Below, one piece after another: positions 1 to 64,000 of a stretch of 64,000 nucleotides of DNA. The translations under genes and the position numbers were made by a program. The DNA lies in assembly GCF_029094505.1 (NCBI RefSeq), contig NZ_CP119108.1:682001-746000 (forward strand), written 5' to 3'. Numbering within the stretch: position 1 is the stretch's first letter; each line of letters starts with the position of its first letter. Below the pieces are notes generated by a model, which was not told the DNA's origin, did not search any database, and saw only the letters and a list, made by a program, of their open reading frames with translations. This stretch comes from Microbacterium horticulturae (GTDB taxonomy: Bacteria > Actinomycetota > Actinomycetes > Actinomycetales > Microbacteriaceae).

Positions 1-2
1 AG

Positions 3-821
3 GGCGAACGGCGTGTGTTCGGCACGCACAAGATGCAGGCGGAACTCGTCGATGCGTCGCGCTCGGGTGACAAGGACGGCAGGATGCTGCTGGCCGGCAT
101 GTTCGGCGACCAGCCGATGCCCGGTGACGTCTTCACCTTCGGGAAGTCGAACAGTCGCTTCGCCAAGGCAGGGCAGAAGATGCTCAAGTGGGGCGCGGCC
201 GAGGTGAAGCGGCGGCGCTGGAAGCGCGTCGACACTCGGTACGCACGTCGCCTGCCGGTGCTGTTGGCGTTCATCGGCCTGCTCGTCTCGGTGGGTGCCG
301 GAGTCATCGCCATGGCGATGTACGTGTCGGCGGCTGCGAGCGGGATCCTGCTCATGGCCGGCGTGGCGGCGTTCGTGGCTTCGATGATTCTCATCGCGCG
401 ATCGCCGCTGACCGCGGATGGTGCGGAGGTGCGCGACCATCTCGAGGGGCTGAAGATGTTCATCGAGTGGGCCGAGGCGGATCGGATCAGGATGCTGCAG
501 TCGCCGTCCGGCGCCGAGAAGACGCCCGTGGATGTCAATGACAAGCGCCAGGTGCTGAAGATCTATGAGGCGCTGCTGCCGTACGCGGTGGTGTTCGGTC
601 AGGAGAAGGAGTGGGCGCAGCAGCTCGCGACGATGTATCCGGCCGGAGAAGGGCCGTACTGGTACAGCGGCAACATGGCGGCCTTCAACGCGGCGACCTT
701 CGCGGCGGGTATCAGCTCGCTGTCGGCGACGGCGGCGTCGTCGTCATCGACGTCGGGCGGCTCCGGCGGCGGTGGCTTCTCCGGCGGAGGTGGCGGCGGT
801 GGCGGGGGCGGCGGCGTCTGA
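3..821 (+). CDS. DUF2207-type membrane protein, C-terminal part (cut by window edge)
   Basis: The frame is already open at the window edge, so only about the last 272 residues are visible. They contain a soluble segment, two adjacent hydrophobic helices (about visible residues 83-103 and 107-132), a second soluble segment, and a Ser-rich then almost pure Gly tail ending at the TGA. This order (helix pair, cytoplasmic domain, Gly-rich end) is that of the C-terminal half of DUF2207 membrane proteins, whose extracellular domain would lie upstream. Its function is unknown. The stop codon lies inside the first unit of a tandem repeat at 817-866. Family call is by recognition of the layout; no catalytic motif is visible. 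Confidence 0.7.
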   Translation, partial: GERRVFGTHKMQAELVDASRSGDKDGRMLLAGMFGDQPMPGDVFTFGKSNSRFAKAGQKMLKWGAAEVKRRRWKRVDTRYARRLPVLLAFIGLLVSVGAGVIAMAMYVSAAASGILLMAGVAAFVASMILIARSPLTADGAEVRDHLEGLKMFIEWAEADRIRMLQSPSGAEKTPVDVNDKRQVLKIYEALLPYAVVFGQEKEWAQQLATMYPAGEGPYWYSGNMAAFNAATFAAGISSLSATAASSSSTSGGSGGGGFSGGGGGGGGGGGV

Positions 822-866
822 TCCTGCGTCTGATCCTGCGTCTGCTCCCCGTGTCTGCTCCCCGCG
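817..866. repeat. 12-13 nt tandem repeat, four units
   Basis: Two perfect copies of TCTGATCCTGCG (817-828, 829-840) are followed by two 13-nt variants beginning TCTGCTCCCCG (841-853, 854-866). The motif CTGATCC then recurs in looser form down to about 950. The first unit overlaps the TGA of the upstream gene. The array is short, has no unique spacers, and looks like a slippage-type repeat. Confidence 0.8.
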
Positions 867-1195
867 TGTGGTTCCCGGGCCTGATCCCGGGTGTAGGTGC
901 GGGGCCTGATTCAGAGGTCTGATCCCGGGTTGATCCAGGGCTGATCCCGTGATGTTTGTGCGGCACCCGTCCGGCGCAGAGTTCTCGGTTACCGAGCGGC
1001 GCTTCGTCTCGCTGTTCTCGCTCAGTACGGGTCTTGGCGCGTCGACGCGGTCTGGCCGCGTTCGGGTTCTTGGCTGTTGAGCGAGCGCCGCAGGGGCGAG
1101 CGTCATAAGCGCGAGTCGAAGCGACTCGTGAGCAGCCGTATCGATCCTGGAATCGGCCGAACCGATGGCGGCGTGGTGGTTGGTCGGCGCGGGCG
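822..1195. other. Gene-free spacer with REP-like palindromic elements
   Basis: No convincing gene is seen here. After the CTGATCC-rich stretch there is GCGCTTCGTCTCGCTGTTCT at 999-1018 (element continuing to 1024) and, in opposite orientation, TTGAGCGAGCGCCGC at 1077-1091 (continuing to 1104). The same kind of element occurs at 26051-26088. The family appears to be a TTGAGCGA...GCAGCG...GAGACG-type intergenic repeat. The spacer separates the convergent ends of the DUF2207-type gene and the DUF222/HNH gene, so it may also act as a bidirectional terminator. Confidence 0.5.
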
Positions 1196-2752
1196 TCACG
1201 TGCGTCTGATCTGTTCGGTGGCGGGTGCTCTTGTTCTGCTGCTGTTGAGTCGTCTGCGGAGTGTGTTGCGGGCTCGGTGGAGGGACCCGTGGGTGGGTCG
1301 CCAGGTGTCGGTGGGGTCGAGGTTGCGTGGTGCGCGTACCTGGGGGAGTCCGTCTACCATTCGGATTTGCCATCCGCTGGTTTCGATGGTGCGGTGGTGC
1401 CACCAGCACAGGGGGACGCCGTTGTCGACGTGGGTGGGTCCGCCTTTGCTGTGGGGGATGACGTGGTGGATTTCGCACCAGGTGGCGGGCATGTTGCATC
1501 CGGGGATGATGCAGGTCCCGTCGCGGGCGATGATGGCTTTGCGTTGGTTGGCGTTGAAGGTGCGGTTCGGGGTGCCCAGGGCGATGATGCGCCCGTCGGT
1601 GCCGAAGAGCAGGTGTTGGGTGCCGGCGTTGCAGGCGGCTTGGCGGGCGACGAAGGCGGGGACGGTGCAGTCGGTGCCGTTGATGAATCCGACACTCTCC
1701 TCACCCTCCCGGTCCCGGTCACGGTCCTGGTCGTGGTCGTCGTGTTCGCTGGTGTCGTGGCGGTCGGGGTGCAGGTCGTTGTCGTCGATGGTGATGACCG
1801 TGACGGGCGCGGCGCCACCCAGGGTGGGTGCGTCGGCCGAGCGTACGGCGATGTTCAGGATGGTGGCGAGCACGTCGTGCAGTTTCTGCGCATGTGTGCG
1901 GGGGTCCCGGGGCTCGTCGTGGGTGTGCGCCTCACCCTCGGGGTTCTCGCTGAAGGCCACACCGCCGGAGGGGTCGGGAAGGGTGGTGACGCGGGGGTTG
2001 GTCATCGCGTCGGAGAGGTGGCGGAACTGTTCGTAGATGTCGGAGAGGATCCATCCGTTGACCGGGCGGATGCCGCCCTGGTCGGGGCCGAACCGGAGCG
2101 CGCGTTTGCGGGCGGCGCGCTCGAAGTCGGGGAGGGTGCCGTCGGGGTCGAGGACCAGTTCCCAGACTTTGGCTTGGATGCGGGTCTCATCGGCGGTGCA
2201 TGCCGGTGCCTGGTCGGTGCTGTTGCCGGTGGCTGCGGCGGTCAGTTCGTACTCGGCCGCAGCCCACTGGGCAGGGTCGGTGCGATCGGCGATCGGGTTC
2301 AGAATGCTGGTGATCGCGGTGATTGAGTCGACCCCGATGCCCCCGTCGATGAGTGCTTCCCGCACGGTGAGGAACCGGGCCGGCAGCGGCTGTCCGGTCA
2401 ACGTAGTGCGGACAGCGACCGCCCGGCCCTGCCGGATCCGGGCCCGCGCTGTGGAAGACGCGATCCCGGTGACCCGGCACAGCAGATCCGCGGCGGTCGA
2501 GCACCCGGACCGGGCAGACAGGCGCTCTTCCCCCAGTTCGGTGCGGGAGCGGTCATCGACCTCGGCGGCGGTGGTGATCCGTAGCGCGTCGACGCGCCGG
2601 CCGAGTGCTTCGGTGACCCGGGTCAGTTCGAGCAGTTCGGTGTCGGACAGGGTCCGCACCGCGTCGGCCGCGAGCGATTCATGCACGATGTCACTCAGCG
2701 TGCTGTCGAGACCGGTGAGGGTCTCGATCAGGTCCGCGGGTGCCGTGTTCAT
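1196..2752 (-). CDS. DUF222 / 13E12-type HNH endonuclease-like protein
   Basis: 518 residues. The N-terminal about 300 residues are the helical, Arg/Ala/Thr-rich DUF222 (13E12 repeat) region. The C-terminal part carries a Cys-containing HNH motif: CIIPGC, then CEIHHVIPHSKGG (Cys at about residue 426) and CWWHH. HNH domains bind a metal and nick or cut DNA. Proteins of this kind occur in many copies in Microbacteriaceae and mycobacteria, where their role is not settled; a mobile or homing origin is often suspected. The segment around residue 340 has a low-complexity Asp/Arg/His run. No inverted repeats or target duplications were seen around it. CATGAT 6 nt before the ATG may be a leaderless -10. 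Confidence 0.88.
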   Translation of the reverse strand: MNTAPADLIETLTGLDSTLSDIVHESLAADAVRTLSDTELLELTRVTEALGRRVDALRITTAAEVDDRSRTELGEERLSARSGCSTAADLLCRVTGIASSTARARIRQGRAVAVRTTLTGQPLPARFLTVREALIDGGIGVDSITAITSILNPIADRTDPAQWAAAEYELTAAATGNSTDQAPACTADETRIQAKVWELVLDPDGTLPDFERAARKRALRFGPDQGGIRPVNGWILSDIYEQFRHLSDAMTNPRVTTLPDPSGGVAFSENPEGEAHTHDEPRDPRTHAQKLHDVLATILNIAVRSADAPTLGGAAPVTVITIDDNDLHPDRHDTSEHDDHDQDRDRDREGEESVGFINGTDCTVPAFVARQAACNAGTQHLLFGTDGRIIALGTPNRTFNANQRKAIIARDGTCIIPGCNMPATWCEIHHVIPHSKGGPTHVDNGVPLCWWHHRTIETSGWQIRMVDGLPQVRAPRNLDPTDTWRPTHGSLHRARNTLRRRLNSSRTRAPATEQIRRT

Positions 2753-2951
2753 GCTTCCATCATGCCGCCCACCACCGACATTGGAACGCGACGAATCCCA
2801 GATCAGCTCTGATATCTGTGGACAACTCGGGAAGGTCCGGAATCGAGGCTGCTTGTGGAGGAGTCGATGCGCTTCACCGACCTTCTAGTGAGTGAAACAA
2901 GGAGACGGACGCCCAACGCCGGAGCCACGCCGGGCCCGCGACATCCCGCAC

Positions 2952-4400
2952 TCAGAACGGATACCCCTCCACCCGACTCTGCATCGTGACCCACTGCGTT
3001 TCGGTGAACGTGTCGAGGTTCGCGCGCGGTCCGCCGAAGCGTCCGCCGACGCCCGAGGCCTTCGACCCTCCGAACGGGATCACGGCTTCGTCGTCCACCG
3101 TCGCATCGTTGATGTGCACGGCGCCCGATTCGATCCGGTCGCACAGCTCGTACGCGGCGTACGGGTTCGACGTGATGATCGACACCGACAGTCCGTACTC
3201 CGATGCGTTGATTACGTCGATCGCCTCGTCGACGTCGTCGTAGACCTGGATCGGTGCGACCGGCCCGAAGATCTCCTCAGCCCAGGCGGGGTTGTCGGTC
3301 GCGACATCCGTCAGTACCGTCGGCCGGTAGAACAGTCCCTCGTACTCGCCGCCCACGGCGAGCGTCGCACCGTGCTCGACGGCGGCCGTGACATACCCGT
3401 GCACGCGATCGCGCTGCTTCTCGTCGATGACCGGACCCAGCGGCATCCCTTCTTCCGGATCTCCGACCGGGATGCCGCGTGCCTTCTCCGTGAGTGCAGC
3501 GATGTACTCGTCAGCCTGGGAGCGGTGCACGAGATGCCGCCCCGTGGTCATGCAGATCTGCCCCTGATGCAGGAACGACCCCCACGCGCCGATCGAGGCC
3601 GCCGCGTGTACGTCGGCGTCGGGCAGCACGAGCATCGCGTTGTTTCCACCGAGCTCGAGATGCACCCGCTTCAAGAGGGGCGCGGCCGCCTCGCCGATCT
3701 TGCGGCCGGCGGGCGTCGATCCGGTGAACGAGATGCACGGCACTCCGGGATGCGCGACCAAGGCTGCGCCGAGCTCGCCGCCGCCCGGCAGCACGTGCAG
3801 CACGCCCTGCGGCAGGCCCGCCTCTTCGAACAGCGCGGCCAGGGCCAAACCGCCCGAGACCGAGGTGCGCGGATCGGGCTTGAGAATGACCGCGTTGCCC
3901 AACGCGAGCGCGGGAGCGACCGAGCGCATCGACAGTATCGCGGGAAAGTTGAACGGCGAGATCACCCCGACGACGCCGAGCGGCACGCGCCGGGCGATCG
4001 AGGTGCGGTCTTTGACGCTGCGCAGCAGTTCGCCGTAGGGGTGGGATGCCAGAGCCGCCGCCTCCTGCAACTCGCTGATGACCAGCCCGGCTTCGAAATC
4101 AGCCTTGCCGCGGCCCGATCCGCTCTCGGGGATCAAAACGTCCGTCAGCCGGGCGGGGTCGGCCTCGAGCAGCTGCGCCGCCTTCAACATGACGGCGGCG
4201 CGGGTGGCGTAGGGCGCCTTCGCCCAGTCCTTCTGCGCGGCCGTCGCCGAGGCCACGGCGCGGTCGAGGTCGGTGGCATCGGCCTGTGCGACGGTGTCGA
4301 TGACGGCGCCGGTCGCCGGTGCCGTGACGGTGAGCGGCGCACCGGCGCCCGCGCGCCAGCCGTCGGAGAAGAGGGCGTTGTGCCAGGGGGAGGTGCTCAT
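2952..4400 (-). CDS. NAD(P)-dependent aldehyde dehydrogenase, benzaldehyde dehydrogenase-like
   Basis: 482 residues from the ATG at 4400; the frame is open further upstream but homologues begin near this Met. It oxidises an aldehyde to its acid with NAD(P)+. Visible are the cofactor-binding SPFNFPAI and FTGSTPAGRKIG, the general base in LELGG (Glu249) and the nucleophile in GQIC (Cys283), so the active site is complete. The RVPLGVVGVISPFNFP/ILKPDPRTS signature resembles bacterial benzaldehyde dehydrogenases, but the substrate is not certain. It stands alone, 310 nt downstream of the LtrA-like gene, with a possible promoter-operator at 4675-4700 and a hairpin in the leader. Confidence 0.9.
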   Translation of the reverse strand: MSTSPWHNALFSDGWRAGAGAPLTVTAPATGAVIDTVAQADATDLDRAVASATAAQKDWAKAPYATRAAVMLKAAQLLEADPARLTDVLIPESGSGRGKADFEAGLVISELQEAAALASHPYGELLRSVKDRTSIARRVPLGVVGVISPFNFPAILSMRSVAPALALGNAVILKPDPRTSVSGGLALAALFEEAGLPQGVLHVLPGGGELGAALVAHPGVPCISFTGSTPAGRKIGEAAAPLLKRVHLELGGNNAMLVLPDADVHAAASIGAWGSFLHQGQICMTTGRHLVHRSQADEYIAALTEKARGIPVGDPEEGMPLGPVIDEKQRDRVHGYVTAAVEHGATLAVGGEYEGLFYRPTVLTDVATDNPAWAEEIFGPVAPIQVYDDVDEAIDVINASEYGLSVSIITSNPYAAYELCDRIESGAVHINDATVDDEAVIPFGGSKASGVGGRFGGPRANLDTFTETQWVTMQSRVEGYPF

Positions 4401-4521
4401 ATGCCGAGCCTCACACTCCGCACGCGGCAGGGCAACCTCTTCGGCGGTGCGCAACGGCGTCCGGTGCACGGTGAGAAGAAGGCGCTTCTGCGGTGCCGGC
4501 AGGGGATGCCGCAGACAGAGT

Positions 4522-4555
4522 AAGGGCCGGTCGGAGAGGCTCTCGACCGGCCCTT
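4522..4555 (-). terminator. Strong hairpin, probable terminator of the LtrA operon or ALDH leader element
   Basis: AAGGGCCGGTCG (4522-4533) and CGACCGGCCCTT (4544-4555) form a perfect 12-bp stem with a 10-nt loop. It lies 155 nt past the stop of the LtrA-like gene and 122 nt before the aldehyde dehydrogenase start, both read leftward. No U-run follows, which is usual for actinobacterial terminators. If the promoter at 4675-4700 drives the dehydrogenase, this stem sits in its leader and could attenuate it. Confidence 0.6.
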
Positions 4556-4674
4556 GTCCCTTGCACCAAGAGTGTCCTGCAATCACATGCCGGTGGCTGC
4601 CACAGCAAAACAACCACCGTTCGATAACTGTATAACGAGAAGGTAACGGGCGCCACCCCCCGGCGTTATCTTTT

Positions 4675-4700
4675 CGTAATTCTCATGACAAACTTGTCAT
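4675..4700 (-). promoter_or_regulatory. Palindromic operator-like site with candidate promoter for aldehyde dehydrogenase
   Basis: ATGACAAACTTGTCAT (4685-4700) is a perfect inverted repeat with 7-bp arms. Read leftward, its TTGTCA can serve as a -35, with GATAAC as -10 after a 15-nt spacer, slightly short. The layout suggests regulated transcription of the dehydrogenase with the regulator site on the -35. No regulator gene for it is adjacent. Confidence 0.4.
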
Positions 4701-4709
4701 CTCCCGAAC

Positions 4710-6080
4710 CTACTCACAGGTGCGAATCGATCCTCCGGCGCGGGTCAACCGTATCTCGGCGAGCTGATCGCTCAGCGCCACGCTGATGAGCACCGCGACA
4801 AGCGCTGTGCTGATCAGCAGCGCAGGAAGAGCGCCACCGAACAGTCCTGGCCCCGCGCACGCCGCGATGGCGACCAACCGGACGTATCCGACGCGACGCG
4901 TCGCCCGCAGCTGTAGAGCGAATTGCGCAAGAAGGAAGAGCATCGGTCCAGCGCTGACGGCGATCAGCTCTGCACGCCCTAACGGCTCCAGCGGGTGCGC
5001 GATGACGATCTCGTCGCCCACGGCCGTCAGAATGATCCCGGCGACGATGAGGACGTGCCCGTAGGTGTAGATGTCTCGCGCGCGATTGGTTCGGTTCTCC
5101 CTCGCGCCAAGGGAGCGCTCGCCGAGATCTCGTGTGGAGACGAAGTACAGCCACCACAGTGCTGCTGATCCGGTGAAAGCGCTGATGAACGCGGCCGCGG
5201 TAGCGGCATCCAGCTCACGTCCCGCGGTCGTCGCGCCGGTCTGGATGATCGTCTCGCCGATAGTAGCGATCACGATCAGCCCGAATCGCTCGGTGAAGTG
5301 GCCGGTGGCCAGGCGCCAGGACCCGGCCACGAGCCGGCGCCGACCGGGGAGTGGGAAGAAGATGCGGGGGGCGATGTAGTCGAGGGCAAGGGCAAACGAC
5401 CACAGCCCTGCTCTCCATCCGCCTTCGGCCAGCCCTCCAGCGATCCAGAACACGCCGGCTATCAGGAACCAGGCAAGGATCCGTCCGGCTTGCTCTCGTT
5501 CCACGCTCCCACGGGCAGCCACCACGAAGGTGAGGAAGGAGTGACGGCCCACCTGAATAGCAAGGTAGGCGGCAACGAACAGAAGGCCGCGCTCGCCGAA
5601 GGCATGGGGAACGGCGATGGCCATCAGCAGACTCCCGAGCATGAGGGCGATCAGCACCAGCCGGACGGGATTGGTCTCCGGATCGAGCTCGTTCGTGGCC
5701 CACGTCGTGTAATTCCACGACCACCACACGGCGAGCAGGACGATCGCCGCCTGGCCGGCTCCCACCCAGGTCAGGTTGCTCAGAAGCAGATGTGAGACCT
5801 GAGTGATCGTGAAGACGAACACAAGGTCGTAGAACAGCTCCAGCGTCGCGGCCCGCTGGGCTTCAGCATCGTCTCGACGCCGGAGGCGTCCGGGCGCCGC
5901 CGCAGAATTCTGAGCAGGTCCGTCACGATCGGCGTCGTCGACGTCTCGAGCGGCGTCCGCCGCCGTCGCCGGCGCGGAGGGCTTCTCCGGAATGGGCTGG
6001 TCGGCCACCGGTTCTCCATTCGGAAAGGTGCAGGTGTGGCCCGCGCTTCGAACGTGGGCCACAACTGCGGTTTCGGTCAC
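4710..6080 (-). CDS. ltrA: Low temperature requirement A (LtrA) family membrane protein
   Basis: 456 residues starting at GTG 6080, whose GTGA overlaps the stop of the esterase gene, so translation is probably coupled. The family signature TLELFYDLVFVFTITQVSH is present near residue 79, followed by about ten hydrophobic helices. LtrA proteins are polytopic membrane proteins first linked to growth at low temperature in Listeria; their biochemical role is unknown. The first 75 residues are an extra hydrophilic, Asp/Ala/Pro-rich extension, so a later start is possible, but the coupled GTG favours the long form. It is the last gene of the dehydrogenase-esterase-LtrA unit. Confidence 0.85.
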   Translation of the reverse strand: MTETAVVAHVRSAGHTCTFPNGEPVADQPIPEKPSAPATAADAARDVDDADRDGPAQNSAAAPGRLRRRDDAEAQRAATLELFYDLVFVFTITQVSHLLLSNLTWVGAGQAAIVLLAVWWSWNYTTWATNELDPETNPVRLVLIALMLGSLLMAIAVPHAFGERGLLFVAAYLAIQVGRHSFLTFVVAARGSVEREQAGRILAWFLIAGVFWIAGGLAEGGWRAGLWSFALALDYIAPRIFFPLPGRRRLVAGSWRLATGHFTERFGLIVIATIGETIIQTGATTAGRELDAATAAAFISAFTGSAALWWLYFVSTRDLGERSLGARENRTNRARDIYTYGHVLIVAGIILTAVGDEIVIAHPLEPLGRAELIAVSAGPMLFLLAQFALQLRATRRVGYVRLVAIAACAGPGLFGGALPALLISTALVAVLISVALSDQLAEIRLTRAGGSIRTCE

Positions 6081-7042
6081 GCCGAGAGGGATGCCTTCAG
6101 GTGGGCGATCGCCTGCGCGACAGCGGCCTTCGCGGCGTGAGTCTTGTGCATGCTGTTGACCATCACGAAGTCGTGGATGATCCCGGCGTAGCGCACCTGG
6201 GTCACATCGACGCCGGCACGGCGGAGCTTCGCGGCGAACGCCTCGCCCTCATCGCGGAGCACATCGGCCTCTCCGTTGATGACGAGGGTCGGCGGGAAGA
6301 AGGCCAACTGCTCTTCCGTCGCCCGAAGCGGGGATACGGTGATCTGCGCCCGCTCCTCCTCGCTCGTCGTGTACTGGTCCCAGAACCACTTCATGCCGTC
6401 GAGCGCGAGGAAGTACCCGTCTGCGAACTCCTTGTACGACTCGGTGTCGAACGTCGCGTCGGTGACCGGGTAGAACAGGACCGCGCCCTTGAACTTCACA
6501 TCGCCGCGCTCTTCCGCCATGAGGTTCAGAGCGATGGCCATGTTGCCGCCGACCGAGTCGCCGGCGATCGCGACGTTGGACCCATCGAGGCCCTTCTCGG
6601 CGCCGTGCTGCACGACCCATTGCGCGACAGCGTACGACTGCTCGTTCTGCACCGGGTACTGGTGCTCCGGGGCGCGGTCGTACTCGGGGAACACGACGGC
6701 CGCGCCGGTACCGACGGCGAGGTCGCGGACGAGGCGGTCGTGGGTGTGGGCGTCGCCGAAGACCCAGCCTGCGCCGTGCGTATAGAGCACGACGGGCAAA
6801 ACGCCAGTCGCTCCCTTCGGCTTGACGATGCGGGTGACGACCGACCCGGTCGGGCCGCCCTCGACGGTGATCCACTCCTCATCGATCTCGGGCTTCCAGA
6901 TGGGCTCGTCCTGCACACCGTCGACGGCTTTGCGTCCGTCCTCCGGGGCGAGCTGGTACAGGAACGGCGGGTTCGCGGTGGCGTCGACGAAGGCCTGTGC
7001 GGCGGGTTCGAGGGCGATGTTCTTCGGGTTGCTGGTAGACAT
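6077..7042 (-). CDS. Alpha/beta hydrolase, hormone-sensitive lipase (esterase) family
   Basis: 321 residues from the ATG at 7042, which is preceded by a strong AGGAGG about 7 nt away; open frame further upstream is ignored for that reason. HGAGW (residues 89-93) supplies the oxyanion hole and GDSVGG (161-166) the nucleophile Ser163. A late Asp (EADVLRDEG) and His (IHDFV) complete the triad. It should hydrolyse short acyl esters. There is no signal peptide, so it is cytoplasmic. It lies between the short-chain dehydrogenase (118 nt upstream) and ltrA (4-nt overlap) and probably shares TetR control through the operators at 7894-7973. Confidence 0.9.
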   Translation of the reverse strand: MSTSNPKNIALEPAAQAFVDATANPPFLYQLAPEDGRKAVDGVQDEPIWKPEIDEEWITVEGGPTGSVVTRIVKPKGATGVLPVVLYTHGAGWVFGDAHTHDRLVRDLAVGTGAAVVFPEYDRAPEHQYPVQNEQSYAVAQWVVQHGAEKGLDGSNVAIAGDSVGGNMAIALNLMAEERGDVKFKGAVLFYPVTDATFDTESYKEFADGYFLALDGMKWFWDQYTTSEEERAQITVSPLRATEEQLAFFPPTLVINGEADVLRDEGEAFAAKLRRAGVDVTQVRYAGIIHDFVMVNSMHKTHAAKAAVAQAIAHLKASLSA

Positions 7043-7160
7043 TTGTCTTCCTCCTGGGTTGTTTTTCGGATCTGATGAGCTGGGTCGGTCAGCGACGGCG
7101 GCCGGCGCGCACATGGCGGTGCGCCGGGTCGCGGTATGACCGGGCGGCCGGGATGTGCGC

Positions 7161-7853
7161 TCACCAGGGCAGGGTGCCGGTGCGGTCGGAGGCAGTTCCG
7201 GTCGGTGTCGCTGGGCCGAGGGTGGCGAGACGAACGGCAGCCTCCGCGCCTTCTGCAACGGTCTGCCCGACGTTGCCGGTGAAGTCGGTTGCCGTCTGGC
7301 CCGGGTCCACGGCATTGAACCGGATCTCCGGGATCGTCTTCGCGTACTGCGTCGTGAGCATGGTGACCGCGCTCTTGGAGGAGCCGTACGCCGCGAGCGT
7401 GTATTGGGACTCCACTCGTGCAGGATCGTGCGTCAGCGCGAATGAGCCCATGCCGCTGGTGACGTTGATCACCGACGGATCGGTCCCCTTCCGCAGTAGC
7501 GGAAGGAAGGCGCGCGTGACGCGGACCAGGCCGAAGACGTTGGTCTCGTACACGGGACGCAGCTGGTCCGCAGTCATGTCTCCAGGAGCTGCGACCTCGC
7601 CGAGGATGCCTGCGTTGTTGATGAGGACGTCCAGATGTCCCACCCATGCTCGTATCGTCGCAACGGCCGACGTGACGGACGCGTCGTCGGTCACGTCCAG
7701 TTGCACGAAGTGGGCTCCAAGGCCGTCGGCGGCTTCCTGCCCGGCGGACGCGTCACGCGACCCGATCCAGACCGTCTGCCCTGCATCGAGCAGACGACGG
7801 GCGACTTCGTAGCCCAATCCGCGGTTTCCTCCGGTGATGAGTGTTGTTGTCAT
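7161..7853 (-). CDS. Short-chain dehydrogenase/reductase (SDR)
   Basis: 230 residues from ATG 7853. A Met three codons earlier (7862) has GGAAGG only 1 nt away, whereas 7853 has it at 11 nt, so the later start is slightly better. TGGNRGLG is the Rossmann cofactor site, NNAG the structural motif, and Ser (NVTSGMG) with YGSSK the catalytic triad. It is therefore an NAD(P)-dependent oxidoreductase of the classical, sniffer-like type. Substrate unknown. First gene of a leftward unit with the esterase and ltrA, divergent from a TetR gene with two shared operators in between. Confidence 0.9.
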   Translation of the reverse strand: MTTTLITGGNRGLGYEVARRLLDAGQTVWIGSRDASAGQEAADGLGAHFVQLDVTDDASVTSAVATIRAWVGHLDVLINNAGILGEVAAPGDMTADQLRPVYETNVFGLVRVTRAFLPLLRKGTDPSVINVTSGMGSFALTHDPARVESQYTLAAYGSSKSAVTMLTTQYAKTIPEIRFNAVDPGQTATDFTGNVGQTVAEGAEAAVRLATLGPATPTGTASDRTGTLPW

Positions 7854-7893
7854 CGATGTCATGCCCTTCCAGATGTTCGTGCGCGGCGGGTTA

Positions 7894-7916
7894 CGTTACA
7901 GCTAATCTATGTAACG
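7894..7916. promoter_or_regulatory. TetR operator 1 (SDR side)
   Basis: CGTTACA-N9-TGTAACG is a perfect inverted repeat, followed by AAAC. It lies 41 nt upstream of the SDR start and is the same in arms and spacing as the site at 7951-7973. It is very likely bound by the adjacent TetR-family regulator. Confidence 0.75.
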
Positions 7917-7950
7917 AAACCCGATGCTCGGAACACTAGCCATGGTTATC

Positions 7951-7973
7951 CGTTACAGTCAAGTTGTGTAACG
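7951..7973. promoter_or_regulatory. TetR operator 2 (tetR side)
   Basis: Second CGTTACA-N9-TGTAACG site, centre 57 bp from the first, 35 nt before the TetR start. The 9-nt centres differ between copies, so the arms are what is conserved. On the minus strand TTGACT (inside this site) with TAGTGT 18 nt later could be the SDR promoter, which would place both sites on or just after it. Confidence 0.75.
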
Positions 7974-8008
7974 AAACGGCACGGGATGATGACGAAGGGA
8001 CGACGACG

Positions 8009-8653
8009 ATGTCTGAGAAGAGCCGCAGATCACAGACACCGACCGGGTCGGGCGGACGCCCCCGTGACCCGATCATCGAAGAGGCGATCATTGAATCGAC
8101 GCGCATGCTGCTCGCGACAAAGGGCTACTCGGCGATGACGATCGGCGACATCGTCGCCGATGCCGGCGTGACGCGCCCCACGCTGTATCGACGCTGGCCG
8201 AACAAGTACGAGCTGGTCATCGACGCCCTGCGATACGGGTTGCGCAAACAACGGGAAGCGTACCCGCCGCTGGAGCTGGACGATCTCACTCCGCGAGAGG
8301 CCGTGGTCGAAGCCGTGCGTCGGCTCGATCCGCGCTTCCACAATCCGCGCGCGATGACCCTGCACGGCAACTTCATGGCCGAAGCGGCGCGCGAGCCGGG
8401 CCTGATCGCGCAGATGAGGGAACTGGGCAATCAACCACGATGCCAGGAACTCACCGATGTGCTCATCGAACTCCAGAGGCGGGGTGCCGTGCGCCAGAAC
8501 GTCGACGTGGATATGGTCGTGAGCCTTTCGTTCGGGAGCTACTTCGCCGACTTCAATCGGTACGGCCACGATGTGCCAGCCGACTTCGCCGAACGCGTCG
8601 TCGCCACGCTGTGGCCTGTCATCGCCAGAGAAGGCGAGCTCACATCCACGTGA
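8009..8653 (+). CDS. TetR/AcrR family repressor
   Basis: 214 residues from ATG 8009, chosen because GAAGGGA lies about 8 nt upstream and the extra upstream residues are not family-like. The N-terminal helix-turn-helix reads AMTIGDIVADAGVTRPTLYRRW, typical of TetR; the C-terminal ligand-binding part is the TetR_C type. It should be a dimeric repressor released by a small hydrophobic ligand. The divergent SDR gene and the twin CGTTACA-N9-TGTAACG sites between them indicate control of the SDR-esterase-ltrA unit and of itself. The MMPL exporter starts 78 nt downstream on the same strand and may be read with it. Confidence 0.92.
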   Translation: MSEKSRRSQTPTGSGGRPRDPIIEEAIIESTRMLLATKGYSAMTIGDIVADAGVTRPTLYRRWPNKYELVIDALRYGLRKQREAYPPLELDDLTPREAVVEAVRRLDPRFHNPRAMTLHGNFMAEAAREPGLIAQMRELGNQPRCQELTDVLIELQRRGAVRQNVDVDMVVSLSFGSYFADFNRYGHDVPADFAERVVATLWPVIAREGELTST

Positions 8654-8731
8654 GCCATCCCCCGAAAGGCTGACCTCGATCTCACCCCTGCACCCGATGT
8701 GGAGGATGGATGCCGCGGCTGAACTGGAAGC

Positions 8732-10852
8732 ATGCATCCCGAACCCTCTTCCGCCCGGTCGTTCCCTGCGCGCCTGACCTCGCGCCGCGGTGCCTGGATA
8801 GCCCTCGCGCTCGCCGTTCTCGTCTTCGTCGGCCTGTTCGGCCTGTTCGGTCGCGCCGAAGCGCCCGGCGGCAACGACGCGGCTCCCGCCTCGTCCGAAT
8901 CGGCGCAGGCGCAGGCCGTGCTCGATGAGTTCCCGGGCCATGACGTGCAGTCTCTGTCGGTCGTCGCCGTCCGTACCGACGGGGGCGTGCTGACCGCCGC
9001 CGACAAGGCCGCGTTCGCCGACCTTGCCCCGATCATCGACGCGCAGACCGGCCACGAGCCGGGCCGCGTCACCGTCAGCGACGACGGCGAGGCCGCGGTC
9101 ATGCAGGCGCCGCTGACGGTGTCTGATGACTCCGGCACGAATGCGGAGAGGGTCGACGCCGTCCGCGATGCGATCGCGGGTGTGGATGCCGCGGGCCTTG
9201 ACGTGCTCGTCACCGGCGGCCCCGCGTTCGGCGCCGACATCACGAACGCGTTCGCCGGTGCCGACATCACCCTGCTTCTCGTGACGATCGCGATCGTCGC
9301 GCTGCTGCTGGTCATCACCTATCGCTCGCCGGTGCTGTGGTTGCTGCCGTTGACCGTGATCGGCATCGCCGACCAGCTCGCCGCCAAAGTCACTGCTGCC
9401 CTCAGCACGGCTTGGAACCTTCAGTTCGACACCGGCGTGGTCAGCGTCCTCGTCTTCGGCGCCGGCACGAACTACGCGCTGCTGCTGATCTCGCGCTATC
9501 GCGAAGAGCTCGCGCGACACGACGACCACCGCACGGCGCTCGCCGTCGCCTGGCGCAAGACCGTGCCCGCGATCGTCGCCTCGAACCTGACGGTCGTGCT
9601 GGCGCTGGCGACCCTCGTGTTCGCCGTGATCCCGGGCACGCACGGGCTCGGCATCGCTGCCGCCGTGGGGCTGCTCATCGCCGCGGCATGCGTTCTTCTC
9701 GTCCTCCCGCCCGTGCTCGCCGTCTGCGGCCGTCGCGTGTTCTGGCCGTTCACGCCACGACCCAGAGAGCACGCGGCCCAGGGCCGTGTCTGGGGCGGCA
9801 TCGCCAACCGGGTCGTGAAGCGCCCGACCCCGGCGCTCGTGGGTGGCCTCGTGGTCGTCGGCGTCATGGCCGCCGGCTTGTTCGGCACCACCGTCGGCCT
9901 CACCCAGGTGGAGAAGTTCCGCGGCGGCTCCGAGTCGGCGACGGGCCTGACGACCGTGGCCGCGCACTTCCCGGCGGGTGAGGCGCAGCCCATGATCATC
10001 GTCGCCGACGCCGACCATGCGCAGGCCGTGGCCGACGCCGCACAAGACGTGCCCGGTGTCACGCGCGCGATGACCTCCCACGACACCGCAACCGTCGACG
10101 GCACCCCGATTGCCAAGATCGTCGTGGTGGGGGAGCCCGAGCCCGGGTCGGACGCGAGCCTCGATCTCGTGCGCGACGTGCGCACGGCCGTGCACGAGGT
10201 GCCCGGCGCCGACGCGCTGGTCGGCGGCGCGGTGGCGACCGACGTGGATGCGCGCGATGGAGCCTGGCGCGACCTGCTGCTGATCGCGCCGCTCGTGCTG
10301 GCCATCAGCCTCGTCGTGCTCGTGGTGCTACTGCGCTCGCTGGTCGCGCCGATCCTGCTGCTGCTCGTGAACCTCGCCAGCGCCGCCGCCGCGATCGGTG
10401 CCGGCGCGTGGCTTGGCCGCACCCTGTTCGGATGGCAATCGCTCGATCTGCCGGTGCCGCTGCTCGCGTTCATCTTCCTGGTGGCACTGGGTATCGACTA
10501 CACGATCTTCCTCGTGCACCGGGCGAAGACCGAGGCCGACGAACACGGCACACGTCGCGGCATGGCCCGGGCCGTGGCATCCACCGGCGGTGTCATCACC
10601 AGCGCAGGCATCGTGCTCGCGGGAGTGTTCGCGGCGCTCGGCGTGCTGCCCCTCGTCACGCTCGGACAGCTGGGTCTCATCGTCGGCCTCGGCGTGATCG
10701 TCGACACCCTCGTCGTGCGCACGATCGTCGTGCCGGCGCTGTTCGCCCTCACCGGTGACCGCATCTGGTGGCCGCACCGGCCCGCGCCGCGCTACCGTCA
10801 AGACGACGCGCTGCCCGACCCCGAGCTGGTCGGTGTGAGCGCCGACGACTGA
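8732..10852 (+). CDS. MMPL family transporter
   Basis: 706 residues, a usual length for actinobacterial MMPL proteins. The layout is duplicated: one N-terminal helix, a large extracytoplasmic domain, five helices, then a second extracytoplasmic domain and five more helices. FGAGTNYALLLISRYREEL and LGIDYTIFLVHRAKTE are the paired MMPL signatures in TM4-like helices that carry the proton-relay residues. Such RND-superfamily pumps export lipids or hydrophobic compounds using the proton gradient. The histidine kinase follows after 12 nt, which suggests the two-component system controls the pump. The site before the ATG is weak (GGAAGC directly before it). Confidence 0.92.
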   Translation: MHPEPSSARSFPARLTSRRGAWIALALAVLVFVGLFGLFGRAEAPGGNDAAPASSESAQAQAVLDEFPGHDVQSLSVVAVRTDGGVLTAADKAAFADLAPIIDAQTGHEPGRVTVSDDGEAAVMQAPLTVSDDSGTNAERVDAVRDAIAGVDAAGLDVLVTGGPAFGADITNAFAGADITLLLVTIAIVALLLVITYRSPVLWLLPLTVIGIADQLAAKVTAALSTAWNLQFDTGVVSVLVFGAGTNYALLLISRYREELARHDDHRTALAVAWRKTVPAIVASNLTVVLALATLVFAVIPGTHGLGIAAAVGLLIAAACVLLVLPPVLAVCGRRVFWPFTPRPREHAAQGRVWGGIANRVVKRPTPALVGGLVVVGVMAAGLFGTTVGLTQVEKFRGGSESATGLTTVAAHFPAGEAQPMIIVADADHAQAVADAAQDVPGVTRAMTSHDTATVDGTPIAKIVVVGEPEPGSDASLDLVRDVRTAVHEVPGADALVGGAVATDVDARDGAWRDLLLIAPLVLAISLVVLVVLLRSLVAPILLLLVNLASAAAAIGAGAWLGRTLFGWQSLDLPVPLLAFIFLVALGIDYTIFLVHRAKTEADEHGTRRGMARAVASTGGVITSAGIVLAGVFAALGVLPLVTLGQLGLIVGLGVIVDTLVVRTIVVPALFALTGDRIWWPHRPAPRYRQDDALPDPELVGVSADD

Positions 10853-10864
10853 GAGCGAGCACCG

Positions 10865-12043
10865 ATGGCCACCGGAACGGCGACACGGATGATGCGGGCG
10901 GGTCTGCACGCGATCACCGCCGTGCTGGTGGTCATCGGCGCCGTCAGCGCGCTGCAGGCTGACCGTCCGATCCTGGCGCTGTCGGCCGCTGCCGCTTTCG
11001 TCGTCTGGTACATCGCAGGGGCGGTGCTGGCGCGGCGCCGCCGGTCACACCGGCTCGCCGTCGTCTGGCTGATCGTGCTCGCCGTGATCTGGGCGGCCGC
11101 CTCGGCGTTCGCGCCCGAGTTCATCTGGCTCGCGTTCCCGCTGTGGCTGCTGGCGGGTCAGATGATGGCGACGGTGCCGGCGGCGGTGTTCAGCGCTGTC
11201 GTGCTCGCCGTCGTGATCACGGCCCCCATCGCACGCACCGGCCACGTCGACACCGCGTACATCGTCGGCCCGGTCGTCGGCGGTCTGTTCGCCTACGGCA
11301 TCTCGCGCGGTTATCTGCGGTTGCTCGCCGACGCGCGCGAGCGTCAGCGGCTGGTCTCCTCGTTGCTGCAAGCGCAAGACGACATGGCCCGCCTGCACGA
11401 CGAGCTCGGCGCGACCCAGCGCGAGTCGGGGATCCTCCAGGAGCGCACGCGCCTCTCGCGCGACATCCACGACACGATCGCCCAGTCGCTGTCGGCCATT
11501 GTGCTTCTCGCACGGGCGCAGCCCGAGGACCCGACACTCGAACGCATCGCGACCGTCGCCGAGACCGGGCTCGTCGACGTGCGCCGCATCGTCGCAGCGC
11601 TCGCGCCGGCGCAGCTGCAGGAGGGCACCCTCGTCGTGTCGCTGCGGCGCATGCTCGACCGGCTGGCCGAAGACACCGGCATCCTCACCTCCCTCGATGC
11701 CGACGACCATCTGCCGCAACTGCCGGTGGAGGTGGATGTCGCGTTGCTGCGCACGGCGCAGTCGGCGCTGTCGAACGTTCGTCTGCACTCGGGCGCGAGC
11801 CGTGTCGTGGTGCATCTCGCCGACGTCGGCGACGGCATCCGCCTCGACATCGTCGACGACGGCCGCGGCTTCGATCTGCAGAAATGGGTCGGCGGCGACG
11901 GCGGATACGGCCTGCGCGCCATGCGGGACCGGCTGCGTGAACTGGGCGGCGGGCTCGACATCGAGGCGGCGGTGGATGCCGGGACCGCCCTCTCGGCCCA
12001 CGTTCCACTCGCGCCCGCCCGGCGTGCGGAGGAGGACGAATGA
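10865..12043 (+). CDS. Two-component sensor histidine kinase (NarL-type, HisKA_3)
   Basis: 392 residues. Five or so N-terminal hydrophobic helices (residues 12-140) form a membrane sensor with little extracytoplasmic loop, followed by a short coiled segment and the phosphoacceptor LSRDIHDTIAQSL (His202). The ATPase domain has DDGRGFD and GGYGLRAMRDRL. It should autophosphorylate and pass phosphate to the response regulator, whose ATG overlaps its stop by 4 nt. Small membrane-embedded sensors of this type often detect membrane stress, which fits the MMPL pump next door; that link is inference. Confidence 0.92.
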   Translation: MATGTATRMMRAGLHAITAVLVVIGAVSALQADRPILALSAAAAFVVWYIAGAVLARRRRSHRLAVVWLIVLAVIWAAASAFAPEFIWLAFPLWLLAGQMMATVPAAVFSAVVLAVVITAPIARTGHVDTAYIVGPVVGGLFAYGISRGYLRLLADARERQRLVSSLLQAQDDMARLHDELGATQRESGILQERTRLSRDIHDTIAQSLSAIVLLARAQPEDPTLERIATVAETGLVDVRRIVAALAPAQLQEGTLVVSLRRMLDRLAEDTGILTSLDADDHLPQLPVEVDVALLRTAQSALSNVRLHSGASRVVVHLADVGDGIRLDIVDDGRGFDLQKWVGGDGGYGLRAMRDRLRELGGGLDIEAAVDAGTALSAHVPLAPARRAEEDE

Positions 12044-12663
12044 GCGTCTCGGTGGTGATCGTCGATGACCACCCCATCGTGCGGTCGGGGCTGCGGGCCG
12101 TGCTGACCTCGGACCCCGAGCTCGACGTCGTGGGCGAGGCGGCCGACGGTGCCGAGGCCATAGCGCTGTGCGCGACGCTGCGCCCCGACGTCGTGCTGTG
12201 CGATCTGCGTCTGGGCGAGGGCGCCGACGGCATCGCGACGACCCGCACGCTGCGTGCGCTCGATGCGGCGCCGGCTGTCGTCATCCTCACCACCTACGAC
12301 ACCGATCACGACATCTACCGTGCGGCACAGGCAGGCGCGGCAGGTTATCTGCTGAAGGATGCCGCGCCGCAGACCATCATCCACGCGATTCGGGATGCCG
12401 CGGCCGGCCGCACCGCGTGGGCACCCGAGCTGTCGGTCCGGGTGCTGGAGGCCGTGCGGTCGCCCGCGGCGACGCTGACCGCGCGCGAGATCGAGGTGCT
12501 CGAGCATGTGGCGGCTGGGCACTCGAACGAGGCGATAGCGAAGGCGCTGTTCCTCACCGCCGCGACCGTGAAGACGCACCTCGGCCACATCTACACGAAG
12601 CTCGACGTGGACAGCCGCACCCAGGCCGTTGCACGGGCGCGCGAGCAGGGAATCCTGCCCTGA
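12040..12663 (+). CDS. NarL/LuxR-type response regulator
   Basis: 207 residues. The receiver domain has the acidic pair DD (residues 9-10), phospho-acceptor Asp55 in LCDLRLG, a Thr in ILTTYD and Lys in YLLKDA. The C-terminal LuxR helix-turn-helix reads LTAREIEVLEHVAAG...ATVKTHLGHIYTKL. All residues needed for phosphorylation are present. Its ATG overlaps the kinase stop (ATGA), so the pair is translationally coupled and forms an operon with the MMPL gene. Confidence 0.94.
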   Translation: MSVSVVIVDDHPIVRSGLRAVLTSDPELDVVGEAADGAEAIALCATLRPDVVLCDLRLGEGADGIATTRTLRALDAAPAVVILTTYDTDHDIYRAAQAGAAGYLLKDAAPQTIIHAIRDAAAGRTAWAPELSVRVLEAVRSPAATLTAREIEVLEHVAAGHSNEAIAKALFLTAATVKTHLGHIYTKLDVDSRTQAVARAREQGILP

Positions 12664-12792
12664 GCCGGCGCGCCGACGCCGAGCGCTGACAGCAGGGGAA
12701 CCGAACCACTCATCATTTCGGTCGATGTGCCCGCGGCATCCCCCTTCGAGACTGGTTTCATGACCACCACTCCGACCCGAATGGAGTCACCC

Positions 12793-13305
12793 ATGACCAC
12801 CGACGAACGGACCGCGGCGCGCCCCGCGCTGCTGAACCGCATCAGCCCGCGCGGCTGGTACCGCACGGTCGCGATCGCCGAATCGATCACGTGGACGTTG
12901 CTGATCGCCGGGATGCTGCTGAAATACGTCGCGGGTCTCGGATCGCTGCCGGTGCTGATCGGCGGATCGATTCACGGCTTCGTGTTCATCACCTATGGCA
13001 TGACCGCGGTCCTCATCGGCGTGAACCAGCGCTGGAGCCCCGCCCGAATCGTCGGGGCCGTCGCCACCGCCATCGTGCCCTATGCGACGATCCCGTTCGA
13101 CCGCTGGCTCGAGCGCCGCGGGCTTCTCGAGGGAGACTGGCACCTCGAGGCGACCGACGACCCGCGCGACCAGTTCTGGACGCGCCGATTCCTGCGGTGG
13201 ATGCTGAACCATCCCGTCACGCTGATCGTCACGTTCGTCGTCGGCATCGCCGTCATCATGACGGCGCTGCTGCTCATCGGCCCGCCCGGCGGCTGGAACC
13301 GCTGA
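12793..13305 (+). CDS. DUF3817 domain membrane protein
   Basis: 170 residues from ATG 12793, selected because GGAG lies 7 nt upstream; in-frame Met codons at 12760 and 12781 lack a site. The core RTVAIAESITWTLLIAGMLLKY...GSIHGFVFITYGMT is the DUF3817 pattern: three close helices with a central Glu and His. A fourth helix is added at the C-terminus after a soluble loop. DUF3817 proteins are small inner-membrane proteins of unknown role. A perfect 9-bp hairpin follows at 13324-13354. Confidence 0.85.
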   Translation: MTTDERTAARPALLNRISPRGWYRTVAIAESITWTLLIAGMLLKYVAGLGSLPVLIGGSIHGFVFITYGMTAVLIGVNQRWSPARIVGAVATAIVPYATIPFDRWLERRGLLEGDWHLEATDDPRDQFWTRRFLRWMLNHPVTLIVTFVVGIAVIMTALLLIGPPGGWNR

Positions 13306-13323
13306 GCCGGCCGCATGCCAGCC

Positions 13324-13354
13324 CGTCGCGCGGGACCGAGCCGGTCGCGCGACG
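13324..13354. terminator. GC hairpin between DUF3817 and FUSC genes
   Basis: CGTCGCGCG (13324-13332) and CGCGCGACG (13346-13354) pair perfectly; ACCG and CGGT inside the loop can extend the fold. It starts 19 nt after the DUF3817 stop, so it may be its terminator. It also touches the TAGGCT -10 element (13355-13360) of the next gene, so it occupies the place of a -35 and could instead be an operator. Confidence 0.55.
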
Positions 13355-13366
13355 TAGGCTGATGCC

Positions 13367-15310
13367 GTGTCCGGCCCGAGATGGGTGCGCGAGCTCGCGC
13401 GCCAGCAGCATCTGCCGGTGCCGTGGATGCGCATGGTGCGGGTCGCCGTCGCTATCTCGCTTCCGGTCACACTCGGCGCCGTCTTCGGCCAGCTCGGGCT
13501 GGGACTTCTCGTCTCGATCGGCGCGCTCGCCGGCAGCGTCACCGACGCCGAGGGCACGATGCGGTCGCGCGTCGCACGCGTCGGGTGGGCGACCACCGGC
13601 GGGTTCATCGGCTTCGTGCTCGGCGGCCTGATCGCCGGGCACCCGCTGCTGACCGCCTCGTGCGTCGTCGCCGGAGGACTTGTCGGCGGCATCCTGAGCC
13701 TGCAGGGTGCGGTCGCGTCGGTGGCGTCGCTGCAGTTCCTCATCTACCTGATCGTCGCTTCGGGGGCCGACTTCGGCGACGTGCCCGCGTGGCTGCCGCC
13801 CGTCGGCTATGTCGTCGGAGCCTCATGGGCGGTGCTGCTCGCGGTCGTCGAGAGCCGGGTGCTGGCCAGCGATCCGGGACGGGATGCCGTTGCCGACGTC
13901 TACGCGCGGCTCGCCGACTACATGGCGGCGTGTGGCGGGACCACCAACACGGGCGACGCGCGCAACCGCCTCACCCTCGCAATGAACCGTGCGTACGACA
14001 TCGTCACGACCTCTCGCGCTCGAGTCGGCGGCCGCGACCCCCACATCCGCCGACAGGCCGCGTTCCTCAACGCGGCCACCCCGGTGATCGAGGTCACGAC
14101 GATGCGCGCGGTGTCGAGCCGCGGCATCCCGCCTGAAATCATCGCCTGGGTGCGTGACATGAGCGCGCGCATAGCGCGCGCCGATCCGCCGGTGGATCTG
14201 CTCTGGCTCGCGGTGCTCGAGCGGCCTGAGTGGCGCGACCTGGCCGCGGGGCTCGAGGCGGTCGACGAACTCGCGCGCCACAACGCGCGTGCCGCGACGA
14301 CGCCTGCCGCCGAGCCGTCGCCCATCACCCGGGCTATGCGCCTGCCCGGTGCGACGACGGCGCAGACCACGCTGCGTGCGCGACTGGTGGGAGTGCGGGA
14401 TGCCATCGCCGGCGGCCGCGAGACATGGACGCCGATCCTGCGGCTCGTGCTGTGCCTCGTCGTGGGTGAGATCGTGGCGGCGCTGTACACCGGCGAGCGT
14501 CCGTACTGGATCGTCATGACCATCGCGGTCACGCTCAAGCCCGACTTCGGCAGTGTCTTCGCGCGGGCCGTGCAGCGCGGCATCGGGACGGTGCTCGGTG
14601 TGCTCATCGGGAGTGCCCTGCTCGCGCTCTCGCCGGGGCATGTCGTGCCGTTGATCGCGATCGTGGTGTTCGCGGCGTTGATGCCGTTCGCGCAGCGGCG
14701 CAACTACGGTCTTTTCACGGTGTTCCTGACGCCCGTCATCGTGATGCTGCTCGACCTGGGTGCAGGCGGCGGCTTCGACCTCGCCATCGGACGCGTCAGC
14801 GACACCGCCGTCGGCTGCCTGATCGTGCTCGTCGTCGGCTACCTGCCGTGGCCCGACACCTGGCGCTCACGTTCACGCTTCGGCCCCCGCATCGCGCGGG
14901 CGGCCGCGGCGCTGGCGGACTACATCCGGATCGGGTTCGGCACGGTGCCGGGCGTGCGGCAGACGGCGCGACGCCAGGCCTACCGCGAGCTGTCCGATCT
15001 GCGCACCAAGCTGCAGCAGGCGCTGAGCGAGCCGCCGCCGGTGAGTCGCACCGCCGCCGGCTGGTGGCCGGTCATCGTGGCACTCGAGCGCGCCGTCGAC
15101 GCGACCACGGCGATCATCCTGCACGGCGATGCCGCCGCCGTCGACCCCGACGAGGTCGAGCGGCTCGCGGCCGCGGCCGATGGCATCGGCGATGCGGCAC
15201 GGGGTACCGTGACAGATCCTGCGCCGCAGCTGCTGCAGGATCCGATGCTCGAGCCGCTCACCGCCGAGCTGCGTGCGGGCCAGGCCGTGTTCCGGCGCGG
15301 TGACGAGTGA
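13367..15310 (+). CDS. FUSC-family membrane protein (aromatic acid exporter-like)
   Basis: 647 residues from GTG 13367. Two sets of hydrophobic helices (about residues 20-165 and 350-500) are separated and followed by soluble helical domains, the layout of FUSC/ArAE exporters, which move aromatic acids or similar anions out of the cell. The second helix set has ERPYWIVMTIAVTLKPDFG...RGIGTVLGVLIGSALL, close to the FUSC consensus. TAGGCT lies 6 nt before the GTG with no Shine-Dalgarno, so the mRNA is probably leaderless. Confidence 0.85.
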   Translation: MSGPRWVRELARQQHLPVPWMRMVRVAVAISLPVTLGAVFGQLGLGLLVSIGALAGSVTDAEGTMRSRVARVGWATTGGFIGFVLGGLIAGHPLLTASCVVAGGLVGGILSLQGAVASVASLQFLIYLIVASGADFGDVPAWLPPVGYVVGASWAVLLAVVESRVLASDPGRDAVADVYARLADYMAACGGTTNTGDARNRLTLAMNRAYDIVTTSRARVGGRDPHIRRQAAFLNAATPVIEVTTMRAVSSRGIPPEIIAWVRDMSARIARADPPVDLLWLAVLERPEWRDLAAGLEAVDELARHNARAATTPAAEPSPITRAMRLPGATTAQTTLRARLVGVRDAIAGGRETWTPILRLVLCLVVGEIVAALYTGERPYWIVMTIAVTLKPDFGSVFARAVQRGIGTVLGVLIGSALLALSPGHVVPLIAIVVFAALMPFAQRRNYGLFTVFLTPVIVMLLDLGAGGGFDLAIGRVSDTAVGCLIVLVVGYLPWPDTWRSRSRFGPRIARAAAALADYIRIGFGTVPGVRQTARRQAYRELSDLRTKLQQALSEPPPVSRTAAGWWPVIVALERAVDATTAIILHGDAAAVDPDEVERLAAAADGIGDAARGTVTDPAPQLLQDPMLEPLTAELRAGQAVFRRGDE

Positions 15311-15375
15311 CCCGAGTGGCATGGCGCGCGGAGCCGCGAATGACCTCGCGACCGGCGGCCGGTATCGTCGGCCGC

Positions 15376-15741
15376 ATGCCGCTGTGCCTGGACGACCTGC
15401 TCGAAATCGAACGCCATGGCTGGGAGGCGCTCTGCCGCAGCGACGGCGCCGCCTTCTATGGGGAGGTCATGACGTCTGACGGGGTGATGGTGCTCGTGAA
15501 CGGTATGGTGCTCGATCGTGACGAGGTCGCCGTCTCGCTCGCCGGCGCCCCGGCGTGGGACCGTTTCGAGATCGCCGATGCCCGCATGATCGGGCTGGGT
15601 GTCGACGCGGCAGCGCTCGTCTACCACGCCACCGCTGTGCGCGACGGTGAAGCACCCTTCCGGGCTCTGATGAGCAGCGTCTACCGTCTTGTCGACGGCG
15701 TGCCACGGCTCGCGCTCTACCAGCAGACGCAGATCGCCTAG
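15376..15741 (+). CDS. NTF2-like / SnoaL-fold small protein
   Basis: 121 residues from ATG 15376. Pattern: LLEIERHGWEALCRSDGAAFYGEVMTSDG, then a beta-sheet region ending RLVDGVPRLALYQQTQ, as in DUF4440/NTF2-like proteins, a small cone fold used by varied enzymes and binding proteins. TATCGT lies 7 nt before this ATG (leaderless pattern). A GTG at 15307 that overlaps the FUSC stop would add 23 Arg/Ala-rich residues and is less likely. Its TAG shares the CTAG palindrome with the stop of the opposite gene. Function unknown. Confidence 0.72.
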   Translation: MPLCLDDLLEIERHGWEALCRSDGAAFYGEVMTSDGVMVLVNGMVLDRDEVAVSLAGAPAWDRFEIADARMIGLGVDAAALVYHATAVRDGEAPFRALMSSVYRLVDGVPRLALYQQTQIA

Positions 15742-16289
15742 TCCGCGGCATCCACCTCGTACAGATCGCGGAACTCGTCGGCCAGCACCAGCAGACCGAA
15801 CCGCAGCTCGGCGGATCGCTGGATCTCGTCCGGCAGGCTGCGGACCGTGGCGTACGCCGCGTAGCGGACGGACGAGAGGGGATGCCGCATCGCCCGCGCT
15901 ATCGCGTCGGCGGCGTCGCGGTCGCCGGTGGAAGCGAGCGGCGTCAGCCCGCGCAGGGCGATCACGCGCTGTGTCGTCTCCATCGCAACCGACGCGAAGG
16001 GGTGGATGTCGGCATCCAGCACCTCGATGAGGAGCCAGCCGGCCTCGGCGGTGCCCAACTCGGCGGCGCACTGCACGAGTGACGTGCGCAGCGCGTCGGC
16101 GTCGTCATGCGCGCGATATGCCCGTGCGAGCGCCGTGACGCCTTCCGGGCCGCGGCGGCGCAGCGCTGCAAGCGCGCGCCGCCGCGAGTACCCGTCGTCG
16201 AATGCGGGCACGGCATCGACCCAGGCCCGGATCCCCGGGTCGAGGTCGACGCTCCCCAGCGTGCCCGTCGTCATCTCCAGTGCGCCCAC
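15738..16289 (-). CDS. HEAT-repeat-like hypothetical protein
   Basis: 183 residues from GTG 16289, which has GGGGAGGG about 6 nt upstream; a later ATG at 16274 has GGAG directly attached and is less good. The protein is all helical with repeating Ala/Leu/Arg helices (RRRALAALRRRGPEGVTAL, SVRYAAYATVRSL) resembling HEAT or PBS-lyase-type repeats, which bind proteins. No enzyme motif is visible. It converges with the NTF2-like gene, the two stops overlapping by 4 nt. Confidence 0.65.
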   Translation of the reverse strand: MGALEMTTGTLGSVDLDPGIRAWVDAVPAFDDGYSRRRALAALRRRGPEGVTALARAYRAHDDADALRTSLVQCAAELGTAEAGWLLIEVLDADIHPFASVAMETTQRVIALRGLTPLASTGDRDAADAIARAMRHPLSSVRYAAYATVRSLPDEIQRSAELRFGLLVLADEFRDLYEVDAAD

Positions 16290-16316
16290 GATCGCCCTCC
16301 CCAGTGACGAATGGAC

Positions 16317-16401
16317 GACAGTGCGGTCCCGGCAACGTCCCCCGTAAAGCCCGGACCCCGACACTCCCCAGAGTCGGAGTCCGCACCGGGCCCGCACTGT
16401 C
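16317..16401. repeat. Nested inverted repeat between divergent genes
   Basis: Outer arms GACAGTGCGGTCCCGG (16317-16332) and CCGGGCCCGCACTGTC (16386-16401) match in 15 of 16 positions. Inside, CGGACCCCGACACTC (16352-16366) pairs with GAGTCGGAGTCCG (16371-16383) with one mismatch and one bulge. The whole can fold into an approximately 85-nt cruciform or RNA hairpin. It occupies most of the 190-nt spacer between the HEAT-like and cupin genes. It could be an intergenic palindromic repeat or a divergent regulatory site. Confidence 0.7.
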
Positions 16402-16480
16402 AGTTGTCAGCAGAGAGCACACGGCCCTGCATCCTGATACATCGGCCCTCGCCTTGTGAATCCGCGGCAGGATGAAAGGC

Positions 16481-16849
16481 ATGGGAATCACTGCCGTCGA
16501 GAACATCGACGCGCTCGTGGTCGTCGAGCCGGGCAGGCGCACCTCGCAGGTGGCGCTGTCGGCCGACGGTGCGCGGGCGGTCGTCTTCGCCTTCGACACT
16601 GACGCCGAGCTCACCGAGCACACGGCGCCCGGGCCGATCATCGTCCAAGCGCTGGAAGGCCACCTGACATTCACCGCGGAGGGCGTGACGAAGCATCTGC
16701 GCCCCGGCGGCATCCTGCACCTCGACGCGCGCATCCCGCACTCGGTGCGTGCGCTCGAGCCCTCGAAGATGATGCTCCTGCTGCTGCGCAAGGCGCCGGA
16801 GAAGGCGCCCGAGATCTCGCTGCCCGAAGGCATCTCGCTCCAGGCGTAG
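16481..16849 (+). CDS. Small cupin-domain protein
   Basis: 122 residues from ATG 16481. A single cupin beta-barrel is recognisable: TEHTAPGPIIVQALEGHLTF is motif 1-like and RPGGILHLDARIPHSVRALE motif 2-like, with His residues in both. Cupins bind a metal and act as dioxygenases, isomerases or sensors; here the metal ligands look incomplete, so a binding role is as likely as catalysis. It stands alone after the inverted repeat at 16317-16401. Confidence 0.8.
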   Translation: MGITAVENIDALVVVEPGRRTSQVALSADGARAVVFAFDTDAELTEHTAPGPIIVQALEGHLTFTAEGVTKHLRPGGILHLDARIPHSVRALEPSKMMLLLLRKAPEKAPEISLPEGISLQA

Positions 16850-16858
16850 GCCGCTGGT

Positions 16859-17464
16859 CTACGCCGGGCGCGCCACCAGCAGCCCCGCGATCACGGTGTC
16901 GACCGTGCGCTCGGCGGCGGCCTGTGCGACGTCGTCGGGCAGGTGCCGCAGTGGCCCGCGCAACCAGAGCCGTGCGAATCCGTGCACGGCTGACCAGCAC
17001 GGCCACTCGGCGCCCGGCCTCTGCTCGGGGCTGAGGTCCCCGTCGCGCACCAGGGCGTCCAGCGCGGCGCTGAGCGCGAGCAGGGGAGAGGGGGCGCCCG
17101 TCGCCCCGGGCGTCGCGCTGATCGTGCCGAACGCTGTCTCGAACCAGCCCGGCTCTTCGCGCGCGAAGGCGATGTAGCCGAGTCCGACGGCCCTCAGCCT
17201 GTCGCGCCCGGTCGCGGCATCCGGTTCGAAGGACTGCATGCGTGCGGCCATCGCGTCACGAATGCGGGTGGCGACGACATCCACCAGCGCATCGCGGTCC
17301 GCGAAATGACGGTACGCGGCACTGGCCGAGACGCCGACGTCACGCGTGGCCGTGCGCAAGGTCAGCGCGGATGGGCCGCCGGTGCGGGCCAGCGCGAGGC
17401 CCGCGGTCACGAGCGCCTCGCGCAGGTTGCCGTGGTGGTAGTGCTCGCGTGTCGGTGTCGGCAT
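16859..17464 (-). CDS. TetR/AcrR family repressor, divergent from DUF899 gene
   Basis: 201 residues from ATG 17464 with GGGGA close upstream; the open frame continues to 17521 but those residues overlap the operator region. The N-terminus HYHHGNLREALVTAGLALARTGG and helix-turn-helix VGVSASAAYRHFADRDAL are those of TetR with the TetR_C_33 (WHG-like) C-domain. It should repress itself and the divergent DUF899 gene through the palindromes at 17502-17530. The cupin gene converges, 9 nt away. Confidence 0.92.
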   Translation of the reverse strand: MPTPTREHYHHGNLREALVTAGLALARTGGPSALTLRTATRDVGVSASAAYRHFADRDALVDVVATRIRDAMAARMQSFEPDAATGRDRLRAVGLGYIAFAREEPGWFETAFGTISATPGATGAPSPLLALSAALDALVRDGDLSPEQRPGAEWPCWSAVHGFARLWLRGPLRHLPDDVAQAAAERTVDTVIAGLLVARPA

Positions 17465-17472
17465 CTTTCCCC

Positions 17473-17530
17473 TTGACGTGCCGCCCAGGATGTGTACGCT
17501 GTCAACATACCATGTGAACATTGTTTACAT
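17473..17530 (+). promoter_or_regulatory. Promoter and TetR operator for the DUF899 gene
   Basis: TTGACG (17473-17478) and TACGCT (17495-17500) are 16 nt apart and would start RNA near 17507. Just there, ATGTGAAC-ATT-GTTTACAT (17512-17530) is an inverted repeat with 7 of 8 pairs, and GTCAACAT (17501-17508) repeats the same half-site on its left. A repressor bound here would block transcription of the DUF899 gene. Confidence 0.6.
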
Positions 17531-17544
17531 CACCGGGAGGTCTC

Positions 17545-18240
17545 ATGGTCACCGCACTGCCCCCTGTCGTCGACGCCGACACCTGGCGCGCCGAGCTCGC
17601 TGCGCTGCGAGTGCGCGAGAAGGCCGCCACGCACGAGCTCGACGCGATCGCGGCGCAGCGCCGCCGACTGCCCATGGTGAAGCTGCCCGAGTACACGCTC
17701 GTCGGCGAGGAGGGGCCGGTCCGCCTCGCCGACGTCTTCCAGGGGCGGTCGCAGCTGATCACCTACCACCACATGTGGAATCGCGGGGCCGAGTGGCAGT
17801 GCGGCGGCTGCACCGGCTTCACCGCGCAGTACACGCGGCTTGATTTCCTCGGCAAGAACGATGCGCGCTTCGTCGTCGTCTCACAGGGTGAGATCGGCGA
17901 AGCGCTCGCATACCGCGACAAGACCGGCAACCGTATGGACTGGTACTCGACCTACGACAGCCCCTTCGGTGCGGACATGGACGCGCCCGTGGGCGGGGGC
18001 GTCGCCGTCAACGTGTTCCTCCGCGACGGCGACGACGTCTATCGCACCTGGCACACGACTGCGCGCGGGACCGAGGTGCTCACCCACACATTCCCGCTCG
18101 TGGACATCCTCCCGTACGGTCGGCAGGAGGAGTGGCAGGACGTCCCCGAGGGCTGGCCGCAGGCACCCACCAACAACAGCTGGGGCACCGCACAGGACAT
18201 CGCCCGGCTCTACGGCCCCGGATCCGGCCACCGCGACTGA
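17545..18240 (+). CDS. DUF899 family (thioredoxin-like fold) protein
   Basis: 231 residues from ATG 17545 with GGGAGG 5 nt upstream. Family signatures: WRAELAALRVREKAATHELDAIAAQRRRLPM at the N-terminus, YHHMWNRGAEWQCGGCTGF with a CxxC, and MDWYSTYDSPFG. DUF899 proteins have a peroxiredoxin/thioredoxin-like fold; many carry a CGGC site, as here, hinting at redox chemistry, but no reaction is established. Control by the divergent TetR gene is inferred from the operator between them. A hairpin repeat follows the stop. Confidence 0.9.
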   Translation: MVTALPPVVDADTWRAELAALRVREKAATHELDAIAAQRRRLPMVKLPEYTLVGEEGPVRLADVFQGRSQLITYHHMWNRGAEWQCGGCTGFTAQYTRLDFLGKNDARFVVVSQGEIGEALAYRDKTGNRMDWYSTYDSPFGADMDAPVGGGVAVNVFLRDGDDVYRTWHTTARGTEVLTHTFPLVDILPYGRQEEWQDVPEGWPQAPTNNSWGTAQDIARLYGPGSGHRD

Positions 18241-18284
18241 CGCAGCGCGGGCGGCCGCGGCATCCATCCACCCCCTCCCAAATC

Positions 18285-18352
18285 GTGAGAGTGCAGCTGC
18301 TGGACGAGAGATAGGGAAGTACCCGCTTCCTCGTCCACCAGGTGCACTCTCA
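18285..18352. repeat. Dispersed hairpin repeat, copy A
   Basis: GAGAGTGCAGCTGCTGGACGAG (18287-18308, 22 nt) and its partner at 18330-18351 pair in 20 of 22 positions around a 21-nt loop. The reverse complement of the element shares a core with 51408-51476: both read GGACGAGG, then AGCGG, then CCCTATCTCTCG. It fills the gap between the convergent DUF899 and pgi genes, so it may act as a terminator there, but the shared core points to a repeat family. Confidence 0.85.
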
Positions 18353-18376
18353 GCGAGAGAAACGCGCGGGATGCTG

Positions 18377-20056
18377 CTACGCCCGGTGCGCGCGGTAGTA
18401 GTCGAGCAGGGCGCGGGTCGAGGCATCCTGCGCCTCCACCGCCTCGCTGTCGCCCTCGATCGCCGGCGCGATCTGCAGGGCCAGCTGCTTGCCGAGCTCC
18501 ACGCCCCACTGATCGAAGGAGTTGATGCCCCAGATCGTGCCCTCCGTGAACGTGATGTGCTCGTACAGCGCGATGAGCTCGCCGAGCACGCGCGGGGTCA
18601 GCGCTGACGCGAAGATCGACGTCGTCGGCCGATTGCCGCTGAACGTACGGGCGGCCACGAGCGCGCCGGTCGTCCCCTCGGCTTCGACCTCTTCGGCGGT
18701 CTTGCCGAACGCGAGCGCCTTCGTCTGTGCGAGGAAGTTCGCCAAGAACAGCCCGTGCACGTCACGATCGCCGTCCTGCAGCGGGTAGGCCGGGTTCACG
18801 AATGCGATGAAGTCGGCCGGGATGAGCCGGGTGCCCTGGTGGAGGAGCTGGTAGAACGCGTGCTGCCCGTTCGTGCCCGGCTCGCCCCAGAACACCTCGC
18901 CGGTGTCGGTCGTGACCGGTGAGCCGTCCCACCGGACCGATTTGCCGTTCGACTCCATGGTCAGCTGCTGCAGATACGCGGGAAAGCGGTGGAGCAGCTG
19001 CGCGTACGGCAGCACGGCGTGCGACTGGGCGCCGAGCAGGTTGTTGTACCAGACATTGAGCAGGCCCATCAGCACCGGCACGTTCTTTTCGAGCGGGGTG
19101 GATGCCGTGTGCACATCCATAGCGTGGAACCCGGCCAGCAGCTCCTCGAACGCGTCGGGGCCCAGCGCAAGCTCGAGCGAAAGACCGATCGCCGAGTCGA
19201 CCGAGTAGCGGCCGCCGACCCAGTCCCAGAAGCCGAACGCGTTGTCGGTGTCGATGCCGAAATCTGCGACCTTGTCGAGCGCGGTCGAGACCGCGACGAA
19301 GTGGTGGGCGACGGCATCCGTCTTCGCCTCGTCGGTGCCGTCGATGGCGCCGGATTCCTGCAATCCGGCCCACAGCCAGTCGCGGGCGAGGCGTGCATTG
19401 GTCAGCGTCTCGAGCGTCGTGAACGTCTTGGACGCCACGATGAACAGGGTCGTGGCGGGGTCGAGGTCTGCCGTGGTCTGGGCGAGGTCGGTGGGGTCGA
19501 TGTTCGAGATGAACCGCGCCTCGATGCCCGCATCGGCGAGCGGCCGGAGTGCTTCGTAGACCATGACCGGGCCGAGGTCGGATCCGCCGATGCCGATGTT
19601 TACCACGTGCGTGACCTTCTTGCCGGTCACGCCCTTCCACTCGCCGGCGCGTACACGGGTCGCGAAGGCGCGCATGCGATCGAGGACCTCGTGCACGTCG
19701 TGATCGACATCCTGCCCGTCGACGACGAGCGAGGGCTGCTCGCCCGCGGGTCGGCGCAGCGCGGTGTGCAGCACGGCGCGGTCTTCGGTCGTGTTGATGT
19801 GCACGCCTTCGAGCATCTGCGCGAACCGCTCGGCGACGTGGGTCTCCTCGGCCAGGCGCACGAGCGAGGCGAGGATCTCGTCGGTCACGAGGTTCTTCGA
19901 CAGGTCGACGCGCAGGTCGGCGGCATCGAAGCTCAAACGGCTGGCGCGGTCGGGGTCCGCGGCGAACCAGCCGCGCAGGTCGGGCTTCAGTGCGGCCTTG
20001 TGCTGCTGCAGCTGGGCCCAGGCAGACGTCTCGGTGGGGTCGATCGGAGCGCTCAT
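18377..20056 (-). CDS. pgi: Glucose-6-phosphate isomerase
   Basis: 559 residues, the usual length. It interconverts glucose-6-phosphate and fructose-6-phosphate in glycolysis and the hexose phosphate cycle. Signatures seen: [13 protein letters not shown] (substrate phosphate site), [13 protein letters not shown] (PGI signature-like), the catalytic region MESNGKSV and [10 protein letters not shown] near the C-terminus. TAGCGT lies 6 nt before the ATG; the GGGAGG directly attached to the ATG is too close to work, so a leaderless message is likely. It stands alone, convergent with the DUF899 gene. Confidence 0.97.
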
Positions 20057-20191
20057 CCTCCCACGCTAGTGCGCCCGGGCCGCGCGGTGTCAGCGTGTTG
20101 CGACCTTCTCACTTCGGCTCTCCACTGGCGCGGACCGATGCACGGGCTCTAGATTCTGTGCATACCCGTCGCTCGAGCCTGGGAGGCGCAG

Positions 20192-20992
20192 ATGTACGCA
20201 CGGATCGTGGTCGCCCTCGACGGATCGGCTTTCGCCGAGGAGGTGATTCCGCGCGCGGCGGGGATCGCCGAGCAGATCGGCGCGACACTGTCGTTCGTGC
20301 GGATCGCCGAGCGGCCCGGTGACATGCTCGCCGCCGACGAATACGTGCGGGCGCTGACCCGGCAACTCGGTGTCGACGGGCGCGCCGTGGTCGCTACCGG
20401 ATCGGTGAGCGAGAGCATCATGGGCGAGGTCGACCGGGTCCCCGGCAGTCTCGTCGCCATTTCGGCGCGGGGCCGCAGCGGGCTCGGAACGGCCGTGCTC
20501 GGCAGCGTCGCCCGCGAGTACGTGCAGTCCAGCAGCGACCCCGTGCTCGTGTACCGGCCGAGCAGCGCCGCCGAAGACGGCGGCTCGCCGATCTCGACCG
20601 TGGTGCTGCCGCTGGATGGCACCGCGCGCTCCGAGTCGATGGCGGAGGAGGCCGCCGACTGGGCGCAGGCGCTGCAGGCGACCTTGATGGTCGTGCAGGT
20701 GATAGACGCCCGCCGTGCGGATATGACCGGCATCGACACGACCGAGGACGCCTACGTGCGCTCTCGCGCCGAGTTGATCGCTGCGGGTCGCGGCATACAC
20801 ACCGAGTGGGAGGTGCTGCACGGCGACCCCGCAGACGCGCTGTCGTCGTACGTGCGAGGCCGCCATGACGTCCTCGTCGTCATGGCGACCCGCACGCAGC
20901 CGGCGATGCGCGCCGCCGTGCTCGGCAGCGTCACGTCCGGTCTCATGCACGCGGCGAGCGTGCCCGTGGTGGTGCGCGCCGTGCGCCCCTGA
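20192..20992 (+). CDS. Universal stress protein, two UspA domains
   Basis: 266 residues with GGGAGG 6 nt before the ATG. Two Usp domains in tandem (residues about 1-128 and 133-263): the first starts ARIVVALDGSAFAEEVIPRA, the second STVVLPLDGTARSESMAEEA, and each ends in GSVAREY/GSVTSGLM followed by VLVYRP or VVVRA. The GxxG-9-G(S/T) ATP-binding pattern is present in recognisable form in the first domain (SARGRSGLGTAVLGS). Tandem Usp proteins in actinobacteria respond to hypoxia or stationary phase; the partner here is unknown. Confidence 0.92.
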   Translation: MYARIVVALDGSAFAEEVIPRAAGIAEQIGATLSFVRIAERPGDMLAADEYVRALTRQLGVDGRAVVATGSVSESIMGEVDRVPGSLVAISARGRSGLGTAVLGSVAREYVQSSSDPVLVYRPSSAAEDGGSPISTVVLPLDGTARSESMAEEAADWAQALQATLMVVQVIDARRADMTGIDTTEDAYVRSRAELIAAGRGIHTEWEVLHGDPADALSSYVRGRHDVLVVMATRTQPAMRAAVLGSVTSGLMHAASVPVVVRAVRP

Positions 20993-21064
20993 CGAGGCTC
21001 AGCGCGCGGCGGCCGCGAGGTTCGCGCGCACCTGGTGACGTGAGCGCGCCGCAGCTCTCGGAGT

Positions 21065-22507
21065 TCAGACCGCGACCGCCTCCTCGGCAGCGGCGATCGC
21101 CTGCTCCGACGGCTCGGCGTCCAGCGCCCGACGTGACGTGAAGAACAGCGCGACGCCGAGCGCGAACGTCAGCAGCTCGGTGACCGTCATCGCCCAGATG
21201 ACGCCGGTGATGCCGAACACGGCGTTGCCGATGAGCACCACGGGGATGAACAGTACGCCCTGCGCGATCGACATGATCGTCGCGTTGCGCATCTGTTCGG
21301 TCGCCTGGAACACAGCGATCACCAGGCCGGTGATGCCGTTGAAGATCGTGGAGACGAGCATCGCCGTGAGCACCAGAGTGCCGTCCTGCAGCACCGCCGG
21401 GTCGGCACTGAACAGTGCGAACACCTGGTCGCGGAACACGAAAACGAGCGTTGAGAAGACCACCGTGATGCCGAGGATCGCCACGGCCGCCCCCGTGATC
21501 GCGCGGCGCAGCCGCACGTGGTTGCGCGCACCGAAAGCGTAGGCCAGCAGCGGGATGACGCCGATGAACATGCCCATGCACATCATCTCGGGCAGCTGCG
21601 CGATGCGCAGCGCGACGCCCATTGACGCGAGCAAGGCCGCGCCGTAAGCGATCGCGATCCAGTTCATGACGAGGGTCGTGACGATGAGGAACGACGACTG
21701 CAGCAGCTCGGAGACGCCCACGCCGAAGACGGTGCGCAGCATCTCGCGGTCGGCGCGGAACCAACGCAGCCCCAGAGCGGCGATCTCGCTGCGGCGGATG
21801 AGCCACCAGACGTAGTAGCCGACCATGACGATGTTCGACAGACCGAGTGCGAGGCCGGCGCCGAGGATGCCCCAGCCCAGCACCAGGATGAACAGCACGT
21901 CGAACACCAGGTTCGCGACGGTCGAGGCGATCAGCCCGGTCATCGATGCGACGGCGGCGCCCTCGGCGCGCACGATCTGCTCGAGCGAGAAGCACGCGAC
22001 GTAGATCGGCGTGAACGCGAACATCGCGCCGATGTACAGCGCGGTCGGCGCCAGCGAGGCGCCCGATGCGCCGACGGCGGCGGCGATGGGCGTGGCGAAC
22101 ACGACCCCGACGATGCCGATCACGACCCCGGCTGCGAGCGAGCCCCAGAGAGTGAACGACGAGACGTTCTTGATGCGGGATGCCGCGGCCGCGGCGCCTG
22201 TGCCGAGCGAGCGCGAGCGAGCCGAGGCATCCTCTCCGTCCTGGTCTTGTGATCCGAGCAGGCGGGAGATGTACGTGCCGCCGCCGACCCCGAAGACGCC
22301 GCCGACGGCCATGATGAGCGCGAAGACGGGGAGGGAGAAGGTGAGCGCGGCCAGGAGCGGGGTCGAGTGCAATGAGCCGATGAAGCCCGAGTTGATGATG
22401 TTGTAGACCGCGCCGACCGACATGCCGGCGATCATCGGGATGCACAAGTGGATGAGTGCGCGCCAGATCGGCGCGGACGCAAGCTGGAAACGGTTGTTCG
22501 AAGACAT
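21065..22507 (-). CDS. MATE family multidrug efflux transporter
   Basis: 480 residues with about 12 helices in two six-helix halves. The opening IHLCIPMIAGMSVGAVYNIINSGFIG and the mid-protein repeat are typical of MATE proteins, which export cationic drugs in exchange for H+ or Na+. Loop 2-3 carries an inserted low-complexity segment (SQDQDGEDASARSRS). A good GGAGG lies 7 nt before the ATG. It is 54 nt downstream of the MarR gene on the same strand and almost surely co-transcribed and repressed by it. Confidence 0.93.
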   Translation of the reverse strand: MSSNNRFQLASAPIWRALIHLCIPMIAGMSVGAVYNIINSGFIGSLHSTPLLAALTFSLPVFALIMAVGGVFGVGGGTYISRLLGSQDQDGEDASARSRSLGTGAAAAASRIKNVSSFTLWGSLAAGVVIGIVGVVFATPIAAAVGASGASLAPTALYIGAMFAFTPIYVACFSLEQIVRAEGAAVASMTGLIASTVANLVFDVLFILVLGWGILGAGLALGLSNIVMVGYYVWWLIRRSEIAALGLRWFRADREMLRTVFGVGVSELLQSSFLIVTTLVMNWIAIAYGAALLASMGVALRIAQLPEMMCMGMFIGVIPLLAYAFGARNHVRLRRAITGAAVAILGITVVFSTLVFVFRDQVFALFSADPAVLQDGTLVLTAMLVSTIFNGITGLVIAVFQATEQMRNATIMSIAQGVLFIPVVLIGNAVFGITGVIWAMTVTELLTFALGVALFFTSRRALDAEPSEQAIAAAEEAVAV

Positions 22508-22561
22508 GGTGATACCTCCGTCACACGGGACGGCTTTCTGAAGAGGAGGGGAGGGTGCGGC

Positions 22562-23038
22562 TCAGCGGCGACGTCGGTCGCGACGCTCGGGCGGCGGCGG
22601 GGAGTCCGGCACGCCGGAGTCTCGGATGACCCGATCGAGAAGGTCGAGCAGCGTGTCCTGCTCGTTGGGGCTCAGCGAGGTGAAGAGACGCTCCTGCCCG
22701 GAGCGCATCTCGTCGTCAAACCCCTCGATGAGGCGCGAACCCTCAGGGGTGATGGTGATCAGCTTGACGCGCGAGTCGTCGGGTGACGGCGTCCGCGTGA
22801 TGTAGCCGCGGTCTTGCAGCCCCTGCAGGAGGCCCGCGACGGCGGCCGGCGTCGTGCCCGACACTTCGGAGAGCTCGCGGGCGATCACTCCGCGGTCTTG
22901 GTGCTCTTCGATGTAACCGAGCGTGAAGCCCTGTTGCCGTGTGAGCCCGCTCTCGCGCACCCAGGAGTCGGCCATCGCACGCTGAGCGAACCCCAACGTG
23001 CGGATAGCGACCATGAGTCTCTCAGCACGGCTTGTCAT
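22562..23038 (-). CDS. MarR family repressor of the MATE operon
   Basis: 158 residues from ATG 23038. Winged-helix MarR pattern: LTRQQGFTLGYIEEH, then LSEVSGTTPAAVAGLLQGLQDRGYITRTPSPDDSRVKLITIT with the DxR wing. The C-terminus is a Pro/Arg tail. There is no Shine-Dalgarno; a near-consensus promoter (TTGACA-N17-TAACTT) places the RNA start at the ATG itself, so the gene is leaderless. A perfect palindrome fills the promoter spacer, implying tight self-repression and repression of the MATE gene. Confidence 0.93.
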   Translation of the reverse strand: MTSRAERLMVAIRTLGFAQRAMADSWVRESGLTRQQGFTLGYIEEHQDRGVIARELSEVSGTTPAAVAGLLQGLQDRGYITRTPSPDDSRVKLITITPEGSRLIEGFDDEMRSGQERLFTSLSPNEQDTLLDLLDRVIRDSGVPDSPPPPERRDRRRR

Positions 23039-23074
23039 GGTTAAGAAGTTAATGGTTAAGTCCTTAACTGTCAA
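23039..23074 (-). promoter_or_regulatory. marR leaderless promoter with MarR palindrome in its spacer
   Basis: On the minus strand TTGACA (23074-23069), 17 nt, then TAACTT (23051-23046), 7 nt, then the ATG. The spacer contains GTTAAGTCCTTAAC (23055-23068), a perfect 14-bp palindrome, and the half-site GGTTAAG recurs at 23039-23045 on the start site. Repressor bound here would cover both promoter boxes. Confidence 0.75.
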
Positions 23075-23109
23075 GCGTCATTCGTGCGCTCGGTGTGCAA
23101 GATGGACTG

Positions 23110-23943
23110 ATGACTTCCATTCCGACTGTGACCCTGAACGACGGCACCTGGTTTCCCGAGCTGGGGTTCGGCACCTACAACCTCACCGGCGACGAGGGGG
23201 TGGATGCCACAGCCGGCGCGATCGCGGCCGGGTACCGGCTGCTTGACACCGCGGTGAATTACGAGAACGAAGCCGTGATCGGCGAGGCCGTGCGTCGCAG
23301 CAACGTGGACCGCGACGACCTGCTCGTCGCGACGAAGCTGCCCGGCCGCGACCATGGCTACGACGAGACGATTGCGAGTGCGCGGGGTTCACTCGAGCGG
23401 CTCGGCCTCGACCGCATCGACCTCTACCTGATCCACTGGCCCAACCCGAGCATCGACAAGTATCTCGATTCGTGGCGGGCGATGATCCGGCTGCGCGATG
23501 AGGGGCTCGTACGCTCGATCGGCGTGTCGAACTTCACCGAGGCGATGCTCACGCGCCTGATCGGCGAGACGGGCGTCACCCCGGCCGTGAACCAGGTCGA
23601 GATGCACCCGTACTTTCCGCAGGCGGCGCTGCGGGCCTACCACGCGGAGCGAGGCATCCGCACGGAGAGCTGGAGCCCGCTGGCCCGACGCAGCGAGCTG
23701 CTGGCCGAACGGGTCGTGGGCGACATCGCTGTGGCACACGGCGTGACGCCCACCCAGGCCGTGCTCCGCTGGCACGTGCAGCTGGGCTCGACGCCCATTC
23801 CCAAGTCGGCACACGCCGGACGCCAGCGCGAGAACGCCGACGTCTTCGGCTTCCGGCTGACCGATGCCGAGGTCACGGCGCTGTCCGACCTCGAGCGCGG
23901 GCGGCTCTGGGACGGCGACCCGGACACCCACGAGGAGATGTAG
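23110..23943 (+). CDS. Aldo/keto reductase
   Basis: 277 residues from ATG 23110; a GTG at 23095 is possible but gives no better context. AKR signatures: LGFGTYNLTG, DTAVNYENEAVIGEAVRR with catalytic Asp and Tyr, the catalytic Lys in LLVATKLPG, His in LYLIHWP, SIGVSNF, NQVEMHP and the cofactor site IPKSAHAGRQREN. It reduces aldehydes or ketones with NADPH. CAAGAT lies 6 nt before the ATG, a possible leaderless -10. It is divergent from marR, 71 bp apart, so MarR could affect it. Confidence 0.95.
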   Translation: MTSIPTVTLNDGTWFPELGFGTYNLTGDEGVDATAGAIAAGYRLLDTAVNYENEAVIGEAVRRSNVDRDDLLVATKLPGRDHGYDETIASARGSLERLGLDRIDLYLIHWPNPSIDKYLDSWRAMIRLRDEGLVRSIGVSNFTEAMLTRLIGETGVTPAVNQVEMHPYFPQAALRAYHAERGIRTESWSPLARRSELLAERVVGDIAVAHGVTPTQAVLRWHVQLGSTPIPKSAHAGRQRENADVFGFRLTDAEVTALSDLERGRLWDGDPDTHEEM

Positions 23944-23965
23944 GGGCACGGGATAGCGTGGGCTC

Positions 23966-26041
23966 ATGCGCACAACGCCGTTCGACTCCCTTGACGACTA
24001 CATCGCCCTGCCCCGCACCGAATCGATCGCTGTCTCGCCCGGCGGCAGCCGCGTGGTCCTCGGCGTCGCGACGCTGAAGAAGGACGGCACCGGCTACGAC
24101 CGGGCGCTGTGGGAGGTCGCGGCCGACGACTCCGATGCCCCGGCGCGGCGCCTCACCCGCTCGGTGAAGGGTGAGTCGTCGGCGGTATACACGGCCGACG
24201 GCGACCTGCTCTTCCTCTCCGCGCGGCCTGACGGCGACGGCGCCGACGATGATCCTGCGCAGCTCTGGCTGCTGCCGGGAGCCGGGGGAGAGGCACGCCC
24301 CGTGACCCGGCTCGCCGGCGGTGTCTCGGCGATCGAGGCGGTGGCCGAGGCATCCGACGTCGTGATCATCTCGGCGCCCCTGCTGCCGGCCGCGGCGTCG
24401 ATCGAGGACGACGCACGGCTGCGCGCCGACCGCAAGAAGCACAAGGTCTCAGCGATCCTGCACGAGAGCTACCCGGTGCGGTACTGGGATCATGATCTCG
24501 GGCCCGACCAGCCGCACCTGTTCGCCCTGCACCTGAGCGATCTCGCCGAGCAGGTGGGCGTCGAGAGAGCGGATGAGGATGCCGCGGACGACGTGCCCGC
24601 GCCGTATCCAGCATCCCTTCCCCGTCCGATCGACCTGACGCCGCACCCCGGAACCGTCTCGGGCGCGCACGGCGTCGCGGTCACCCCCGACGGAGGTACG
24701 GTCATCGCCGCGCTGCCGGCCAGGGAGGGGCGCGACGAACGCGCGCGGCTCGTGTCGATCGACGTCGCGACCGGTGCGCACACCATCGTGCGCGACGAGC
24801 CCGGCGTCGACAACGAAGCCCCCGTGATCGCCCATGGTTTCGGGACGATCGCCTGGGTGCGCGCGGTCAAGAGCACGCCGGCGGGGCCCGCCGACCAGGA
24901 GCTCTGGGTGTCGGCGCTCGACGGCACGGACGCGCGGCGCGTCGCCGCCGGCTGGGACCGCTGGCCCACCGCAGCCGCGTTCGCTTCCGATGATGCTTCG
25001 CTGCTGGTGACCGCCGATCAGGACGGGCGCGGACCGGTGTTCCGTGTTCCGCTCGACGGCGGCGCCGTGCAACAGCTGACCGACGACGACTTCACCTATT
25101 CGGGTCTCGCGGTCGATCGGTTCAGCGGCGAGGTGGTGGCGCTGCGGACGAATTGGATGCTGCCGCCCCACCCCGTGCGGCTGTCGAACGACGGTGTCAC
25201 GGTGCTTTCGTCGCCGGTGCCCTTGCCAGACGTGCCCGCGACGATGACCGAGGTGTCGACTGTGGTGGAAGACGGCGCGCGCGTGCGCGGCTGGCTGCTG
25301 CTGCCGGAAGGGGCGACGGATGCGGCGCCGGCACCGTTGCTGCTGTGGATCCATGGCGGGCCACTGAACAGCTGGAATGCGTGGAGCTGGCGGTGGAACC
25401 CGCAGCTGCTGGTGGCGCGGGGCTTCGCCGTGCTGCTGCCGGATCCGGCGCTGTCGACCGGGTATGGCCTCGAGTTCATCGCGCGCGGTTGGAACAGCTG
25501 GGGCGCCAAGCCCTACACGGATCTCATGGCGATCACCGACGAGGTCGTCGCCCGCGGCGACATCGACGAGACGCGCACGGCCGCGATGGGTGGGTCGTTC
25601 GGCGGCTACATGGCCAACTGGGTCGCAGGGCACACCGATCGCTTCCGGGCGATCGTGACGCACGCGAGCCTCTGGGCGCTGGATCAGTTCGCGGGGACCA
25701 CGGACCACTCCGGATACTGGCAGCGCATCTTCACTCGGGAAGCGATGCTCGAAAACTCGCCGCATCGGTTCGTGGGCGACATCCACACCCCCCTGCTCGT
25801 GGTGCACGGCGACCGCGACTACCGCGTGCCTATCGGGGAGGGGTTGCGGCTGTGGAGCGAGCTCAATGAGCACTTCGCGAGCGAGGAGGGAACATCGCCG
25901 CATCGGTTCCTGTACTTCCCGGACGAGAACCATTGGGTGCTGAAGCCTCAGCACGCGGTGGTCTGGTATCAGACGGTGTTCGCCTTCCTCGACCAGCATG
26001 TGCTCGACAAGGAGTGGGCACGCCCCGACCGCATCGGCTGA
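23966..26041 (+). CDS. S9 family peptidase (prolyl oligopeptidase type)
   Basis: 691 residues. The N-terminal about 420 residues form a beta-propeller-like region; the C-terminal alpha/beta-hydrolase domain has the nucleophile in GGSFGGYM (Ser544), acid in HGDRDYRVP (Asp618) and His656 in ENHWVLKP. LLWIHGGPLNSWNAWSWR is the oxyanion region. It should cut short peptides or acyl-peptides in the cytoplasm; no signal peptide is seen. TAGCGT 6 nt before the ATG indicates a leaderless start. The end converges with a small membrane-protein gene across a REP-like element. Confidence 0.94.
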   Translation: MRTTPFDSLDDYIALPRTESIAVSPGGSRVVLGVATLKKDGTGYDRALWEVAADDSDAPARRLTRSVKGESSAVYTADGDLLFLSARPDGDGADDDPAQLWLLPGAGGEARPVTRLAGGVSAIEAVAEASDVVIISAPLLPAAASIEDDARLRADRKKHKVSAILHESYPVRYWDHDLGPDQPHLFALHLSDLAEQVGVERADEDAADDVPAPYPASLPRPIDLTPHPGTVSGAHGVAVTPDGGTVIAALPAREGRDERARLVSIDVATGAHTIVRDEPGVDNEAPVIAHGFGTIAWVRAVKSTPAGPADQELWVSALDGTDARRVAAGWDRWPTAAAFASDDASLLVTADQDGRGPVFRVPLDGGAVQQLTDDDFTYSGLAVDRFSGEVVALRTNWMLPPHPVRLSNDGVTVLSSPVPLPDVPATMTEVSTVVEDGARVRGWLLLPEGATDAAPAPLLLWIHGGPLNSWNAWSWRWNPQLLVARGFAVLLPDPALSTGYGLEFIARGWNSWGAKPYTDLMAITDEVVARGDIDETRTAAMGGSFGGYMANWVAGHTDRFRAIVTHASLWALDQFAGTTDHSGYWQRIFTREAMLENSPHRFVGDIHTPLLVVHGDRDYRVPIGEGLRLWSELNEHFASEEGTSPHRFLYFPDENHWVLKPQHAVVWYQTVFAFLDQHVLDKEWARPDRIG

Positions 26042-26050
26042 GTCCGGTCC

Positions 26051-26088
26051 GCTCGTTGAGCGACGAGCGCAGCGCGGAGACGGAACGC
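26051..26088. repeat. REP-like intergenic element
   Basis: GCTCGTTGAGCGACGAGCGC, followed by AGCGCGGAGACGGAACGC, lies between the convergent S9 peptidase and small membrane-protein genes. It resembles the elements at 999-1024 and 1077-1104. TTGAGCGA and GAGACG are the shared parts. Confidence 0.55.
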
Positions 26089-26107
26089 CCACGGCCACCG
26101 CCTGTCG

Positions 26108-26326
26108 CTACAGCCGTGCCCCGTCGTCATCGTCGTCGTGCAGACCCGGGTTATGCCCGCGCTGCGACTCGTATGCGATCAGCCAGCCGATCGACACGAG
26201 CACCGCCAGCAGCAGTCCCAGCCACACATTGCTCAGGATGAGACCGATGAGCACACCCACCACCAGCAGCAGCACCGAGCCGAACACCCAGGTGATGCGT
26301 CCGCGCGGCCACCCCGAACTCGACAT
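26108..26326 (-). CDS. Small two-helix membrane protein
   Basis: 72 residues: RGRITWVFGSVLLLVVGVLIGLIL and VWLGLLLAVLVSIGWLIAYE are two membrane helices in a hairpin, followed by a hydrophilic tail with five Asp in a row (HDDDDDGARL). TAGCCT lies 6 nt before the ATG (leaderless pattern). Similar small proteins are common hypothetical genes in actinobacteria; no function is known. Confidence 0.75.
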   Translation of the reverse strand: MSSSGWPRGRITWVFGSVLLLVVGVLIGLILSNVWLGLLLAVLVSIGWLIAYESQRGHNPGLHDDDDDGARL

Positions 26327-26335
26327 GACTCCAGG

Positions 26336-26911
26336 CTAGGGGGTGCTCGTGGACGCGGCAGCGCGCAGACGTTCCAGTGCACGCTGCAGCCGCGACTCGA
26401 GCGTCTGCGCCGATGGTGCGGTCATCAGCGGATGCAGGATCGAATACCGCTCCGCCCGCGACAATCCATCGAACGCTGCGCGAGCACGCGGATCCGCGTC
26501 CAGCGCACGGGTCAGCACCTCGGGCGGCTCTGCCGACGCAGAACCGGCATACGCACGATCCCACCGTCCGTCGACTTTCGCTCGCTCGACCTCGGCCCGA
26601 CCGCGCGCACGCATGCGCCCCTCGCCTTCGAGTCGCGCGATGTGTTCGACATTGCGCGCCGACCACATCGACCTTGCCCGCCGTGGCGTGAACCGCTGCA
26701 GAAACGTGCGCTCATCGCGACGCCGCTTCGGTCCGTCGATCCACCCACTGCATAGGGCCTCGTCGAGCGCCTGATCGTAGCTGAGCGAGGTCGGCGATGA
26801 CGTGCCCTTCTTGGCCAACACCAACCAGACACCGTCTTCATCGGCCTCATGTGTATCAAGCCATCGCCGCCAGCTCGCGACATCCTCGATGATCAGGTCA
26901 TCGTCGGTCAC
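26336..26911 (-). CDS. YdeI/OmpD-associated family protein
   Basis: 191 residues from GTG 26911, whose GTGA overlaps the stop of the glyoxalase-like gene; the open frame continues upstream but antisense-like. Signature: EDVASWRRWLDTHEADEDGVWLVLAKK, then DEALCSGWIDG, RRRDERTFLQRFTPRRARSMWSARNVE and the C-terminal YSILHP. The family is small, soluble and of unknown function, sometimes annotated as bacteriocin-protection related. It is translated with the upstream glyoxalase-like gene. Confidence 0.88.
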   Translation of the reverse strand: MTDDDLIIEDVASWRRWLDTHEADEDGVWLVLAKKGTSSPTSLSYDQALDEALCSGWIDGPKRRRDERTFLQRFTPRRARSMWSARNVEHIARLEGEGRMRARGRAEVERAKVDGRWDRAYAGSASAEPPEVLTRALDADPRARAAFDGLSRAERYSILHPLMTAPSAQTLESRLQRALERLRAAASTSTP

Positions 26912-27324
26912 GAAGCCGCCGCATCGATCGTCACGTACCAGGCCACCCCGTAGCGATCGGTCAGCATTCCGAATGTGCCGCCCCACGGCGCGCGCCCCAG
27001 CGGCATGCTCACGGTGCCCCCCTCGGCAAGGGCGTTCCATTGTCGGGTCAGCGCCTCTTCATCGTCGCCCTCGAGCGATATCGACACACCGGACGGTGCG
27101 CTGTACGGCACACCCGCCGGGGTGTCCGAAGCCATCAACTGGATGCCGTCGTCCGTGTGCAGGTACGCATGCATCACGAGGTCGTCATCCGACTCCTCGT
27201 GCGGCACATCGGGAAAGTCCTTGAACGTGACAATGTCGAGCGAACCGCCCAGCACTGACTGATAGAACGTCATCGCCTCGCGCGCGTTCTTGTCGAACGA
27301 GATATAGGGATTGAGTGTCGTCAT
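26908..27324 (-). CDS. VOC (glyoxalase/PhnB-like) family protein
   Basis: 138 residues. The opening NPYISFDKNAREAMTFYQSVLGG and closing WGGTFGMLTDRYGVAWYVTI are the PhnB/3-demethylubiquinone-methyltransferase-like VOC pattern: paired beta-alpha-beta-beta-beta modules that bind a metal. Function is not set by sequence. GAGACT 6 nt before the ATG may be a leaderless -10. It couples to the YdeI-like gene by a 4-nt overlap. Confidence 0.9.
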   Translation of the reverse strand: MTTLNPYISFDKNAREAMTFYQSVLGGSLDIVTFKDFPDVPHEESDDDLVMHAYLHTDDGIQLMASDTPAGVPYSAPSGVSISLEGDDEEALTRQWNALAEGGTVSMPLGRAPWGGTFGMLTDRYGVAWYVTIDAAAS

Positions 27325-27366
27325 TCCGAGAGTCTCGCGCGCACTTCCGACATCGGCAAGAGGAGA

Positions 27367-28329
27367 TCAGCGATCGCGATGGTCCTCCGGATGCAACCGC
27401 GGCCCTCGCCGCGGTTCGTGCACGCCGCTCAGCCGAATCAGCCGGATCACCCGCTGACGATGCCCCGGCCACGGTGCCAGCAGCCGCAGCATCCCCTCAT
27501 CATCCGTCCGGGCACCCGCCAGCGCGAACCCGACCTCGTGCGCGAGATGATAATCGCCGACGCTCACCGCATCGGCATCCCCCAGCGCGCGAGCGCGCGT
27601 CTCGGCCGCCGTCCACGCTCCGACCCCGCGGACGCTCGTCAGCGCGGCATCCCGATGCGATCCATCCGGCGCGGTGGTCACCGCTTTCACCAGAGACGAA
27701 CCCCGCCGGGCCGCCTCCACGATCGCGCGTGACTGCGGCGGTTCGACACCTGCGCGATGCCATGCCCACGACGGGATGCCGCGCCAGCCGTCGATCGTCG
27801 GCGGCGCGAACATGGGCGCGGGGGTGGGCCCTGGCGCACGCTCACCGAACCAGGTCAGCAGCCGCCGCCACGCACCGAACGCCTGGAGACCGGTCACCTT
27901 CTGCTCGAGGATCGCGCCGGCCAGCGCATCGAACACGCGATCGGTGCGACCGAGCCGCAGTCCCGGATGGCGCCGGTGGACCTCGGCGACGAGGGGATGC
28001 CGCGACGCATCGAAGCCCTCGAACGAATCGTCCGCCCCGCACAGCGCAGGAACCTGCGCGAGCGCCCACTCGCGGCCGGCACCCCAGGCGCCCGCACGGA
28101 TCACACCGGGCGAGACCTCGCGCAACGCGAGCGTCGCCACTCCGTCGGGAGTGCGGCTCGCGCGCCAGATCACACCCGAGACGACTGTGAACGACGGATC
28201 GTGCGCGCCGCGCTGTTGCGCGCCGACGGTGCGCAGCAGATCGAGGGGATGCCGCGGCCGATACTCGCTCTCGAGACGCCGACCGGGCGCGGGCCGAGGA
28301 TCGCGACGTGTCGTGACCTCGGAGAGCAT
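27367..28329 (-). CDS. HhH-GPD DNA glycosylase, AlkA-like (3-methyladenine glycosylase)
   Basis: 320 residues. The helix-hairpin-helix LTSVRGVGAWTAAETRARAL is followed by the catalytic Asp region SVGDYHLAHEVG, both as in AlkA-type glycosylases; ILEQKVTGLQAFGAWRRLL is the preceding helix. It removes alkylated bases by flipping them into the active site, starting base-excision repair. The N-terminal about 110 residues match the AlkA-N-like region. The C-terminal tail is Arg/Pro/His-rich. TAGGGT 6 nt before the ATG indicates a leaderless start. Confidence 0.9.
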   Translation of the reverse strand: MLSEVTTRRDPRPAPGRRLESEYRPRHPLDLLRTVGAQQRGAHDPSFTVVSGVIWRASRTPDGVATLALREVSPGVIRAGAWGAGREWALAQVPALCGADDSFEGFDASRHPLVAEVHRRHPGLRLGRTDRVFDALAGAILEQKVTGLQAFGAWRRLLTWFGERAPGPTPAPMFAPPTIDGWRGIPSWAWHRAGVEPPQSRAIVEAARRGSSLVKAVTTAPDGSHRDAALTSVRGVGAWTAAETRARALGDADAVSVGDYHLAHEVGFALAGARTDDEGMLRLLAPWPGHRQRVIRLIRLSGVHEPRRGPRLHPEDHRDR

Positions 28330-28366
28330 GCCACCACCCTAAGCGGTGACCAGCGACATCCCGGTG

Positions 28367-29104
28367 TCAGAAGCGGTCGGGCGACGGCGTGCCGTGTCCG
28401 TAGCGGATCACGACGTCGGCGTGCCGATCGAAGCGGTAGCCGACCCCGCGCACGGTGCGCACGATGTCTTCATAGCGGCCGAGCTTGGCACGCAGACGGC
28501 GCACGTGCACGTCGATCGTGCGCTCGCCCGGGGCGTCCTTCTCGGTTGAGCCCTGCCACAGCGAAGACACGAGCTCGCCACGATCGATCGTGCGGCCCTC
28601 GCGCAGCACGAGGTACTGCAGCAGCTCGAACTCCTTGAACGTGAGCGCCGCCGACTCACCGTCGATGACGACACGCTTGCGGGAGATGTCGACGGTCACG
28701 CGACCGGCACTGGCCGTCTCTTCGGGATCGGGCTCGCTCTTGGTGCGGGCGACGGCGCTCGGCTCCTGCAGAGCGCGACGGACGACGTCGACATCGCGAC
28801 CCCCGGCACCGACGGGTGCCAGGGCCACGGTGGCGTACGTCTCGGCGCCGGGGGCCACATCGGCGAGCGTGCGACGGAGCGCATCGACGATCGCGCCGAG
28901 CGAGACGCCCGACGCGGCGGCCTTGGCCTCATCGAAGCCGACGTAGAGGGCGAAGCCACGCGGCGTGGTGCCCGCGGGCAGGCTGCGCTGCGGTCCGCTG
29001 GGCGCGACGGGGGTCTCGGCGGGACGATCGGTCACCAGACGCAGAGTCGGGCGAGCGGTGGTGCTGGTGGCGGTGGGACGGTCGAGAAGGGCGGTGTTCG
29101 ACAT
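28367..29104 (-). CDS. Orphan OmpR/PhoB-type winged-helix regulator without receiver domain
   Basis: 245 residues from ATG 29104 with AAGGA about 9 nt upstream. The C-terminal about 95 residues are a clear OmpR-type winged helix: LTFKEFELLQYLVLREGRTI, RTIDVHVRRLRAKLG, TVRGVGYRF. The N-terminus lacks a receiver: no acidic pair, phospho-Asp or Lys motif; instead it starts with a Ser/Thr/Pro-rich stretch and a short mixed domain (RGFALYVGFDEAKAAASGVSLG) I do not recognise. It must therefore be controlled otherwise. A promoter 300 nt upstream first reads a Cys/Met-rich short ORF. Confidence 0.85.
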   Translation of the reverse strand: MSNTALLDRPTATSTTARPTLRLVTDRPAETPVAPSGPQRSLPAGTTPRGFALYVGFDEAKAAASGVSLGAIVDALRRTLADVAPGAETYATVALAPVGAGGRDVDVVRRALQEPSAVARTKSEPDPEETASAGRVTVDISRKRVVIDGESAALTFKEFELLQYLVLREGRTIDRGELVSSLWQGSTEKDAPGERTIDVHVRRLRAKLGRYEDIVRTVRGVGYRFDRHADVVIRYGHGTPSPDRF

Positions 29105-29306
29105 GGGATGAGTCCTTGACTGCGAGGACCCGGTGGTCGGCGAATCGACCGGAAACCGGGTACGGGTGTGTTGCGATCGCGGCCCGAAGCAGGGCCGGGT
29201 GCGAGGCATCCTTGCGCGGTGTGCGACGAGGTGCTCGGGGGCTTACCGCGCGACGACCTTCGAGGTGGAGAAGGAGGCGTGCGCGAGCCCGGCGGGGGTC
29301 ACCGAC
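29105..29306 (-). other. 200-nt leader between the short ORF and the winged-helix gene
   Basis: No gene is visible. GCGCGG and CCGCGC arms with a 27-nt loop (about 29203-29243) and an ACCCGG...CCGGGT fold close to the gene (about 29126-29160) are the only pairings seen; neither is a clear terminator. Its position between a short leader ORF and a regulator gene fits a transcript leader. Confidence 0.4.
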
Positions 29307-29408
29307 TCAGCGGCACATTCGACAACACATGGCAGCGTGGCACGGCATCATCATGCCGTTGGTCCCGTTCGCCTCCCAGGCGGACAGAGAGCGCACGTTG
29401 CTTGTCAT
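29307..29408 (-). CDS. Leaderless Cys/Met-rich short ORF (candidate leader peptide), 33 aa
   Basis: ATG at 29408, TGA at 29307-29309. The product starts MTSNVRSLSAWEANGTNG and ends MMMPCHAAMCCRMCR: four Cys and six Met in 33 residues, 8 of them in the last 15. The ATG is 7 nt from a CATAAT -10 whose TTGACG -35 is 18 nt further up, so the RNA would begin at or next to the ATG. Leaderless short ORFs with Cys runs are known in mycobacteria as cysteine-responsive attenuators. Here the next gene downstream is the orphan winged-helix regulator. That it is translated is inference from promoter position and codon pattern. Confidence 0.55.
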   Translation of the reverse strand: MTSNVRSLSAWEANGTNGMMMPCHAAMCCRMCR

Positions 29409-29415
29409 GTGCCCG

Positions 29416-29445
29416 ATTATGACCGATTGCTTCCCCGTGCGTCAA
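29416..29445 (-). promoter_or_regulatory. Near-consensus promoter for the Cys-rich short ORF
   Basis: On the minus strand TTGACG (29445-29440), 18-nt spacer, CATAAT (29421-29416). It is among the best -35/-10 pairs in the window. The predicted start falls on the ATG of the 33-aa ORF, 300 nt before the winged-helix gene. Confidence 0.65.
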
Positions 29446-29602
29446 ATCGCCCGGATGTCGCAAGAGATCTCTGACGGAATGTGTCAAATTGCTCAACGCG
29501 GCGGTCTGCTACCCGGTTTCTGACAGCCTGAGACACGGTCCCGGGGTGCGTGACAGGTTTCCCTCGGGCACAGGGTGCGCCGGGGTGGCAGACTGTCGCC
29601 TC

Positions 29603-30157
29603 GTGAAGATACGCATCGTGGGCACGTCGGGCTCGGGCAAGTCGCGCCTGGCCGAGCGCGTCTCGACGGTGCTCGGCGTGCCGCGGCTCGAACTGGACGC
29701 CGTCTTCTGGGACGCCGAGTGGACCTTCCGCGACCTCGACGAGGCGCACCGGATCATCACGGAGTTCGTCGCGGCGCACCCCGAGGGGTGGGTGATGGAC
29801 GGCAACTGGACCTCGCGGCTGGGCGACGCGCTCGACGGCCCCGACGGGGCCGATCTCACCGTCTGGATCGACCACTCCCGGGCGCGCACGCTGGGGCGGG
29901 TCGTGCGACGCACGCTCCGCCGGGCTGTGATGCGCGAGGAGCTCTGGCACGGCAACCGCGAGCGGCCGGGTTCATGGCTGAAGCTCGACCCCGAGGAGAA
30001 CATCGTGCTCTGGTCGTGGACGCAGCATCCGGTGGGGCGGGCGCGTCTCGAGCAGCGCATCGCCGCCGGCGAGCCGATCGTGCGGCTGCGCGGGCAGCGC
30101 GCGGTGGATGCCTGGATCCGCGCGCTGCGCGACGACGCCAGCGCCGGGCGGGGTTAG
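29603..30157 (+). CDS. P-loop nucleoside-kinase-like ATPase (topology modulation/adenylate kinase-like)
   Basis: 184 residues from GTG 29603. It opens MKIRIVGTSGSGKSRLAERV with a Walker A motif (GTSGSGKS), then LELDAVFWDAEW and GWVMDGNWTSR, typical of the small adenylate-kinase-like proteins annotated as DNA topology modulation (FlaR-like). They probably phosphorylate a nucleotide or small molecule; the substrate is not known. CAGACT lies 8 nt before the GTG. The GNAT gene follows after 9 nt. Confidence 0.85.
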   Translation: MKIRIVGTSGSGKSRLAERVSTVLGVPRLELDAVFWDAEWTFRDLDEAHRIITEFVAAHPEGWVMDGNWTSRLGDALDGPDGADLTVWIDHSRARTLGRVVRRTLRRAVMREELWHGNRERPGSWLKLDPEENIVLWSWTQHPVGRARLEQRIAAGEPIVRLRGQRAVDAWIRALRDDASAGRG

Positions 30158-30166
30158 CCTGGCGTC

Positions 30167-30466
30167 GTGAGTGATCTCCGTTTCGCGAACGAACCCGATG
30201 CGTCGCGTTACACGCTGCATCGCGGGGAGGATCTGGTCAGCGTCCTGGACTACCGCGACGACGGACGAACCGTCGCCCTCACCCGCGCGTACACCGTGCC
30301 GCCCTTCCGTGGCAACGGCTACGCAGGTGAACTCGTCGAGCGCGCCGTCGCCGATCTCGAGCAGCACGGCGGGCGCGAGGTGCTGCCGGTGTGCTGGTAC
30401 GTCGCGGACTGGTTCGCGGCGCACCCCGAGCGCGGCGGCATCCTGCGTCGGCGCTCCGCGTCGTAG
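30167..30466 (+). CDS. GNAT-like (YjdJ-type) small acetyltransferase
   Basis: 99 residues from GTG 30167. RAYTVPPFRGNGYAGELVERAVADLEQHGG holds the acetyl-CoA-binding loop (RGNGYAGEL) and is followed by VLPVCWYVADWFAAHPE, the pattern of short single-module GCN5-like proteins. The acceptor is unknown. TAGCCT 6 nt before the GTG suggests its own leaderless message although the P-loop gene ends only 9 nt upstream. Confidence 0.88.
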   Translation: MSDLRFANEPDASRYTLHRGEDLVSVLDYRDDGRTVALTRAYTVPPFRGNGYAGELVERAVADLEQHGGREVLPVCWYVADWFAAHPERGGILRRRSAS

Positions 30467-30472
30467 GCGCGC

Positions 30473-31312
30473 TCAGCCCGCGGCGACCGGCTGCCGCTCG
30501 AGCACCTCGACGCGGTCGCCCACGCTGATGACGCCGCTGCGCTCAGGGATCATCCGCACCGCGAACCACGTCTTGCCCGCCCGTTTGCGGTGCCGGGCGA
30601 GAGTGCGCAGCGGCTCCTTGCCGTGCGCGAGGGTGTCGGGGTCGATCGTGGTCAGCACACACCGGTCGCACTGCTCGGCGAACCGGTAGCTCACGCCGCC
30701 GATGCGAATGCGCGCCCAGCCGTCCTCCTCGAACGGTTCCAGCGCGCCGGCGGAATCGTCGTCCACGACGACGTTCGGGCGGAAGCGGGTGATCGGGATC
30801 GTGGCATCCCGATCCGTCTCGGCGATCCACTCGTTCAGACGTGCCACCGACGCCGTGGTGGCCACCAGCAGCGGACCGGCGTCGGCCAGGCTCATATGGT
30901 CGCCGTCTCGTCCGCCGTGCTCTGCCGACACGGTGCGAGCGCGCGGGTCGCTCTGCCAGACCAGCGCGACGTGCTCGCCCAGCACCGTCGAGCACCATTC
31001 GGATGCTGCACGACCCGCGTACCGTGCCCGCGGCATGCGCGAGACGCCCACCGGCACGACGTCTCCGTCGACTGGGAACTCGACGTCCAGCTCGGCTCGG
31101 CCCGGAGCACTCAGCCGCAGACCCGTCGCCGTCGGCGTGGCGGCGATCAGCAGCATCCTGTCGCGTGTGCGCGCCGTGACGACGGCGCCCGAACCGTCCA
31201 CGAGCGCCCAGCGCCGGTCGCCGCCCAGCCCGTGCGCATGCACCGTCGTCGTCAACACCGGATGAGCCCGGGTCGACTTGACGGGAAAGACGGTCAGCGT
31301 GGCGACATGCAT
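30473..31312 (-). CDS. MOSC domain protein (YcbX-like)
   Basis: 279 residues from ATG 31312; the frame extends to 31354 but TAGATT sits 7 nt before this ATG and the family starts here. MHVATLTVFPVKSTRAHPV is the MOSC N-terminal beta-barrel. The MOSC core has RFRPNVVVD and EQCDRCVLTTIDPDT with the conserved Cys that binds sulfur or molybdenum cofactor. Relatives reduce N-hydroxylated compounds using the molybdenum cofactor; whether this one does is inference. Confidence 0.9.
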   Translation of the reverse strand: MHVATLTVFPVKSTRAHPVLTTTVHAHGLGGDRRWALVDGSGAVVTARTRDRMLLIAATPTATGLRLSAPGRAELDVEFPVDGDVVPVGVSRMPRARYAGRAASEWCSTVLGEHVALVWQSDPRARTVSAEHGGRDGDHMSLADAGPLLVATTASVARLNEWIAETDRDATIPITRFRPNVVVDDDSAGALEPFEEDGWARIRIGGVSYRFAEQCDRCVLTTIDPDTLAHGKEPLRTLARHRKRAGKTWFAVRMIPERSGVISVGDRVEVLERQPVAAG

Positions 31313-31400
31313 GCGCGCAAATCTATGTGAAGCCGGGCCACTCACGCGAACCACCGGCGTCCGCGCGGCCGATGTCGGAGGGGCCGCTTACCGTGGAGTC

Positions 31401-32552
31401 ATGCGGATCCTGCACACCTCCGACTGGCACATCGGGCGCACCTTTCACGGCAGCTCGACCGTCGTCGCGCTGCGTGGCGTGCTCGACGCGCTGGTCGCCG
31501 AAGTGCGGGCGCGCGATGTCGACGTCGTCGTGGTCGCCGGCGATGTGTTCGACTCTGCGACCCCCGCGGCCGATTGCTACGCGGTGCTCACCGACACGCT
31601 CGCGGCCCTGCGCGACGCCGGCGCACGCGTGATCGTCACGAGCGGCAACCACGACTCGGCGGCGCGGCTGGGCTTTCAGGCGAAGCTGCTGCGTGACGGC
31701 ATCCACGTCCTCACCGATCCCGCCGCGATCGCCACGCCCGTCACGATCGCCGACGCGCGCGGGCCGGTGCACTTCTACGGCATCCCGTATCTCGAACCCG
31801 TGCTCGTGCGCCGGCTCTGGCCCGGCGTGCGCACGCAGGCGCAGGCCGTGGCGCACGCGATGGATCTCGTGCGGACGGATGCCGCGGTCCGCGGCGGCCG
31901 GTACCTCGCCGCCGCGCACTGCTTCGCCGCCGGCGTCGAGGCGACGCCGCATCTCGAGCGCGACATCCAGCAAGGCGGACTCGACGTCGTGCCGACCTCG
32001 GTGTTCGACGGGCCCGACTACATGGCGCTCGGACACATCCATGGCCGTCAGGTGCTGTCCGAGCGGGTGCGCTACGCGGGCGCCCCGCTGCACTACAGCT
32101 TCGGCGAGCGTGACAAGCCCCGCGGCGCATGGCTGGTGGAACTGGATGCCGCGGGCGCCGTCGAGACGGAGTGGATCGACCTGCCGGTACCCCGGCGCCT
32201 CGTGCAGCTGACCGGCACGCTCGACGAACTGCTGACCGACGAGCGGTTCGCCGCCGACGAAGACGCCTGGGTCAGCGCACGCTACACCGACACCGCCGCC
32301 CAGGCAGATCCGATGCGGCGGCTGCAGCAGCGCTTCCGGCACTGTGCCGAGGTGCGGCACGAGCCGGCGCACCGCGCCGCAGCCGACTCGCGTACGTTCA
32401 CAGCGCGAGTGGCTGCTGCCGGCGCCGACGACGCGCGGCTCGTCGACGGCTTCCTCGCACACGTGCGCGGCGGCGAGGGCGCCACCGCCGACGAGGGCGA
32501 GCTCGTCCGCGAGATCATCGGCGAGCGGGCGGCGACGGAGGCCACGGCATGA
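31401..32552 (+). CDS. sbcD: Exonuclease SbcCD, subunit D (Mre11-like nuclease)
   Basis: 383 residues. Metal-binding phosphodiesterase motifs are all visible: TSDWHIG, VVVAGDVFD, TSGNHDSA, and GHIHGRQ later. With SbcC it opens DNA hairpins and removes protein-blocked ends, aiding repair and preventing palindrome build-up. TACCGT lies 6 nt before the ATG (leaderless pattern). Its stop overlaps the sbcC start (ATGA), so the two subunits are made together. Confidence 0.96.
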   Translation: MRILHTSDWHIGRTFHGSSTVVALRGVLDALVAEVRARDVDVVVVAGDVFDSATPAADCYAVLTDTLAALRDAGARVIVTSGNHDSAARLGFQAKLLRDGIHVLTDPAAIATPVTIADARGPVHFYGIPYLEPVLVRRLWPGVRTQAQAVAHAMDLVRTDAAVRGGRYLAAAHCFAAGVEATPHLERDIQQGGLDVVPTSVFDGPDYMALGHIHGRQVLSERVRYAGAPLHYSFGERDKPRGAWLVELDAAGAVETEWIDLPVPRRLVQLTGTLDELLTDERFAADEDAWVSARYTDTAAQADPMRRLQQRFRHCAEVRHEPAHRAAADSRTFTARVAAAGADDARLVDGFLAHVRGGEGATADEGELVREIIGERAATEATA

Positions 32553-35551
32553 AGCTGCACCGGCTCGAGCTGGAGGGTTTCGGTCCCTTCCTGCAGCGGC
32601 AGACGATCGACTTCGACGCGTTCGACGACGACGGCATCTTCCTCATCGCCGGGCGTACCGGTGCCGGCAAGTCGAGCATCCTCGACGGCGTGAGCTTCGC
32701 GCTCTACGGCGGCGTGCCGCGTTACGACGGTGCGGCAAAGGGACTGCGTAGCGACCACTGTCGTCCTGAAGACCGCAGCGAGGTCAGCCTCGAGTTCACG
32801 GTCGCCGACCGGCGCTGGCGCGTCACGCGCTCGCCGGAATACGAGCGACCGAAGAAGAGCGGCACGGGTCTCACGAAGGAGGAGCACCGTGCGGTCGTCG
32901 AAGAGCTGGTAGACGGCGAGTGGCTCGGCCGCGCCGCCAAGCCGCGCGAGGCGGCCGAGGTGCTCGGTGAGGTCCTCGGACTGAACCGTGAGCAGTTCCA
33001 GCAGGTGATCCTGCTCGCGCAGAACCGCTTTGCGCAGTTCCTGCTGGCGCCGGGCGGCGAGCGGCAGGCGCTGTTGCGCACGTTGTTCGGGTCGCGCACG
33101 TACCAGGACTACGAGCGCGCCCTCGATGAGCGGCGAAAGGCCGCCGACGCAGCCGTGGCAGACCGCGCGCGCGACGTCGAGATGCTGCTCGCCGAAGCCG
33201 AACGCCTCATCGCCGCACATGAACTCGGCGGTGACCGGCTGACGGGAGAAGAACCCGCGCCCGCGGCGCTGGTCGATCGCCTCGCCGCCCTCGACCGTGC
33301 ACTCGAGCGTGGCCGATATCGCACCGAGGTGCTCGACGCCGCCCGTACCGAGACGGTCGCCGCCCGCGATGCGGCCTTCACCGCCCACGAGGGCCTGAAG
33401 CGGCTGCACGAGAGCGCGCAGGCGCGGGATGACGCGCGCGCCGCGCTGGCGTCGCTCGAGGTGCGTGCCGCCGGGGTCGACGCCGACCGCGGCACGCTCG
33501 AGGCCGCCCGGCGGGCCGAGACGTTGCGGGCCACGCTCGAGGCTGCAGAGACCGCTGTGGAGACAGCGCAGGCCGCGCGCACCGCCGAGGCCACTGCGCG
33601 CGCCGCGTGGGAGCGGGCCGGGGGAGGCGCGAACGTCGACGCCGACGCGCTGGCCGCGTTCGTCGACGATCTCACCGGGCAGCTGGCCCGCTGGGCCGAT
33701 GCCCGCGCGCACGAGGGAGCGCTCGACGGACTGCGCGAACAGCAAGCCGTCTCCGAACGCACCGTTGCCGAGCTCGAGACGCAGCTGGCCACCCTGACCG
33801 CTCGGCGCAACGGCCTGCCCGCGCGGCGCGCCGAACTCGACGATGCCCTGCGCACACACGAGGCGACCGCGGCCACCGTCGACGATGCACAGGCCGCCCT
33901 GACGTCTGCGACCGAGCGGCGGGACGCGGCCCTCGAGGTGGAGACGCTCGGCGAGAAGCTGCGGGAGGCAGAGAAGCGCAAGCTCGCCCGGCGCGAGGCA
34001 GCCACGGCAGCCGCCGCCGCGGCTGACGCGCTGCTGCGCCGACGCGTCGAAGAGCGTGCCGGTGAGCTGGCCGCGGACCTCGTCGACGACGTCCCGTGCC
34101 CGGTGTGCGGGTCGACCGAGCATCCGCAGCCGGCTCCGCGCGGTGACGCGCCGGTCACGGACGACGAGTTGGCGGCCGCCGACGAAGAGCGGGCGACAGC
34201 CCTCGACCGTGCTCGCCTCGCCGACGAGGCACACACCCAGGCCCTCGCGACGCACGCCGAGGCCCGGGCCCGCGCCGGCGGCCTCGATCTCGACGCCGCG
34301 CAGCACACGCACGACGAGGCCGCGCAGCGGCTGATGTCTGCGCAAGAGGCCCTGCGGACCCGCGACGCGCTGCGTGCCGAGCGCGCGCAGCTGGAGAGCG
34401 AAGACACGCGACTGGCCGCTGAACTCGACGACGTGCGCGCACGGGTGTCCGCGGCACGCGACGAACGAGTTGCGCTCGCGGAGCGGGTGTCGACATCGTC
34501 CGCGGCCGTCGAGCAGGCGCGGGGCGACTTCGACACCGTCGCGGCACGCATCGCAGACGGTGAGCAGCGCCGCGATGCGGCATCCCGCCTCCGTGACGCG
34601 GTCGCCACCCTGCGCGTCGCCGACACGGCCGCGCGCGCGGCGACGGATGACCGTGACCGGCGCGTCGCCGCATCCGCTTTCGCCGATGCCGCCGCGGCCC
34701 GCGACGCGCTGCGGGCCGAGGCTGAGCGGACCCGCCTCGATGAAGCGATTCGCGCATTCGAGACCGAGCGTGAGGCGCAGCGCGTCCGCCTCGTCGACCT
34801 CGAGATGCGTCTGGCGGGTGTCGACGACCCGCTCCCCGCGCTGGCCGCGAGCGAGACGGCGCTGGCCGACGCGCACGAGGCCGCGCAGGCGGCCGCACGT
34901 CGGGCCGCCGCGATGTCCGCGGGTGTGGAATCGCTCGCGGGCCTCTCCGCGCGCGCGAGCGCGGCGCACGCGCAGATCGCCGACTTGGAGGCGCATCGAC
35001 GTCTCGTCGCGGGCGTCGCCGACGCAGTCGCCGGCCGCAACGAACGCAAGATGGACCTCGAGACCTACGTGCTCGCCGCCGAGCTGGAGCAGATCGTCGC
35101 CGCCGCGAATCTGCGGCTCGACGCGATGTCACAGGGCCGTTACCGACTCGCGCATACCGACGCTCTCGCGGCCCGCAATGCGGCCAGCGGGCTGGGACTC
35201 GAGATCGTCGACGCCTATACCGGGCAGGCGCGGCCCGCGCAGTCGCTGTCGGGCGGTGAGACGTTCCTCGCCTCGCTCGCGCTCGCCCTGGGCCTGGCGC
35301 AGGTCGTGACCGACCGCGCCGGCGGCATCCGCCTCGACACGCTCTTCATCGACGAGGGGTTCGGCTCGCTCGACCCCGAGACGCTGGACCTGGCCATGCG
35401 CACGCTCGACGAGTTGCGCGAGGGTGGCCGCACGGTGGGCGTGATCAGCCACGTCGAAGCGATGAAAGAACAGATCCCGGCGCAGCTGCTGGTGGAGGCG
35501 GCAGCGCACGGGCCGAGCGCGGTGCGTCAGAGCGCGCTCGACCCGGCGTGA
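32549..35551 (+). CDS. sbcC: Exonuclease SbcCD, subunit C (Rad50-like ATPase)
   Basis: 1000 residues. Walker A is GRTGAGKSS near residue 36; a long Ala/Arg/Glu-rich coiled coil follows, broken by the zinc hook CPVCGS (Cys517 and Cys520), then a second coiled coil. The C-terminus has the ABC signature LSGGETFLASLALALGLAQ and Walker B LDTLFIDEGFGSLDPE. The two heads form an ATP-driven clamp for SbcD. Coupled to sbcD by a 4-nt overlap. Ends 3 nt from the stop of the convergent gene. Confidence 0.96.
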   Translation: MKLHRLELEGFGPFLQRQTIDFDAFDDDGIFLIAGRTGAGKSSILDGVSFALYGGVPRYDGAAKGLRSDHCRPEDRSEVSLEFTVADRRWRVTRSPEYERPKKSGTGLTKEEHRAVVEELVDGEWLGRAAKPREAAEVLGEVLGLNREQFQQVILLAQNRFAQFLLAPGGERQALLRTLFGSRTYQDYERALDERRKAADAAVADRARDVEMLLAEAERLIAAHELGGDRLTGEEPAPAALVDRLAALDRALERGRYRTEVLDAARTETVAARDAAFTAHEGLKRLHESAQARDDARAALASLEVRAAGVDADRGTLEAARRAETLRATLEAAETAVETAQAARTAEATARAAWERAGGGANVDADALAAFVDDLTGQLARWADARAHEGALDGLREQQAVSERTVAELETQLATLTARRNGLPARRAELDDALRTHEATAATVDDAQAALTSATERRDAALEVETLGEKLREAEKRKLARREAATAAAAAADALLRRRVEERAGELAADLVDDVPCPVCGSTEHPQPAPRGDAPVTDDELAAADEERATALDRARLADEAHTQALATHAEARARAGGLDLDAAQHTHDEAAQRLMSAQEALRTRDALRAERAQLESEDTRLAAELDDVRARVSAARDERVALAERVSTSSAAVEQARGDFDTVAARIADGEQRRDAASRLRDAVATLRVADTAARAATDDRDRRVAASAFADAAAARDALRAEAERTRLDEAIRAFETEREAQRVRLVDLEMRLAGVDDPLPALAASETALADAHEAAQAAARRAAAMSAGVESLAGLSARASAAHAQIADLEAHRRLVAGVADAVAGRNERKMDLETYVLAAELEQIVAAANLRLDAMSQGRYRLAHTDALAARNAASGLGLEIVDAYTGQARPAQSLSGGETFLASLALALGLAQVVTDRAGGIRLDTLFIDEGFGSLDPETLDLAMRTLDELREGGRTVGVISHVEAMKEQIPAQLLVEAAAHGPSAVRQSALDPA

Positions 35552-35554
35552 CCC

Positions 35555-36484
35555 CTACTGCTCGACGAGGTACTTCTGCGCGGACTCGAGGATGTCGCGC
35601 ATGAACTTCTCGGCCTGCTCCTGGGTGAACATGTCGTTGCTCGACGAGACCAGCGTCTCGGCCTCCGTTGCGATGACGTCATCACCGAGGGTGGTGTATT
35701 CGCTCAGGAGCGTGGTACCCAGGAACACCAGCGTGTCGTCGGAGTACACGGAATCGATCGTGGCGTCGTCCACCGAGGGCTCGATCTCCTTGAAGACGGC
35801 GCGGATCTTCGGACGCACGTCGGCGAGGTACGCGTCTTCGTCATAAGTGCCGTCGACCGGCGCGGCGTTCTCCTCCGTCGTGCCCTCGTCGGTCGCGCTG
35901 CCATCGGCCGGTGCCGTCGCCGCCGTCGACGGCGATGTGGCCGATTCCACCGCCGAGTTGACCGTCCCGACGAGCATCCACACGATCGAGATCCAGAGCG
36001 CGAAGACGAACACTATCCCGCCGACGACGGAGACGACGAGACCGGCGATGCCCAGGCCCTTGCCTCCCTGCTTGCGGCTGGCCAGCACCACGATCGAGAG
36101 CACGAATGCGGCCAGCAGCAGCACGCCGCCCACGATCGCGAAGATCAGCCCGATGGGGAAGAATCCGATGCAGGCGGCGATGAATCCGACCACCGCCAGG
36201 ATCAGCGAGACCAGGGCCAGCGTCTTCGGCCGGTTGTCGGGCTGCTGCGGCAGGCCGGGCACCGGCTGGCCGTAACCCGACGGCGGCACCGGCGGATAGG
36301 CGCCCGGCTGTCCCTGCGCGTACGGCTGCTGGTAACCCTGCGGGTAGCCGGCCGGTGCGGGGGGAGGCGTCGCAGGACCGGCCGCAGGAACGGGTGCCGG
36401 ACCGCCCGAGGGAGCGCCGGCGGGGGCCGGCGGGACCGGCGGAACCGCGCCCGCAGGGGCGTTCGGATCGTGGGGAGTGGACAC
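35555..36484 (-). CDS. Pro-rich, three-helix membrane protein with extracytoplasmic tail
   Basis: 309 residues from GTG 36484, preceded at 6 nt by GGAG; earlier codons lack a normal start. The first 85 residues are Pro/Gly/Tyr/Gln-rich and disordered (YPQGYQQPYAQGQPG). Three helices follow (about residues 92-172) in the DUF4190-like arrangement. An Ala/Thr/Ser linker leads to a C-terminal acidic domain of about 100 residues that starts YDEDAYLADVRPKIRAVFKEI and would lie outside the cell. Similar proteins are common and uncharacterised in actinobacteria. Confidence 0.8.
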   Translation of the reverse strand: MSTPHDPNAPAGAVPPVPPAPAGAPSGGPAPVPAAGPATPPPAPAGYPQGYQQPYAQGQPGAYPPVPPSGYGQPVPGLPQQPDNRPKTLALVSLILAVVGFIAACIGFFPIGLIFAIVGGVLLLAAFVLSIVVLASRKQGGKGLGIAGLVVSVVGGIVFVFALWISIVWMLVGTVNSAVESATSPSTAATAPADGSATDEGTTEENAAPVDGTYDEDAYLADVRPKIRAVFKEIEPSVDDATIDSVYSDDTLVFLGTTLLSEYTTLGDDVIATEAETLVSSSNDMFTQEQAEKFMRDILESAQKYLVEQ

Positions 36485-36551
36485 AGAGATCTCCAAGCAT
36501 GTGTACAGGTGCGATCAAAAGCCTATCCGGCCAGGCGGGAAATGCCCGGTC

Positions 36552-38012
36552 TCATGTCAGAAGATCATGCGACACCGGCCGCACCAGAAGACGTCTCCGA
36601 TCGCGCATCCACCGCTGGCCGGTCTCGCGAAACTCCGCGCGTGTCGCGAACCGGTACCGGTAGGAGACGACACGCACCCACCGCGGTTCGGTTCCCGAGA
36701 ACGGATCCCTTGCGAGCAGGCGCAGCACCCCGGCATCCGCCCGCAGGAGGGCGATCAGAAACTGCTCGAACCAGGGATCCAGCACGCGCCCCAGCGGCAG
36801 AAACCACATCAACCAGTCCAGCCGCAGATGGTACGGCGCGAACTGTGCCGGAATGCGCCGCAGCGGCCCCGGCTTGCCCTTGAACACGTACTCGGCCCAG
36901 GTTGCGCCATCCGGATCGTGATCCTGCGTGCCCTCGACGACGTACTCGATGCGGGTCATGGTCACGGTGCCGAACGCACCGTACGCATTGGCCAGCTGCC
37001 ACCGGTTGAAGCTCGCGTTCATCAGCTGACGACGCGCCACGAGGTTGCGCGCCGGCCACCAGCTGAGCACCGCATAGAGCACGAAGACGGCAGCGGTCAC
37101 GATCACCCAGTACAGCGGGATGCCGCGGCCCCCAGACGTGGAGGCCGCGGGGATGCCGTAGCCCGAGAACGCGAGGACGACCGTCGCCCAGTTCAACCAC
37201 GCGAAATTGCCCGTGAGCACGAGCCACAGCTGCGTCGCGATCATGATCGTGGCTGCGACCGCGCCGATGATCGCCGGCACCGGGGAATCGACCCACAGAC
37301 CCACCAGGGGCGCGAAAAGGAACCACGGCACCACGAGCTGCGCAAAGTGGTTGCCCAGCACCTCGAGCCGATGGAACCACGCCGGCAGCAGATGCGCCTG
37401 GCGGCTGAGCGGTCCCGGCATCGGCTGCGTCTCGTGGTGGTACATCAGCGCCGTGAGGTCACGCCACTCCCGCCCGCCGCGGATCTTGATCATGCCGCCA
37501 CCGAATTCGAGGCGGAACACGAGCCACCAGAACAGCACGATGATCACGACCGGGGGAGCCTGATCGTGCGGGCCGAGGAATGCCGCGAGGAAGCCGGCCT
37601 CCAGCAGCAGCATCTCCCAGCCGAATCCGTAGAACGTCTGGCCGAGCGAGACGATCGACATGTATCCCAGCCACAGGGCGAGGAAGCACAGCGCCGGCAC
37701 CCAGGGCGGACCCAGTTGCGGGATGCCGCAGACCAGCGCCGCGGCCACGCTGATGCCGGCCACGCACAGCGCACGCAGCCGTCGGTCCGTGTAGCGAAGT
37801 CGCCGGAAGAGGGTGGGGCGCAGCATCCCGGCCGCCCGCTTCGACCCGCGTGCCCACGCGAGCAGTCGCGGTGCCGGCAGCAGCCCGTGCTCGCCCAGCA
37901 GCGCGGGGAACTGGTGGAACGACGAGAGGAACGCGATCACGAACAGGGCCGCGATGCCGCGCTGCAGCACCTCCCGGGCGAAGCCGAAGTCGACGGCGGC
38001 GAAGGCGTCCAC
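36552..38012 (-). CDS. Lipase maturation factor family membrane protein
   Basis: 486 residues from GTG 38012, one base after the stop of the oxidoreductase (TGA-T-GTG). About eight hydrophobic helices are followed by the family's soluble C-terminal part with YVFKGKPGPLRRIPAQFAPYHLRLDWLMWFLPL and the end segment LLARDPFSGTEPRWVRVVSYRYRF. In animals the family folds secreted lipases in the ER; the bacterial role is unknown. The tight spacing implies an operon with the FAD oxidoreductase. Confidence 0.92.
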   Translation of the reverse strand: MDAFAAVDFGFAREVLQRGIAALFVIAFLSSFHQFPALLGEHGLLPAPRLLAWARGSKRAAGMLRPTLFRRLRYTDRRLRALCVAGISVAAALVCGIPQLGPPWVPALCFLALWLGYMSIVSLGQTFYGFGWEMLLLEAGFLAAFLGPHDQAPPVVIIVLFWWLVFRLEFGGGMIKIRGGREWRDLTALMYHHETQPMPGPLSRQAHLLPAWFHRLEVLGNHFAQLVVPWFLFAPLVGLWVDSPVPAIIGAVAATIMIATQLWLVLTGNFAWLNWATVVLAFSGYGIPAASTSGGRGIPLYWVIVTAAVFVLYAVLSWWPARNLVARRQLMNASFNRWQLANAYGAFGTVTMTRIEYVVEGTQDHDPDGATWAEYVFKGKPGPLRRIPAQFAPYHLRLDWLMWFLPLGRVLDPWFEQFLIALLRADAGVLRLLARDPFSGTEPRWVRVVSYRYRFATRAEFRETGQRWMRDRRRLLVRPVSHDLLT

Positions 38013-38013
38013 A

Positions 38014-39477
38014 TCACGCTCCGAACAGTTCCTCGAGGCCCGCCGGCGCACCGGCATCCCGCAGGGCCGTGCGCGCGGCGTGCCAGCCGGGCATCCCGTG
38101 CACGCCGGGACCGGGCGGGGTCGAAGCAGACGCGAGATACACACCGCGCATCGGCGTGCGCCACGGCACCGTCGACACGATCGGGCGGCGCACCGCCTGA
38201 GCCATCGAGAACGTGCCGCCCAGGATGTCGCCACCGATCTCGGCGGGGTTGTACGCCTGCCGCTGTGCCGCGGTCATCGCGTGCGTCGCGAGCACCCGGT
38301 CGCGGAATCCCGGGGCGAATCGCTCGACCTGCCGGGTGACCGTCTCGGTCGGATCGAGCATCGACCCCGCCGGCACGTGGATGTATGCCCAGAGCACCTG
38401 ATGCCCGCGCGGCGCACGGGTGGCGTCGAGCACGCTGGGCTGCACGGCGAGCACATACGGCCGCTCGGCGATGCGGCCGGCCGCGATAGCGTTCTCGCCC
38501 GACTCGATCTCGGCGCGTGTGCCGCCCACATGCACGGTGGGCGAGAGTGCGACATCGGGGTTCGCCCACGGCACCGGCCCGTCGAGCGCGAAATCGACCT
38601 TCGCCACCGCGGGGCCGTACCGGTAGCGGCGCACGGCGCGGGCATAGCGGGCGGGCACGTCGGGCAGGGTCAGCGCGAGGCGCGGTGCGGCGTCCAGCAG
38701 CAGCAGATCGCCCGCGGCCGGGTCGCCCCAGTCGAGCAGTGAGAGGTCGCCGACGCGGTGGTCGAGATCGATCTCGCCGCCGTGTGCCCGCAGATCGGCG
38801 ATCAGGGCGTCGGCGATGGCCTGCGCGCCGCCGCGCGGGTACGCCCAGCCGGTGGAGTGCGCGTGGGCGAGGAGATAGAGGGCTGACGCGGTGGCCGCCA
38901 GCGACGGCAGCCGCGTGTTGGCATGGGCGACCACCCCGGTCAGCAGAGCCGCGCCCTCGTCGGTGCGGAAGGTATGCAGCATCCGTCGCCCCGCAGCCGT
39001 GCCCACCTCGAGCATGCGCAGCGCGAAACGGGTGGTGGTGATCGGATGCCGCGGCACGCGCAGCAGCTGGTTCCCGGTGAAGTCCACGACGTGGTCGAGA
39101 TGGCGGTTCAGCGGTCGCACGAGGCTGCGCCAGGCGCGCCCGTCGGCGCCCAGCTCCGCGACCGTGCGATCGAGGTCGCGCCAGGCCAGCGCGGCGCGCC
39201 CGTCGTCGAGCGGATGCGCGAACGAGACGTCCGGCACGATCCAATCGATGCGATCGAGCCCGAACGCGCGGAAGAACGGCGAGCTCAGCGCCGCCGGATG
39301 CACGGCCGAGCACACGTCGTGGCGGTAGCCGGGCAGCGTGAGGGGCGAGGTGCGCACGCCGCCGCCGGGGGTGGATGCGGCTTCGACCACCCGCACCGCG
39401 TAGCCTGCGCGGGCGAGGGAGACAGCGGCGGCCAGGCCGTTCGGCCCGCTGCCGACGATCGTCGCGCGTCGTGCCAT
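38014..39477 (-). CDS. FAD-dependent NAD(P)-oxidoreductase, phytoene-desaturase-like
   Basis: 487 residues. The N-terminus MARRATIVGSGPNGLAAAVSLARAGYAVRVVEA is a complete FAD-binding Rossmann start, with GGGVRT and the C-terminal FAD contact GVYLASASTPPGPGVHGMPGWHAA. This is the CrtI/amine-oxidase superfamily, many of which desaturate or isomerise carotenoids and retinoids; no carotenoid genes are near, so the substrate is open. CAGACT lies 6 nt before the ATG (leaderless). It is followed after 1 nt by the lipase-maturation-factor-like gene. Confidence 0.9.
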   Translation of the reverse strand: MARRATIVGSGPNGLAAAVSLARAGYAVRVVEAASTPGGGVRTSPLTLPGYRHDVCSAVHPAALSSPFFRAFGLDRIDWIVPDVSFAHPLDDGRAALAWRDLDRTVAELGADGRAWRSLVRPLNRHLDHVVDFTGNQLLRVPRHPITTTRFALRMLEVGTAAGRRMLHTFRTDEGAALLTGVVAHANTRLPSLAATASALYLLAHAHSTGWAYPRGGAQAIADALIADLRAHGGEIDLDHRVGDLSLLDWGDPAAGDLLLLDAAPRLALTLPDVPARYARAVRRYRYGPAVAKVDFALDGPVPWANPDVALSPTVHVGGTRAEIESGENAIAAGRIAERPYVLAVQPSVLDATRAPRGHQVLWAYIHVPAGSMLDPTETVTRQVERFAPGFRDRVLATHAMTAAQRQAYNPAEIGGDILGGTFSMAQAVRRPIVSTVPWRTPMRGVYLASASTPPGPGVHGMPGWHAARTALRDAGAPAGLEELFGA

Positions 39478-39596
39478 GCGTCAAGTCTGGCACTCCGCAC
39501 CGACGCCGGCAGGGGGGTTGCGGCCGGTCGGGACACATGTCGGAGGAGAACGGGGGATGATGGAGACACAGGCTCACGAGGGGGAGGGTGGTTGAG

Positions 39597-40196
39597 ATGG
39601 AATCGACGAAGCTGGACGCTCCGGAGGGCATCGAAGCGCGCGTGGGATGGGCGCCGGGCACCGAGGCGCCCGCCCGTATCCGGCAGCTGACCAAGGAGCT
39701 CCTCGCCGAGAAGCTTCAGATCGATGCCGCCTTCATCGACGTCTCGAAAGAAGAGCCCGCACAGTTCGGGCACCACCCGCAGCCGATCGCATCGATCGAC
39801 GGCCGCGCGGTGCCGCTCATGATCCGCACCGCCAGCTTCCGCACCGCGACGGTGGTCGCCGTGCGCGACCCGGGACTGCTGATGGGGCTCGACATCCGCG
39901 ACCGGCGGCCCGACGAGGCCGCTGTGCACGAGATCCGCAGTCACTCGCATCTGTGGGACGAGCACAGCCTGTGGGACAACGCCACGCCCGAGAAACTCGT
40001 TCTGCACTGGTCACGCGTGCAGGCCGTGCGGCAGGCCGATCCCCGCGGGATCAGCGTGCGCCCCGAGCAGGTCAAGCTCGATCCGCCGTTCTCGCGCGCG
40101 TTCACGCCCGACCGTCGCGGCGACTACAAGCTCGTCGATCTGTCGCGCAATGGCTTCGTCATCACGCTCGCGTACGGGGCGCCCACGACGGAGTGA
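39597..40196 (+). CDS. Degenerate 4'-phosphopantetheinyl transferase-like protein
   Basis: 199 residues from ATG 39597 with GGAGG 9 nt upstream. The layout resembles Sfp-type phosphopantetheinyl transferases: PVAV/LMGLDIRDRRPDE matches the GxD magnesium motif, and LHWSRVQAVRQADPRG aligns with the W(S/T)xKEAxxK motif. In the latter the Lys-Glu pair is Val-Gln and the last Lys is Gln, so catalysis is doubtful. It may be a pseudoenzyme or a different activity. The family link is a motif-level inference. Converges with nadE across a hairpin. Confidence 0.5.
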   Translation: MESTKLDAPEGIEARVGWAPGTEAPARIRQLTKELLAEKLQIDAAFIDVSKEEPAQFGHHPQPIASIDGRAVPLMIRTASFRTATVVAVRDPGLLMGLDIRDRRPDEAAVHEIRSHSHLWDEHSLWDNATPEKLVLHWSRVQAVRQADPRGISVRPEQVKLDPPFSRAFTPDRRGDYKLVDLSRNGFVITLAYGAPTTE

Positions 40197-40205
40197 CGTC
40201 GGTCG

Positions 40206-40230
40206 CCCCCCGAGCGCGCAGCGCGCGGGG
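40206..40230. terminator. Bidirectional GC hairpin between PPTase-like gene and nadE
   Basis: GCGCGC-A-GCGCGC (40214-40226) flanked by CCCC (40208-40211) and GGGG (40227-40230) forms a stable stem with a GA bulge in the 44-nt gap of two convergent genes. Position and stability suit a shared terminator. Confidence 0.6.
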
Positions 40231-40240
40231 CGAAACGTGG

Positions 40241-42304
40241 CTACTCGACGAGGTCGGGCAGCGCCGCGTTCAGCTCGGCCAGCCAGGCGCGCGCGTTGCC
40301 GTCCGACGGTGCACGCCAGTCGCCCCGCGGTGACAGCGAGCCCGCCGGTGACACCTTGGGGCCGTTCGGAATCGCCGTGCGCTTGAACTGTGCGAACCCG
40401 AAGAAGCGCTGCAGGAACACCTGCAGCCACTTCACGATCGTGGGCAGGTCGTACGCGTAGCGGTCGTCGACGGGAAAGCCGGGGGGCCAGGCTCCGGCAT
40501 CCTTGTCTTCCCACGCATGCTGCGCGAGGAACGCGATCTTCGAGGGGCGCGCGCCGTAGCGCATCGTGTGGAAGAGGGCGAAGTCGTGCAGCGCGTAGGG
40601 GCCGATGCGGTCTTCGGTCGACTGCATCTTGCCGTCCTGCCCGGCCGGCACCAGCTCGGGGCTGATCTCGGTGTCGAGCACCGACTGCAGCACGTCGGCG
40701 GCCGCGGCATCCACCCACCCCTCATCGGCACCCGTGGCGATGACCCAGCGGATGAGGTGCTGGATGAGCGTCTTGGGCACGCCGGAGTTGACGGCATAAT
40801 GGCTCATCTGGTCGCCGACCCCGTACGTCGACCAGCCCAGGGCGATCTCGGAGAGGTCGCCGGTGCCGACCACGAATCCGCCGCGCTGGTTCGCCAGGCG
40901 GAACAGATAGTCGGTGCGCAGCCCGGCCTGCACGTTCTCGAACGTGACGTCGTGCACGGGCTCGCCGCTGGCGAAGGGGTGGCCCATCTTCGTGAGCAGT
41001 TCCATCGCGGCGGGGCGGATGTCGATGGTCTCGACCGATGCGCCGATGGCCTCGGCCAGCGCTATGGCGTTGTTCTTGGTGTGCTCGCTGGTGGCGAAGC
41101 CCGGCATCGTGAAGGTGAGGATGTCGCTGCGTGGCCGGCCCATGCGGTCCATGGCACGGGCTATCACGAGCAGCGCGTGGGTGGAGTCGAGCCCGCCCGA
41201 TACGCCCAGCAGCGGCTTCGGATCGCCGATCGCGCGCATGCGCTGGATGAGCCCCTCGACCTGGATGTTGAAGGCTTCGTAGCAGTCCAGGGCGAGCCGC
41301 TGTTCATCGTCGGGCACGAACGGGAAGCGGTCGACGTGCCGGCGCAGCCCGATGTCGTCGGCCGGAGGCTCGAGGGAGACCTCGATCGTGAGGAAGTCGC
41401 CGACGCCGGCCGATATGCGGTTGTCGTCGAACGTGCCCTGCCGGATGCGGTCTTGGCGCAGCCGGTCGAGGTCGACGTCGGCGACCGAGCGGCGCGGGCC
41501 GTCGGGGAAGCGCTCGGTCTCGGTGAGCAGGTCTCCGCCCTCGAAGATCATGGTCTGGCCGTCCCATGACACGTCGTTCGTCGACTCGCCCATGCCGGCA
41601 GCGGCATACGCGTAGGCGGCGACGCAGCGCAGCGACTGCGAGCGGCACAGTGTCTTGCGGTCTTCGGCGCGCGCGATAGTGATCGGGCTGCCCGAAAGGT
41701 TCACCAGTACGGTGGCGCCGGCCAGTGCCGCCTGCGACGACGGCGGGACGGGGACCCAGACGTCCTCACACACTTCGGCGTGCAGCACGAGGCCGGGCAC
41801 GTCGCGCACGTCGAAGAGCAGGTCGGTGCCGAACGCGACGTCGCGCTCGCCGATGCGGATCGGCTCGCCCGACCACGGCTCGCCCGCCGCGAACCAGCGC
41901 CGCTCGTAGAACTCGCGGTACGTGGGCAGGTGCCCCTTGGGTGCGACCCCGATGATCTGCCCGCGATGGATGACCACCGCGCAGTTGTAGAGGCGGTTGC
42001 GATGGCGCAGGGGTGCACCCACCACGAGGATCGGGAACAGATCAGTGGATGCCGCGGCCAGGTGCTCGAGCGCGGCCTCGACGCCGTCGAGCACGGCGTC
42101 TTGCATGAACAGGTCGTCGATGGAGTAGCCGGTGAGACACAACTCGGGGAACACCGCGACCGCGGTCTTGTCGGCGTCGCACTCCCGTGCCGCGTCGAGC
42201 ACGGCCTCGGCATTGGTCGCCGGATCGGCCAGGGCGATCGGGATCGTGCAGGCGGCGACGCGCGCGAATCCGTGCCGGTAGGCGCTGGCGAAGGGCAGGC
42301 TCAT
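40241..42304 (-). CDS. nadE: Glutamine-dependent NAD+ synthase
   Basis: 687 residues, the two-domain length found in actinobacteria. The N-terminal nitrilase domain has its triad in FPELCLTGY (Glu54), PKGHLPTY (Lys123) and EVCEDVW (Cys179) and releases ammonia from glutamine. The C-terminal domain has the ATP-pyrophosphatase motif SGGLDSTHAL and makes NAD+ from deamido-NAD+. CAGACT lies 6 nt before the ATG with no Shine-Dalgarno, so a leaderless message is likely. Confidence 0.97.
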   Translation of the reverse strand: MSLPFASAYRHGFARVAACTIPIALADPATNAEAVLDAARECDADKTAVAVFPELCLTGYSIDDLFMQDAVLDGVEAALEHLAAASTDLFPILVVGAPLRHRNRLYNCAVVIHRGQIIGVAPKGHLPTYREFYERRWFAAGEPWSGEPIRIGERDVAFGTDLLFDVRDVPGLVLHAEVCEDVWVPVPPSSQAALAGATVLVNLSGSPITIARAEDRKTLCRSQSLRCVAAYAYAAAGMGESTNDVSWDGQTMIFEGGDLLTETERFPDGPRRSVADVDLDRLRQDRIRQGTFDDNRISAGVGDFLTIEVSLEPPADDIGLRRHVDRFPFVPDDEQRLALDCYEAFNIQVEGLIQRMRAIGDPKPLLGVSGGLDSTHALLVIARAMDRMGRPRSDILTFTMPGFATSEHTKNNAIALAEAIGASVETIDIRPAAMELLTKMGHPFASGEPVHDVTFENVQAGLRTDYLFRLANQRGGFVVGTGDLSEIALGWSTYGVGDQMSHYAVNSGVPKTLIQHLIRWVIATGADEGWVDAAAADVLQSVLDTEISPELVPAGQDGKMQSTEDRIGPYALHDFALFHTMRYGARPSKIAFLAQHAWEDKDAGAWPPGFPVDDRYAYDLPTIVKWLQVFLQRFFGFAQFKRTAIPNGPKVSPAGSLSPRGDWRAPSDGNARAWLAELNAALPDLVE

Positions 42305-42352
42305 GCCCCCAGTCTGGCACCTGGCGGATGATGTCGGTGTGGACAGGCGGGG

Positions 42353-42862
42353 TCAGGACCTGGACCGATTCATCCGTCGCACAAGCAGATGAGCCACGAG
42401 GCCAAGGCATGGTCCGACGACGAAAACTGTCAAGCTGCCGGCCACCGCAGCCCTGGTGATGCCCTGAAGCACCGCCCCTGCCACCGTGGTCGCGTCGGCC
42501 GCATGATCCGCAGCCGTCCAGCCGGTACACACTGCCACTGCCACAGCTGTGGCCATCGTCACCAAGAAGGCAGCGGGCTGCGGCCGGCCAGACGAGCCGT
42601 GCGAGCTCAAGGCAACGCCGCCCAAGACGCCCGCGGCGATGATGCCCACGACCAACACCGTTGCACTGACGACTGACGTGCCGACGATGAATCCGCCGCT
42701 CACCCCACCGTTCGAACAGATGAAATCATCGGGGAGGGGGTCGAGGACTCGGTCCCCGCACCGTGACAACAAGATCATGCCGCCCGCGACGGCAATGATC
42801 AGGACCGTCCCGACGAACGATACCGCTAGCGAAAACCACGCAGCAGTCAGGTGCTTCCGCAT
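42353..42862 (-). CDS. Four-helix membrane protein of unknown function
   Basis: 169 residues with four hydrophobic helices (about residues 9-31, 57-83, 97-115 and 133-160) and three short hydrophilic loops; the first loop has two Cys (SRCGDRV, DFICSNGG). No family is recognised. Third codon positions are less GC-rich than in neighbouring genes. It begins 10 nt after the end of another AT-richer frame on the same strand, so the two may be a transferred cassette. Confidence 0.65.
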   Translation of the reverse strand: MRKHLTAAWFSLAVSFVGTVLIIAVAGGMILLSRCGDRVLDPLPDDFICSNGGVSGGFIVGTSVVSATVLVVGIIAAGVLGGVALSSHGSSGRPQPAAFLVTMATAVAVAVCTGWTAADHAADATTVAGAVLQGITRAAVAGSLTVFVVGPCLGLVAHLLVRRMNRSRS

Positions 42863-42872
42863 CGTTCAGTCG

Positions 42873-43148
42873 TCACGCGCCACCGGTGCAGGAATAGACA
42901 TAGGGATCTTGATCTTGGTCGGTGCCGAAGCCTGTTGAAACCCAGCACAGGTTCGGTGCTCTCCAGCCTCGATCGTGATTGAGTACAGGCCGTGAATCCC
43001 CGCCAGGACCCGGCCAAGGCTTGATTTCGTTCACGCCCATGCAGTCTGTCAGCGCAATCGAAGGGTGGTCTTCGCAAGTCTGGCGCTCCACCACCTGTAC
43101 GTTCGCTCCAACGACGCGGGTGTCTTCTTGTCCGCGGTCTGGGAACAT
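42873..43148 (-). CDS. C-terminal part of an unknown, probably secreted protein (5' end unclear)
   Basis: 91 residues from ATG 43148. Coding character clearly continues upstream in the same frame to about 43261 (…RYNYRFNDNHHSNPSNEI), but no start codon is found there and a TGA closes it. In another frame at 43252 there is MRLTNALGLISLVTAIITV, which looks like a signal peptide. The simplest reading is a gene broken by a frameshift, or a start I cannot identify. The product is rich in Cys, Trp and Asp (CEDHPS, DCMGVNEIKPW, NLCWVSTGF, YSCTGG), as in secreted proteins. No family is recognised. Confidence 0.5.
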   Translation of the reverse strand: MFPDRGQEDTRVVGANVQVVERQTCEDHPSIALTDCMGVNEIKPWPGPGGDSRPVLNHDRGWRAPNLCWVSTGFGTDQDQDPYVYSCTGGA

Positions 43149-43439
43149 CGCAATGGCGATCTCGTTGGACGGATTGCTGTGGTGGTTGTCGTTGAAACGG
43201 TAATTATAGCGGTAACCAGACTGATCAACCCGAGTGCATTCGTCAACCTCATCGTGTGCGCAACCTCACTCTTGAGTTCGATCAGTCAGAACCGCTTCGA
43301 TTCATTACTAACTCATAAGAATGCTCCCGGTCAAGGGCCCGCCGAATCTGGGAGACATCGCTGCCGATACCTCCGACTAGAACTGCCGCATCTCGCGCTG
43401 TCGGAGGCCCCGGATAGTGTCGTGAGCGGAAAGGGACCC
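43149..43439. other. AT-richer spacer before the nuclease-helicase gene
   Basis: It holds the upstream extension and possible signal-peptide frame of the broken gene (to 43261), then about 180 nt with no supported gene. TAGTGT (43414-43419) followed by GGAAAGGGA just before the ATG at 43440 gives a plausible normal promoter and ribosome site for the nuclease-helicase. Confidence 0.5.
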
Positions 43440-46400
43440 ATGCGATACATCGAGGCTGAGGGCCGCGTCGTCTGGAGCGCGAGCGATCTCAAGGCGGCCG
43501 CCGAGTGCGAGTTCGCGTGGCTGCGCGCCATCGACGCGAAGGTCGGCCGGGTCGCGCCGGTCGAAGAACCCGAAGACGCCACTCTCGCCCGTGCCGGGCG
43601 CCTCGGCACCGCGCACGAGTTGCGCGTGCTCGATCGATACCGTGCGGAGTTCGGCGACGGCGTGGTCGAGATTCCCGAGACCCGGTCGACCGATGACGAC
43701 GCATTGGCCGACGCCGCGGCCGCGACCCTCGTGGCGCTCGCCGACCCCGCGGCCCGGGTCGTCTACCAGGCCGCGTTCTCGACCACCGAATTCGTCGGAT
43801 TCGCCGACTTCCTCGTGCGCGGCGACGACGGTCAGTGGATCGTGCAGGACTCCAAGCTCGCCCGCCATGCGCGGGTCACCGCGCTCATGCAGCTGGCGGC
43901 ATACGTCGATCAGCTCGATCTTCTCGACGTGCCACGCGCGGGCGACGTCGACCTGCTGCTGGGCGACGGCACGACCAGCACGCACCGTGTGGACGATCTC
44001 ATGCCGGTGTTCCGGCTGCGGTGCGAGCGCCTGCGCGCGCTCATCGCCGACCGGTGGCTCGATCGCGGCGTCGACGAGCCGCCCATCGCCTGGGGCGATG
44101 AGCGGGGCGAGCTCGGCGTCGTCGCGTGCGGGCGCTGCGCGACCTGCGAGCAGCAGGTCTTGGCGCACCGCGACCTGCTGCTGGTCGCGGGCATGCGCCC
44201 GGTGCAGCGGGCACGCCTGCGCGCCGACGGCGTGACGACGATCGACGCGCTGGCTGCGGCATCCACCCCTCCCGCACGGATGAGCGCGGAGACCTTCGAC
44301 AGCCTGCGGACTCAGGCCCGCCTGCAGCTCGAGAGCCCCGCCGGCACGCCGGCCATCGAGGTCGCGCCGGATGGCGAGACGGCGACTCCGCCCATCCCCA
44401 CCTACGAGGTCGTCTTCCCCAAAGCGCTCGGCGCGCTGCCGCGCCCCGACCAGGGCGACCTCTTCTTCGACTTCGAGGGCGATCCGCTCTACACCGAGGG
44501 CGCCGGCGCCGACTGGGGCATCGACTACCTGTTCGGCTTCGTTGACCTGCACGAGCAGTACACGGCGCTGTGGGCGCATGACTTCGCAGCCGAGAAGGAG
44601 ACGTTCGAGCGCTTCCTCGATATCGTCGCGGACGTGCGACGACGGCATCCCGACATGCACATCTACCACTACGCGCCGTATGAGCCCACGCACCTGCTGG
44701 CGATGGCTGCGCGGTACGGCGTGCGCGAGACCGAGGTCGACGCGCTGTTGCGCGACGGCGTGTTCGTCGACCTGTACCCGATCGTGCGGCGGGCGCTGCG
44801 GATCGGATCGCGGTCATACTCCATCAAGAAGCTCGAGCCGCTGTATATGGGCGACGAAGTGCGCACGAGCGACGTACAGCGCGGCGACGACTCCATCGTG
44901 AAGTACGTGCAGGCCCGCGCGCTGTGTGATGCGGCGGAGGATGCCGCGGCCCAGGCTGTCTTCGACGACCTGGCCGACTACAACCGCTACGACTGCGTGT
45001 CCACGCGCCGGCTGCGCGACTGGCTCGTCGACCGCGCCCGCGAGGCGGGGCTCGTGCCCTCGCGCGACATCGAGTCGGCCGAGGTGGCGTACGAGGCCCG
45101 GCCGCAGGCCGAGGCCCTGCGGCGGCTCGCCGACGGCGCCGCCGGCGACGCCGCGCTCCCGCTCACCGAGGCGCTGAGCGAGGCCGACGCCGAGGCGCTG
45201 CGCCTGGGGGCGGCCGCGATCGACTACTACCCGCGCGAGGCGAAGGCGTTCTGGGCCGCGCACTTCCTGCGGCTGCGCGAGCCGCTGTCGGTGTGGGAAG
45301 ACACGCGCGACGTCGTCGTGGTCGACGCCGGGCGCAGCGGGCTCGCCGAGCAGTGGCATCCCGGTCCCCGTTCGGTGCGCCGCCTCGTGCGGCTGCGCGG
45401 CGAGCTCGCGCCCGGCACCCGGCTGAGCGAGGGGTCGCGTCCATTCGCGCTGTACGAGACGCCCGCGCCGTTCGCCGCGCGCACCATGCCACGCTGGGTG
45501 CACGTCGCGCGCGAGGTCGAAGTCGTCGAGGTGCTCGACGACGGCGCGATCGTCGCCGAGAGCGCCGTCGACGGCCAGACGTGGAGCGAGCTGCCGGTCG
45601 CCCTGACCCCGGCGGCTCCGCCGCGCGCCGGCAACCAGCAGACCGCGATCGAGGAGTGGGCCGACGCCGTGATCGCCGCGGCCCCGATGCTGCCCGGCGA
45701 CCCGGCCACCGACATCCTGCGCCGGATCCCGCCGCGGCTGCGCGGCGGTGCGACCGTCAACGGCCGCGCCGCCGATCCGGTAGCGGCCATCGCCGCCGCA
45801 GTGCGCGAGCTCGACGACAGCTACCTGGCGGTGCAGGGCCCTCCCGGCACCGGCAAGACGTACGTCGGCTCGCACGTCATCGCCCGGCTCGTGCGTGACC
45901 ACGGCTTCGCCGTCGGCGTGGTCGCGCAGTCGCATGCGGTCGTCGAGCACATGCTGGATCGGGTGGTGGATGCCGGGGTCCCGGCCGCGCGCGTGGCCAA
46001 GGCCCGCCGCAGCGGTGACGACGGCGAGGTGTCGTTCACCGAGATCCCGAAGAACGGCGTGGCGGCGTTCGTGAAGGAGCACGAGGGCGAGGGCTACGTC
46101 ATCGGCGGCACGGCCTGGGACTTCAGTCATCCCGGCCGCGTGCCGCGGCGTTCGCTCGACCTGCTTGTGATCGACGAGGCCGGGCAGTTCTCGCTCGCCT
46201 CCACGATCGCGGTGGCTGCGGCATCCCGTCGCCTGCTGCTGCTCGGCGACCCACAACAGCTGCCGCAGGTGAGCCAGGGTACGCATCCCGAGCCCGTCGA
46301 CGCGTCGGCGCTGGGCTGGGTGATGGATGGCGCGGCGGTCCTGCCCGCGGAGTACGGGTTCTTCCTCGATCAGACGTGGCGCATGCACCCCGCGGTCGCA

Positions 46401-46976
46401 GAGCCCGTCTCCCGGCTGTCGTACGACGGCGAGCTGGCCTCGCGCCCGTGCGCGGCGCTGCGCGCGATCGATGGGGTCGAGTCCGGGCTGCACCCGGTGG
46501 CGGTGCGCCACCACGGCAACGCGACGCAGTCACCCGAAGAGGCCGCCGAGGTCGTCCGGCTCGTGCACGACCTGCTCGGGCGTGCCTTCACCGACGTGGT
46601 CGACGACGAGCCGGTCGCGCCGCGCGCGCTGACGGCCGCCGACATCATCGTCGTCACTCCCTACAACGCCCAGCAGGTGCTGGTCGAGCAGGCACTCGCC
46701 GACGCCGGGCTCGGCGAGGTGCGGGTCGGCACCGTCGATCGCTTCCAGGGGCAGGAGGCCGCCGTGTCGATCGTGTCGCTGGCGGCATCGAGCGGTCGCG
46801 ATGCGCCGCGCGGGCTGGAGTTCCTGCTGCTGCAGAACCGGCTCAACGTCGCGATCTCGCGCGCGAAGGTGGCCGCGTACCTGATGTACGCACCCGGGCT
46901 GCTCGACGACCTGCCGTGGACGCCGGACGGCGTCGCGCGGCTCAGCGCGTTCGCGCGCCTCGTGGGTGTGCGGTGA
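43440..46976 (+). CDS. TM0106-type RecB-like nuclease fused to Dna2/UvrD-like helicase
   Basis: 1178 residues from ATG 43440 with AAGGGA upstream. The N-terminus has a RecB-like nuclease core (FVGFADFLVRGDDGQWIVQDSKLARHA) with a CGRCATC cysteine pair, then an RNase H-like segment (GDLFFDFEGDPLY). The C-terminus is a superfamily 1 helicase: Walker A GPPGTGKTYVGSH (residues 800-807), Walker B LVIDEAGQFSL, DQTWRMHP, and GTVDRFQGQEAAVSIVSL. It should unwind and cut DNA; pathway not known. It stands alone beside the AT-richer cassette. Confidence 0.92.
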   Translation: MRYIEAEGRVVWSASDLKAAAECEFAWLRAIDAKVGRVAPVEEPEDATLARAGRLGTAHELRVLDRYRAEFGDGVVEIPETRSTDDDALADAAAATLVALADPAARVVYQAAFSTTEFVGFADFLVRGDDGQWIVQDSKLARHARVTALMQLAAYVDQLDLLDVPRAGDVDLLLGDGTTSTHRVDDLMPVFRLRCERLRALIADRWLDRGVDEPPIAWGDERGELGVVACGRCATCEQQVLAHRDLLLVAGMRPVQRARLRADGVTTIDALAAASTPPARMSAETFDSLRTQARLQLESPAGTPAIEVAPDGETATPPIPTYEVVFPKALGALPRPDQGDLFFDFEGDPLYTEGAGADWGIDYLFGFVDLHEQYTALWAHDFAAEKETFERFLDIVADVRRRHPDMHIYHYAPYEPTHLLAMAARYGVRETEVDALLRDGVFVDLYPIVRRALRIGSRSYSIKKLEPLYMGDEVRTSDVQRGDDSIVKYVQARALCDAAEDAAAQAVFDDLADYNRYDCVSTRRLRDWLVDRAREAGLVPSRDIESAEVAYEARPQAEALRRLADGAAGDAALPLTEALSEADAEALRLGAAAIDYYPREAKAFWAAHFLRLREPLSVWEDTRDVVVVDAGRSGLAEQWHPGPRSVRRLVRLRGELAPGTRLSEGSRPFALYETPAPFAARTMPRWVHVAREVEVVEVLDDGAIVAESAVDGQTWSELPVALTPAAPPRAGNQQTAIEEWADAVIAAAPMLPGDPATDILRRIPPRLRGGATVNGRAADPVAAIAAAVRELDDSYLAVQGPPGTGKTYVGSHVIARLVRDHGFAVGVVAQSHAVVEHMLDRVVDAGVPAARVAKARRSGDDGEVSFTEIPKNGVAAFVKEHEGEGYVIGGTAWDFSHPGRVPRRSLDLLVIDEAGQFSLASTIAVAAASRRLLLLGDPQQLPQVSQGTHPEPVDASALGWVMDGAAVLPAEYGFFLDQTWRMHPAVAEPVSRLSYDGELASRPCAALRAIDGVESGLHPVAVRHHGNATQSPEEAAEVVRLVHDLLGRAFTDVVDDEPVAPRALTAADIIVVTPYNAQQVLVEQALADAGLGEVRVGTVDRFQGQEAAVSIVSLAASSGRDAPRGLEFLLLQNRLNVAISRAKVAAYLMYAPGLLDDLPWTPDGVARLSAFARLVGVR

Positions 46977-47034
46977 GGGGCCGCGCCGCGTCATCCACAC
47001 TCGCGGCGACGTGCCCGCCCGTAGACTCGGGCGC

Positions 47035-47337
47035 ATGAGCGAAGACCTGCCCCAGCAGTTCGAGATCGACTTGCCGCCCGAGGTCGTACCGGGCAACTAC
47101 GCCGACTTCGCCAATGTGTGGCACACGCCGACGGTCTTCGTCATGGATTTCGTCACCCTGGCCCAGCCGCCGCGCGAAGAGACCAACGAAGACACCGGTG
47201 AGCGGGTCGCCGTCGTGCCAGCGCGCGTGGTCAGCCGCATCCGGATCCCTCCGGAGCAGGTGTTCGAGCTTGCCAAGGCACTCACGCAGCAGCTCGAGTA
47301 CTGGGAGCAGGAGACGGGTAAGCGCTCGCCGGAGTGA
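47035..47337 (+). CDS. DUF3467 protein
   Basis: 100 residues. FEIDLPPEVVPGNYADFANVWHTPTVFVMDFVTL and VVSRIRIPPEQVFELAKALTQQLEYWE are the DUF3467 pattern: a small beta-sheet protein with a C-terminal helix, widespread in bacteria and archaea, function unknown. TAGACT 7 nt before the ATG indicates a leaderless start. Confidence 0.92.
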   Translation: MSEDLPQQFEIDLPPEVVPGNYADFANVWHTPTVFVMDFVTLAQPPREETNEDTGERVAVVPARVVSRIRIPPEQVFELAKALTQQLEYWEQETGKRSPE

Positions 47338-47388
47338 CACGGTGCGCGACGTGCCGCGGATTCAGGTCGCCGACCCGGCTCGCGCGCC

Positions 47389-48021
47389 TCAGACGGTGCC
47401 GTACAGCCGATCGCCGGCGTCGCCCAGGCCCGGCACAATGTAGCCGCGCTCGTTGAGTCGCTCGTCGCGGGCGCCCAGCACGAGCGTCACGTCACGGTCG
47501 CCGACCTGCTCGTCGATCTTCGCGATGCCCTCGGGCGTGCCCAGCAGGCAGATCGCGGTGATGTCTTGCGCACCGCGCTCGAACAAGAACTCCATCGCCG
47601 CCCCCAACGAACCACCGGTGGCCAGCATGGGGTCGAGCACGAAGCACTGCCGGTCACTCAGATCGGTGGGCAGCCGCTCGGCGTAGGTCGTGGGCTGCAG
47701 CGTCTCCTCATCGCGCACCATGCCGAGAAAGCCGACCTCGGCGGTCGGCAGCAGCTTCACCATGCCCTCGAGCATGCCGAGCCCGGCACGCAGGATCGGC
47801 ACGACGATCGGCCGGGGCTCGTCGATGCGGACACCCATCGTCGTCGTGACCGGGGTCTGGATCTCCACGGGCGCCACGCGCACGTTGCGTGTGGCCTCGT
47901 AGGCCAGCAGGGTCACGAGCTCTTCGGTCAGCTGGCGAAAGACCGGCGACGGGGTGCGCTGATCGCGCAGCACCGTGAGCTTGTGGGTGATCAGAGGGTG
48001 GTCTGCGATGTGCACGCGCAT
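47389..48021 (-). CDS. upp: Uracil phosphoribosyltransferase
   Basis: 210 residues, normal length. It makes UMP from uracil and PRPP (pyrimidine salvage). PRPP-binding loop [12 protein letters not shown] and uracil-binding end [16 protein letters not shown] are intact; PILRAGLGM is the dimer motif. TACCCT lies 6 nt before the ATG. The GGAGGA attached to the ATG is too close to be a working Shine-Dalgarno, so it is probably leaderless. Divergent from tadA with only 33 bp between start codons. Confidence 0.97.
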
Positions 48022-48027
48022 TCCTCC

Positions 48028-48048
48028 AGGGTAGTCGCGCCGTACCCT
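48028..48048. promoter_or_regulatory. Minimal divergent leaderless promoter pair for upp and tadA
   Basis: AGGGTA (48028-48033) and TACCCT (48043-48048) are inverted copies of the same -10-like hexamer, 9 bp apart. Each stands exactly 6 nt before the start codon on its own strand. Any -35 for one gene would have to lie inside the coding start of the other. Confidence 0.6.
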
Positions 48049-48054
48049 GGTCAT

Positions 48055-48504
48055 GTGACGTTCGCTCCCGCCATGGATCGTGCCCTCGCGCTCGCCGCAG
48101 CAGCAGCGGCGGCCGGTGACGTGCCGGTCGGGGCAGTGGTGGTGGATGCCGCGGGCCGCATCATCGGCGAGGGACGCAATGAGCGCGAGGAGACGCACGA
48201 CCCGACCGCGCACGCCGAGGTCGTGGCGTTGCGGCAGGCTGCGGCATCCATCCGTTCGTGGAACCTCGAAGGCCACACGCTCGTGGTCACGCTCGAGCCG
48301 TGCCTGATGTGTGCCGGGGCGATCCTGCAGGCGCGCATCGGGCGCGTCGTGTTCGGCGCGTGGGACGACAAGGCGGGCGCCGCGGGCTCGCTCTACGACG
48401 TGCTGCGCGACCGCCGGTTGCCGTACCGTGCCGAGGTCATCGGGGGAGTGCGCGAGGGCGAGGCGTCGGCCCTCCTGCGCGCGTTCTTCGACGCCCGCCG
48501 CTGA
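48055..48504 (+). CDS. tadA: tRNA adenosine(34) deaminase
   Basis: 149 residues from GTG 48055. Zinc-dependent deaminase motifs HAEVVAL (zinc His and proton-shuttle Glu) and PCLMCAG (two zinc Cys) are intact. It converts adenosine 34 of tRNA-Arg(ACG) to inosine. Start chosen by the leaderless TACCCT at 6 nt; an ATG six codons later (48073) is an alternative. Confidence 0.93.
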
Positions 48505-48523
48505 ACGTGGGTGGAGTGCGTCG

Positions 48524-49366
48524 TCAGGCCGGTTCCGGGAGGAGGATCCCCGTCCGGTAGGCGTGCGCGATGATGCCGACACGCGACGTGAGCTCGAGCT
48601 TGGCGAGCACCTTCGAGATGTGCGTCTTCACCGTGGACTCCTCGATGTGCGCGGCGGTGGCGATTTCGCTGTTGGTCATGCCGGACGCGACCCATAGGTA
48701 GACCTCGCGCTCGCGGAAAGATAGTGCACTCAGAGCCGTTCCCGCGGCGTCGGCTGGCTGCGATTCCGCTCTCCGGAGCGAACGCAGCCACGCCGGTAGG
48801 AACCAGATCGCCGACGTTAGGACGAGCTGGGTTCCGGTCCACACGGCGAAGCCCACGACGATCTCGCCCGAGCCCCACGGCTTGCCGTTGATCAGACCCC
48901 ATTGGCCCGACAGCGATAGTGGTGGGAGTGTCAGGAGCGCGGCGACCATCGGTATCAGCACGAGTCCGACACAGACGGCGAGGACGCGCATGCGCCCCTT
49001 CGCGTGGACCGACACCGCTGCCACAACGGCGAGGAGAATGCCGTACGCCACCCATCCGGTCAGACTGAATCGGCTCGCCCAGCCGGCCACCTGTGCCAGC
49101 ACTGCGAGTGCCGCGAGCGCGACCGAGAGGAACGGGCTCAGCCGGGCGAGGGCGAGTGACGCGGCGAACGCGGCTGCAACGAGGATCGCGTACACGTTCG
49201 TGACCGACATGTCGGAGCGGCCGGGAATCATACCGAGATCCTGCATGATCGGCCGGGCGGGTCCGGCAAGCCACCAGACGAACAGGACCGCCGCTGCGAC
49301 CGGCTCGGTGAGAGCCCGTGCGTACGGGGAGGTCAGTGATCTTGCGACGGCTCCGAGGCGTGTCAT
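48524..49366 (-). CDS. Membrane-bound LuxR-type transcription regulator
   Basis: 280 residues. The first about 190 residues hold six or so hydrophobic helices and resemble the sensor end of NarL-type histidine kinases ([13 protein letters not shown]...[17 protein letters not shown]). They are joined directly to a C-terminal LuxR helix-turn-helix ([45 protein letters not shown]). There is no kinase or receiver domain. It looks like a one-component regulator that senses in the membrane and binds DNA from there. TAGATT 6 nt before the ATG suggests a leaderless start. Confidence 0.85.
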
Positions 49367-49490
49367 GTGGCAAATCTAGCGACCGCATGCGTTCCGGATA
49401 CCGTCGAGCCGCTCAACTCCTACCGGGGCGAGGCAGAATCCCCCCGATGGAGGACCCCTCCGCCGCTCGACGCCCGCCGCTGACCCCGCC

Positions 49491-50414
49491 TCAGAGCGCC
49501 CGCAGCTGCGGCAGCAGCGAGCCCAGCAGCTCGAGGTGCTCGAGGTCGCGCTGGTCGGGCAGTTGGAAGTAGACACGCTGCGCGCCCAATGCCCGCAGCC
49601 GTGCGACCTTCTCGACCACCTCGTCGGGCGTGCCGGCGATGACGTCATCGCCGCGCGGCGACGCGGGGTCGTTGCCGATGGCCGCGGCGCGCCGCGAGAG
49701 CGCGTCTTCCGATTCGCCCACGAGCGTGGGCAGCGCCACCGACAGCTTGAGCGTCGCCGGGTCGCGATCCTGCGCCTCGCACGCGGCGCGCACGCCGGCG
49801 AACTTCTCGGCGATCACGTCCTCGGCCACGAAGCCGATGTTGAACTCGGTCGCGAACCGCGCGGCCAGCGCCGGCGTGCGCTTCACGCCGCCACCACCCA
49901 CGATCACCGGCACGCGGTCTTGCAGCGGCTTGGGCAGCGCGGGCGAGTCGACGAGCTCGTAGTGCGAGCCCGTGAACGAATACGGCTCGGTGGCCGCCCA
50001 CAGCCCGGTGATCAGCTCGAGCTGCTCTTCCAGCATCCCGAATCTCTTCGACGGGAACGGGATGCCGTAGGCCTTGTGCTCCGCTTCGAACCATCCGGTT
50101 CCCAGCCCCAGTTCGGCGCGGCCGCCGCTCATCGCGTCGACCTGCGCCACCTGGATCGCCAGCACGCCCGGCGCGCGGTAGGTCACCGAAGACACGAGGG
50201 TGCCGAGGCGGATGCGCGAAGTCTGCACGGCCAGGCCCGCCAGTGTCGTCCACGCGTCGGTGGGGCCGGGCAACGGCGACCCTGAGCCCATGCGCATGTA
50301 GTGGTCGCTGCGGAACCAGCCGTCGAAGCCGAGCTTCTCCGTGGTCTGCGCGTGGATGCGCTGCTCGTCGTAGCTGAACCCCTGCTGCGGTTCGGTGAAG
50401 ACACAGAACTCCAT
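49491..50414 (-). CDS. LLM-class F420-dependent oxidoreductase
   Basis: 307 residues. Luciferase-like (beta/alpha)8 pattern: GFDGWFRSDHYMRM, TSRIRLGTLVSSVTYRAPGVLA, SGGRAELGLGTGWFEAEH and VPVIVGGGG. These enzymes use coenzyme F420 or flavin to oxidise or reduce small molecules. F420 use is inferred from family and host group. Its ATG overlaps the stop of the CDF gene (TGATG), so it is translated after it. Confidence 0.92.
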   Translation of the reverse strand: MEFCVFTEPQQGFSYDEQRIHAQTTEKLGFDGWFRSDHYMRMGSGSPLPGPTDAWTTLAGLAVQTSRIRLGTLVSSVTYRAPGVLAIQVAQVDAMSGGRAELGLGTGWFEAEHKAYGIPFPSKRFGMLEEQLELITGLWAATEPYSFTGSHYELVDSPALPKPLQDRVPVIVGGGGVKRTPALAARFATEFNIGFVAEDVIAEKFAGVRAACEAQDRDPATLKLSVALPTLVGESEDALSRRAAAIGNDPASPRGDDVIAGTPDEVVEKVARLRALGAQRVYFQLPDQRDLEHLELLGSLLPQLRAL

Positions 50415-51379
50415 CAGTCCTCCGATTTCAGGATGAAGGCTTCGGTCGACGGCTGCGGATCGGCCGCCGGGCGGTACACGTCGGGCTCGAGGTAGATGAC
50501 GCGGGCGATGGGCACCGCCGCGCGCACGCGGGCCTCGACGGCGTTGATGTCGGCAGCCACCGCGGTCAACGGCTTGTCGGAGGCGAACGCGAGCTTGGCG
50601 GCCACCAACAGTTCGTCGGGGCCGAGGTAGAGGGTCTTGAGGTGGATGAGGCGATGGACCTCGGGGCCGTCCTCGATGGCGTTCACGATCGCGCGCAGAT
50701 CCGAGGGCGCGGCGCCCTCGCCGACGAGCAGGCTCTTCGTCTCGACGCCGAGCGTGATCGCCACGAGGATCAGCAGCGTGCCGATCATGAGGGTGCCGAT
50801 CGCGTCGAACACGGGATTGCCGGTGATCCACGACAGGCCCACACCCAGCAGGGCGAACACGAGGCCGGTCAGGGCCGCAGTGTCTTCGAGCAGCACGACG
50901 GGCAGCTCAGGCGCCTTCGCGTGCCGGATGAAGGCGAGCCACGACTCGCCCTTCTCCTTGTGGGGCTTCGACTCGTGGATCGCGGTGCGCAGCGAGAAGC
51001 CTTCGAGAACGATCGCGATGACCAGCACCAGCACGGCGATCCAGACGTGGTCGAGCTCATGCGGATGCGTGATCTTCTCGACACCCTCGTAGATCGAGAA
51101 CAGACCGCCGACCGAGAACAGGATGATCGACACCACGAACGCGTAGACGTACCGCTCGCGTCCGTAGCCGAAGGGATGCTCCTGGTCGGCCTTGCGCTTG
51201 GCCTGTCGACCACCCAGCAGCAGGAGCAGCTGATTGCCGCTGTCGGCGACGGAGTGGATGCCTTCGGCCAGCATCGACGCGGATCCTGTGAAGAACCACG
51301 CGACGAACTTCGCGAGGGCGATGCCGAGGTTCGCGAGGAATGCGGCGATGATCGCCTTCCCGCCGCCGGAGGAACTCAT
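50414..51379 (-). CDS. Cation diffusion facilitator (CDF) metal transporter
   Basis: 321 residues. Six helices; GIHSVADSGNQ in TM2 carries the His-x3-Asp metal site and LLEDTAALTGL in TM5 the partner acid; HPFGYGRERY follows TM2 as in the family. A cytoplasmic ferredoxin-like domain follows. It exports Zn2+, Fe2+ or similar ions by proton antiport. TAGACT 6 nt before the ATG suggests a leaderless start. Its last 14 residues, PQPSTEAFILKSED, nearly match those of the hydrolase gene next upstream, which is otherwise unrelated. Confidence 0.93.
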   Translation of the reverse strand: MSSSGGGKAIIAAFLANLGIALAKFVAWFFTGSASMLAEGIHSVADSGNQLLLLLGGRQAKRKADQEHPFGYGRERYVYAFVVSIILFSVGGLFSIYEGVEKITHPHELDHVWIAVLVLVIAIVLEGFSLRTAIHESKPHKEKGESWLAFIRHAKAPELPVVLLEDTAALTGLVFALLGVGLSWITGNPVFDAIGTLMIGTLLILVAITLGVETKSLLVGEGAAPSDLRAIVNAIEDGPEVHRLIHLKTLYLGPDELLVAAKLAFASDKPLTAVAADINAVEARVRAAVPIARVIYLEPDVYRPAADPQPSTEAFILKSED

Positions 51380-51407
51380 GCACGAAGTCTACGGAAGCGC
51401 CACGACC

Positions 51408-51476
51408 GTGAGAGAACATCTGACGGACGAGGGAGCGGTTATCTCCCTATCTCTCGGCGAGCAGTTGTTCTCTCAC
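51408..51476. repeat. Dispersed hairpin repeat, copy B
   Basis: GTGAGAGAACATCTG (51408-51422) pairs with CAGTTGTTCTCTCAC (51462-51476) in 14 of 15 positions. The enclosed 39 nt share a core with copy A at 18285-18352 in opposite orientation (GGACGAGG, AGCGG, CCCTATCTCTCG). It lies in the spacer between the CDF start and the hydrolase stop. Confidence 0.85.
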
Positions 51477-51517
51477 CGATGCGGGGGGAGGAGAGAACGG
51501 GATGCCGCGGCCCGGCG

Positions 51518-52630
51518 TCAGTCCTCGCTCTTGAGGATGATCGACTCGGTCGGCGGCTGCGGTCCGGTGGTGGAGGCGATGTAGCCCATGACCTGCAGCA
51601 GGGCGCGGCGCACGACGCCGGGGCGCTCCAGGTGCGGCGCGTGGCCGACGCCCTCGATAGTGAGCTCCGTGGCCCGGCCTCCGGCATCCCGATACGCGTT
51701 CAGCACGTCGCGTGTCTGGCTCACCATCGGCTGCGGCGGGGCGATCTCCTCGCCCGGCCAGTCGGGGATCAGCCCGGCCTTGCCGAGCTGGTTCAGATCG
51801 AAGAACGACGCGTCCGACACTATTGCGTCGGCGGTGCCGTGCACCCAGAGGATCGGGGGCTTGGTCGGCAGATCGACGATCGCCGACACGTTGAAGTACT
51901 TCGGCGACATGGTGTTGAGCACGCCCACCGTGCCGACGCCGAAGCCCGGCCAGTTCTCGCTCGGCACGCTGTCACCGGGGTAGTTGCCCTCGGCGGTCGA
52001 GGTGCTCAGCATCGACTCCACCCAGATGTCTTCGTGGCCGGTGACATACCCGGCCGACACGTACGAAGACCGGAACACGCTGCGCGGCGAGGTCGCGGCA
52101 TCCGCCGTCGTGTCGCCGTCGCGCAGGCGCTGCACGAAATCGGAGTTCGCCCCGCCCCCGCCACAGCCGGCGTCGTCGTCGGTCAGACGCGAGCCGTCGC
52201 GGCGGGTGCCGCCGAAGCCGTACGGCGAGACCGGCGCCTGCAGCGTGAGGCTGAGCACCGGGTGCTCGAGCGCGTACTGCATGATGACGCCGCCGCCCAT
52301 CGACCAGCCCACGAGGTGCACCGCCTCAAGGTCCAGTGCCTGGAGCGTGGCGTGCAGGTCGTCGGAGAAGTCACGCAGCCCGCGTGTCGCATCGACGGGC
52401 TTGACCTCGGTGCCGCCGAACCCGCGCAGGTCGACCGCGATGGCCCGGATGTCGCCGGGCAGGTCCTCCATGATCTCCTGCCAGAACAGGGCCGACGAGA
52501 CGTTTCCGTGCACGAACACGACCGTCTGCTCGGCGGGCGTCTTCGGATCGTCCGCGGTGCGCTCGAGGACGTTCACCGCCAGGCGCGGGGTCTCGATGAT
52601 GCGTGCGGCGATGCCGTCGAACACGGTCAT
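51518..52630 (-). CDS. Alpha/beta hydrolase
   Basis: 370 residues; GAGGAGG about 8 nt before the ATG. VVFVHGNVSSALFW is the oxyanion strand, GWSMGGGV the nucleophile elbow (Ser), HGTADAIVSDASF the acid and GVGHAPHLERPG the His, so the triad is complete. A long insertion with a Cys-Gly-rich loop (DDDAGCGGGGANSDF) forms the cap. Substrate unknown; no signal peptide. The last 14 residues, PQPPTESIILKSED, match the end of the CDF transporter in 11 positions, with different codons. Confidence 0.9.
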   Translation of the reverse strand: MTVFDGIAARIIETPRLAVNVLERTADDPKTPAEQTVVFVHGNVSSALFWQEIMEDLPGDIRAIAVDLRGFGGTEVKPVDATRGLRDFSDDLHATLQALDLEAVHLVGWSMGGGVIMQYALEHPVLSLTLQAPVSPYGFGGTRRDGSRLTDDDAGCGGGGANSDFVQRLRDGDTTADAATSPRSVFRSSYVSAGYVTGHEDIWVESMLSTSTAEGNYPGDSVPSENWPGFGVGTVGVLNTMSPKYFNVSAIVDLPTKPPILWVHGTADAIVSDASFFDLNQLGKAGLIPDWPGEEIAPPQPMVSQTRDVLNAYRDAGGRATELTIEGVGHAPHLERPGVVRRALLQVMGYIASTTGPQPPTESIILKSED

Positions 52631-52711
52631 GGAATCGGCCTCCTCAGCGGTCCTGACTCGACTATAACCGCGCCCTGCGCGCCCGAGCACGAGCGTCGTA
52701 GGATGAGCGGC

Positions 52712-53536
52712 ATGCTCCCTCCCATTGCGATCCTCGGCGCCGGCTCCATGGGCGGCGCGATCCTGCTCGGACTCGTCGACTCGGGGCTTGCTCCCGACAT
52801 CACCGTGACCACGCGCTCGCGTGAAAAAGCCGACGCGCGCGGTGAGTTGGCGGGCGTGACCGGTCTTGCGCTCGAAGACGATTCTGAGGCGAATCGGGAT
52901 GCCGCGGCCGCGGCCGACATCGTGTTGGTCGCCGTCAAACCGCACATGGTGGCCGATCTGCTCGGCGAGATCGCCACGGCGCTGCGGCCGGGCACGGTCG
53001 TCGTGAGCGTCGCGGCCGGCATCACCATCGCGACGTTCGCGCAGATTCTGGGCGAGGACGTGCCGGTTCTGCGTGCGATGCCGAACACCCCCGCTCTGGT
53101 CGGCAAGGGTGTGACGGGGCTTGCGGCGGGCCCGGCGGCGAGCGCCGAGCAGACCGCGACCGTCCGGGCGCTGTTCGCCACGGTCGGGCAGGTGATCGAG
53201 GTCGATGAGGACCAGATCGACGCGCTGTCGACGATTTCGGGGTCGGGGCCGGCCTACGTGTACCTGCTCATCGAGGAGTTCACGAAGGCGGCGGTCGCGA
53301 AGGGCTTCTCGACCGAGAAGGCGCGCACGATGGCCGAGCAGACGTTCGTCGGCGCCACCGCGCTGCTGGAGGCCTCGACCGAAGATCCCGCCGAGCTGCG
53401 GCGGCAGGTGACCAGCCCCAAGGGCACCACCGAGCGGGCCGTCGCGGTGCTGCAGGAAGCGCGCCTCGACGAGGTGTTCGCGCGGGCGACCGACGCGGCT
53501 CTGGCTCGCGCGCGGGAGATCGCCGAAGGGCGCTGA
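52712..53536 (+). CDS. proC: Pyrroline-5-carboxylate reductase
   Basis: 274 residues from ATG 52712; an ATG three codons earlier (52703) lies within the -10-like TAGGAT and is less likely. NAD(P)H site AILGAGSMGGAIL, then ISGSGPAYVYLLIEEF, QTFVGATALLE and LRRQVTSPKGTTERAV are the P5CR signatures. It performs the last step of proline synthesis. TAGGAT 7 nt before the ATG gives a leaderless start. Confidence 0.96.
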   Translation: MLPPIAILGAGSMGGAILLGLVDSGLAPDITVTTRSREKADARGELAGVTGLALEDDSEANRDAAAAADIVLVAVKPHMVADLLGEIATALRPGTVVVSVAAGITIATFAQILGEDVPVLRAMPNTPALVGKGVTGLAAGPAASAEQTATVRALFATVGQVIEVDEDQIDALSTISGSGPAYVYLLIEEFTKAAVAKGFSTEKARTMAEQTFVGATALLEASTEDPAELRRQVTSPKGTTERAVAVLQEARLDEVFARATDAALARAREIAEGR

Positions 53537-53604
53537 CGGCCCCGCGAGAGCCGCCCCTCGCGCCGCGTTGCGTACCGGGGATTTCGGGCGTAATGTCGCC
53601 GCTC

Positions 53605-55683
53605 GTGACAAGCGAGAATCGCGACGGCACGCCTGAGTCGCCGATCGTGAAGCGCATCCTCATCGGCGACCCTCTGGCGTCTGAGAATGCGGATGAGCAT
53701 CTGCTCCCCAAGCGCATGGCGCTGCCGATCTTCGCGTCCGACGCGTTGAGCTCGGTGGCGTACGCGCCGCAGGAGATGTTGATGATCCTGCTGACCGGCG
53801 GGCTCGCGTTCTTGGCCTTCGCGCCGTGGGTCGCGGCCGCCGTCGTCCTGCTGCTCGTCGTGGTGGTGCTCTCGTACCGGCAGCTGATCCGCGCGTATCC
53901 GTCCGGCGGCGGTGACTACGAGGTGGCGCGCAAGAACCTGGGCGAGGTGCCCGGCGTGATCGTGGCATCCGCTCTTCTCGTCGACTACGTGCTGACCGTG
54001 GCGGTGTCGACGGCGTCGGGCGTCGACAACATCATCTCCGCGATCCCCGCGCTCAACAAGTGGCGCGTGGAGCTGGCCGTCGTGTGTGTGCTGGGCATCG
54101 TCGTGATGAACCTGCGCGGCGTGCGCGAGGCGTCGCGTGCCTTCGCCATCCCCACCTACGTGTTCATCGGCTCGGTCGGGGTCATGGTCGTCACCGGCCT
54201 CGTGCGCACTTTCCTGGGCGTGGCGCCGGTCGCCTCCAGCGCGCAGTATGCCCTGCACGCGCAGAGCATCTCGCAGGCGGCGGTGCTGCTGCTCGTGCTG
54301 CGGGCGTTCTCCAGCGGCTGCTCGGCCCTGACCGGTGTCGAGGCCGTCTCGAACGGGGTGCAGGCGTTCCGGCGGCCGAAGATCGGCAATGCCCGCACGA
54401 CCCTGGCCGCGATGGGCGGCATCGCCGCGACGATGTTCGTGGGGCTCGTTGCCCTCGCCCTCATCTCGCGCGTGCAGTACGCCGAGAACCCGTGCGACCT
54501 CGCCGGCTTCGACTGTCACGGCACACCGCAGCCGAGTCTCATGGCGCAACTCGCGGCCGCCACGTTCGGCATGAACTCGATCCCGTTCTTCATCGTTCAG
54601 GCGGCGACCGCGTGCGTGCTGCTGCTGGCGGCGAACACGGCGTTCAACGGCTTCCCGCTGCTGGGCGCGGTGCTGGCGCGTGACGGATACGCTCCGAAGG
54701 CACTGAACACCCGCGGCGACCGGCTTGTCTATTCGAACGGCATGATCGTGCTGGGTGTGGCGGCGACCGTCGTGCTGGTCATCTACCGCGCGAACCTATC
54801 GAACCTCATCCAGCTGTACATCATCGGCGTGTTCGTGTCGTTCTCGCTGGGTCAGATCGGCATGATCCGGCACTGGATCCGCGGGCTGCGCCGCATCCGC
54901 GAACTGCCCGATGACGCGCGGGCGCAGGAATCCGCCCGACGCCAGTCGCGCAGCTACCGCAAGGGCCTCGCGATCAACAGCGTCGGGGCGACCCTGACGG
55001 TGACGGTGCTGGTGATCGTCACGATCACCAAGTTCACGCACGGCGCCTGGCTGGTGTTCCTGGCCATCCCGATCCTGTCCACGCTGATGATGGGCGTCTA
55101 CCGCTATTACCGCGACGTCGAGCACGAGACCCGCATGGACGACACCGTGCACTTCGGCTCGGCGGGCGACATCGCGCTGGTCCTGGTGAACCGGCTGCAG
55201 AAGCCCGTGGCCAAGGCGCTCGACTACGCGTTGGCCGCCCGCCACGAGAAGACGCTGGCCGTGCACGTAGCGGTGACCAAAGAGGAGTCGAAGTCCCTGC
55301 AGAAGGCGTGGCAGGAACACGGGATGCCGGTGCCGCTGGTCACCATCGAGTCGCCGTTCCGCAGCTATGCGGGGCCGGTGATCGCCTTCATCAAGCAGTA
55401 CCGCGAAGAGCACGGGTCCAGCGTGGTCACCGTGTACCTGCCGCAGTACATCGTCGGGCACTGGTGGGAACGCGTGCTGCACAACCGGCGCGCGCGGCGC
55501 ATGGCGCAGCAGCTCATGCTCGTGCACGGGGTGACGATCACCCTGGTGCCATGGCTGCTGGACTCGTCTGAGCTCATCTACGGGCGCCGGTCGCGGCCGG
55601 TGCCGGGCCAGACGCGCGCCGGCTTCCCGACCACGCCGCAGCTGCCCTACGATCACGAGCCGCGGCGGGGCAACCGGCCCTGA
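53605..55683 (+). CDS. kimA: KimA-like potassium importer (APC superfamily)
   Basis: 692 residues from GTG 53605; TAATGT lies 8 nt before it. About 12 helices with a C-terminal cytoplasmic domain. Stretches such as RILIGDPLAS, ASDALSSVAYAPQE, SYRQLIRAYPSGGGDYEV, AFSSGCSALTGVEAVSN and NTRGDRLVYSNGMI closely follow Bacillus KimA (YdaO), a high-affinity K+/H+ symporter that is shut off by c-di-AMP. The neighbours trkA and trkH support a potassium role. Annotators often call it an amino-acid permease. Confidence 0.85.
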   Translation: MTSENRDGTPESPIVKRILIGDPLASENADEHLLPKRMALPIFASDALSSVAYAPQEMLMILLTGGLAFLAFAPWVAAAVVLLLVVVVLSYRQLIRAYPSGGGDYEVARKNLGEVPGVIVASALLVDYVLTVAVSTASGVDNIISAIPALNKWRVELAVVCVLGIVVMNLRGVREASRAFAIPTYVFIGSVGVMVVTGLVRTFLGVAPVASSAQYALHAQSISQAAVLLLVLRAFSSGCSALTGVEAVSNGVQAFRRPKIGNARTTLAAMGGIAATMFVGLVALALISRVQYAENPCDLAGFDCHGTPQPSLMAQLAAATFGMNSIPFFIVQAATACVLLLAANTAFNGFPLLGAVLARDGYAPKALNTRGDRLVYSNGMIVLGVAATVVLVIYRANLSNLIQLYIIGVFVSFSLGQIGMIRHWIRGLRRIRELPDDARAQESARRQSRSYRKGLAINSVGATLTVTVLVIVTITKFTHGAWLVFLAIPILSTLMMGVYRYYRDVEHETRMDDTVHFGSAGDIALVLVNRLQKPVAKALDYALAARHEKTLAVHVAVTKEESKSLQKAWQEHGMPVPLVTIESPFRSYAGPVIAFIKQYREEHGSSVVTVYLPQYIVGHWWERVLHNRRARRMAQQLMLVHGVTITLVPWLLDSSELIYGRRSRPVPGQTRAGFPTTPQLPYDHEPRRGNRP

Positions 55684-55686
55684 CCG

Positions 55687-56358
55687 TCAGCGCTCGAGGG
55701 AGGCGAACCGCTCGATGTCGGAGTTGGTGCCCGACACGATGATCAGGTCGTGGTTGGTGACGACCGTGTCGGCCTCGGCGTAGCGGAACGGCTTGCCGGG
55801 GCTCTTCACGCCCACCACCGTCACGTTGAACTTCGTGCGCACGCCCGACTTGTTCAGGCCGATGCCGCGGATGTACTTGGGCGGGTACATCTTGGCCAGC
55901 ACGAAGTCGTCGTCGAAGCGGATGAAGTCGAGCATGCGACCGCTGACCAGGTGCGCGACGCGCTCGCCGGCCTCGCGCTCCGGGTAGATCACATGGTTCG
56001 CGCCGACGCGCGCGAGGATCTTGCCGTGCGACTGCGAGACCGCCTTCGCCCAGATCTGCGGCACCTTCAGGTCGACGAGGTTCGCGGTGATGAGCACCGA
56101 CGACTCGATGGACGACCCGGTGGCCACGACGGCCACCTGGAAGTCCTGCGCACCGATCTGCTTGAGCGCGTCGAGGTTTCGCGCGTCGGCCTGCACGGCG
56201 TGTGTGACGCGCTCGGACCACTTCTGCACCAGCTCGAGGTTCGCGTCGATGGCCAGCACGTCGCGGTCGAGGCGGTCGAGCTCACCGGCGCAGGCAGCGC
56301 CGAACCGGCCGAGGCCGATCACCAGGACGGGCGCATCGCCACGGATCTGCTCAACCAA
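55687..56358 (-). CDS. trkA: TrkA/KtrA-type potassium channel regulatory subunit
   Basis: 223 residues from a TTG start at 56358, supported by GAAAGG 7 nt upstream; it overlaps the trkH stop by 8 nt. RCK_N domain: VLVIGLGRFGAACAGELDRL with the nucleotide site and acidic end AIDANLE; RCK_C domain at about residues 135-220. It forms a ring that gates TrkH in response to nucleotides. It converges with the kimA-like gene, 3 nt apart. Confidence 0.93.
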   Translation of the reverse strand: MVEQIRGDAPVLVIGLGRFGAACAGELDRLDRDVLAIDANLELVQKWSERVTHAVQADARNLDALKQIGAQDFQVAVVATGSSIESSVLITANLVDLKVPQIWAKAVSQSHGKILARVGANHVIYPEREAGERVAHLVSGRMLDFIRFDDDFVLAKMYPPKYIRGIGLNKSGVRTKFNVTVVGVKSPGKPFRYAEADTVVTNHDLIIVSGTNSDIERFASLER

Positions 56359-57811
56359 CGATCGGCCTTTCGACGGGAAGCGAGTACAGCTGTTTGCGGC
56401 TGGTCGCGGCGACGGCCGCGGCGAGAGTCACTGTACCAACGCGGCCGAAGAGCATGGTGGCCGCCAGCACATACTTGCCGGGATCGGCCAGTTGCTCGGT
56501 GAGTCCCGTCGACAGCCCGACGGTGGCGAATGCCGAGATGACGTCGAACAGTACGTCGGCGACGGGGGCCTTCGTGAACTGCGCGATCGTCACGGTCGAC
56601 ACCGCGACGAGCGTCGCGCCCCACGCCACGACCGACAGTGCGACGCGCTGCACGTCGCTGGGGATGCGGCGGCCGAACGCCTGCACCGAAGGGCGCCCCT
56701 TGGCCTCCGACCACACTGCCAGTGCGAGCACGGCGAGGGTCGTGACCTTGATGCCGCCGGCGGTCGACGCCGAGCCGCCGCCGACGAACATGAGCATCGA
56801 CCCGACGATGAGCGACGAGCCGTGCAGGCTGCTCACATCGACCACCGAGAAACCGCCCGACCGCGTCATCGCGGAGAGGAAGAACGACTGGTACACGGTG
56901 TCCCATGCGTCGCGATCGCCGAACGTCTTGGGGTTATCGAACTCGAGCAGCAGGAACACGACGGCACCGGCGATGAACAGGAGCACGGTCGTGATGATGG
57001 TGAGCTTCGCGTGCAGCGACCAGCGGTGCACGTGCCAGCGTTGCCGCCACAGCGTGTTGATCACGGGGAAGCCGATCGACCCGAGGAAGACGCCGGCCAT
57101 CATCACGGTGAGGAAGAAGTAGTCGTGCTGGAACGTGTCGAGCCCTTCGGGGTTCGGCGCGAACCCCGTGTTGGTGAACGACATGGCCGCGTAGTACGGG
57201 GCCTCCCACAGCGCGCGCAGCGGGTCGATGCCGCCGACGATGAGCGACGGGTACATGAGGATCGCCAGCCCCGCCTCGATCACCAAGGTCGACAGGGCGA
57301 CGGTGGCCAGCAGCGAGCCGACCTCGCCCAGACGCACCGTCTGCCCCTCGTTGACCGGACCGCCGTGCACGCGCAGCGGGTTCGACTCGCTCGCGGCGAT
57401 GAGCTTGGCCCGCAGACCCAGCCTCTTCGAGATCACGAGGCCCAGGATCGATGCGAGGGTCAGCACGCCCAGAGCTCCGACGTTGACGCCGATGTAGACG
57501 ACGACGTTGCCGAAGCCCGACCAGTGCGTGGCCATGTCGACCGTCGACAGGCCCGTCACGCACACCGTCGAGATCGCGGTGAACAGCGCATCCACGAACG
57601 GGGTGTGCTCGTGTGCGGCGGTGGCCGCCGGCAGCATCAGCAGCGTGGTGAAGATTGCGATGAGCACGGCGTACACGCCCACGGCGAAGCGGGCGGGGGA
57701 TGCCGTGGTGAAATCGCGCAGCATGTCCCAGGCCTCGGCGCCCGCGGTACGCAGCCGCCGCACGAGCGGCCGGCGGCGGACGGGATCCGGATGCATGGAC
57801 ACCTGTGTCAT
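56351..57811 (-). CDS. trkH: TrkH/KtrB-type potassium uptake channel subunit
   Basis: 486 residues from ATG 57811; ATG 57796 (MHPDPVRR) has AGGTG 5 nt upstream and is a good alternative. Four M1-P-M2 repeats with pore Gly residues in TVCVTGLS, SFTNTGF, TRSGGFS and ATVGLS. It lets K+ (and perhaps Na+) enter, gated by TrkA, which follows with an 8-nt overlap. Divergent from the ArsR-type gene, 34 bp apart with a GCCGGGCGCCCGGC palindrome between. Confidence 0.95.
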   Translation of the reverse strand: MTQVSMHPDPVRRRPLVRRLRTAGAEAWDMLRDFTTASPARFAVGVYAVLIAIFTTLLMLPAATAAHEHTPFVDALFTAISTVCVTGLSTVDMATHWSGFGNVVVYIGVNVGALGVLTLASILGLVISKRLGLRAKLIAASESNPLRVHGGPVNEGQTVRLGEVGSLLATVALSTLVIEAGLAILMYPSLIVGGIDPLRALWEAPYYAAMSFTNTGFAPNPEGLDTFQHDYFFLTVMMAGVFLGSIGFPVINTLWRQRWHVHRWSLHAKLTIITTVLLFIAGAVVFLLLEFDNPKTFGDRDAWDTVYQSFFLSAMTRSGGFSVVDVSSLHGSSLIVGSMLMFVGGGSASTAGGIKVTTLAVLALAVWSEAKGRPSVQAFGRRIPSDVQRVALSVVAWGATLVAVSTVTIAQFTKAPVADVLFDVISAFATVGLSTGLTEQLADPGKYVLAATMLFGRVGTVTLAAAVAATSRKQLYSLPVERPIVG

Positions 57812-57819
57812 GGTACTCA

Positions 57820-57833
57820 GCCGGGCGCCCGGC
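57820..57833. promoter_or_regulatory. Perfect 14-bp palindrome in the trkH/arsR spacer
   Basis: GCCGGGCGCCCGGC is fully self-complementary and abuts the TAACCT -10 (57834-57839) of the ArsR-type gene, 8 nt from the trkH ATG. It sits where a repressor would cover both starts; the ArsR-type protein is the obvious candidate. A chance GC palindrome cannot be excluded. Confidence 0.4.
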
Positions 57834-57845
57834 TAACCTAAGGGC

Positions 57846-58244
57846 ATGGCGGACATCTTCGACGTGATCGCGGACGGCACCCGTCGCGACATCCTGCGCC
57901 TGCTGCTGGACCGCTCTGCCGCAGGGCACGACGGCACCAGCGTTTCGCAGATCGTCGCCGACCTGGGCGTGAGCCAGCCGACCGTGTCGAAGCACCTCAA
58001 GGTCCTCCGCGACGCCGATCTGGTCGCGGTCCGCGAGGAGGGCCAGCACCGCTACTACCGCCTGCAGGCGGCCCCGCTCGACGTCATCGACGCCTGGATC
58101 GTGCCCTTCCTCGATGAGGCGGATCAGTCCGATGTCATCGCCCTCCCCGAACCCGCTGCTCACGCCGCCGAGACCGTCGGGCGCGTCGCGGCATCGGCGA
58201 AGCACGCGTGGGAGAACGCGCTCAAGAAGCTGCCCGGGCGGTGA
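57846..58244 (+). CDS. ArsR family winged-helix regulator
   Basis: 132 residues. FDVIADGTRRDILRLLLDR, then VSQIVADLGVSQPTVSKHLKVLRDADLVAVREEGQHRYYRL is a complete ArsR winged helix. The Cys metal sites of SmtB/ArsR are absent, so it probably does not sense thiophilic metals. The C-terminus is an added helix rich in Ala. TAACCT 6 nt before the ATG gives a leaderless start. Its stop overlaps the GTG of the glycosyltransferase. Confidence 0.92.
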   Translation: MADIFDVIADGTRRDILRLLLDRSAAGHDGTSVSQIVADLGVSQPTVSKHLKVLRDADLVAVREEGQHRYYRLQAAPLDVIDAWIVPFLDEADQSDVIALPEPAAHAAETVGRVAASAKHAWENALKKLPGR

Positions 58245-59449
58245 ACGGCGGCGACACCGTCGCCGTGATGCTCCTGTGCGACTACTCGCTGCGCTATCTC
58301 GGCGGGGCGCAGACGGCCTTCCTGCGGCAGGCGCGGGGCCTGGCCGAAGAGGGGTGGACGGTGGTCGTCGTCGCCCCCGACGCCGACGTGCTCGCCGGGG
58401 TGCCCGGCATCGTTCCGGTCGCGGTGCGGGTCGCGTTCACGGTGCCCGGCGTGGGACTGCCGGTTCTGGCATCCCGCCGCCGGCTGCGCGGCGAGCTCGC
58501 ACGATTGGCAGCCGCGCATGACGTGCGGGCACTGGTCGTGCACTCCGAGTTCACTCTGGCCTGCGCCGCCCTCGAGATCGGGGCGGCGCAGAGACGGCCT
58601 GTGCTGCAGACCGTGCACACCTTCTTCTGGCAGGCCTCGTCGGCGCTCAATGCGCTCGTTCCGCTCGCCCTGTGGGAATACCACCACATCACCGGGCGCT
58701 GGCCGTCGCCGCGGTACACGGGCAGCACCCCCATCAACAACGCGCTGCGCACCATGACGCTCACTGTCGCCACGCGCGCCGACGCCGTGCTGTCGCCGTC
58801 GGCGCATCAGGCGCGGGCGTTGCAGGCGGAGGGGGTGGATGCCGTGCACGAGCTCTCCAACATCGCCGAGCCCCTGCAGCCGGCGCCTGCCCGTGCCGAC
58901 GGGCCGCTGACCCTCGTGTGGGCGGCGCGCTTCGCCCCCGAGAAGCGGCTGGAGGTCGCCCTCGACGCGGTGCGGCTCGTCACCGCCCGCCGTGGCCCCG
59001 GCCGCGTGCACCTGCACGTGGCGGGCGGCGTGCACGAGCCCCAGGCCGACGTCACTTTCCACGGGCGCGTGCCCGGTGACGAGGTGGGGGTGCTGGTGGC
59101 GGCATCCGACGCCGTCCTCATCTCGTCGCTCGGCTTCGACAACCAGCCGATGATCGCACTCGAGGCATTCAGCCGGGGCCGGCCCGCCGTGGTCGTCGAC
59201 CCCGTGCTCGCGGGGGAGTTCGGGGCGGCGGCGATCGGCACCGAGACGCCGGATGCCGCGGGGCTGGCGGCCGCCCTCGAGCGGCTGCTCGATGAGCGCG
59301 ACAGCCTCGGGCGCGCGGCCGCTGCCGCACTCACTTACGCACGCGATCGGCAGCCGGCGCCGCACGCGCGGAAACTGGACCGGCTGATCGCTGTGGCGCG
59401 CGAGCGGATGCGGGCGCGAACACCACAGCCCGCTGCACGCCGTAGCTGA
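58241..59449 (+). CDS. Glycosyltransferase family 4 (GT-B) protein
   Basis: 402 residues from GTG 58241 (GTGA overlap with the arsR-type stop). N-terminal acceptor domain: LCDYSLRYLGGAQTAFLRQARGLAEEGW; C-terminal donor domain: LTLVWAARFAPEKRLEVALDA and SSLGFDNQPMIALEAFSRGRPAVV, the GT4 EX7E-like region. It should transfer a sugar from an activated nucleotide donor; the acceptor is unknown. Its last 119 bp run antisense into the end of the GT2-GtrA gene. Confidence 0.9.
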   Translation: MNGGDTVAVMLLCDYSLRYLGGAQTAFLRQARGLAEEGWTVVVVAPDADVLAGVPGIVPVAVRVAFTVPGVGLPVLASRRRLRGELARLAAAHDVRALVVHSEFTLACAALEIGAAQRRPVLQTVHTFFWQASSALNALVPLALWEYHHITGRWPSPRYTGSTPINNALRTMTLTVATRADAVLSPSAHQARALQAEGVDAVHELSNIAEPLQPAPARADGPLTLVWAARFAPEKRLEVALDAVRLVTARRGPGRVHLHVAGGVHEPQADVTFHGRVPGDEVGVLVAASDAVLISSLGFDNQPMIALEAFSRGRPAVVVDPVLAGEFGAAAIGTETPDAAGLAAALERLLDERDSLGRAAAAALTYARDRQPAPHARKLDRLIAVARERMRARTPQPAARRS

Positions 59450-60410
59450 CGAGGAACAGCGTCGCCTCGGTGACGATCTTCGCGGCCAGCAGCGGCAGAC
59501 CCAGGTCCGACAGCGCCGAGATGGTGCCGTAGTTCGCGGCGAGCAGCAGGAGAGCGAGCGAGAAGTACCGTCGCGCCGCAGTGCGCAGCGGCACGTCGCG
59601 GCCGCGATGGAACACGAGGGAGCGGTTGACGGCGAAGTTCACGCTCGCGCTGATCACGCGCGCCGCGACCACCGAGACCAGCAGTGAGCCGGTGAGCGTG
59701 TGCAGCACGAGCAGCGCGAGCGTGTCGATGGCGAAGGCCAGCACCGCCGAGCCTGCGAACCGCACGACGGGCGCGTAGATGCGCAGCGAGTCGCGCACCG
59801 GGCGAAAATGGCTCGACGCGTTGCCGTCGGTGTAGATGGTCGCGATCGGCTCCTCGATGAGTTCGAACCCGGCGGTGGCCGCCTGGAGCAGCATCCGGAA
59901 CTCGTACTCGAATCGGTCGCCGGGCACACTCAGCAGCCACGGCAGCGCGTCGGCCGGCAGCCCGCGCAGGCCGGTCTGGGTGTCGCCGATCGCCTGGCCC
60001 GCCGCCAGCCGGAACGCAAGCCGGCTGACAGTGTTGCCGAGCCGGCTGCGGGCGGGCACAGGGCCCGTGAACGCGCGCACGCCCAGCGTGATGCGGTGCG
60101 GTCCGATGCGCGAGGCGACTCGGGCGATGTCTTCCGGCGCGTGCTGTCCGTCGGCGTCGGCGGTCACGACCCCGGCACCCGGGAAGGCGCGTGCGATGTG
60201 CGCGAAGCCGGTGCGCAGGGCCGCGCCTTTGCCGCGGTTGTGCTCGTGGGCCAAGACGAGGGCGCCGGATGCCGCGGCCGCTGCGTACACGTCACGGTAC
60301 GACGGCCCCGACCCGTCGTCGACGACGACCACCGGCATCCCGCGCAATTCCTGCACGAGTGCGACAAGACGCTCGTCGGGCTCGTACGCGGGGATCAGGA
60401 CGACGTTCAT
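59331..60410 (-). CDS. Bifunctional GT2 glycosyltransferase - GtrA membrane protein
   Basis: 359 residues from ATG 60410. N-terminal GT-A domain: VVLIPAYEPDERLVALVQEL, VVVDDGSG, EHNRGKGAALRTG and the metal motif TADADGQH. C-terminal about 130 residues are a four-helix GtrA domain. Such fusions attach a sugar to polyprenyl phosphate and help move it across the membrane for wall-polymer decoration. About the last 40 codons overlap the convergent GT4 gene; the last 25 residues are a polar tail. It is 4 nt downstream of the glycosidase gene. Confidence 0.92.
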   Translation of the reverse strand: MNVVLIPAYEPDERLVALVQELRGMPVVVVDDGSGPSYRDVYAAAAASGALVLAHEHNRGKGAALRTGFAHIARAFPGAGVVTADADGQHAPEDIARVASRIGPHRITLGVRAFTGPVPARSRLGNTVSRLAFRLAAGQAIGDTQTGLRGLPADALPWLLSVPGDRFEYEFRMLLQAATAGFELIEEPIATIYTDGNASSHFRPVRDSLRIYAPVVRFAGSAVLAFAIDTLALLVLHTLTGSLLVSVVAARVISASVNFAVNRSLVFHRGRDVPLRTAARRYFSLALLLLAANYGTISALSDLGLPLLAAKIVTEATLFLVSYGVQRAVVFAPASARAPQRSAGPVSARAAPAADRVRK

Positions 60411-60414
60411 GCGG

Positions 60415-61404
60415 TCAGCCGGCGATGTAGAAGATGTCGCTGGTGGCGCGCTCGCCGCCGTTGGAGGGGCGGTTGACGACCTCGCCGTCGAACCACATCT
60501 CGCTCGAGCCGCCGCCGTCGAGGTTGTAGGCGGTCTGGACGCCCAGGCCCTCAATGATGCCGGCAAGCTCGTCGAGGCTCGCGCCCCGGCTGTAGCCGGT
60601 GTCGCGGCCGTCGACGACGACGAACACGAGGTGGTTCGTGTCGATCACGCCGACCGCGGTCCGTGGCTGGTCGCCCTGGATGGAGTGGTTGCCGAAGTTC
60701 GTGTCGACCTCGACGTCGTCGATGCCGTCCACAGTCTGCCCGTTCTCGACGATCGCGGGGCCGAAGCTCATCGTGTTCCACACGCCGTCGGCGACGAGCT
60801 GGTCGCCGGTGGTGGTGGTCTCGTCGTAGACCTTGACCGTGCCGTCTTTGTAGAACGCGAGCCCCTCACGGGCGCCCTCGTCGCGAAAGACCACGCCGCC
60901 TCGGATCTCGATACCGTCGGAACGGAAGCCGTAGTAGTCGCCGTTGATCGCGAAGACGGCGTCGTTGTCTTCGGCGATCTCGGAGACTCGCGCGGTGATG
61001 TTCTCGCCGAACTGGTTGTCGGCGAACGCGCTGCGCAGGGCTGTCGCGTCGGTGAGCGTCACGTCGGCGACGTAGTAGGTGAGAGTGTCGTCGCCCGATC
61101 CGGACGTGTGCTTCGCGATCGTCACGCTGGCGTCGTCCGACGTATAGGTCGAGCCGTCGACGGTGCCGCTCGTGTCGGTCTTCTCGGATGAGCCGCCGGC
61201 TGCGCTCTGTTCGGCCTGATAGGCGGCGACATCGGAGATCTCGACGTGCGGGATGAGAAACCGATTCGCCGCCCACCAGGTGCCCCCGCCGCCCGCGAGG
61301 GTCAGGACGAGTGCGAGTGCGCCGATCAGCCGCTTCGCGGTGCGGGGCGTGCGCCGTCGCACGGCTGCGGTGGAGATCGCCGGGTCGGTCGCTGTCTCGT
61401 CCAT
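60415..61404 (-). CDS. Phosphodiester glycosidase (NAGPA/DUF2233) family, membrane-anchored
   Basis: 329 residues. A cytoplasmic Arg-rich start and one helix (LIGALALVLTLAGGGGTWWAA, residues about 26-46) anchor it facing outward. The NAGPA domain has FAINGDYYGFRSDGIEIRGG, AVGVIDTNHLVFVVVDGR, GASLDELAGIIEGLG and YNLDGGGSSEMWF. The family cleaves sugar-phosphodiester bonds, in bacteria probably in wall polymers. Read just before the GT2-GtrA gene (4-nt gap), so both may modify the same surface glycan. Confidence 0.93.
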   Translation of the reverse strand: MDETATDPAISTAAVRRRTPRTAKRLIGALALVLTLAGGGGTWWAANRFLIPHVEISDVAAYQAEQSAAGGSSEKTDTSGTVDGSTYTSDDASVTIAKHTSGSGDDTLTYYVADVTLTDATALRSAFADNQFGENITARVSEIAEDNDAVFAINGDYYGFRSDGIEIRGGVVFRDEGAREGLAFYKDGTVKVYDETTTTGDQLVADGVWNTMSFGPAIVENGQTVDGIDDVEVDTNFGNHSIQGDQPRTAVGVIDTNHLVFVVVDGRDTGYSRGASLDELAGIIEGLGVQTAYNLDGGGSSEMWFDGEVVNRPSNGGERATSDIFYIAG

Positions 61405-61482
61405 GCCTTCCAGCAGACGACACCGGCATCCATAGACGGCCAGGGCGCGGTCAGCCGGCGCCCTGAGCCGGATATGGGGATG

Positions 61483-62274
61483 CTATGCGCGGGGACGTCG
61501 GAACAGCCAGGCGCCCCAGGCCACGGCGATGGCGAGGATGAGGACGCACCAGCCGAGCGCCCAGAGCGGTTCGGTGTGCAGGGGAGTGCCCAGCAGCAGC
61601 CCGCGGATCGTCTCGATGATCGGCGTGACGGGCTGGTTCTGCGCGATCCACTGCAGCCAGTTCGGCATCGTGTCGACGGGGACGAACGCGCTCGAGAGAT
61701 AGGGCACGAACATCAGCACGAAACCGTAGCCCGCGGCGGCCTCGGGGCTGCCGGCGGCCAGGCCGATGGCGGCGTACAGATACGTGATCACGAGGACGTA
61801 CACCGTGATCACGCCGAACGCTGCGGCCCATTCGAGCGGGTCGGCGGTCGGCCGGAAGCCGACCAGCAGCGCGACGCCGATGACGACGGCGGTCGCGACA
61901 AGATTCCGTGCGACGCTCGCCACGACATGACCGGTGAGCACGGCTCCGGCCCGCAGCGGCATCGTGCGGAAGCGGTCGATCACGCCGGTGGTCATGTCGC
62001 GGGCGACGTACGTGGCGATGGATGCTGCGCCGTACCCCGCGCACAGCAGGATGATCCCCGGTACGACGTAGTCGACGTAGTGGCCGTCCGAGTCGAGGGC
62101 GCCGCCGAACACGAAGGTGAACAGCAGCATGAGCATCACGGGGAGCATGATCGACATGCTCAGCGTCTCGCCGTCGCGCAGCGACTGCAGCAGGCTGCGG
62201 CGTACGAAGACGGACTCGGCGGACAGGCCTCGCAGCCGCGGGCGGGTGGGGCGGTCGAAGGTCAGAGCGGTCAT
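61483..62274 (-). CDS. ABC-2 type transporter permease (drug exporter)
   Basis: 263 residues from ATG 62274, which overlaps the ATPase stop (ATGA). Six helices; DMTTGVIDRFRTMPLRAGAVLTGHVVASVARNL is the ABC-2/DrrB signature. With the ATPase it should export drugs or lipids. The TetR gene on the other side of the ATPase is the likely regulator. Confidence 0.94.
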   Translation of the reverse strand: MTALTFDRPTRPRLRGLSAESVFVRRSLLQSLRDGETLSMSIMLPVMLMLLFTFVFGGALDSDGHYVDYVVPGIILLCAGYGAASIATYVARDMTTGVIDRFRTMPLRAGAVLTGHVVASVARNLVATAVVIGVALLVGFRPTADPLEWAAAFGVITVYVLVITYLYAAIGLAAGSPEAAAGYGFVLMFVPYLSSAFVPVDTMPNWLQWIAQNQPVTPIIETIRGLLLGTPLHTEPLWALGWCVLILAIAVAWGAWLFRRPRA

Positions 62275-63161
62275 GCGGACTCCCGGAGGGGTTCGGGCAC
62301 CTGGGGTGCGGTGAGCGAGAGGAAGACGTCGTCGAGAGTGGGTCGGCGCAGCGACAGCGTGCCGTCGACGCCGGATGCCGCGAGCCGGTCGAGCGTGCGA
62401 CGCACATCGTCGAGCGACCCGTCGGTCGCGGTCTCGTGGGCCGGAGCACCGCTCGCGTCGTGGACGACGAGGGTGTCGCCGCCGAGCAGCGACTTGAGCT
62501 CCGCGGCGGTGCCGGTGCGGACGATGCGGCCCTCGTGCAGGATCGCGATGCGATCGGCGAGTCGATCGGCCTCCTCGAGGTACTGCGTCGTGAGGAAGAC
62601 CGTGGTGCCGGCGTCCGCAAGGCCCCGGATCACACTCCACAACTCGAGCCGGCTGCGCGGATCGACGCCGGTCGTCGGCTCGTCCAAGAACAGCACCTGC
62701 GGTGCGACGACGAAGCTCAGGGCGAGGTCGAGTCGCCGGCGCATGCCGCCGGAGTAGGTGGAGACCCGGCGCTTGGCCGCGTCGGTGAGCGCGAAGCGCT
62801 GGAGCAGCTCGTCAGCGCGCAGACGGGCCGCCTGTGATGCCAACCCCGACAGGCGCCCGAGCATGACGAGATTCTCGAGGCCGGTGAGCATGTCGTCGAC
62901 GGCGGCGGTCTGCCCGGTCAGGGCGATGCGGCCGCGCACACCCTGCGGGTCGCGGACGACATCGCAGCCCGCAACGAGCGCACGGCCGGCATCGGGGACG
63001 AGCAGGGTCGTCAGGATCGAGATCGTCGTCGTCTTGCCGGCGCCGTTCGAGCCGAGCAAGGCGAAGATCTCGCCCTGGGCGACCCTCAGATCCAGGCCCC
63101 GGAGCACCTGCTTCGAGCCATAGCCCTTCATCAGGCCGGTGATGTCGATGGCGGGGGACAT
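62271..63161 (-). CDS. ABC transporter ATP-binding protein, DrrA-like
   Basis: 296 residues from ATG 63161; AAGGAG is 5 nt from this ATG but only 2 nt from an ATG one codon earlier. Walker A GSNGAGKTTT, Q-loop ALTGQ, signature YSGGMRRRLDLAL, Walker B VLFLDEPTTGVD and the switch His replaced in LTTQYLEEAD (Gln), as in DrrA. The C-terminal domain is DrrA-type. It powers the coupled permease. Confidence 0.95.
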   Translation of the reverse strand: MSPAIDITGLMKGYGSKQVLRGLDLRVAQGEIFALLGSNGAGKTTTISILTTLLVPDAGRALVAGCDVVRDPQGVRGRIALTGQTAAVDDMLTGLENLVMLGRLSGLASQAARLRADELLQRFALTDAAKRRVSTYSGGMRRRLDLALSFVVAPQVLFLDEPTTGVDPRSRLELWSVIRGLADAGTTVFLTTQYLEEADRLADRIAILHEGRIVRTGTAAELKSLLGGDTLVVHDASGAPAHETATDGSLDDVRRTLDRLAASGVDGTLSLRRPTLDDVFLSLTAPQVPEPLRESA

Positions 63162-63188
63162 CATGTCTCCTTTCTGTGTATGGATGAA

Positions 63189-63228
63189 ACTGTTTATGAC
63201 GGTAACACACTGTTTACGAGATATACAG
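63189..63228. promoter_or_regulatory. Twin 20-bp operator repeats between ABC exporter and TetR genes
   Basis: ACTGTTTA occurs at 63189-63196 and again at 63209-63216, exactly 20 bp apart. Each begins a similar half-palindrome (TGTTTA...TAACA and TGTTTA...TATACA). Two helical turns of spacing places two repressor dimers on the same face of the DNA. They lie in the 82-bp spacer between the divergent starts. Confidence 0.65.
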
Positions 63229-63243
63229 AACTAGGATGACGGA

Positions 63244-64000
63244 ATGAGTGAACAGCCGGAACTGCCGCGGGGCATAGCGCTGGCATGGGGCGTCGCCGCG
63301 AATCCGCAACGCGGTCCGAAGCGCGAGATGAGCGTCGAGAAGATCGTCGATGCCGCGATCGACCTCGCCGATGCCGAGGGGCTGACCGCTGTGTCCATGT
63401 CGGCCGTGGCATCCCGTCTCGGATTCACGCCCATGTCGCTCTATCGCTACGTCACCGCGAAGGACGAGCTCACACTGCTCATGCAGGAGACGGCGCTCGG
63501 TGCGCCGCCAGACGACGTCAACGAGGCTGAGAGCTGGCGAGAGCGGCTGACGGTCTACCATGACGCACTTATGGGCTCCTACCTCGCGCACCCGTGGGTG
63601 CTTGAGCTGCCGCTGGCGACGCTGACCGTCACACCGAACTCGGCCGCCTGGCTGGACGCCGGCATCGCTGCGCTCGTGGGCACGCCCCTTGATGACGACG
63701 CGCGGCTGTCGACGACGCTGCTTGTCAGCGGCCATGCGCGCTCGGCGGCCGCGGTCGTGGCCGAGCAGCACCGCGGTGCTGACTTCGGTGGCGTCGACAC
63801 GGACGGCGAGGGGGGAGTGCTCGATGCGCTCGTGACCGCCGATGCGTTTCCCGACCTCCGCCGGGCGATCGACGCCGGGGTGCTGCAGTCTGGGACCGAT
63901 CCGTTCCGCTTCGGACTCGAGCGCATCCTCGACGGCATCGCGGCGTATCTGGCGGGGCCGAATGTCGGTGAGACGGCTGCTGCGCTCCCCGCGCGTGCGG
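63244..64000 (+). CDS. TetR family regulator of the ABC exporter (cut by window edge)
   Basis: About 252 residues are visible and no stop is reached. Helix-turn-helix: KIVDAAIDLADAEGLTAVSMSAVASRLGFTPMSLYRYVTAKDEL. The C-domain (ESWRERLTVYHDALMGSYLAHPWVLEL...) is the TetR_C_11-like type found next to drug ABC exporters. TAGGAT stands 6 nt before the ATG (leaderless). It likely represses the divergent ABC genes and itself through the repeats at 63189-63228. Confidence 0.92.
   Translation, partial: MSEQPELPRGIALAWGVAANPQRGPKREMSVEKIVDAAIDLADAEGLTAVSMSAVASRLGFTPMSLYRYVTAKDELTLLMQETALGAPPDDVNEAESWRERLTVYHDALMGSYLAHPWVLELPLATLTVTPNSAAWLDAGIAALVGTPLDDDARLSTTLLVSGHARSAAAVVAEQHRGADFGGVDTDGEGGVLDALVTADAFPDLRRAIDAGVLQSGTDPFRFGLERILDGIAAYLAGPNVGETAAALPARA

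Follow-up and report, generated by a model that had tools for sequence, protein, structure and literature searches.

A leaderless, cysteine-tailed upstream ORF conserved ahead of an orphan winged-helix regulator in Microbacteriaceae: a candidate cysteine-responsive attenuator

The upstream ORF, its promoter and the regulator gene

The window, that is, the whole stretch of 64,000 nucleotides that was analysed, contains a short upstream ORF (uORF) on the minus strand ahead of a gene for a winged-helix (wHTH) regulator. Along the minus strand, a -35 element TTGACG (29440..29445; TTGAC in 49/50 genus loci) is followed after 18 nt by a -10 element CATAAT (29416..29421), which lies 7 nt before the uORF ATG at 29408; a CATAAT, AATAAT or GATAAT hexamer lies 6–7 nt before the ATG in 50/50 genus loci. 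The uORF (29307..29408, 33 codons) translates as MTSNVRSLSAWEANGTNGMMMPCHAAMCCRMCR, with four Cys and six Met, and its stop codon at 29309–29307 is followed by a leader of about 200 nt, the Shine-Dalgarno (SD) sequence AAGGA (29113..29117) and the wHTH ATG at 29104. This promoter is the sole sigma-70-like site found in 27900–30300 (shuffles, mean 0.0), and its spacing predicts an RNA 5' end at 29408, on the uORF start codon. The promoter TTGACG-N18-CATAAT and the 33-codon ORF with four Cys and six Met were all found as described in the original prediction.

The uORF matched no Pfam or NCBIfam model, and Rfam returned nothing up to E 1 in 28900–29700 of the window; in seven relatives, the one Rfam match (L226) lay outside the leader and below the cut-off (22.4 against 40 bits). 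In the window genome, a single exact match to the 14-mer TGTTGYCGAATGTG was found. Of the 50 genus loci, only that of this genome showed the PCHA stretch (Cys23, His24); the genus consensus at this point reads P/A-G-R-V-V. Core promoters of Microbacterium (29416–29445 in the window) also carry, as a possible mark of autoregulation, GAC/GAC/GTC at 10-bp steps from the -35 element, a pattern that is weak in other genera; a 10-bp period is expected of OmpR-type direct-repeat sites.

The downstream gene (28367..29104, minus strand) encodes an orphan OmpR/PhoB-type winged-helix regulator of 245 aa. It shares the Trans_reg_C DNA-binding domain (residues 149–225) with the OmpR/PhoB-family response regulators but lacks their receiver domain; no other Pfam match was found, and residues 1–148 matched no Pfam family at E 0.01. 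The earlier description of an orphan regulator without a receiver is borne out, since Trans_reg_C is the only Pfam match. An orthologue (E below 1e-50) is present in 56/59 genus genomes, the remaining three being incomplete, and a match at E 1e-22 in 156/160 genomes and 84/85 genera of the family sample, so that the regulator is nearly universal in Microbacteriaceae. In the order sample, 53/198 genomes have a match at E 1e-24, four other families among them. The names given to the protein are of the domain type or hypothetical throughout, among the 120 matches listed. The structure model from a single sequence was poor (pLDDT 37.9), and that from 21 sequences reached pLDDT 69.1, best over the wHTH domain. 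One record, Planococcus sp. APC 4015 (L145), carries a Microbacterium-type wHTH protein that is 76 percent identical, and is therefore probably mislabelled or contaminated.

Conservation in Microbacteriaceae and occurrence in other families

We read 50 of the 56 wHTH orthologue loci of the genus (30 + 20) and 80 loci of other genera. For an anchor-free test, short ORFs (12–60 codons) upstream of the wHTH gene were ranked by promoter score and the top one was picked, with its sequence unconstrained. The pick was a leaderless uORF with an Arg-Met tail at 50/50 Microbacterium and 75/80 other-genus loci, and at least two Cys were present among its last nine residues at 50/50 and 71/80, respectively. 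This recurrence under sequence-free selection confirms the claim that the Cys/Met-rich ORF is not a product of chance. Relatives that keep the promoter but lose the frame or the Cys codons, for which a check had been suggested, proved rare: among the 130 loci, L039, L057 and L094 had no such uORF, and the tail was altered in L109, where it is changed to MMCRRSVCAFEFSA, and in L100. At the last locus, which belongs to another genus, the promoter and the N-terminal part of the uORF (MTVHALPPTSFEAPGNAGMMP) are retained and the Cys-Arg-Met tail is gone, so that it offers a natural test of the role of the tail.

An anchored test used CGAATG, which was found in 123 of the 130 loci and was absent in seven. 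The start chosen by promoter score (with an ATG bonus) in any frame was in frame with this anchor in 121/123 loci, and these anchored loci with an in-frame start form the sets of 121 loci used below. Drawn by eye, the uORF consensus is MT.....LTS.EA.G.AGMMMP...VMCCRMC[AR]. The tail 17-mer ATGTGYTGYCGAATGTG occurs in 74 of the 160 family genomes, once in each, and its reversed pattern gave no match; all 74 sites lie upstream of a wHTH match on the same strand, 124–497 nt away.

In a second family, which we infer to be Micrococcaceae, a Cys-Arg-Met-tailed leaderless uORF precedes the wHTH gene at 27 of 53 loci, with a GTG start in 25 of the 27 (for example, VNTNSTASAAAATLISRLAGSAMCCCRMHA). The scan flagged 29 loci, of which L243 and L245 are false; at both, the wrong ORF was picked and the tail TGCTGTTGTCGAATGC is visible further downstream, so the second-family count is probably above 27/53. 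The last nine residues hold three Cys in 12 of these uORFs and two in 14 (at least two in 26/27). The Met run is absent, H, Q or S usually takes the place of the third Cys, and the Arg codon is CGA in 27/27, in a scan that allowed any CGN. The observation extends far beyond the window: this arrangement of uORF and transcription factor gene is a fixed feature throughout the family and recurs in a second one.

Several second-family loci, including L220, L226 and L269, show TTGTTAC direct repeats about 21 bp apart around the -35 element, upstream of the uORF, and a near-palindrome GTCTCAC-N-ATGTGGAC further upstream; these are possible operators, perhaps autoregulatory. A search of four genomes for the second-family promoter palindrome TGTCTCAC-N-ATGTGAGACA, with up to three mismatches, yielded none in two genomes and, in each of the remaining pair, a single site other than the uORF promoter, so that no regulon emerged. 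Two further families hold Met/Cys/Arg-rich leaderless candidates with MLCVRD and MMRRQPS endings. In the L237 and L238 leaders, the MMRRQPS end is encoded by GTCAGCC, the exact complement of GGCTGAC directly downstream, which looks like an alternative-structure attenuator. Upstream of the wHTH gene, L233 and L234 have leaderless candidates holding MLCVRD or MMRCVRG, and L234 has PhoB-like direct repeats GTCATAAAACGTCATAAAAG upstream.

Codon selection and base pairing in the uORF and leader

The Cys tail of the window uORF reads ATG TGT TGT CGA ATG TGC (29313..29330, minus strand). Among sequences of standard length (45 genus, 41 other-genus), third-position entropy at Cys codons 28, 29 and 32 is 0.83 in the genus and 0.99 in other genera, against 0.05–0.09 and 0.31–0.35 at positions 1–2. 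A variable third position next to nearly fixed first and second positions points to selection for what the codons encode. In the Arg-Met tail, all 125 anchor-free Microbacteriaceae loci use CGA for Arg, a codon that makes up 6.8 percent of the Arg codons of 22 window ORFs, and conservation of this CGA AUG pair is at least that of the Cys codons; Cys28 is replaced in 5 to 15 percent of sequences. The first Cys codon is TGT in 86/121 and TGC in 19/121 loci, and TGT makes up 25 percent of Cys codons in the window ORFs. In codons 2–17 all three positions are about equally variable, and codons 9, 10, 12, 13 and 14 are letter-invariant in 45/45 standard-length genus sequences, which together indicate a constraint at the nucleotide level. 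At codons 9–11, several other genera (e.g., L040, L096) have ACCTCCTT, which is identical to the 3' tail of 16S rRNA; it could pair with the wHTH SD, for which the map gives a weak signal (z about -0.5).

Concerning the Met run, its codons lie at the apex of a hairpin, H1 (ACGGCAU-GAUG-AUGCCGU, 29342..29359, minus strand), which is present in the minimum free energy (MFE) fold of the window. Covariation was assessed in 44 distinct family windows from 71 of the 121 loci; the remaining loci, 27 of them in a different register and 23 having another loop or lacking the run, were excluded. The family form is GCCGGCAU-GAUG-AUG-N-CCGGC, with 93.8 percent of cells paired, 13 double-sided changes against 1.8 in shuffles (0/500 as high) and a covariation score of 0.169 against 0.077. 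H1 was ahead of shuffles on all five measures (0–2 of 500 as high). Slid controls fell below H1 on three measures (cells paired at most 63.4 percent, double-change cells at most 11, covariation at most 0.108) and matched or exceeded it on two (double-change pairs, where they reached 6 and H1 had 4, and further pair types, where they reached 11 and H1 had 10). Neither H1 (mean z 0.15 and 0.16) nor a possible hairpin H0 over codons 7–15 (29364..29388, minus strand; from alifold and the codon table), which is less stable than synonymous variants, showed excess stability against synonymous-codon variants. Because those variants are equally stable, the case for H1 rests on covariation. Since Met has a single codon, its RNA and codon roles are inseparable by synonymous change.

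Several elements lie in the leader on the minus strand. CAACACA (29167..29173) complements the Cys tail (UGUGUUG, 29323–29329), as seen in the complementarity map, the window MFE and RNAalifold of 50 genus leaders, in which GUGUUGU pairs with the segment directly before the RBS hairpin. That hairpin, ACCCGG...CCGGGU (29128..29161), lies directly upstream of the RBS and is supported by 41–47 of 50 paired sequences per position and by the window MFE; folding of the window leader as a whole was 1.7 sd better than shuffles (5/100 as good). TCATC (29107..29111), between SD and start, is a weak form of the Met-run complement ATCATC, which is present in 59/121 relatives: within [-60,+3] of the wHTH start it occurs in 27/50 genus and 32/71 other-genus loci, and at RBS-like starts of other ORFs in 7/139 (p 8e-17 against wHTH), these control starts not being independent because the 80 Microbacterium-type loci from which they come are largely syntenic. 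Its position varies (before the SD, between SD and start, or in an upstream hairpin loop). ATCATC is commoner with an intact ATGATGATG (51/87 against 8/34, p 0.001), and L064, L101 and L106 keep it without a Met run.

A looped-duplex test of uORF windows against the leader showed no clear excess of pairing (tail mean z -0.31 in the genus and 0.01 in other genera). In contiguous-helix tests, chosen after that outcome was known, the longest helix between tail window -9..+9 and the RBS-proximal leader gave, relative to shuffles, z -0.84±0.16 in the genus, a weak -0.33±0.16 in other genera and -1.44±0.22 in the second family (-1.65±0.28 for -3..+12; 29 rows, including the two false hits). For uORF windows that do not touch the tail, z was -0.22 to +0.37 in Microbacteriaceae and -0.38 to +0.13 in the second family. 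Long exact complements match the locus's own tail in L067 (TGTGCTGTCGA with TCGACAGCACA) and L107 (CGCGAATGTG with CACGTTCGCG). The strongest dips in a segment map were those of the Met run against the SD region (z -1.87±0.28 in the genus, -1.00±0.23 in other genera) and, in the genus, of the Cys tail against the region before it, [-60,-20] (-1.34±0.19); as the species are related, these z and the above p values are not independent tests. In other genera the tail gave -0.62 and -0.65±0.15 against [-110,-55], weaker genus dips were seen for window -69 against the SD (-0.75) and window -39 against [-110,-55] (-0.73), and all values for [-200,-110] lay between -0.17 and +0.29. In the second family, GCATTCG, a complement of the CGAAUG of the tail, was found in 19/27 leaders, often 30–50 nt before the wHTH start.

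The leader between uORF and SD is C-rich and G-poor (C 43.0, G 24.5 percent; C above G in 121/121 loci, against 58 percent upstream of the promoter), a composition that suits Rho-dependent termination.

Proposed cysteine-responsive attenuation and competing explanations

In mycobacterial polycysteine attenuators, downstream expression reportedly rises under Cys limitation, elongation speed depends on Cys according to a citing paper, and stalling within the Cys tract reportedly lets the ribosome block an RNA segment that could otherwise mask the RBS (Canestrari 2020). As described in PMC4633059, mycobacterial leaderless short ORFs lie at the message 5' end, carry a C-terminal Cys cluster, are conserved in place and have one gene or operon downstream; those rich in Cys precede cysteine-metabolic or hypothetical genes. 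The present uORF shares with the mycobacterial polycysteine ORFs (Shell 2015; Canestrari 2020) the leaderless start, with -10 to ATG distances of 6–7 nt in 50/50 genus loci, and the clustered C-terminal Cys. It differs in preceding an orphan wHTH gene in another group of Actinobacteria, in the invariant CGA-AUG and, in Microbacteriaceae, in a Met-codon hairpin complementary to the RBS region.

The uORF would act, with a probability of roughly 0.6, as a Cys-responsive leaderless attenuator as in mycobacteria, here controlling a regulator. The promoter would start the RNA at the uORF ATG, and spacing and frame conservation suggest that the uORF would be translated leaderless. The speed of the ribosome over the end-clustered Cys codons (C28 C29 R30 M31 C32) would then report Cys-tRNA supply. 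When Cys is plentiful, the ribosome would leave, and the Met-run and Cys-tail segments could pair at and directly upstream of the wHTH RBS; when Cys is short, a stalled ribosome would hold both segments and the wHTH protein would be made, a direction taken from mycobacteria. Rho-dependent termination may add to this effect through the C-rich, G-poor leader. Because a transcription factor is what the switch would control, Cys supply sensed at this one message would be passed on to a whole regulon.

Simulated stalls at the Cys codons did not raise SD accessibility (+0.013±0.013 in the genus, -0.021±0.013 in other genera, -0.046±0.017 in the second family), and in the genus start-codon access fell by 0.063±0.024. 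As the simulations gave no SD exposure, the switch and its direction are what we infer. The invariant CGA AUG, which a pure Cys counter does not need, counts against the attenuator reading, and the sulfate-assimilation locus L240 of the window genome has no leaderless Cys uORF.

An arrest peptide is the main rival, since conservation of the CGA AUG pair equals or surpasses that of the Cys codons. In this reading the sequence of the nascent CRM(C) would itself cause the stall, possibly with the aid of the rare CGA codon, in response to an input other than Cys supply (a drug, a small molecule or translation stress), and the Cys codons would be part of the stall motif instead of a sensor. The 125/125 Microbacteriaceae and 27/27 second-family loci with CGA before Met, and the replacement of Cys28 in some sequences, speak for this, as does toiL, a uORF ahead of topAI in E. 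coli that senses drug-induced stalls and unmasks an RBS (PMC12121999). The toiL case has in common with ours a uORF, an RBS-masking RNA and a link to Rho termination, but it senses ribosome-targeting antibiotics, and its abstract makes no mention of a leaderless start or Cys codons (PMC12121999). We nevertheless hold an arrest peptide to be unlikely: at least two Cys end the peptide in 26/27 second-family uORFs too, and CGAAUG has complements near the RBS (GCATTCG, above), so that base pairing can explain its invariance. Pairing could also be taken as the whole mechanism, with the peptide irrelevant and uORF translation merely keeping the Met-run and Cys-tail RNA off the RBS, which would report general leaderless initiation. 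The two uORF segments complementary to the RBS region, the covariation of H1 and the even variation of codons 2–17, a nucleotide rather than an amino-acid pattern, fit such gating; the third-position variation at Cys codons 28, 29 and 32 argues for selection on codon meaning, and H1 is no more stable than its synonymous variants, which leave this explanation improbable.

The original prediction had an attenuator sensing Cys and perhaps Met; its leaderless Cys-tailed uORF tied to one orphan wHTH gene stands (74/74 17-mer sites), and its Met sensing is not supported. In both sets, 97 percent of standard-length sequences have Met at position 20 and as many have it at 21, and in the genus the start codon was predicted to be more accessible once the Met run was masked (+0.144±0.038, up in 30/50), as a Met sensor or a joint Cys and Met sensor would have it. 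However, the effect in other genera was just +0.037±0.023, several species have another residue in place of Met19, the uORFs of L020, L063, L064, L088, L101 and L106 lack an in-frame ATGATG, and the second family has no Met run. A covarying RNA hairpin with the run at its apex, and with a loop complementary to sequence at the wHTH RBS, accounts for the run better than a Met sensor does, and Met sensing has a low probability. Distinctly doubtful, too, is a two-input device whose codons double as antisense of the target RBS and in which Cys and Met supply act oppositely on the wHTH gene: the Met codons (AUGAUGAUG) would be held in H1 or paired with CAUCAUCAUG over the wHTH start, a ribosome on the Met run would free the start codon, and one on the Cys codons would open H1, so that the Met-run loop would go onto the start and expression would fall. 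Finally, the nascent Cys/Met-rich peptide might itself sense a metal or thiol. Cys, Met and His are copper ligands, and the uORF of the window genome has a His; CruR is a precedent for a copper-responsive uORF, and a paper on CutF (PMC9973294) reportedly offers another. CruR (DUF2946) of Bordetella, which responds to copper, is likewise a Cys-containing uORF and has a Rho-dependent switch between uORF and target (PMC9426467). It has 145 residues, is predicted to be exported and has its CXXC 45 residues before a RAPP arrest motif (PMC9426467), whereas the present 33-residue uORF has neither motif, no predicted export and no Pfam match. The clustered Cys, in the last 2–6 residues, would still be inside the ribosome tunnel at termination, and second-family uORFs mostly have H, Q or S in place of the third Cys; metal or thiol sensing is very improbable.

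Cys-responsive attenuation is the reading we prefer for the uORF. Among the matches listed in a literature search, which left most subscription journals outside, no title concerned a uORF before this regulator or in Microbacteriaceae. Compared with the mycobacterial attenuators, what is new is the regulator as target, the other actinobacterial families, and the sensor codons complementary to the target RBS region; the mycobacterial accounts of Cys-codon attenuation concern metabolic operons. That sensor codons overlap RBS-complementary sequence lends itself to a direct test. If true, the proposal would mean that these bacteria have a regulator that responds to nutrient supply through the ribosome, with no receiver domain to take in the signal, and it would offer a way into what this orphan regulator, nearly universal in the family, does.
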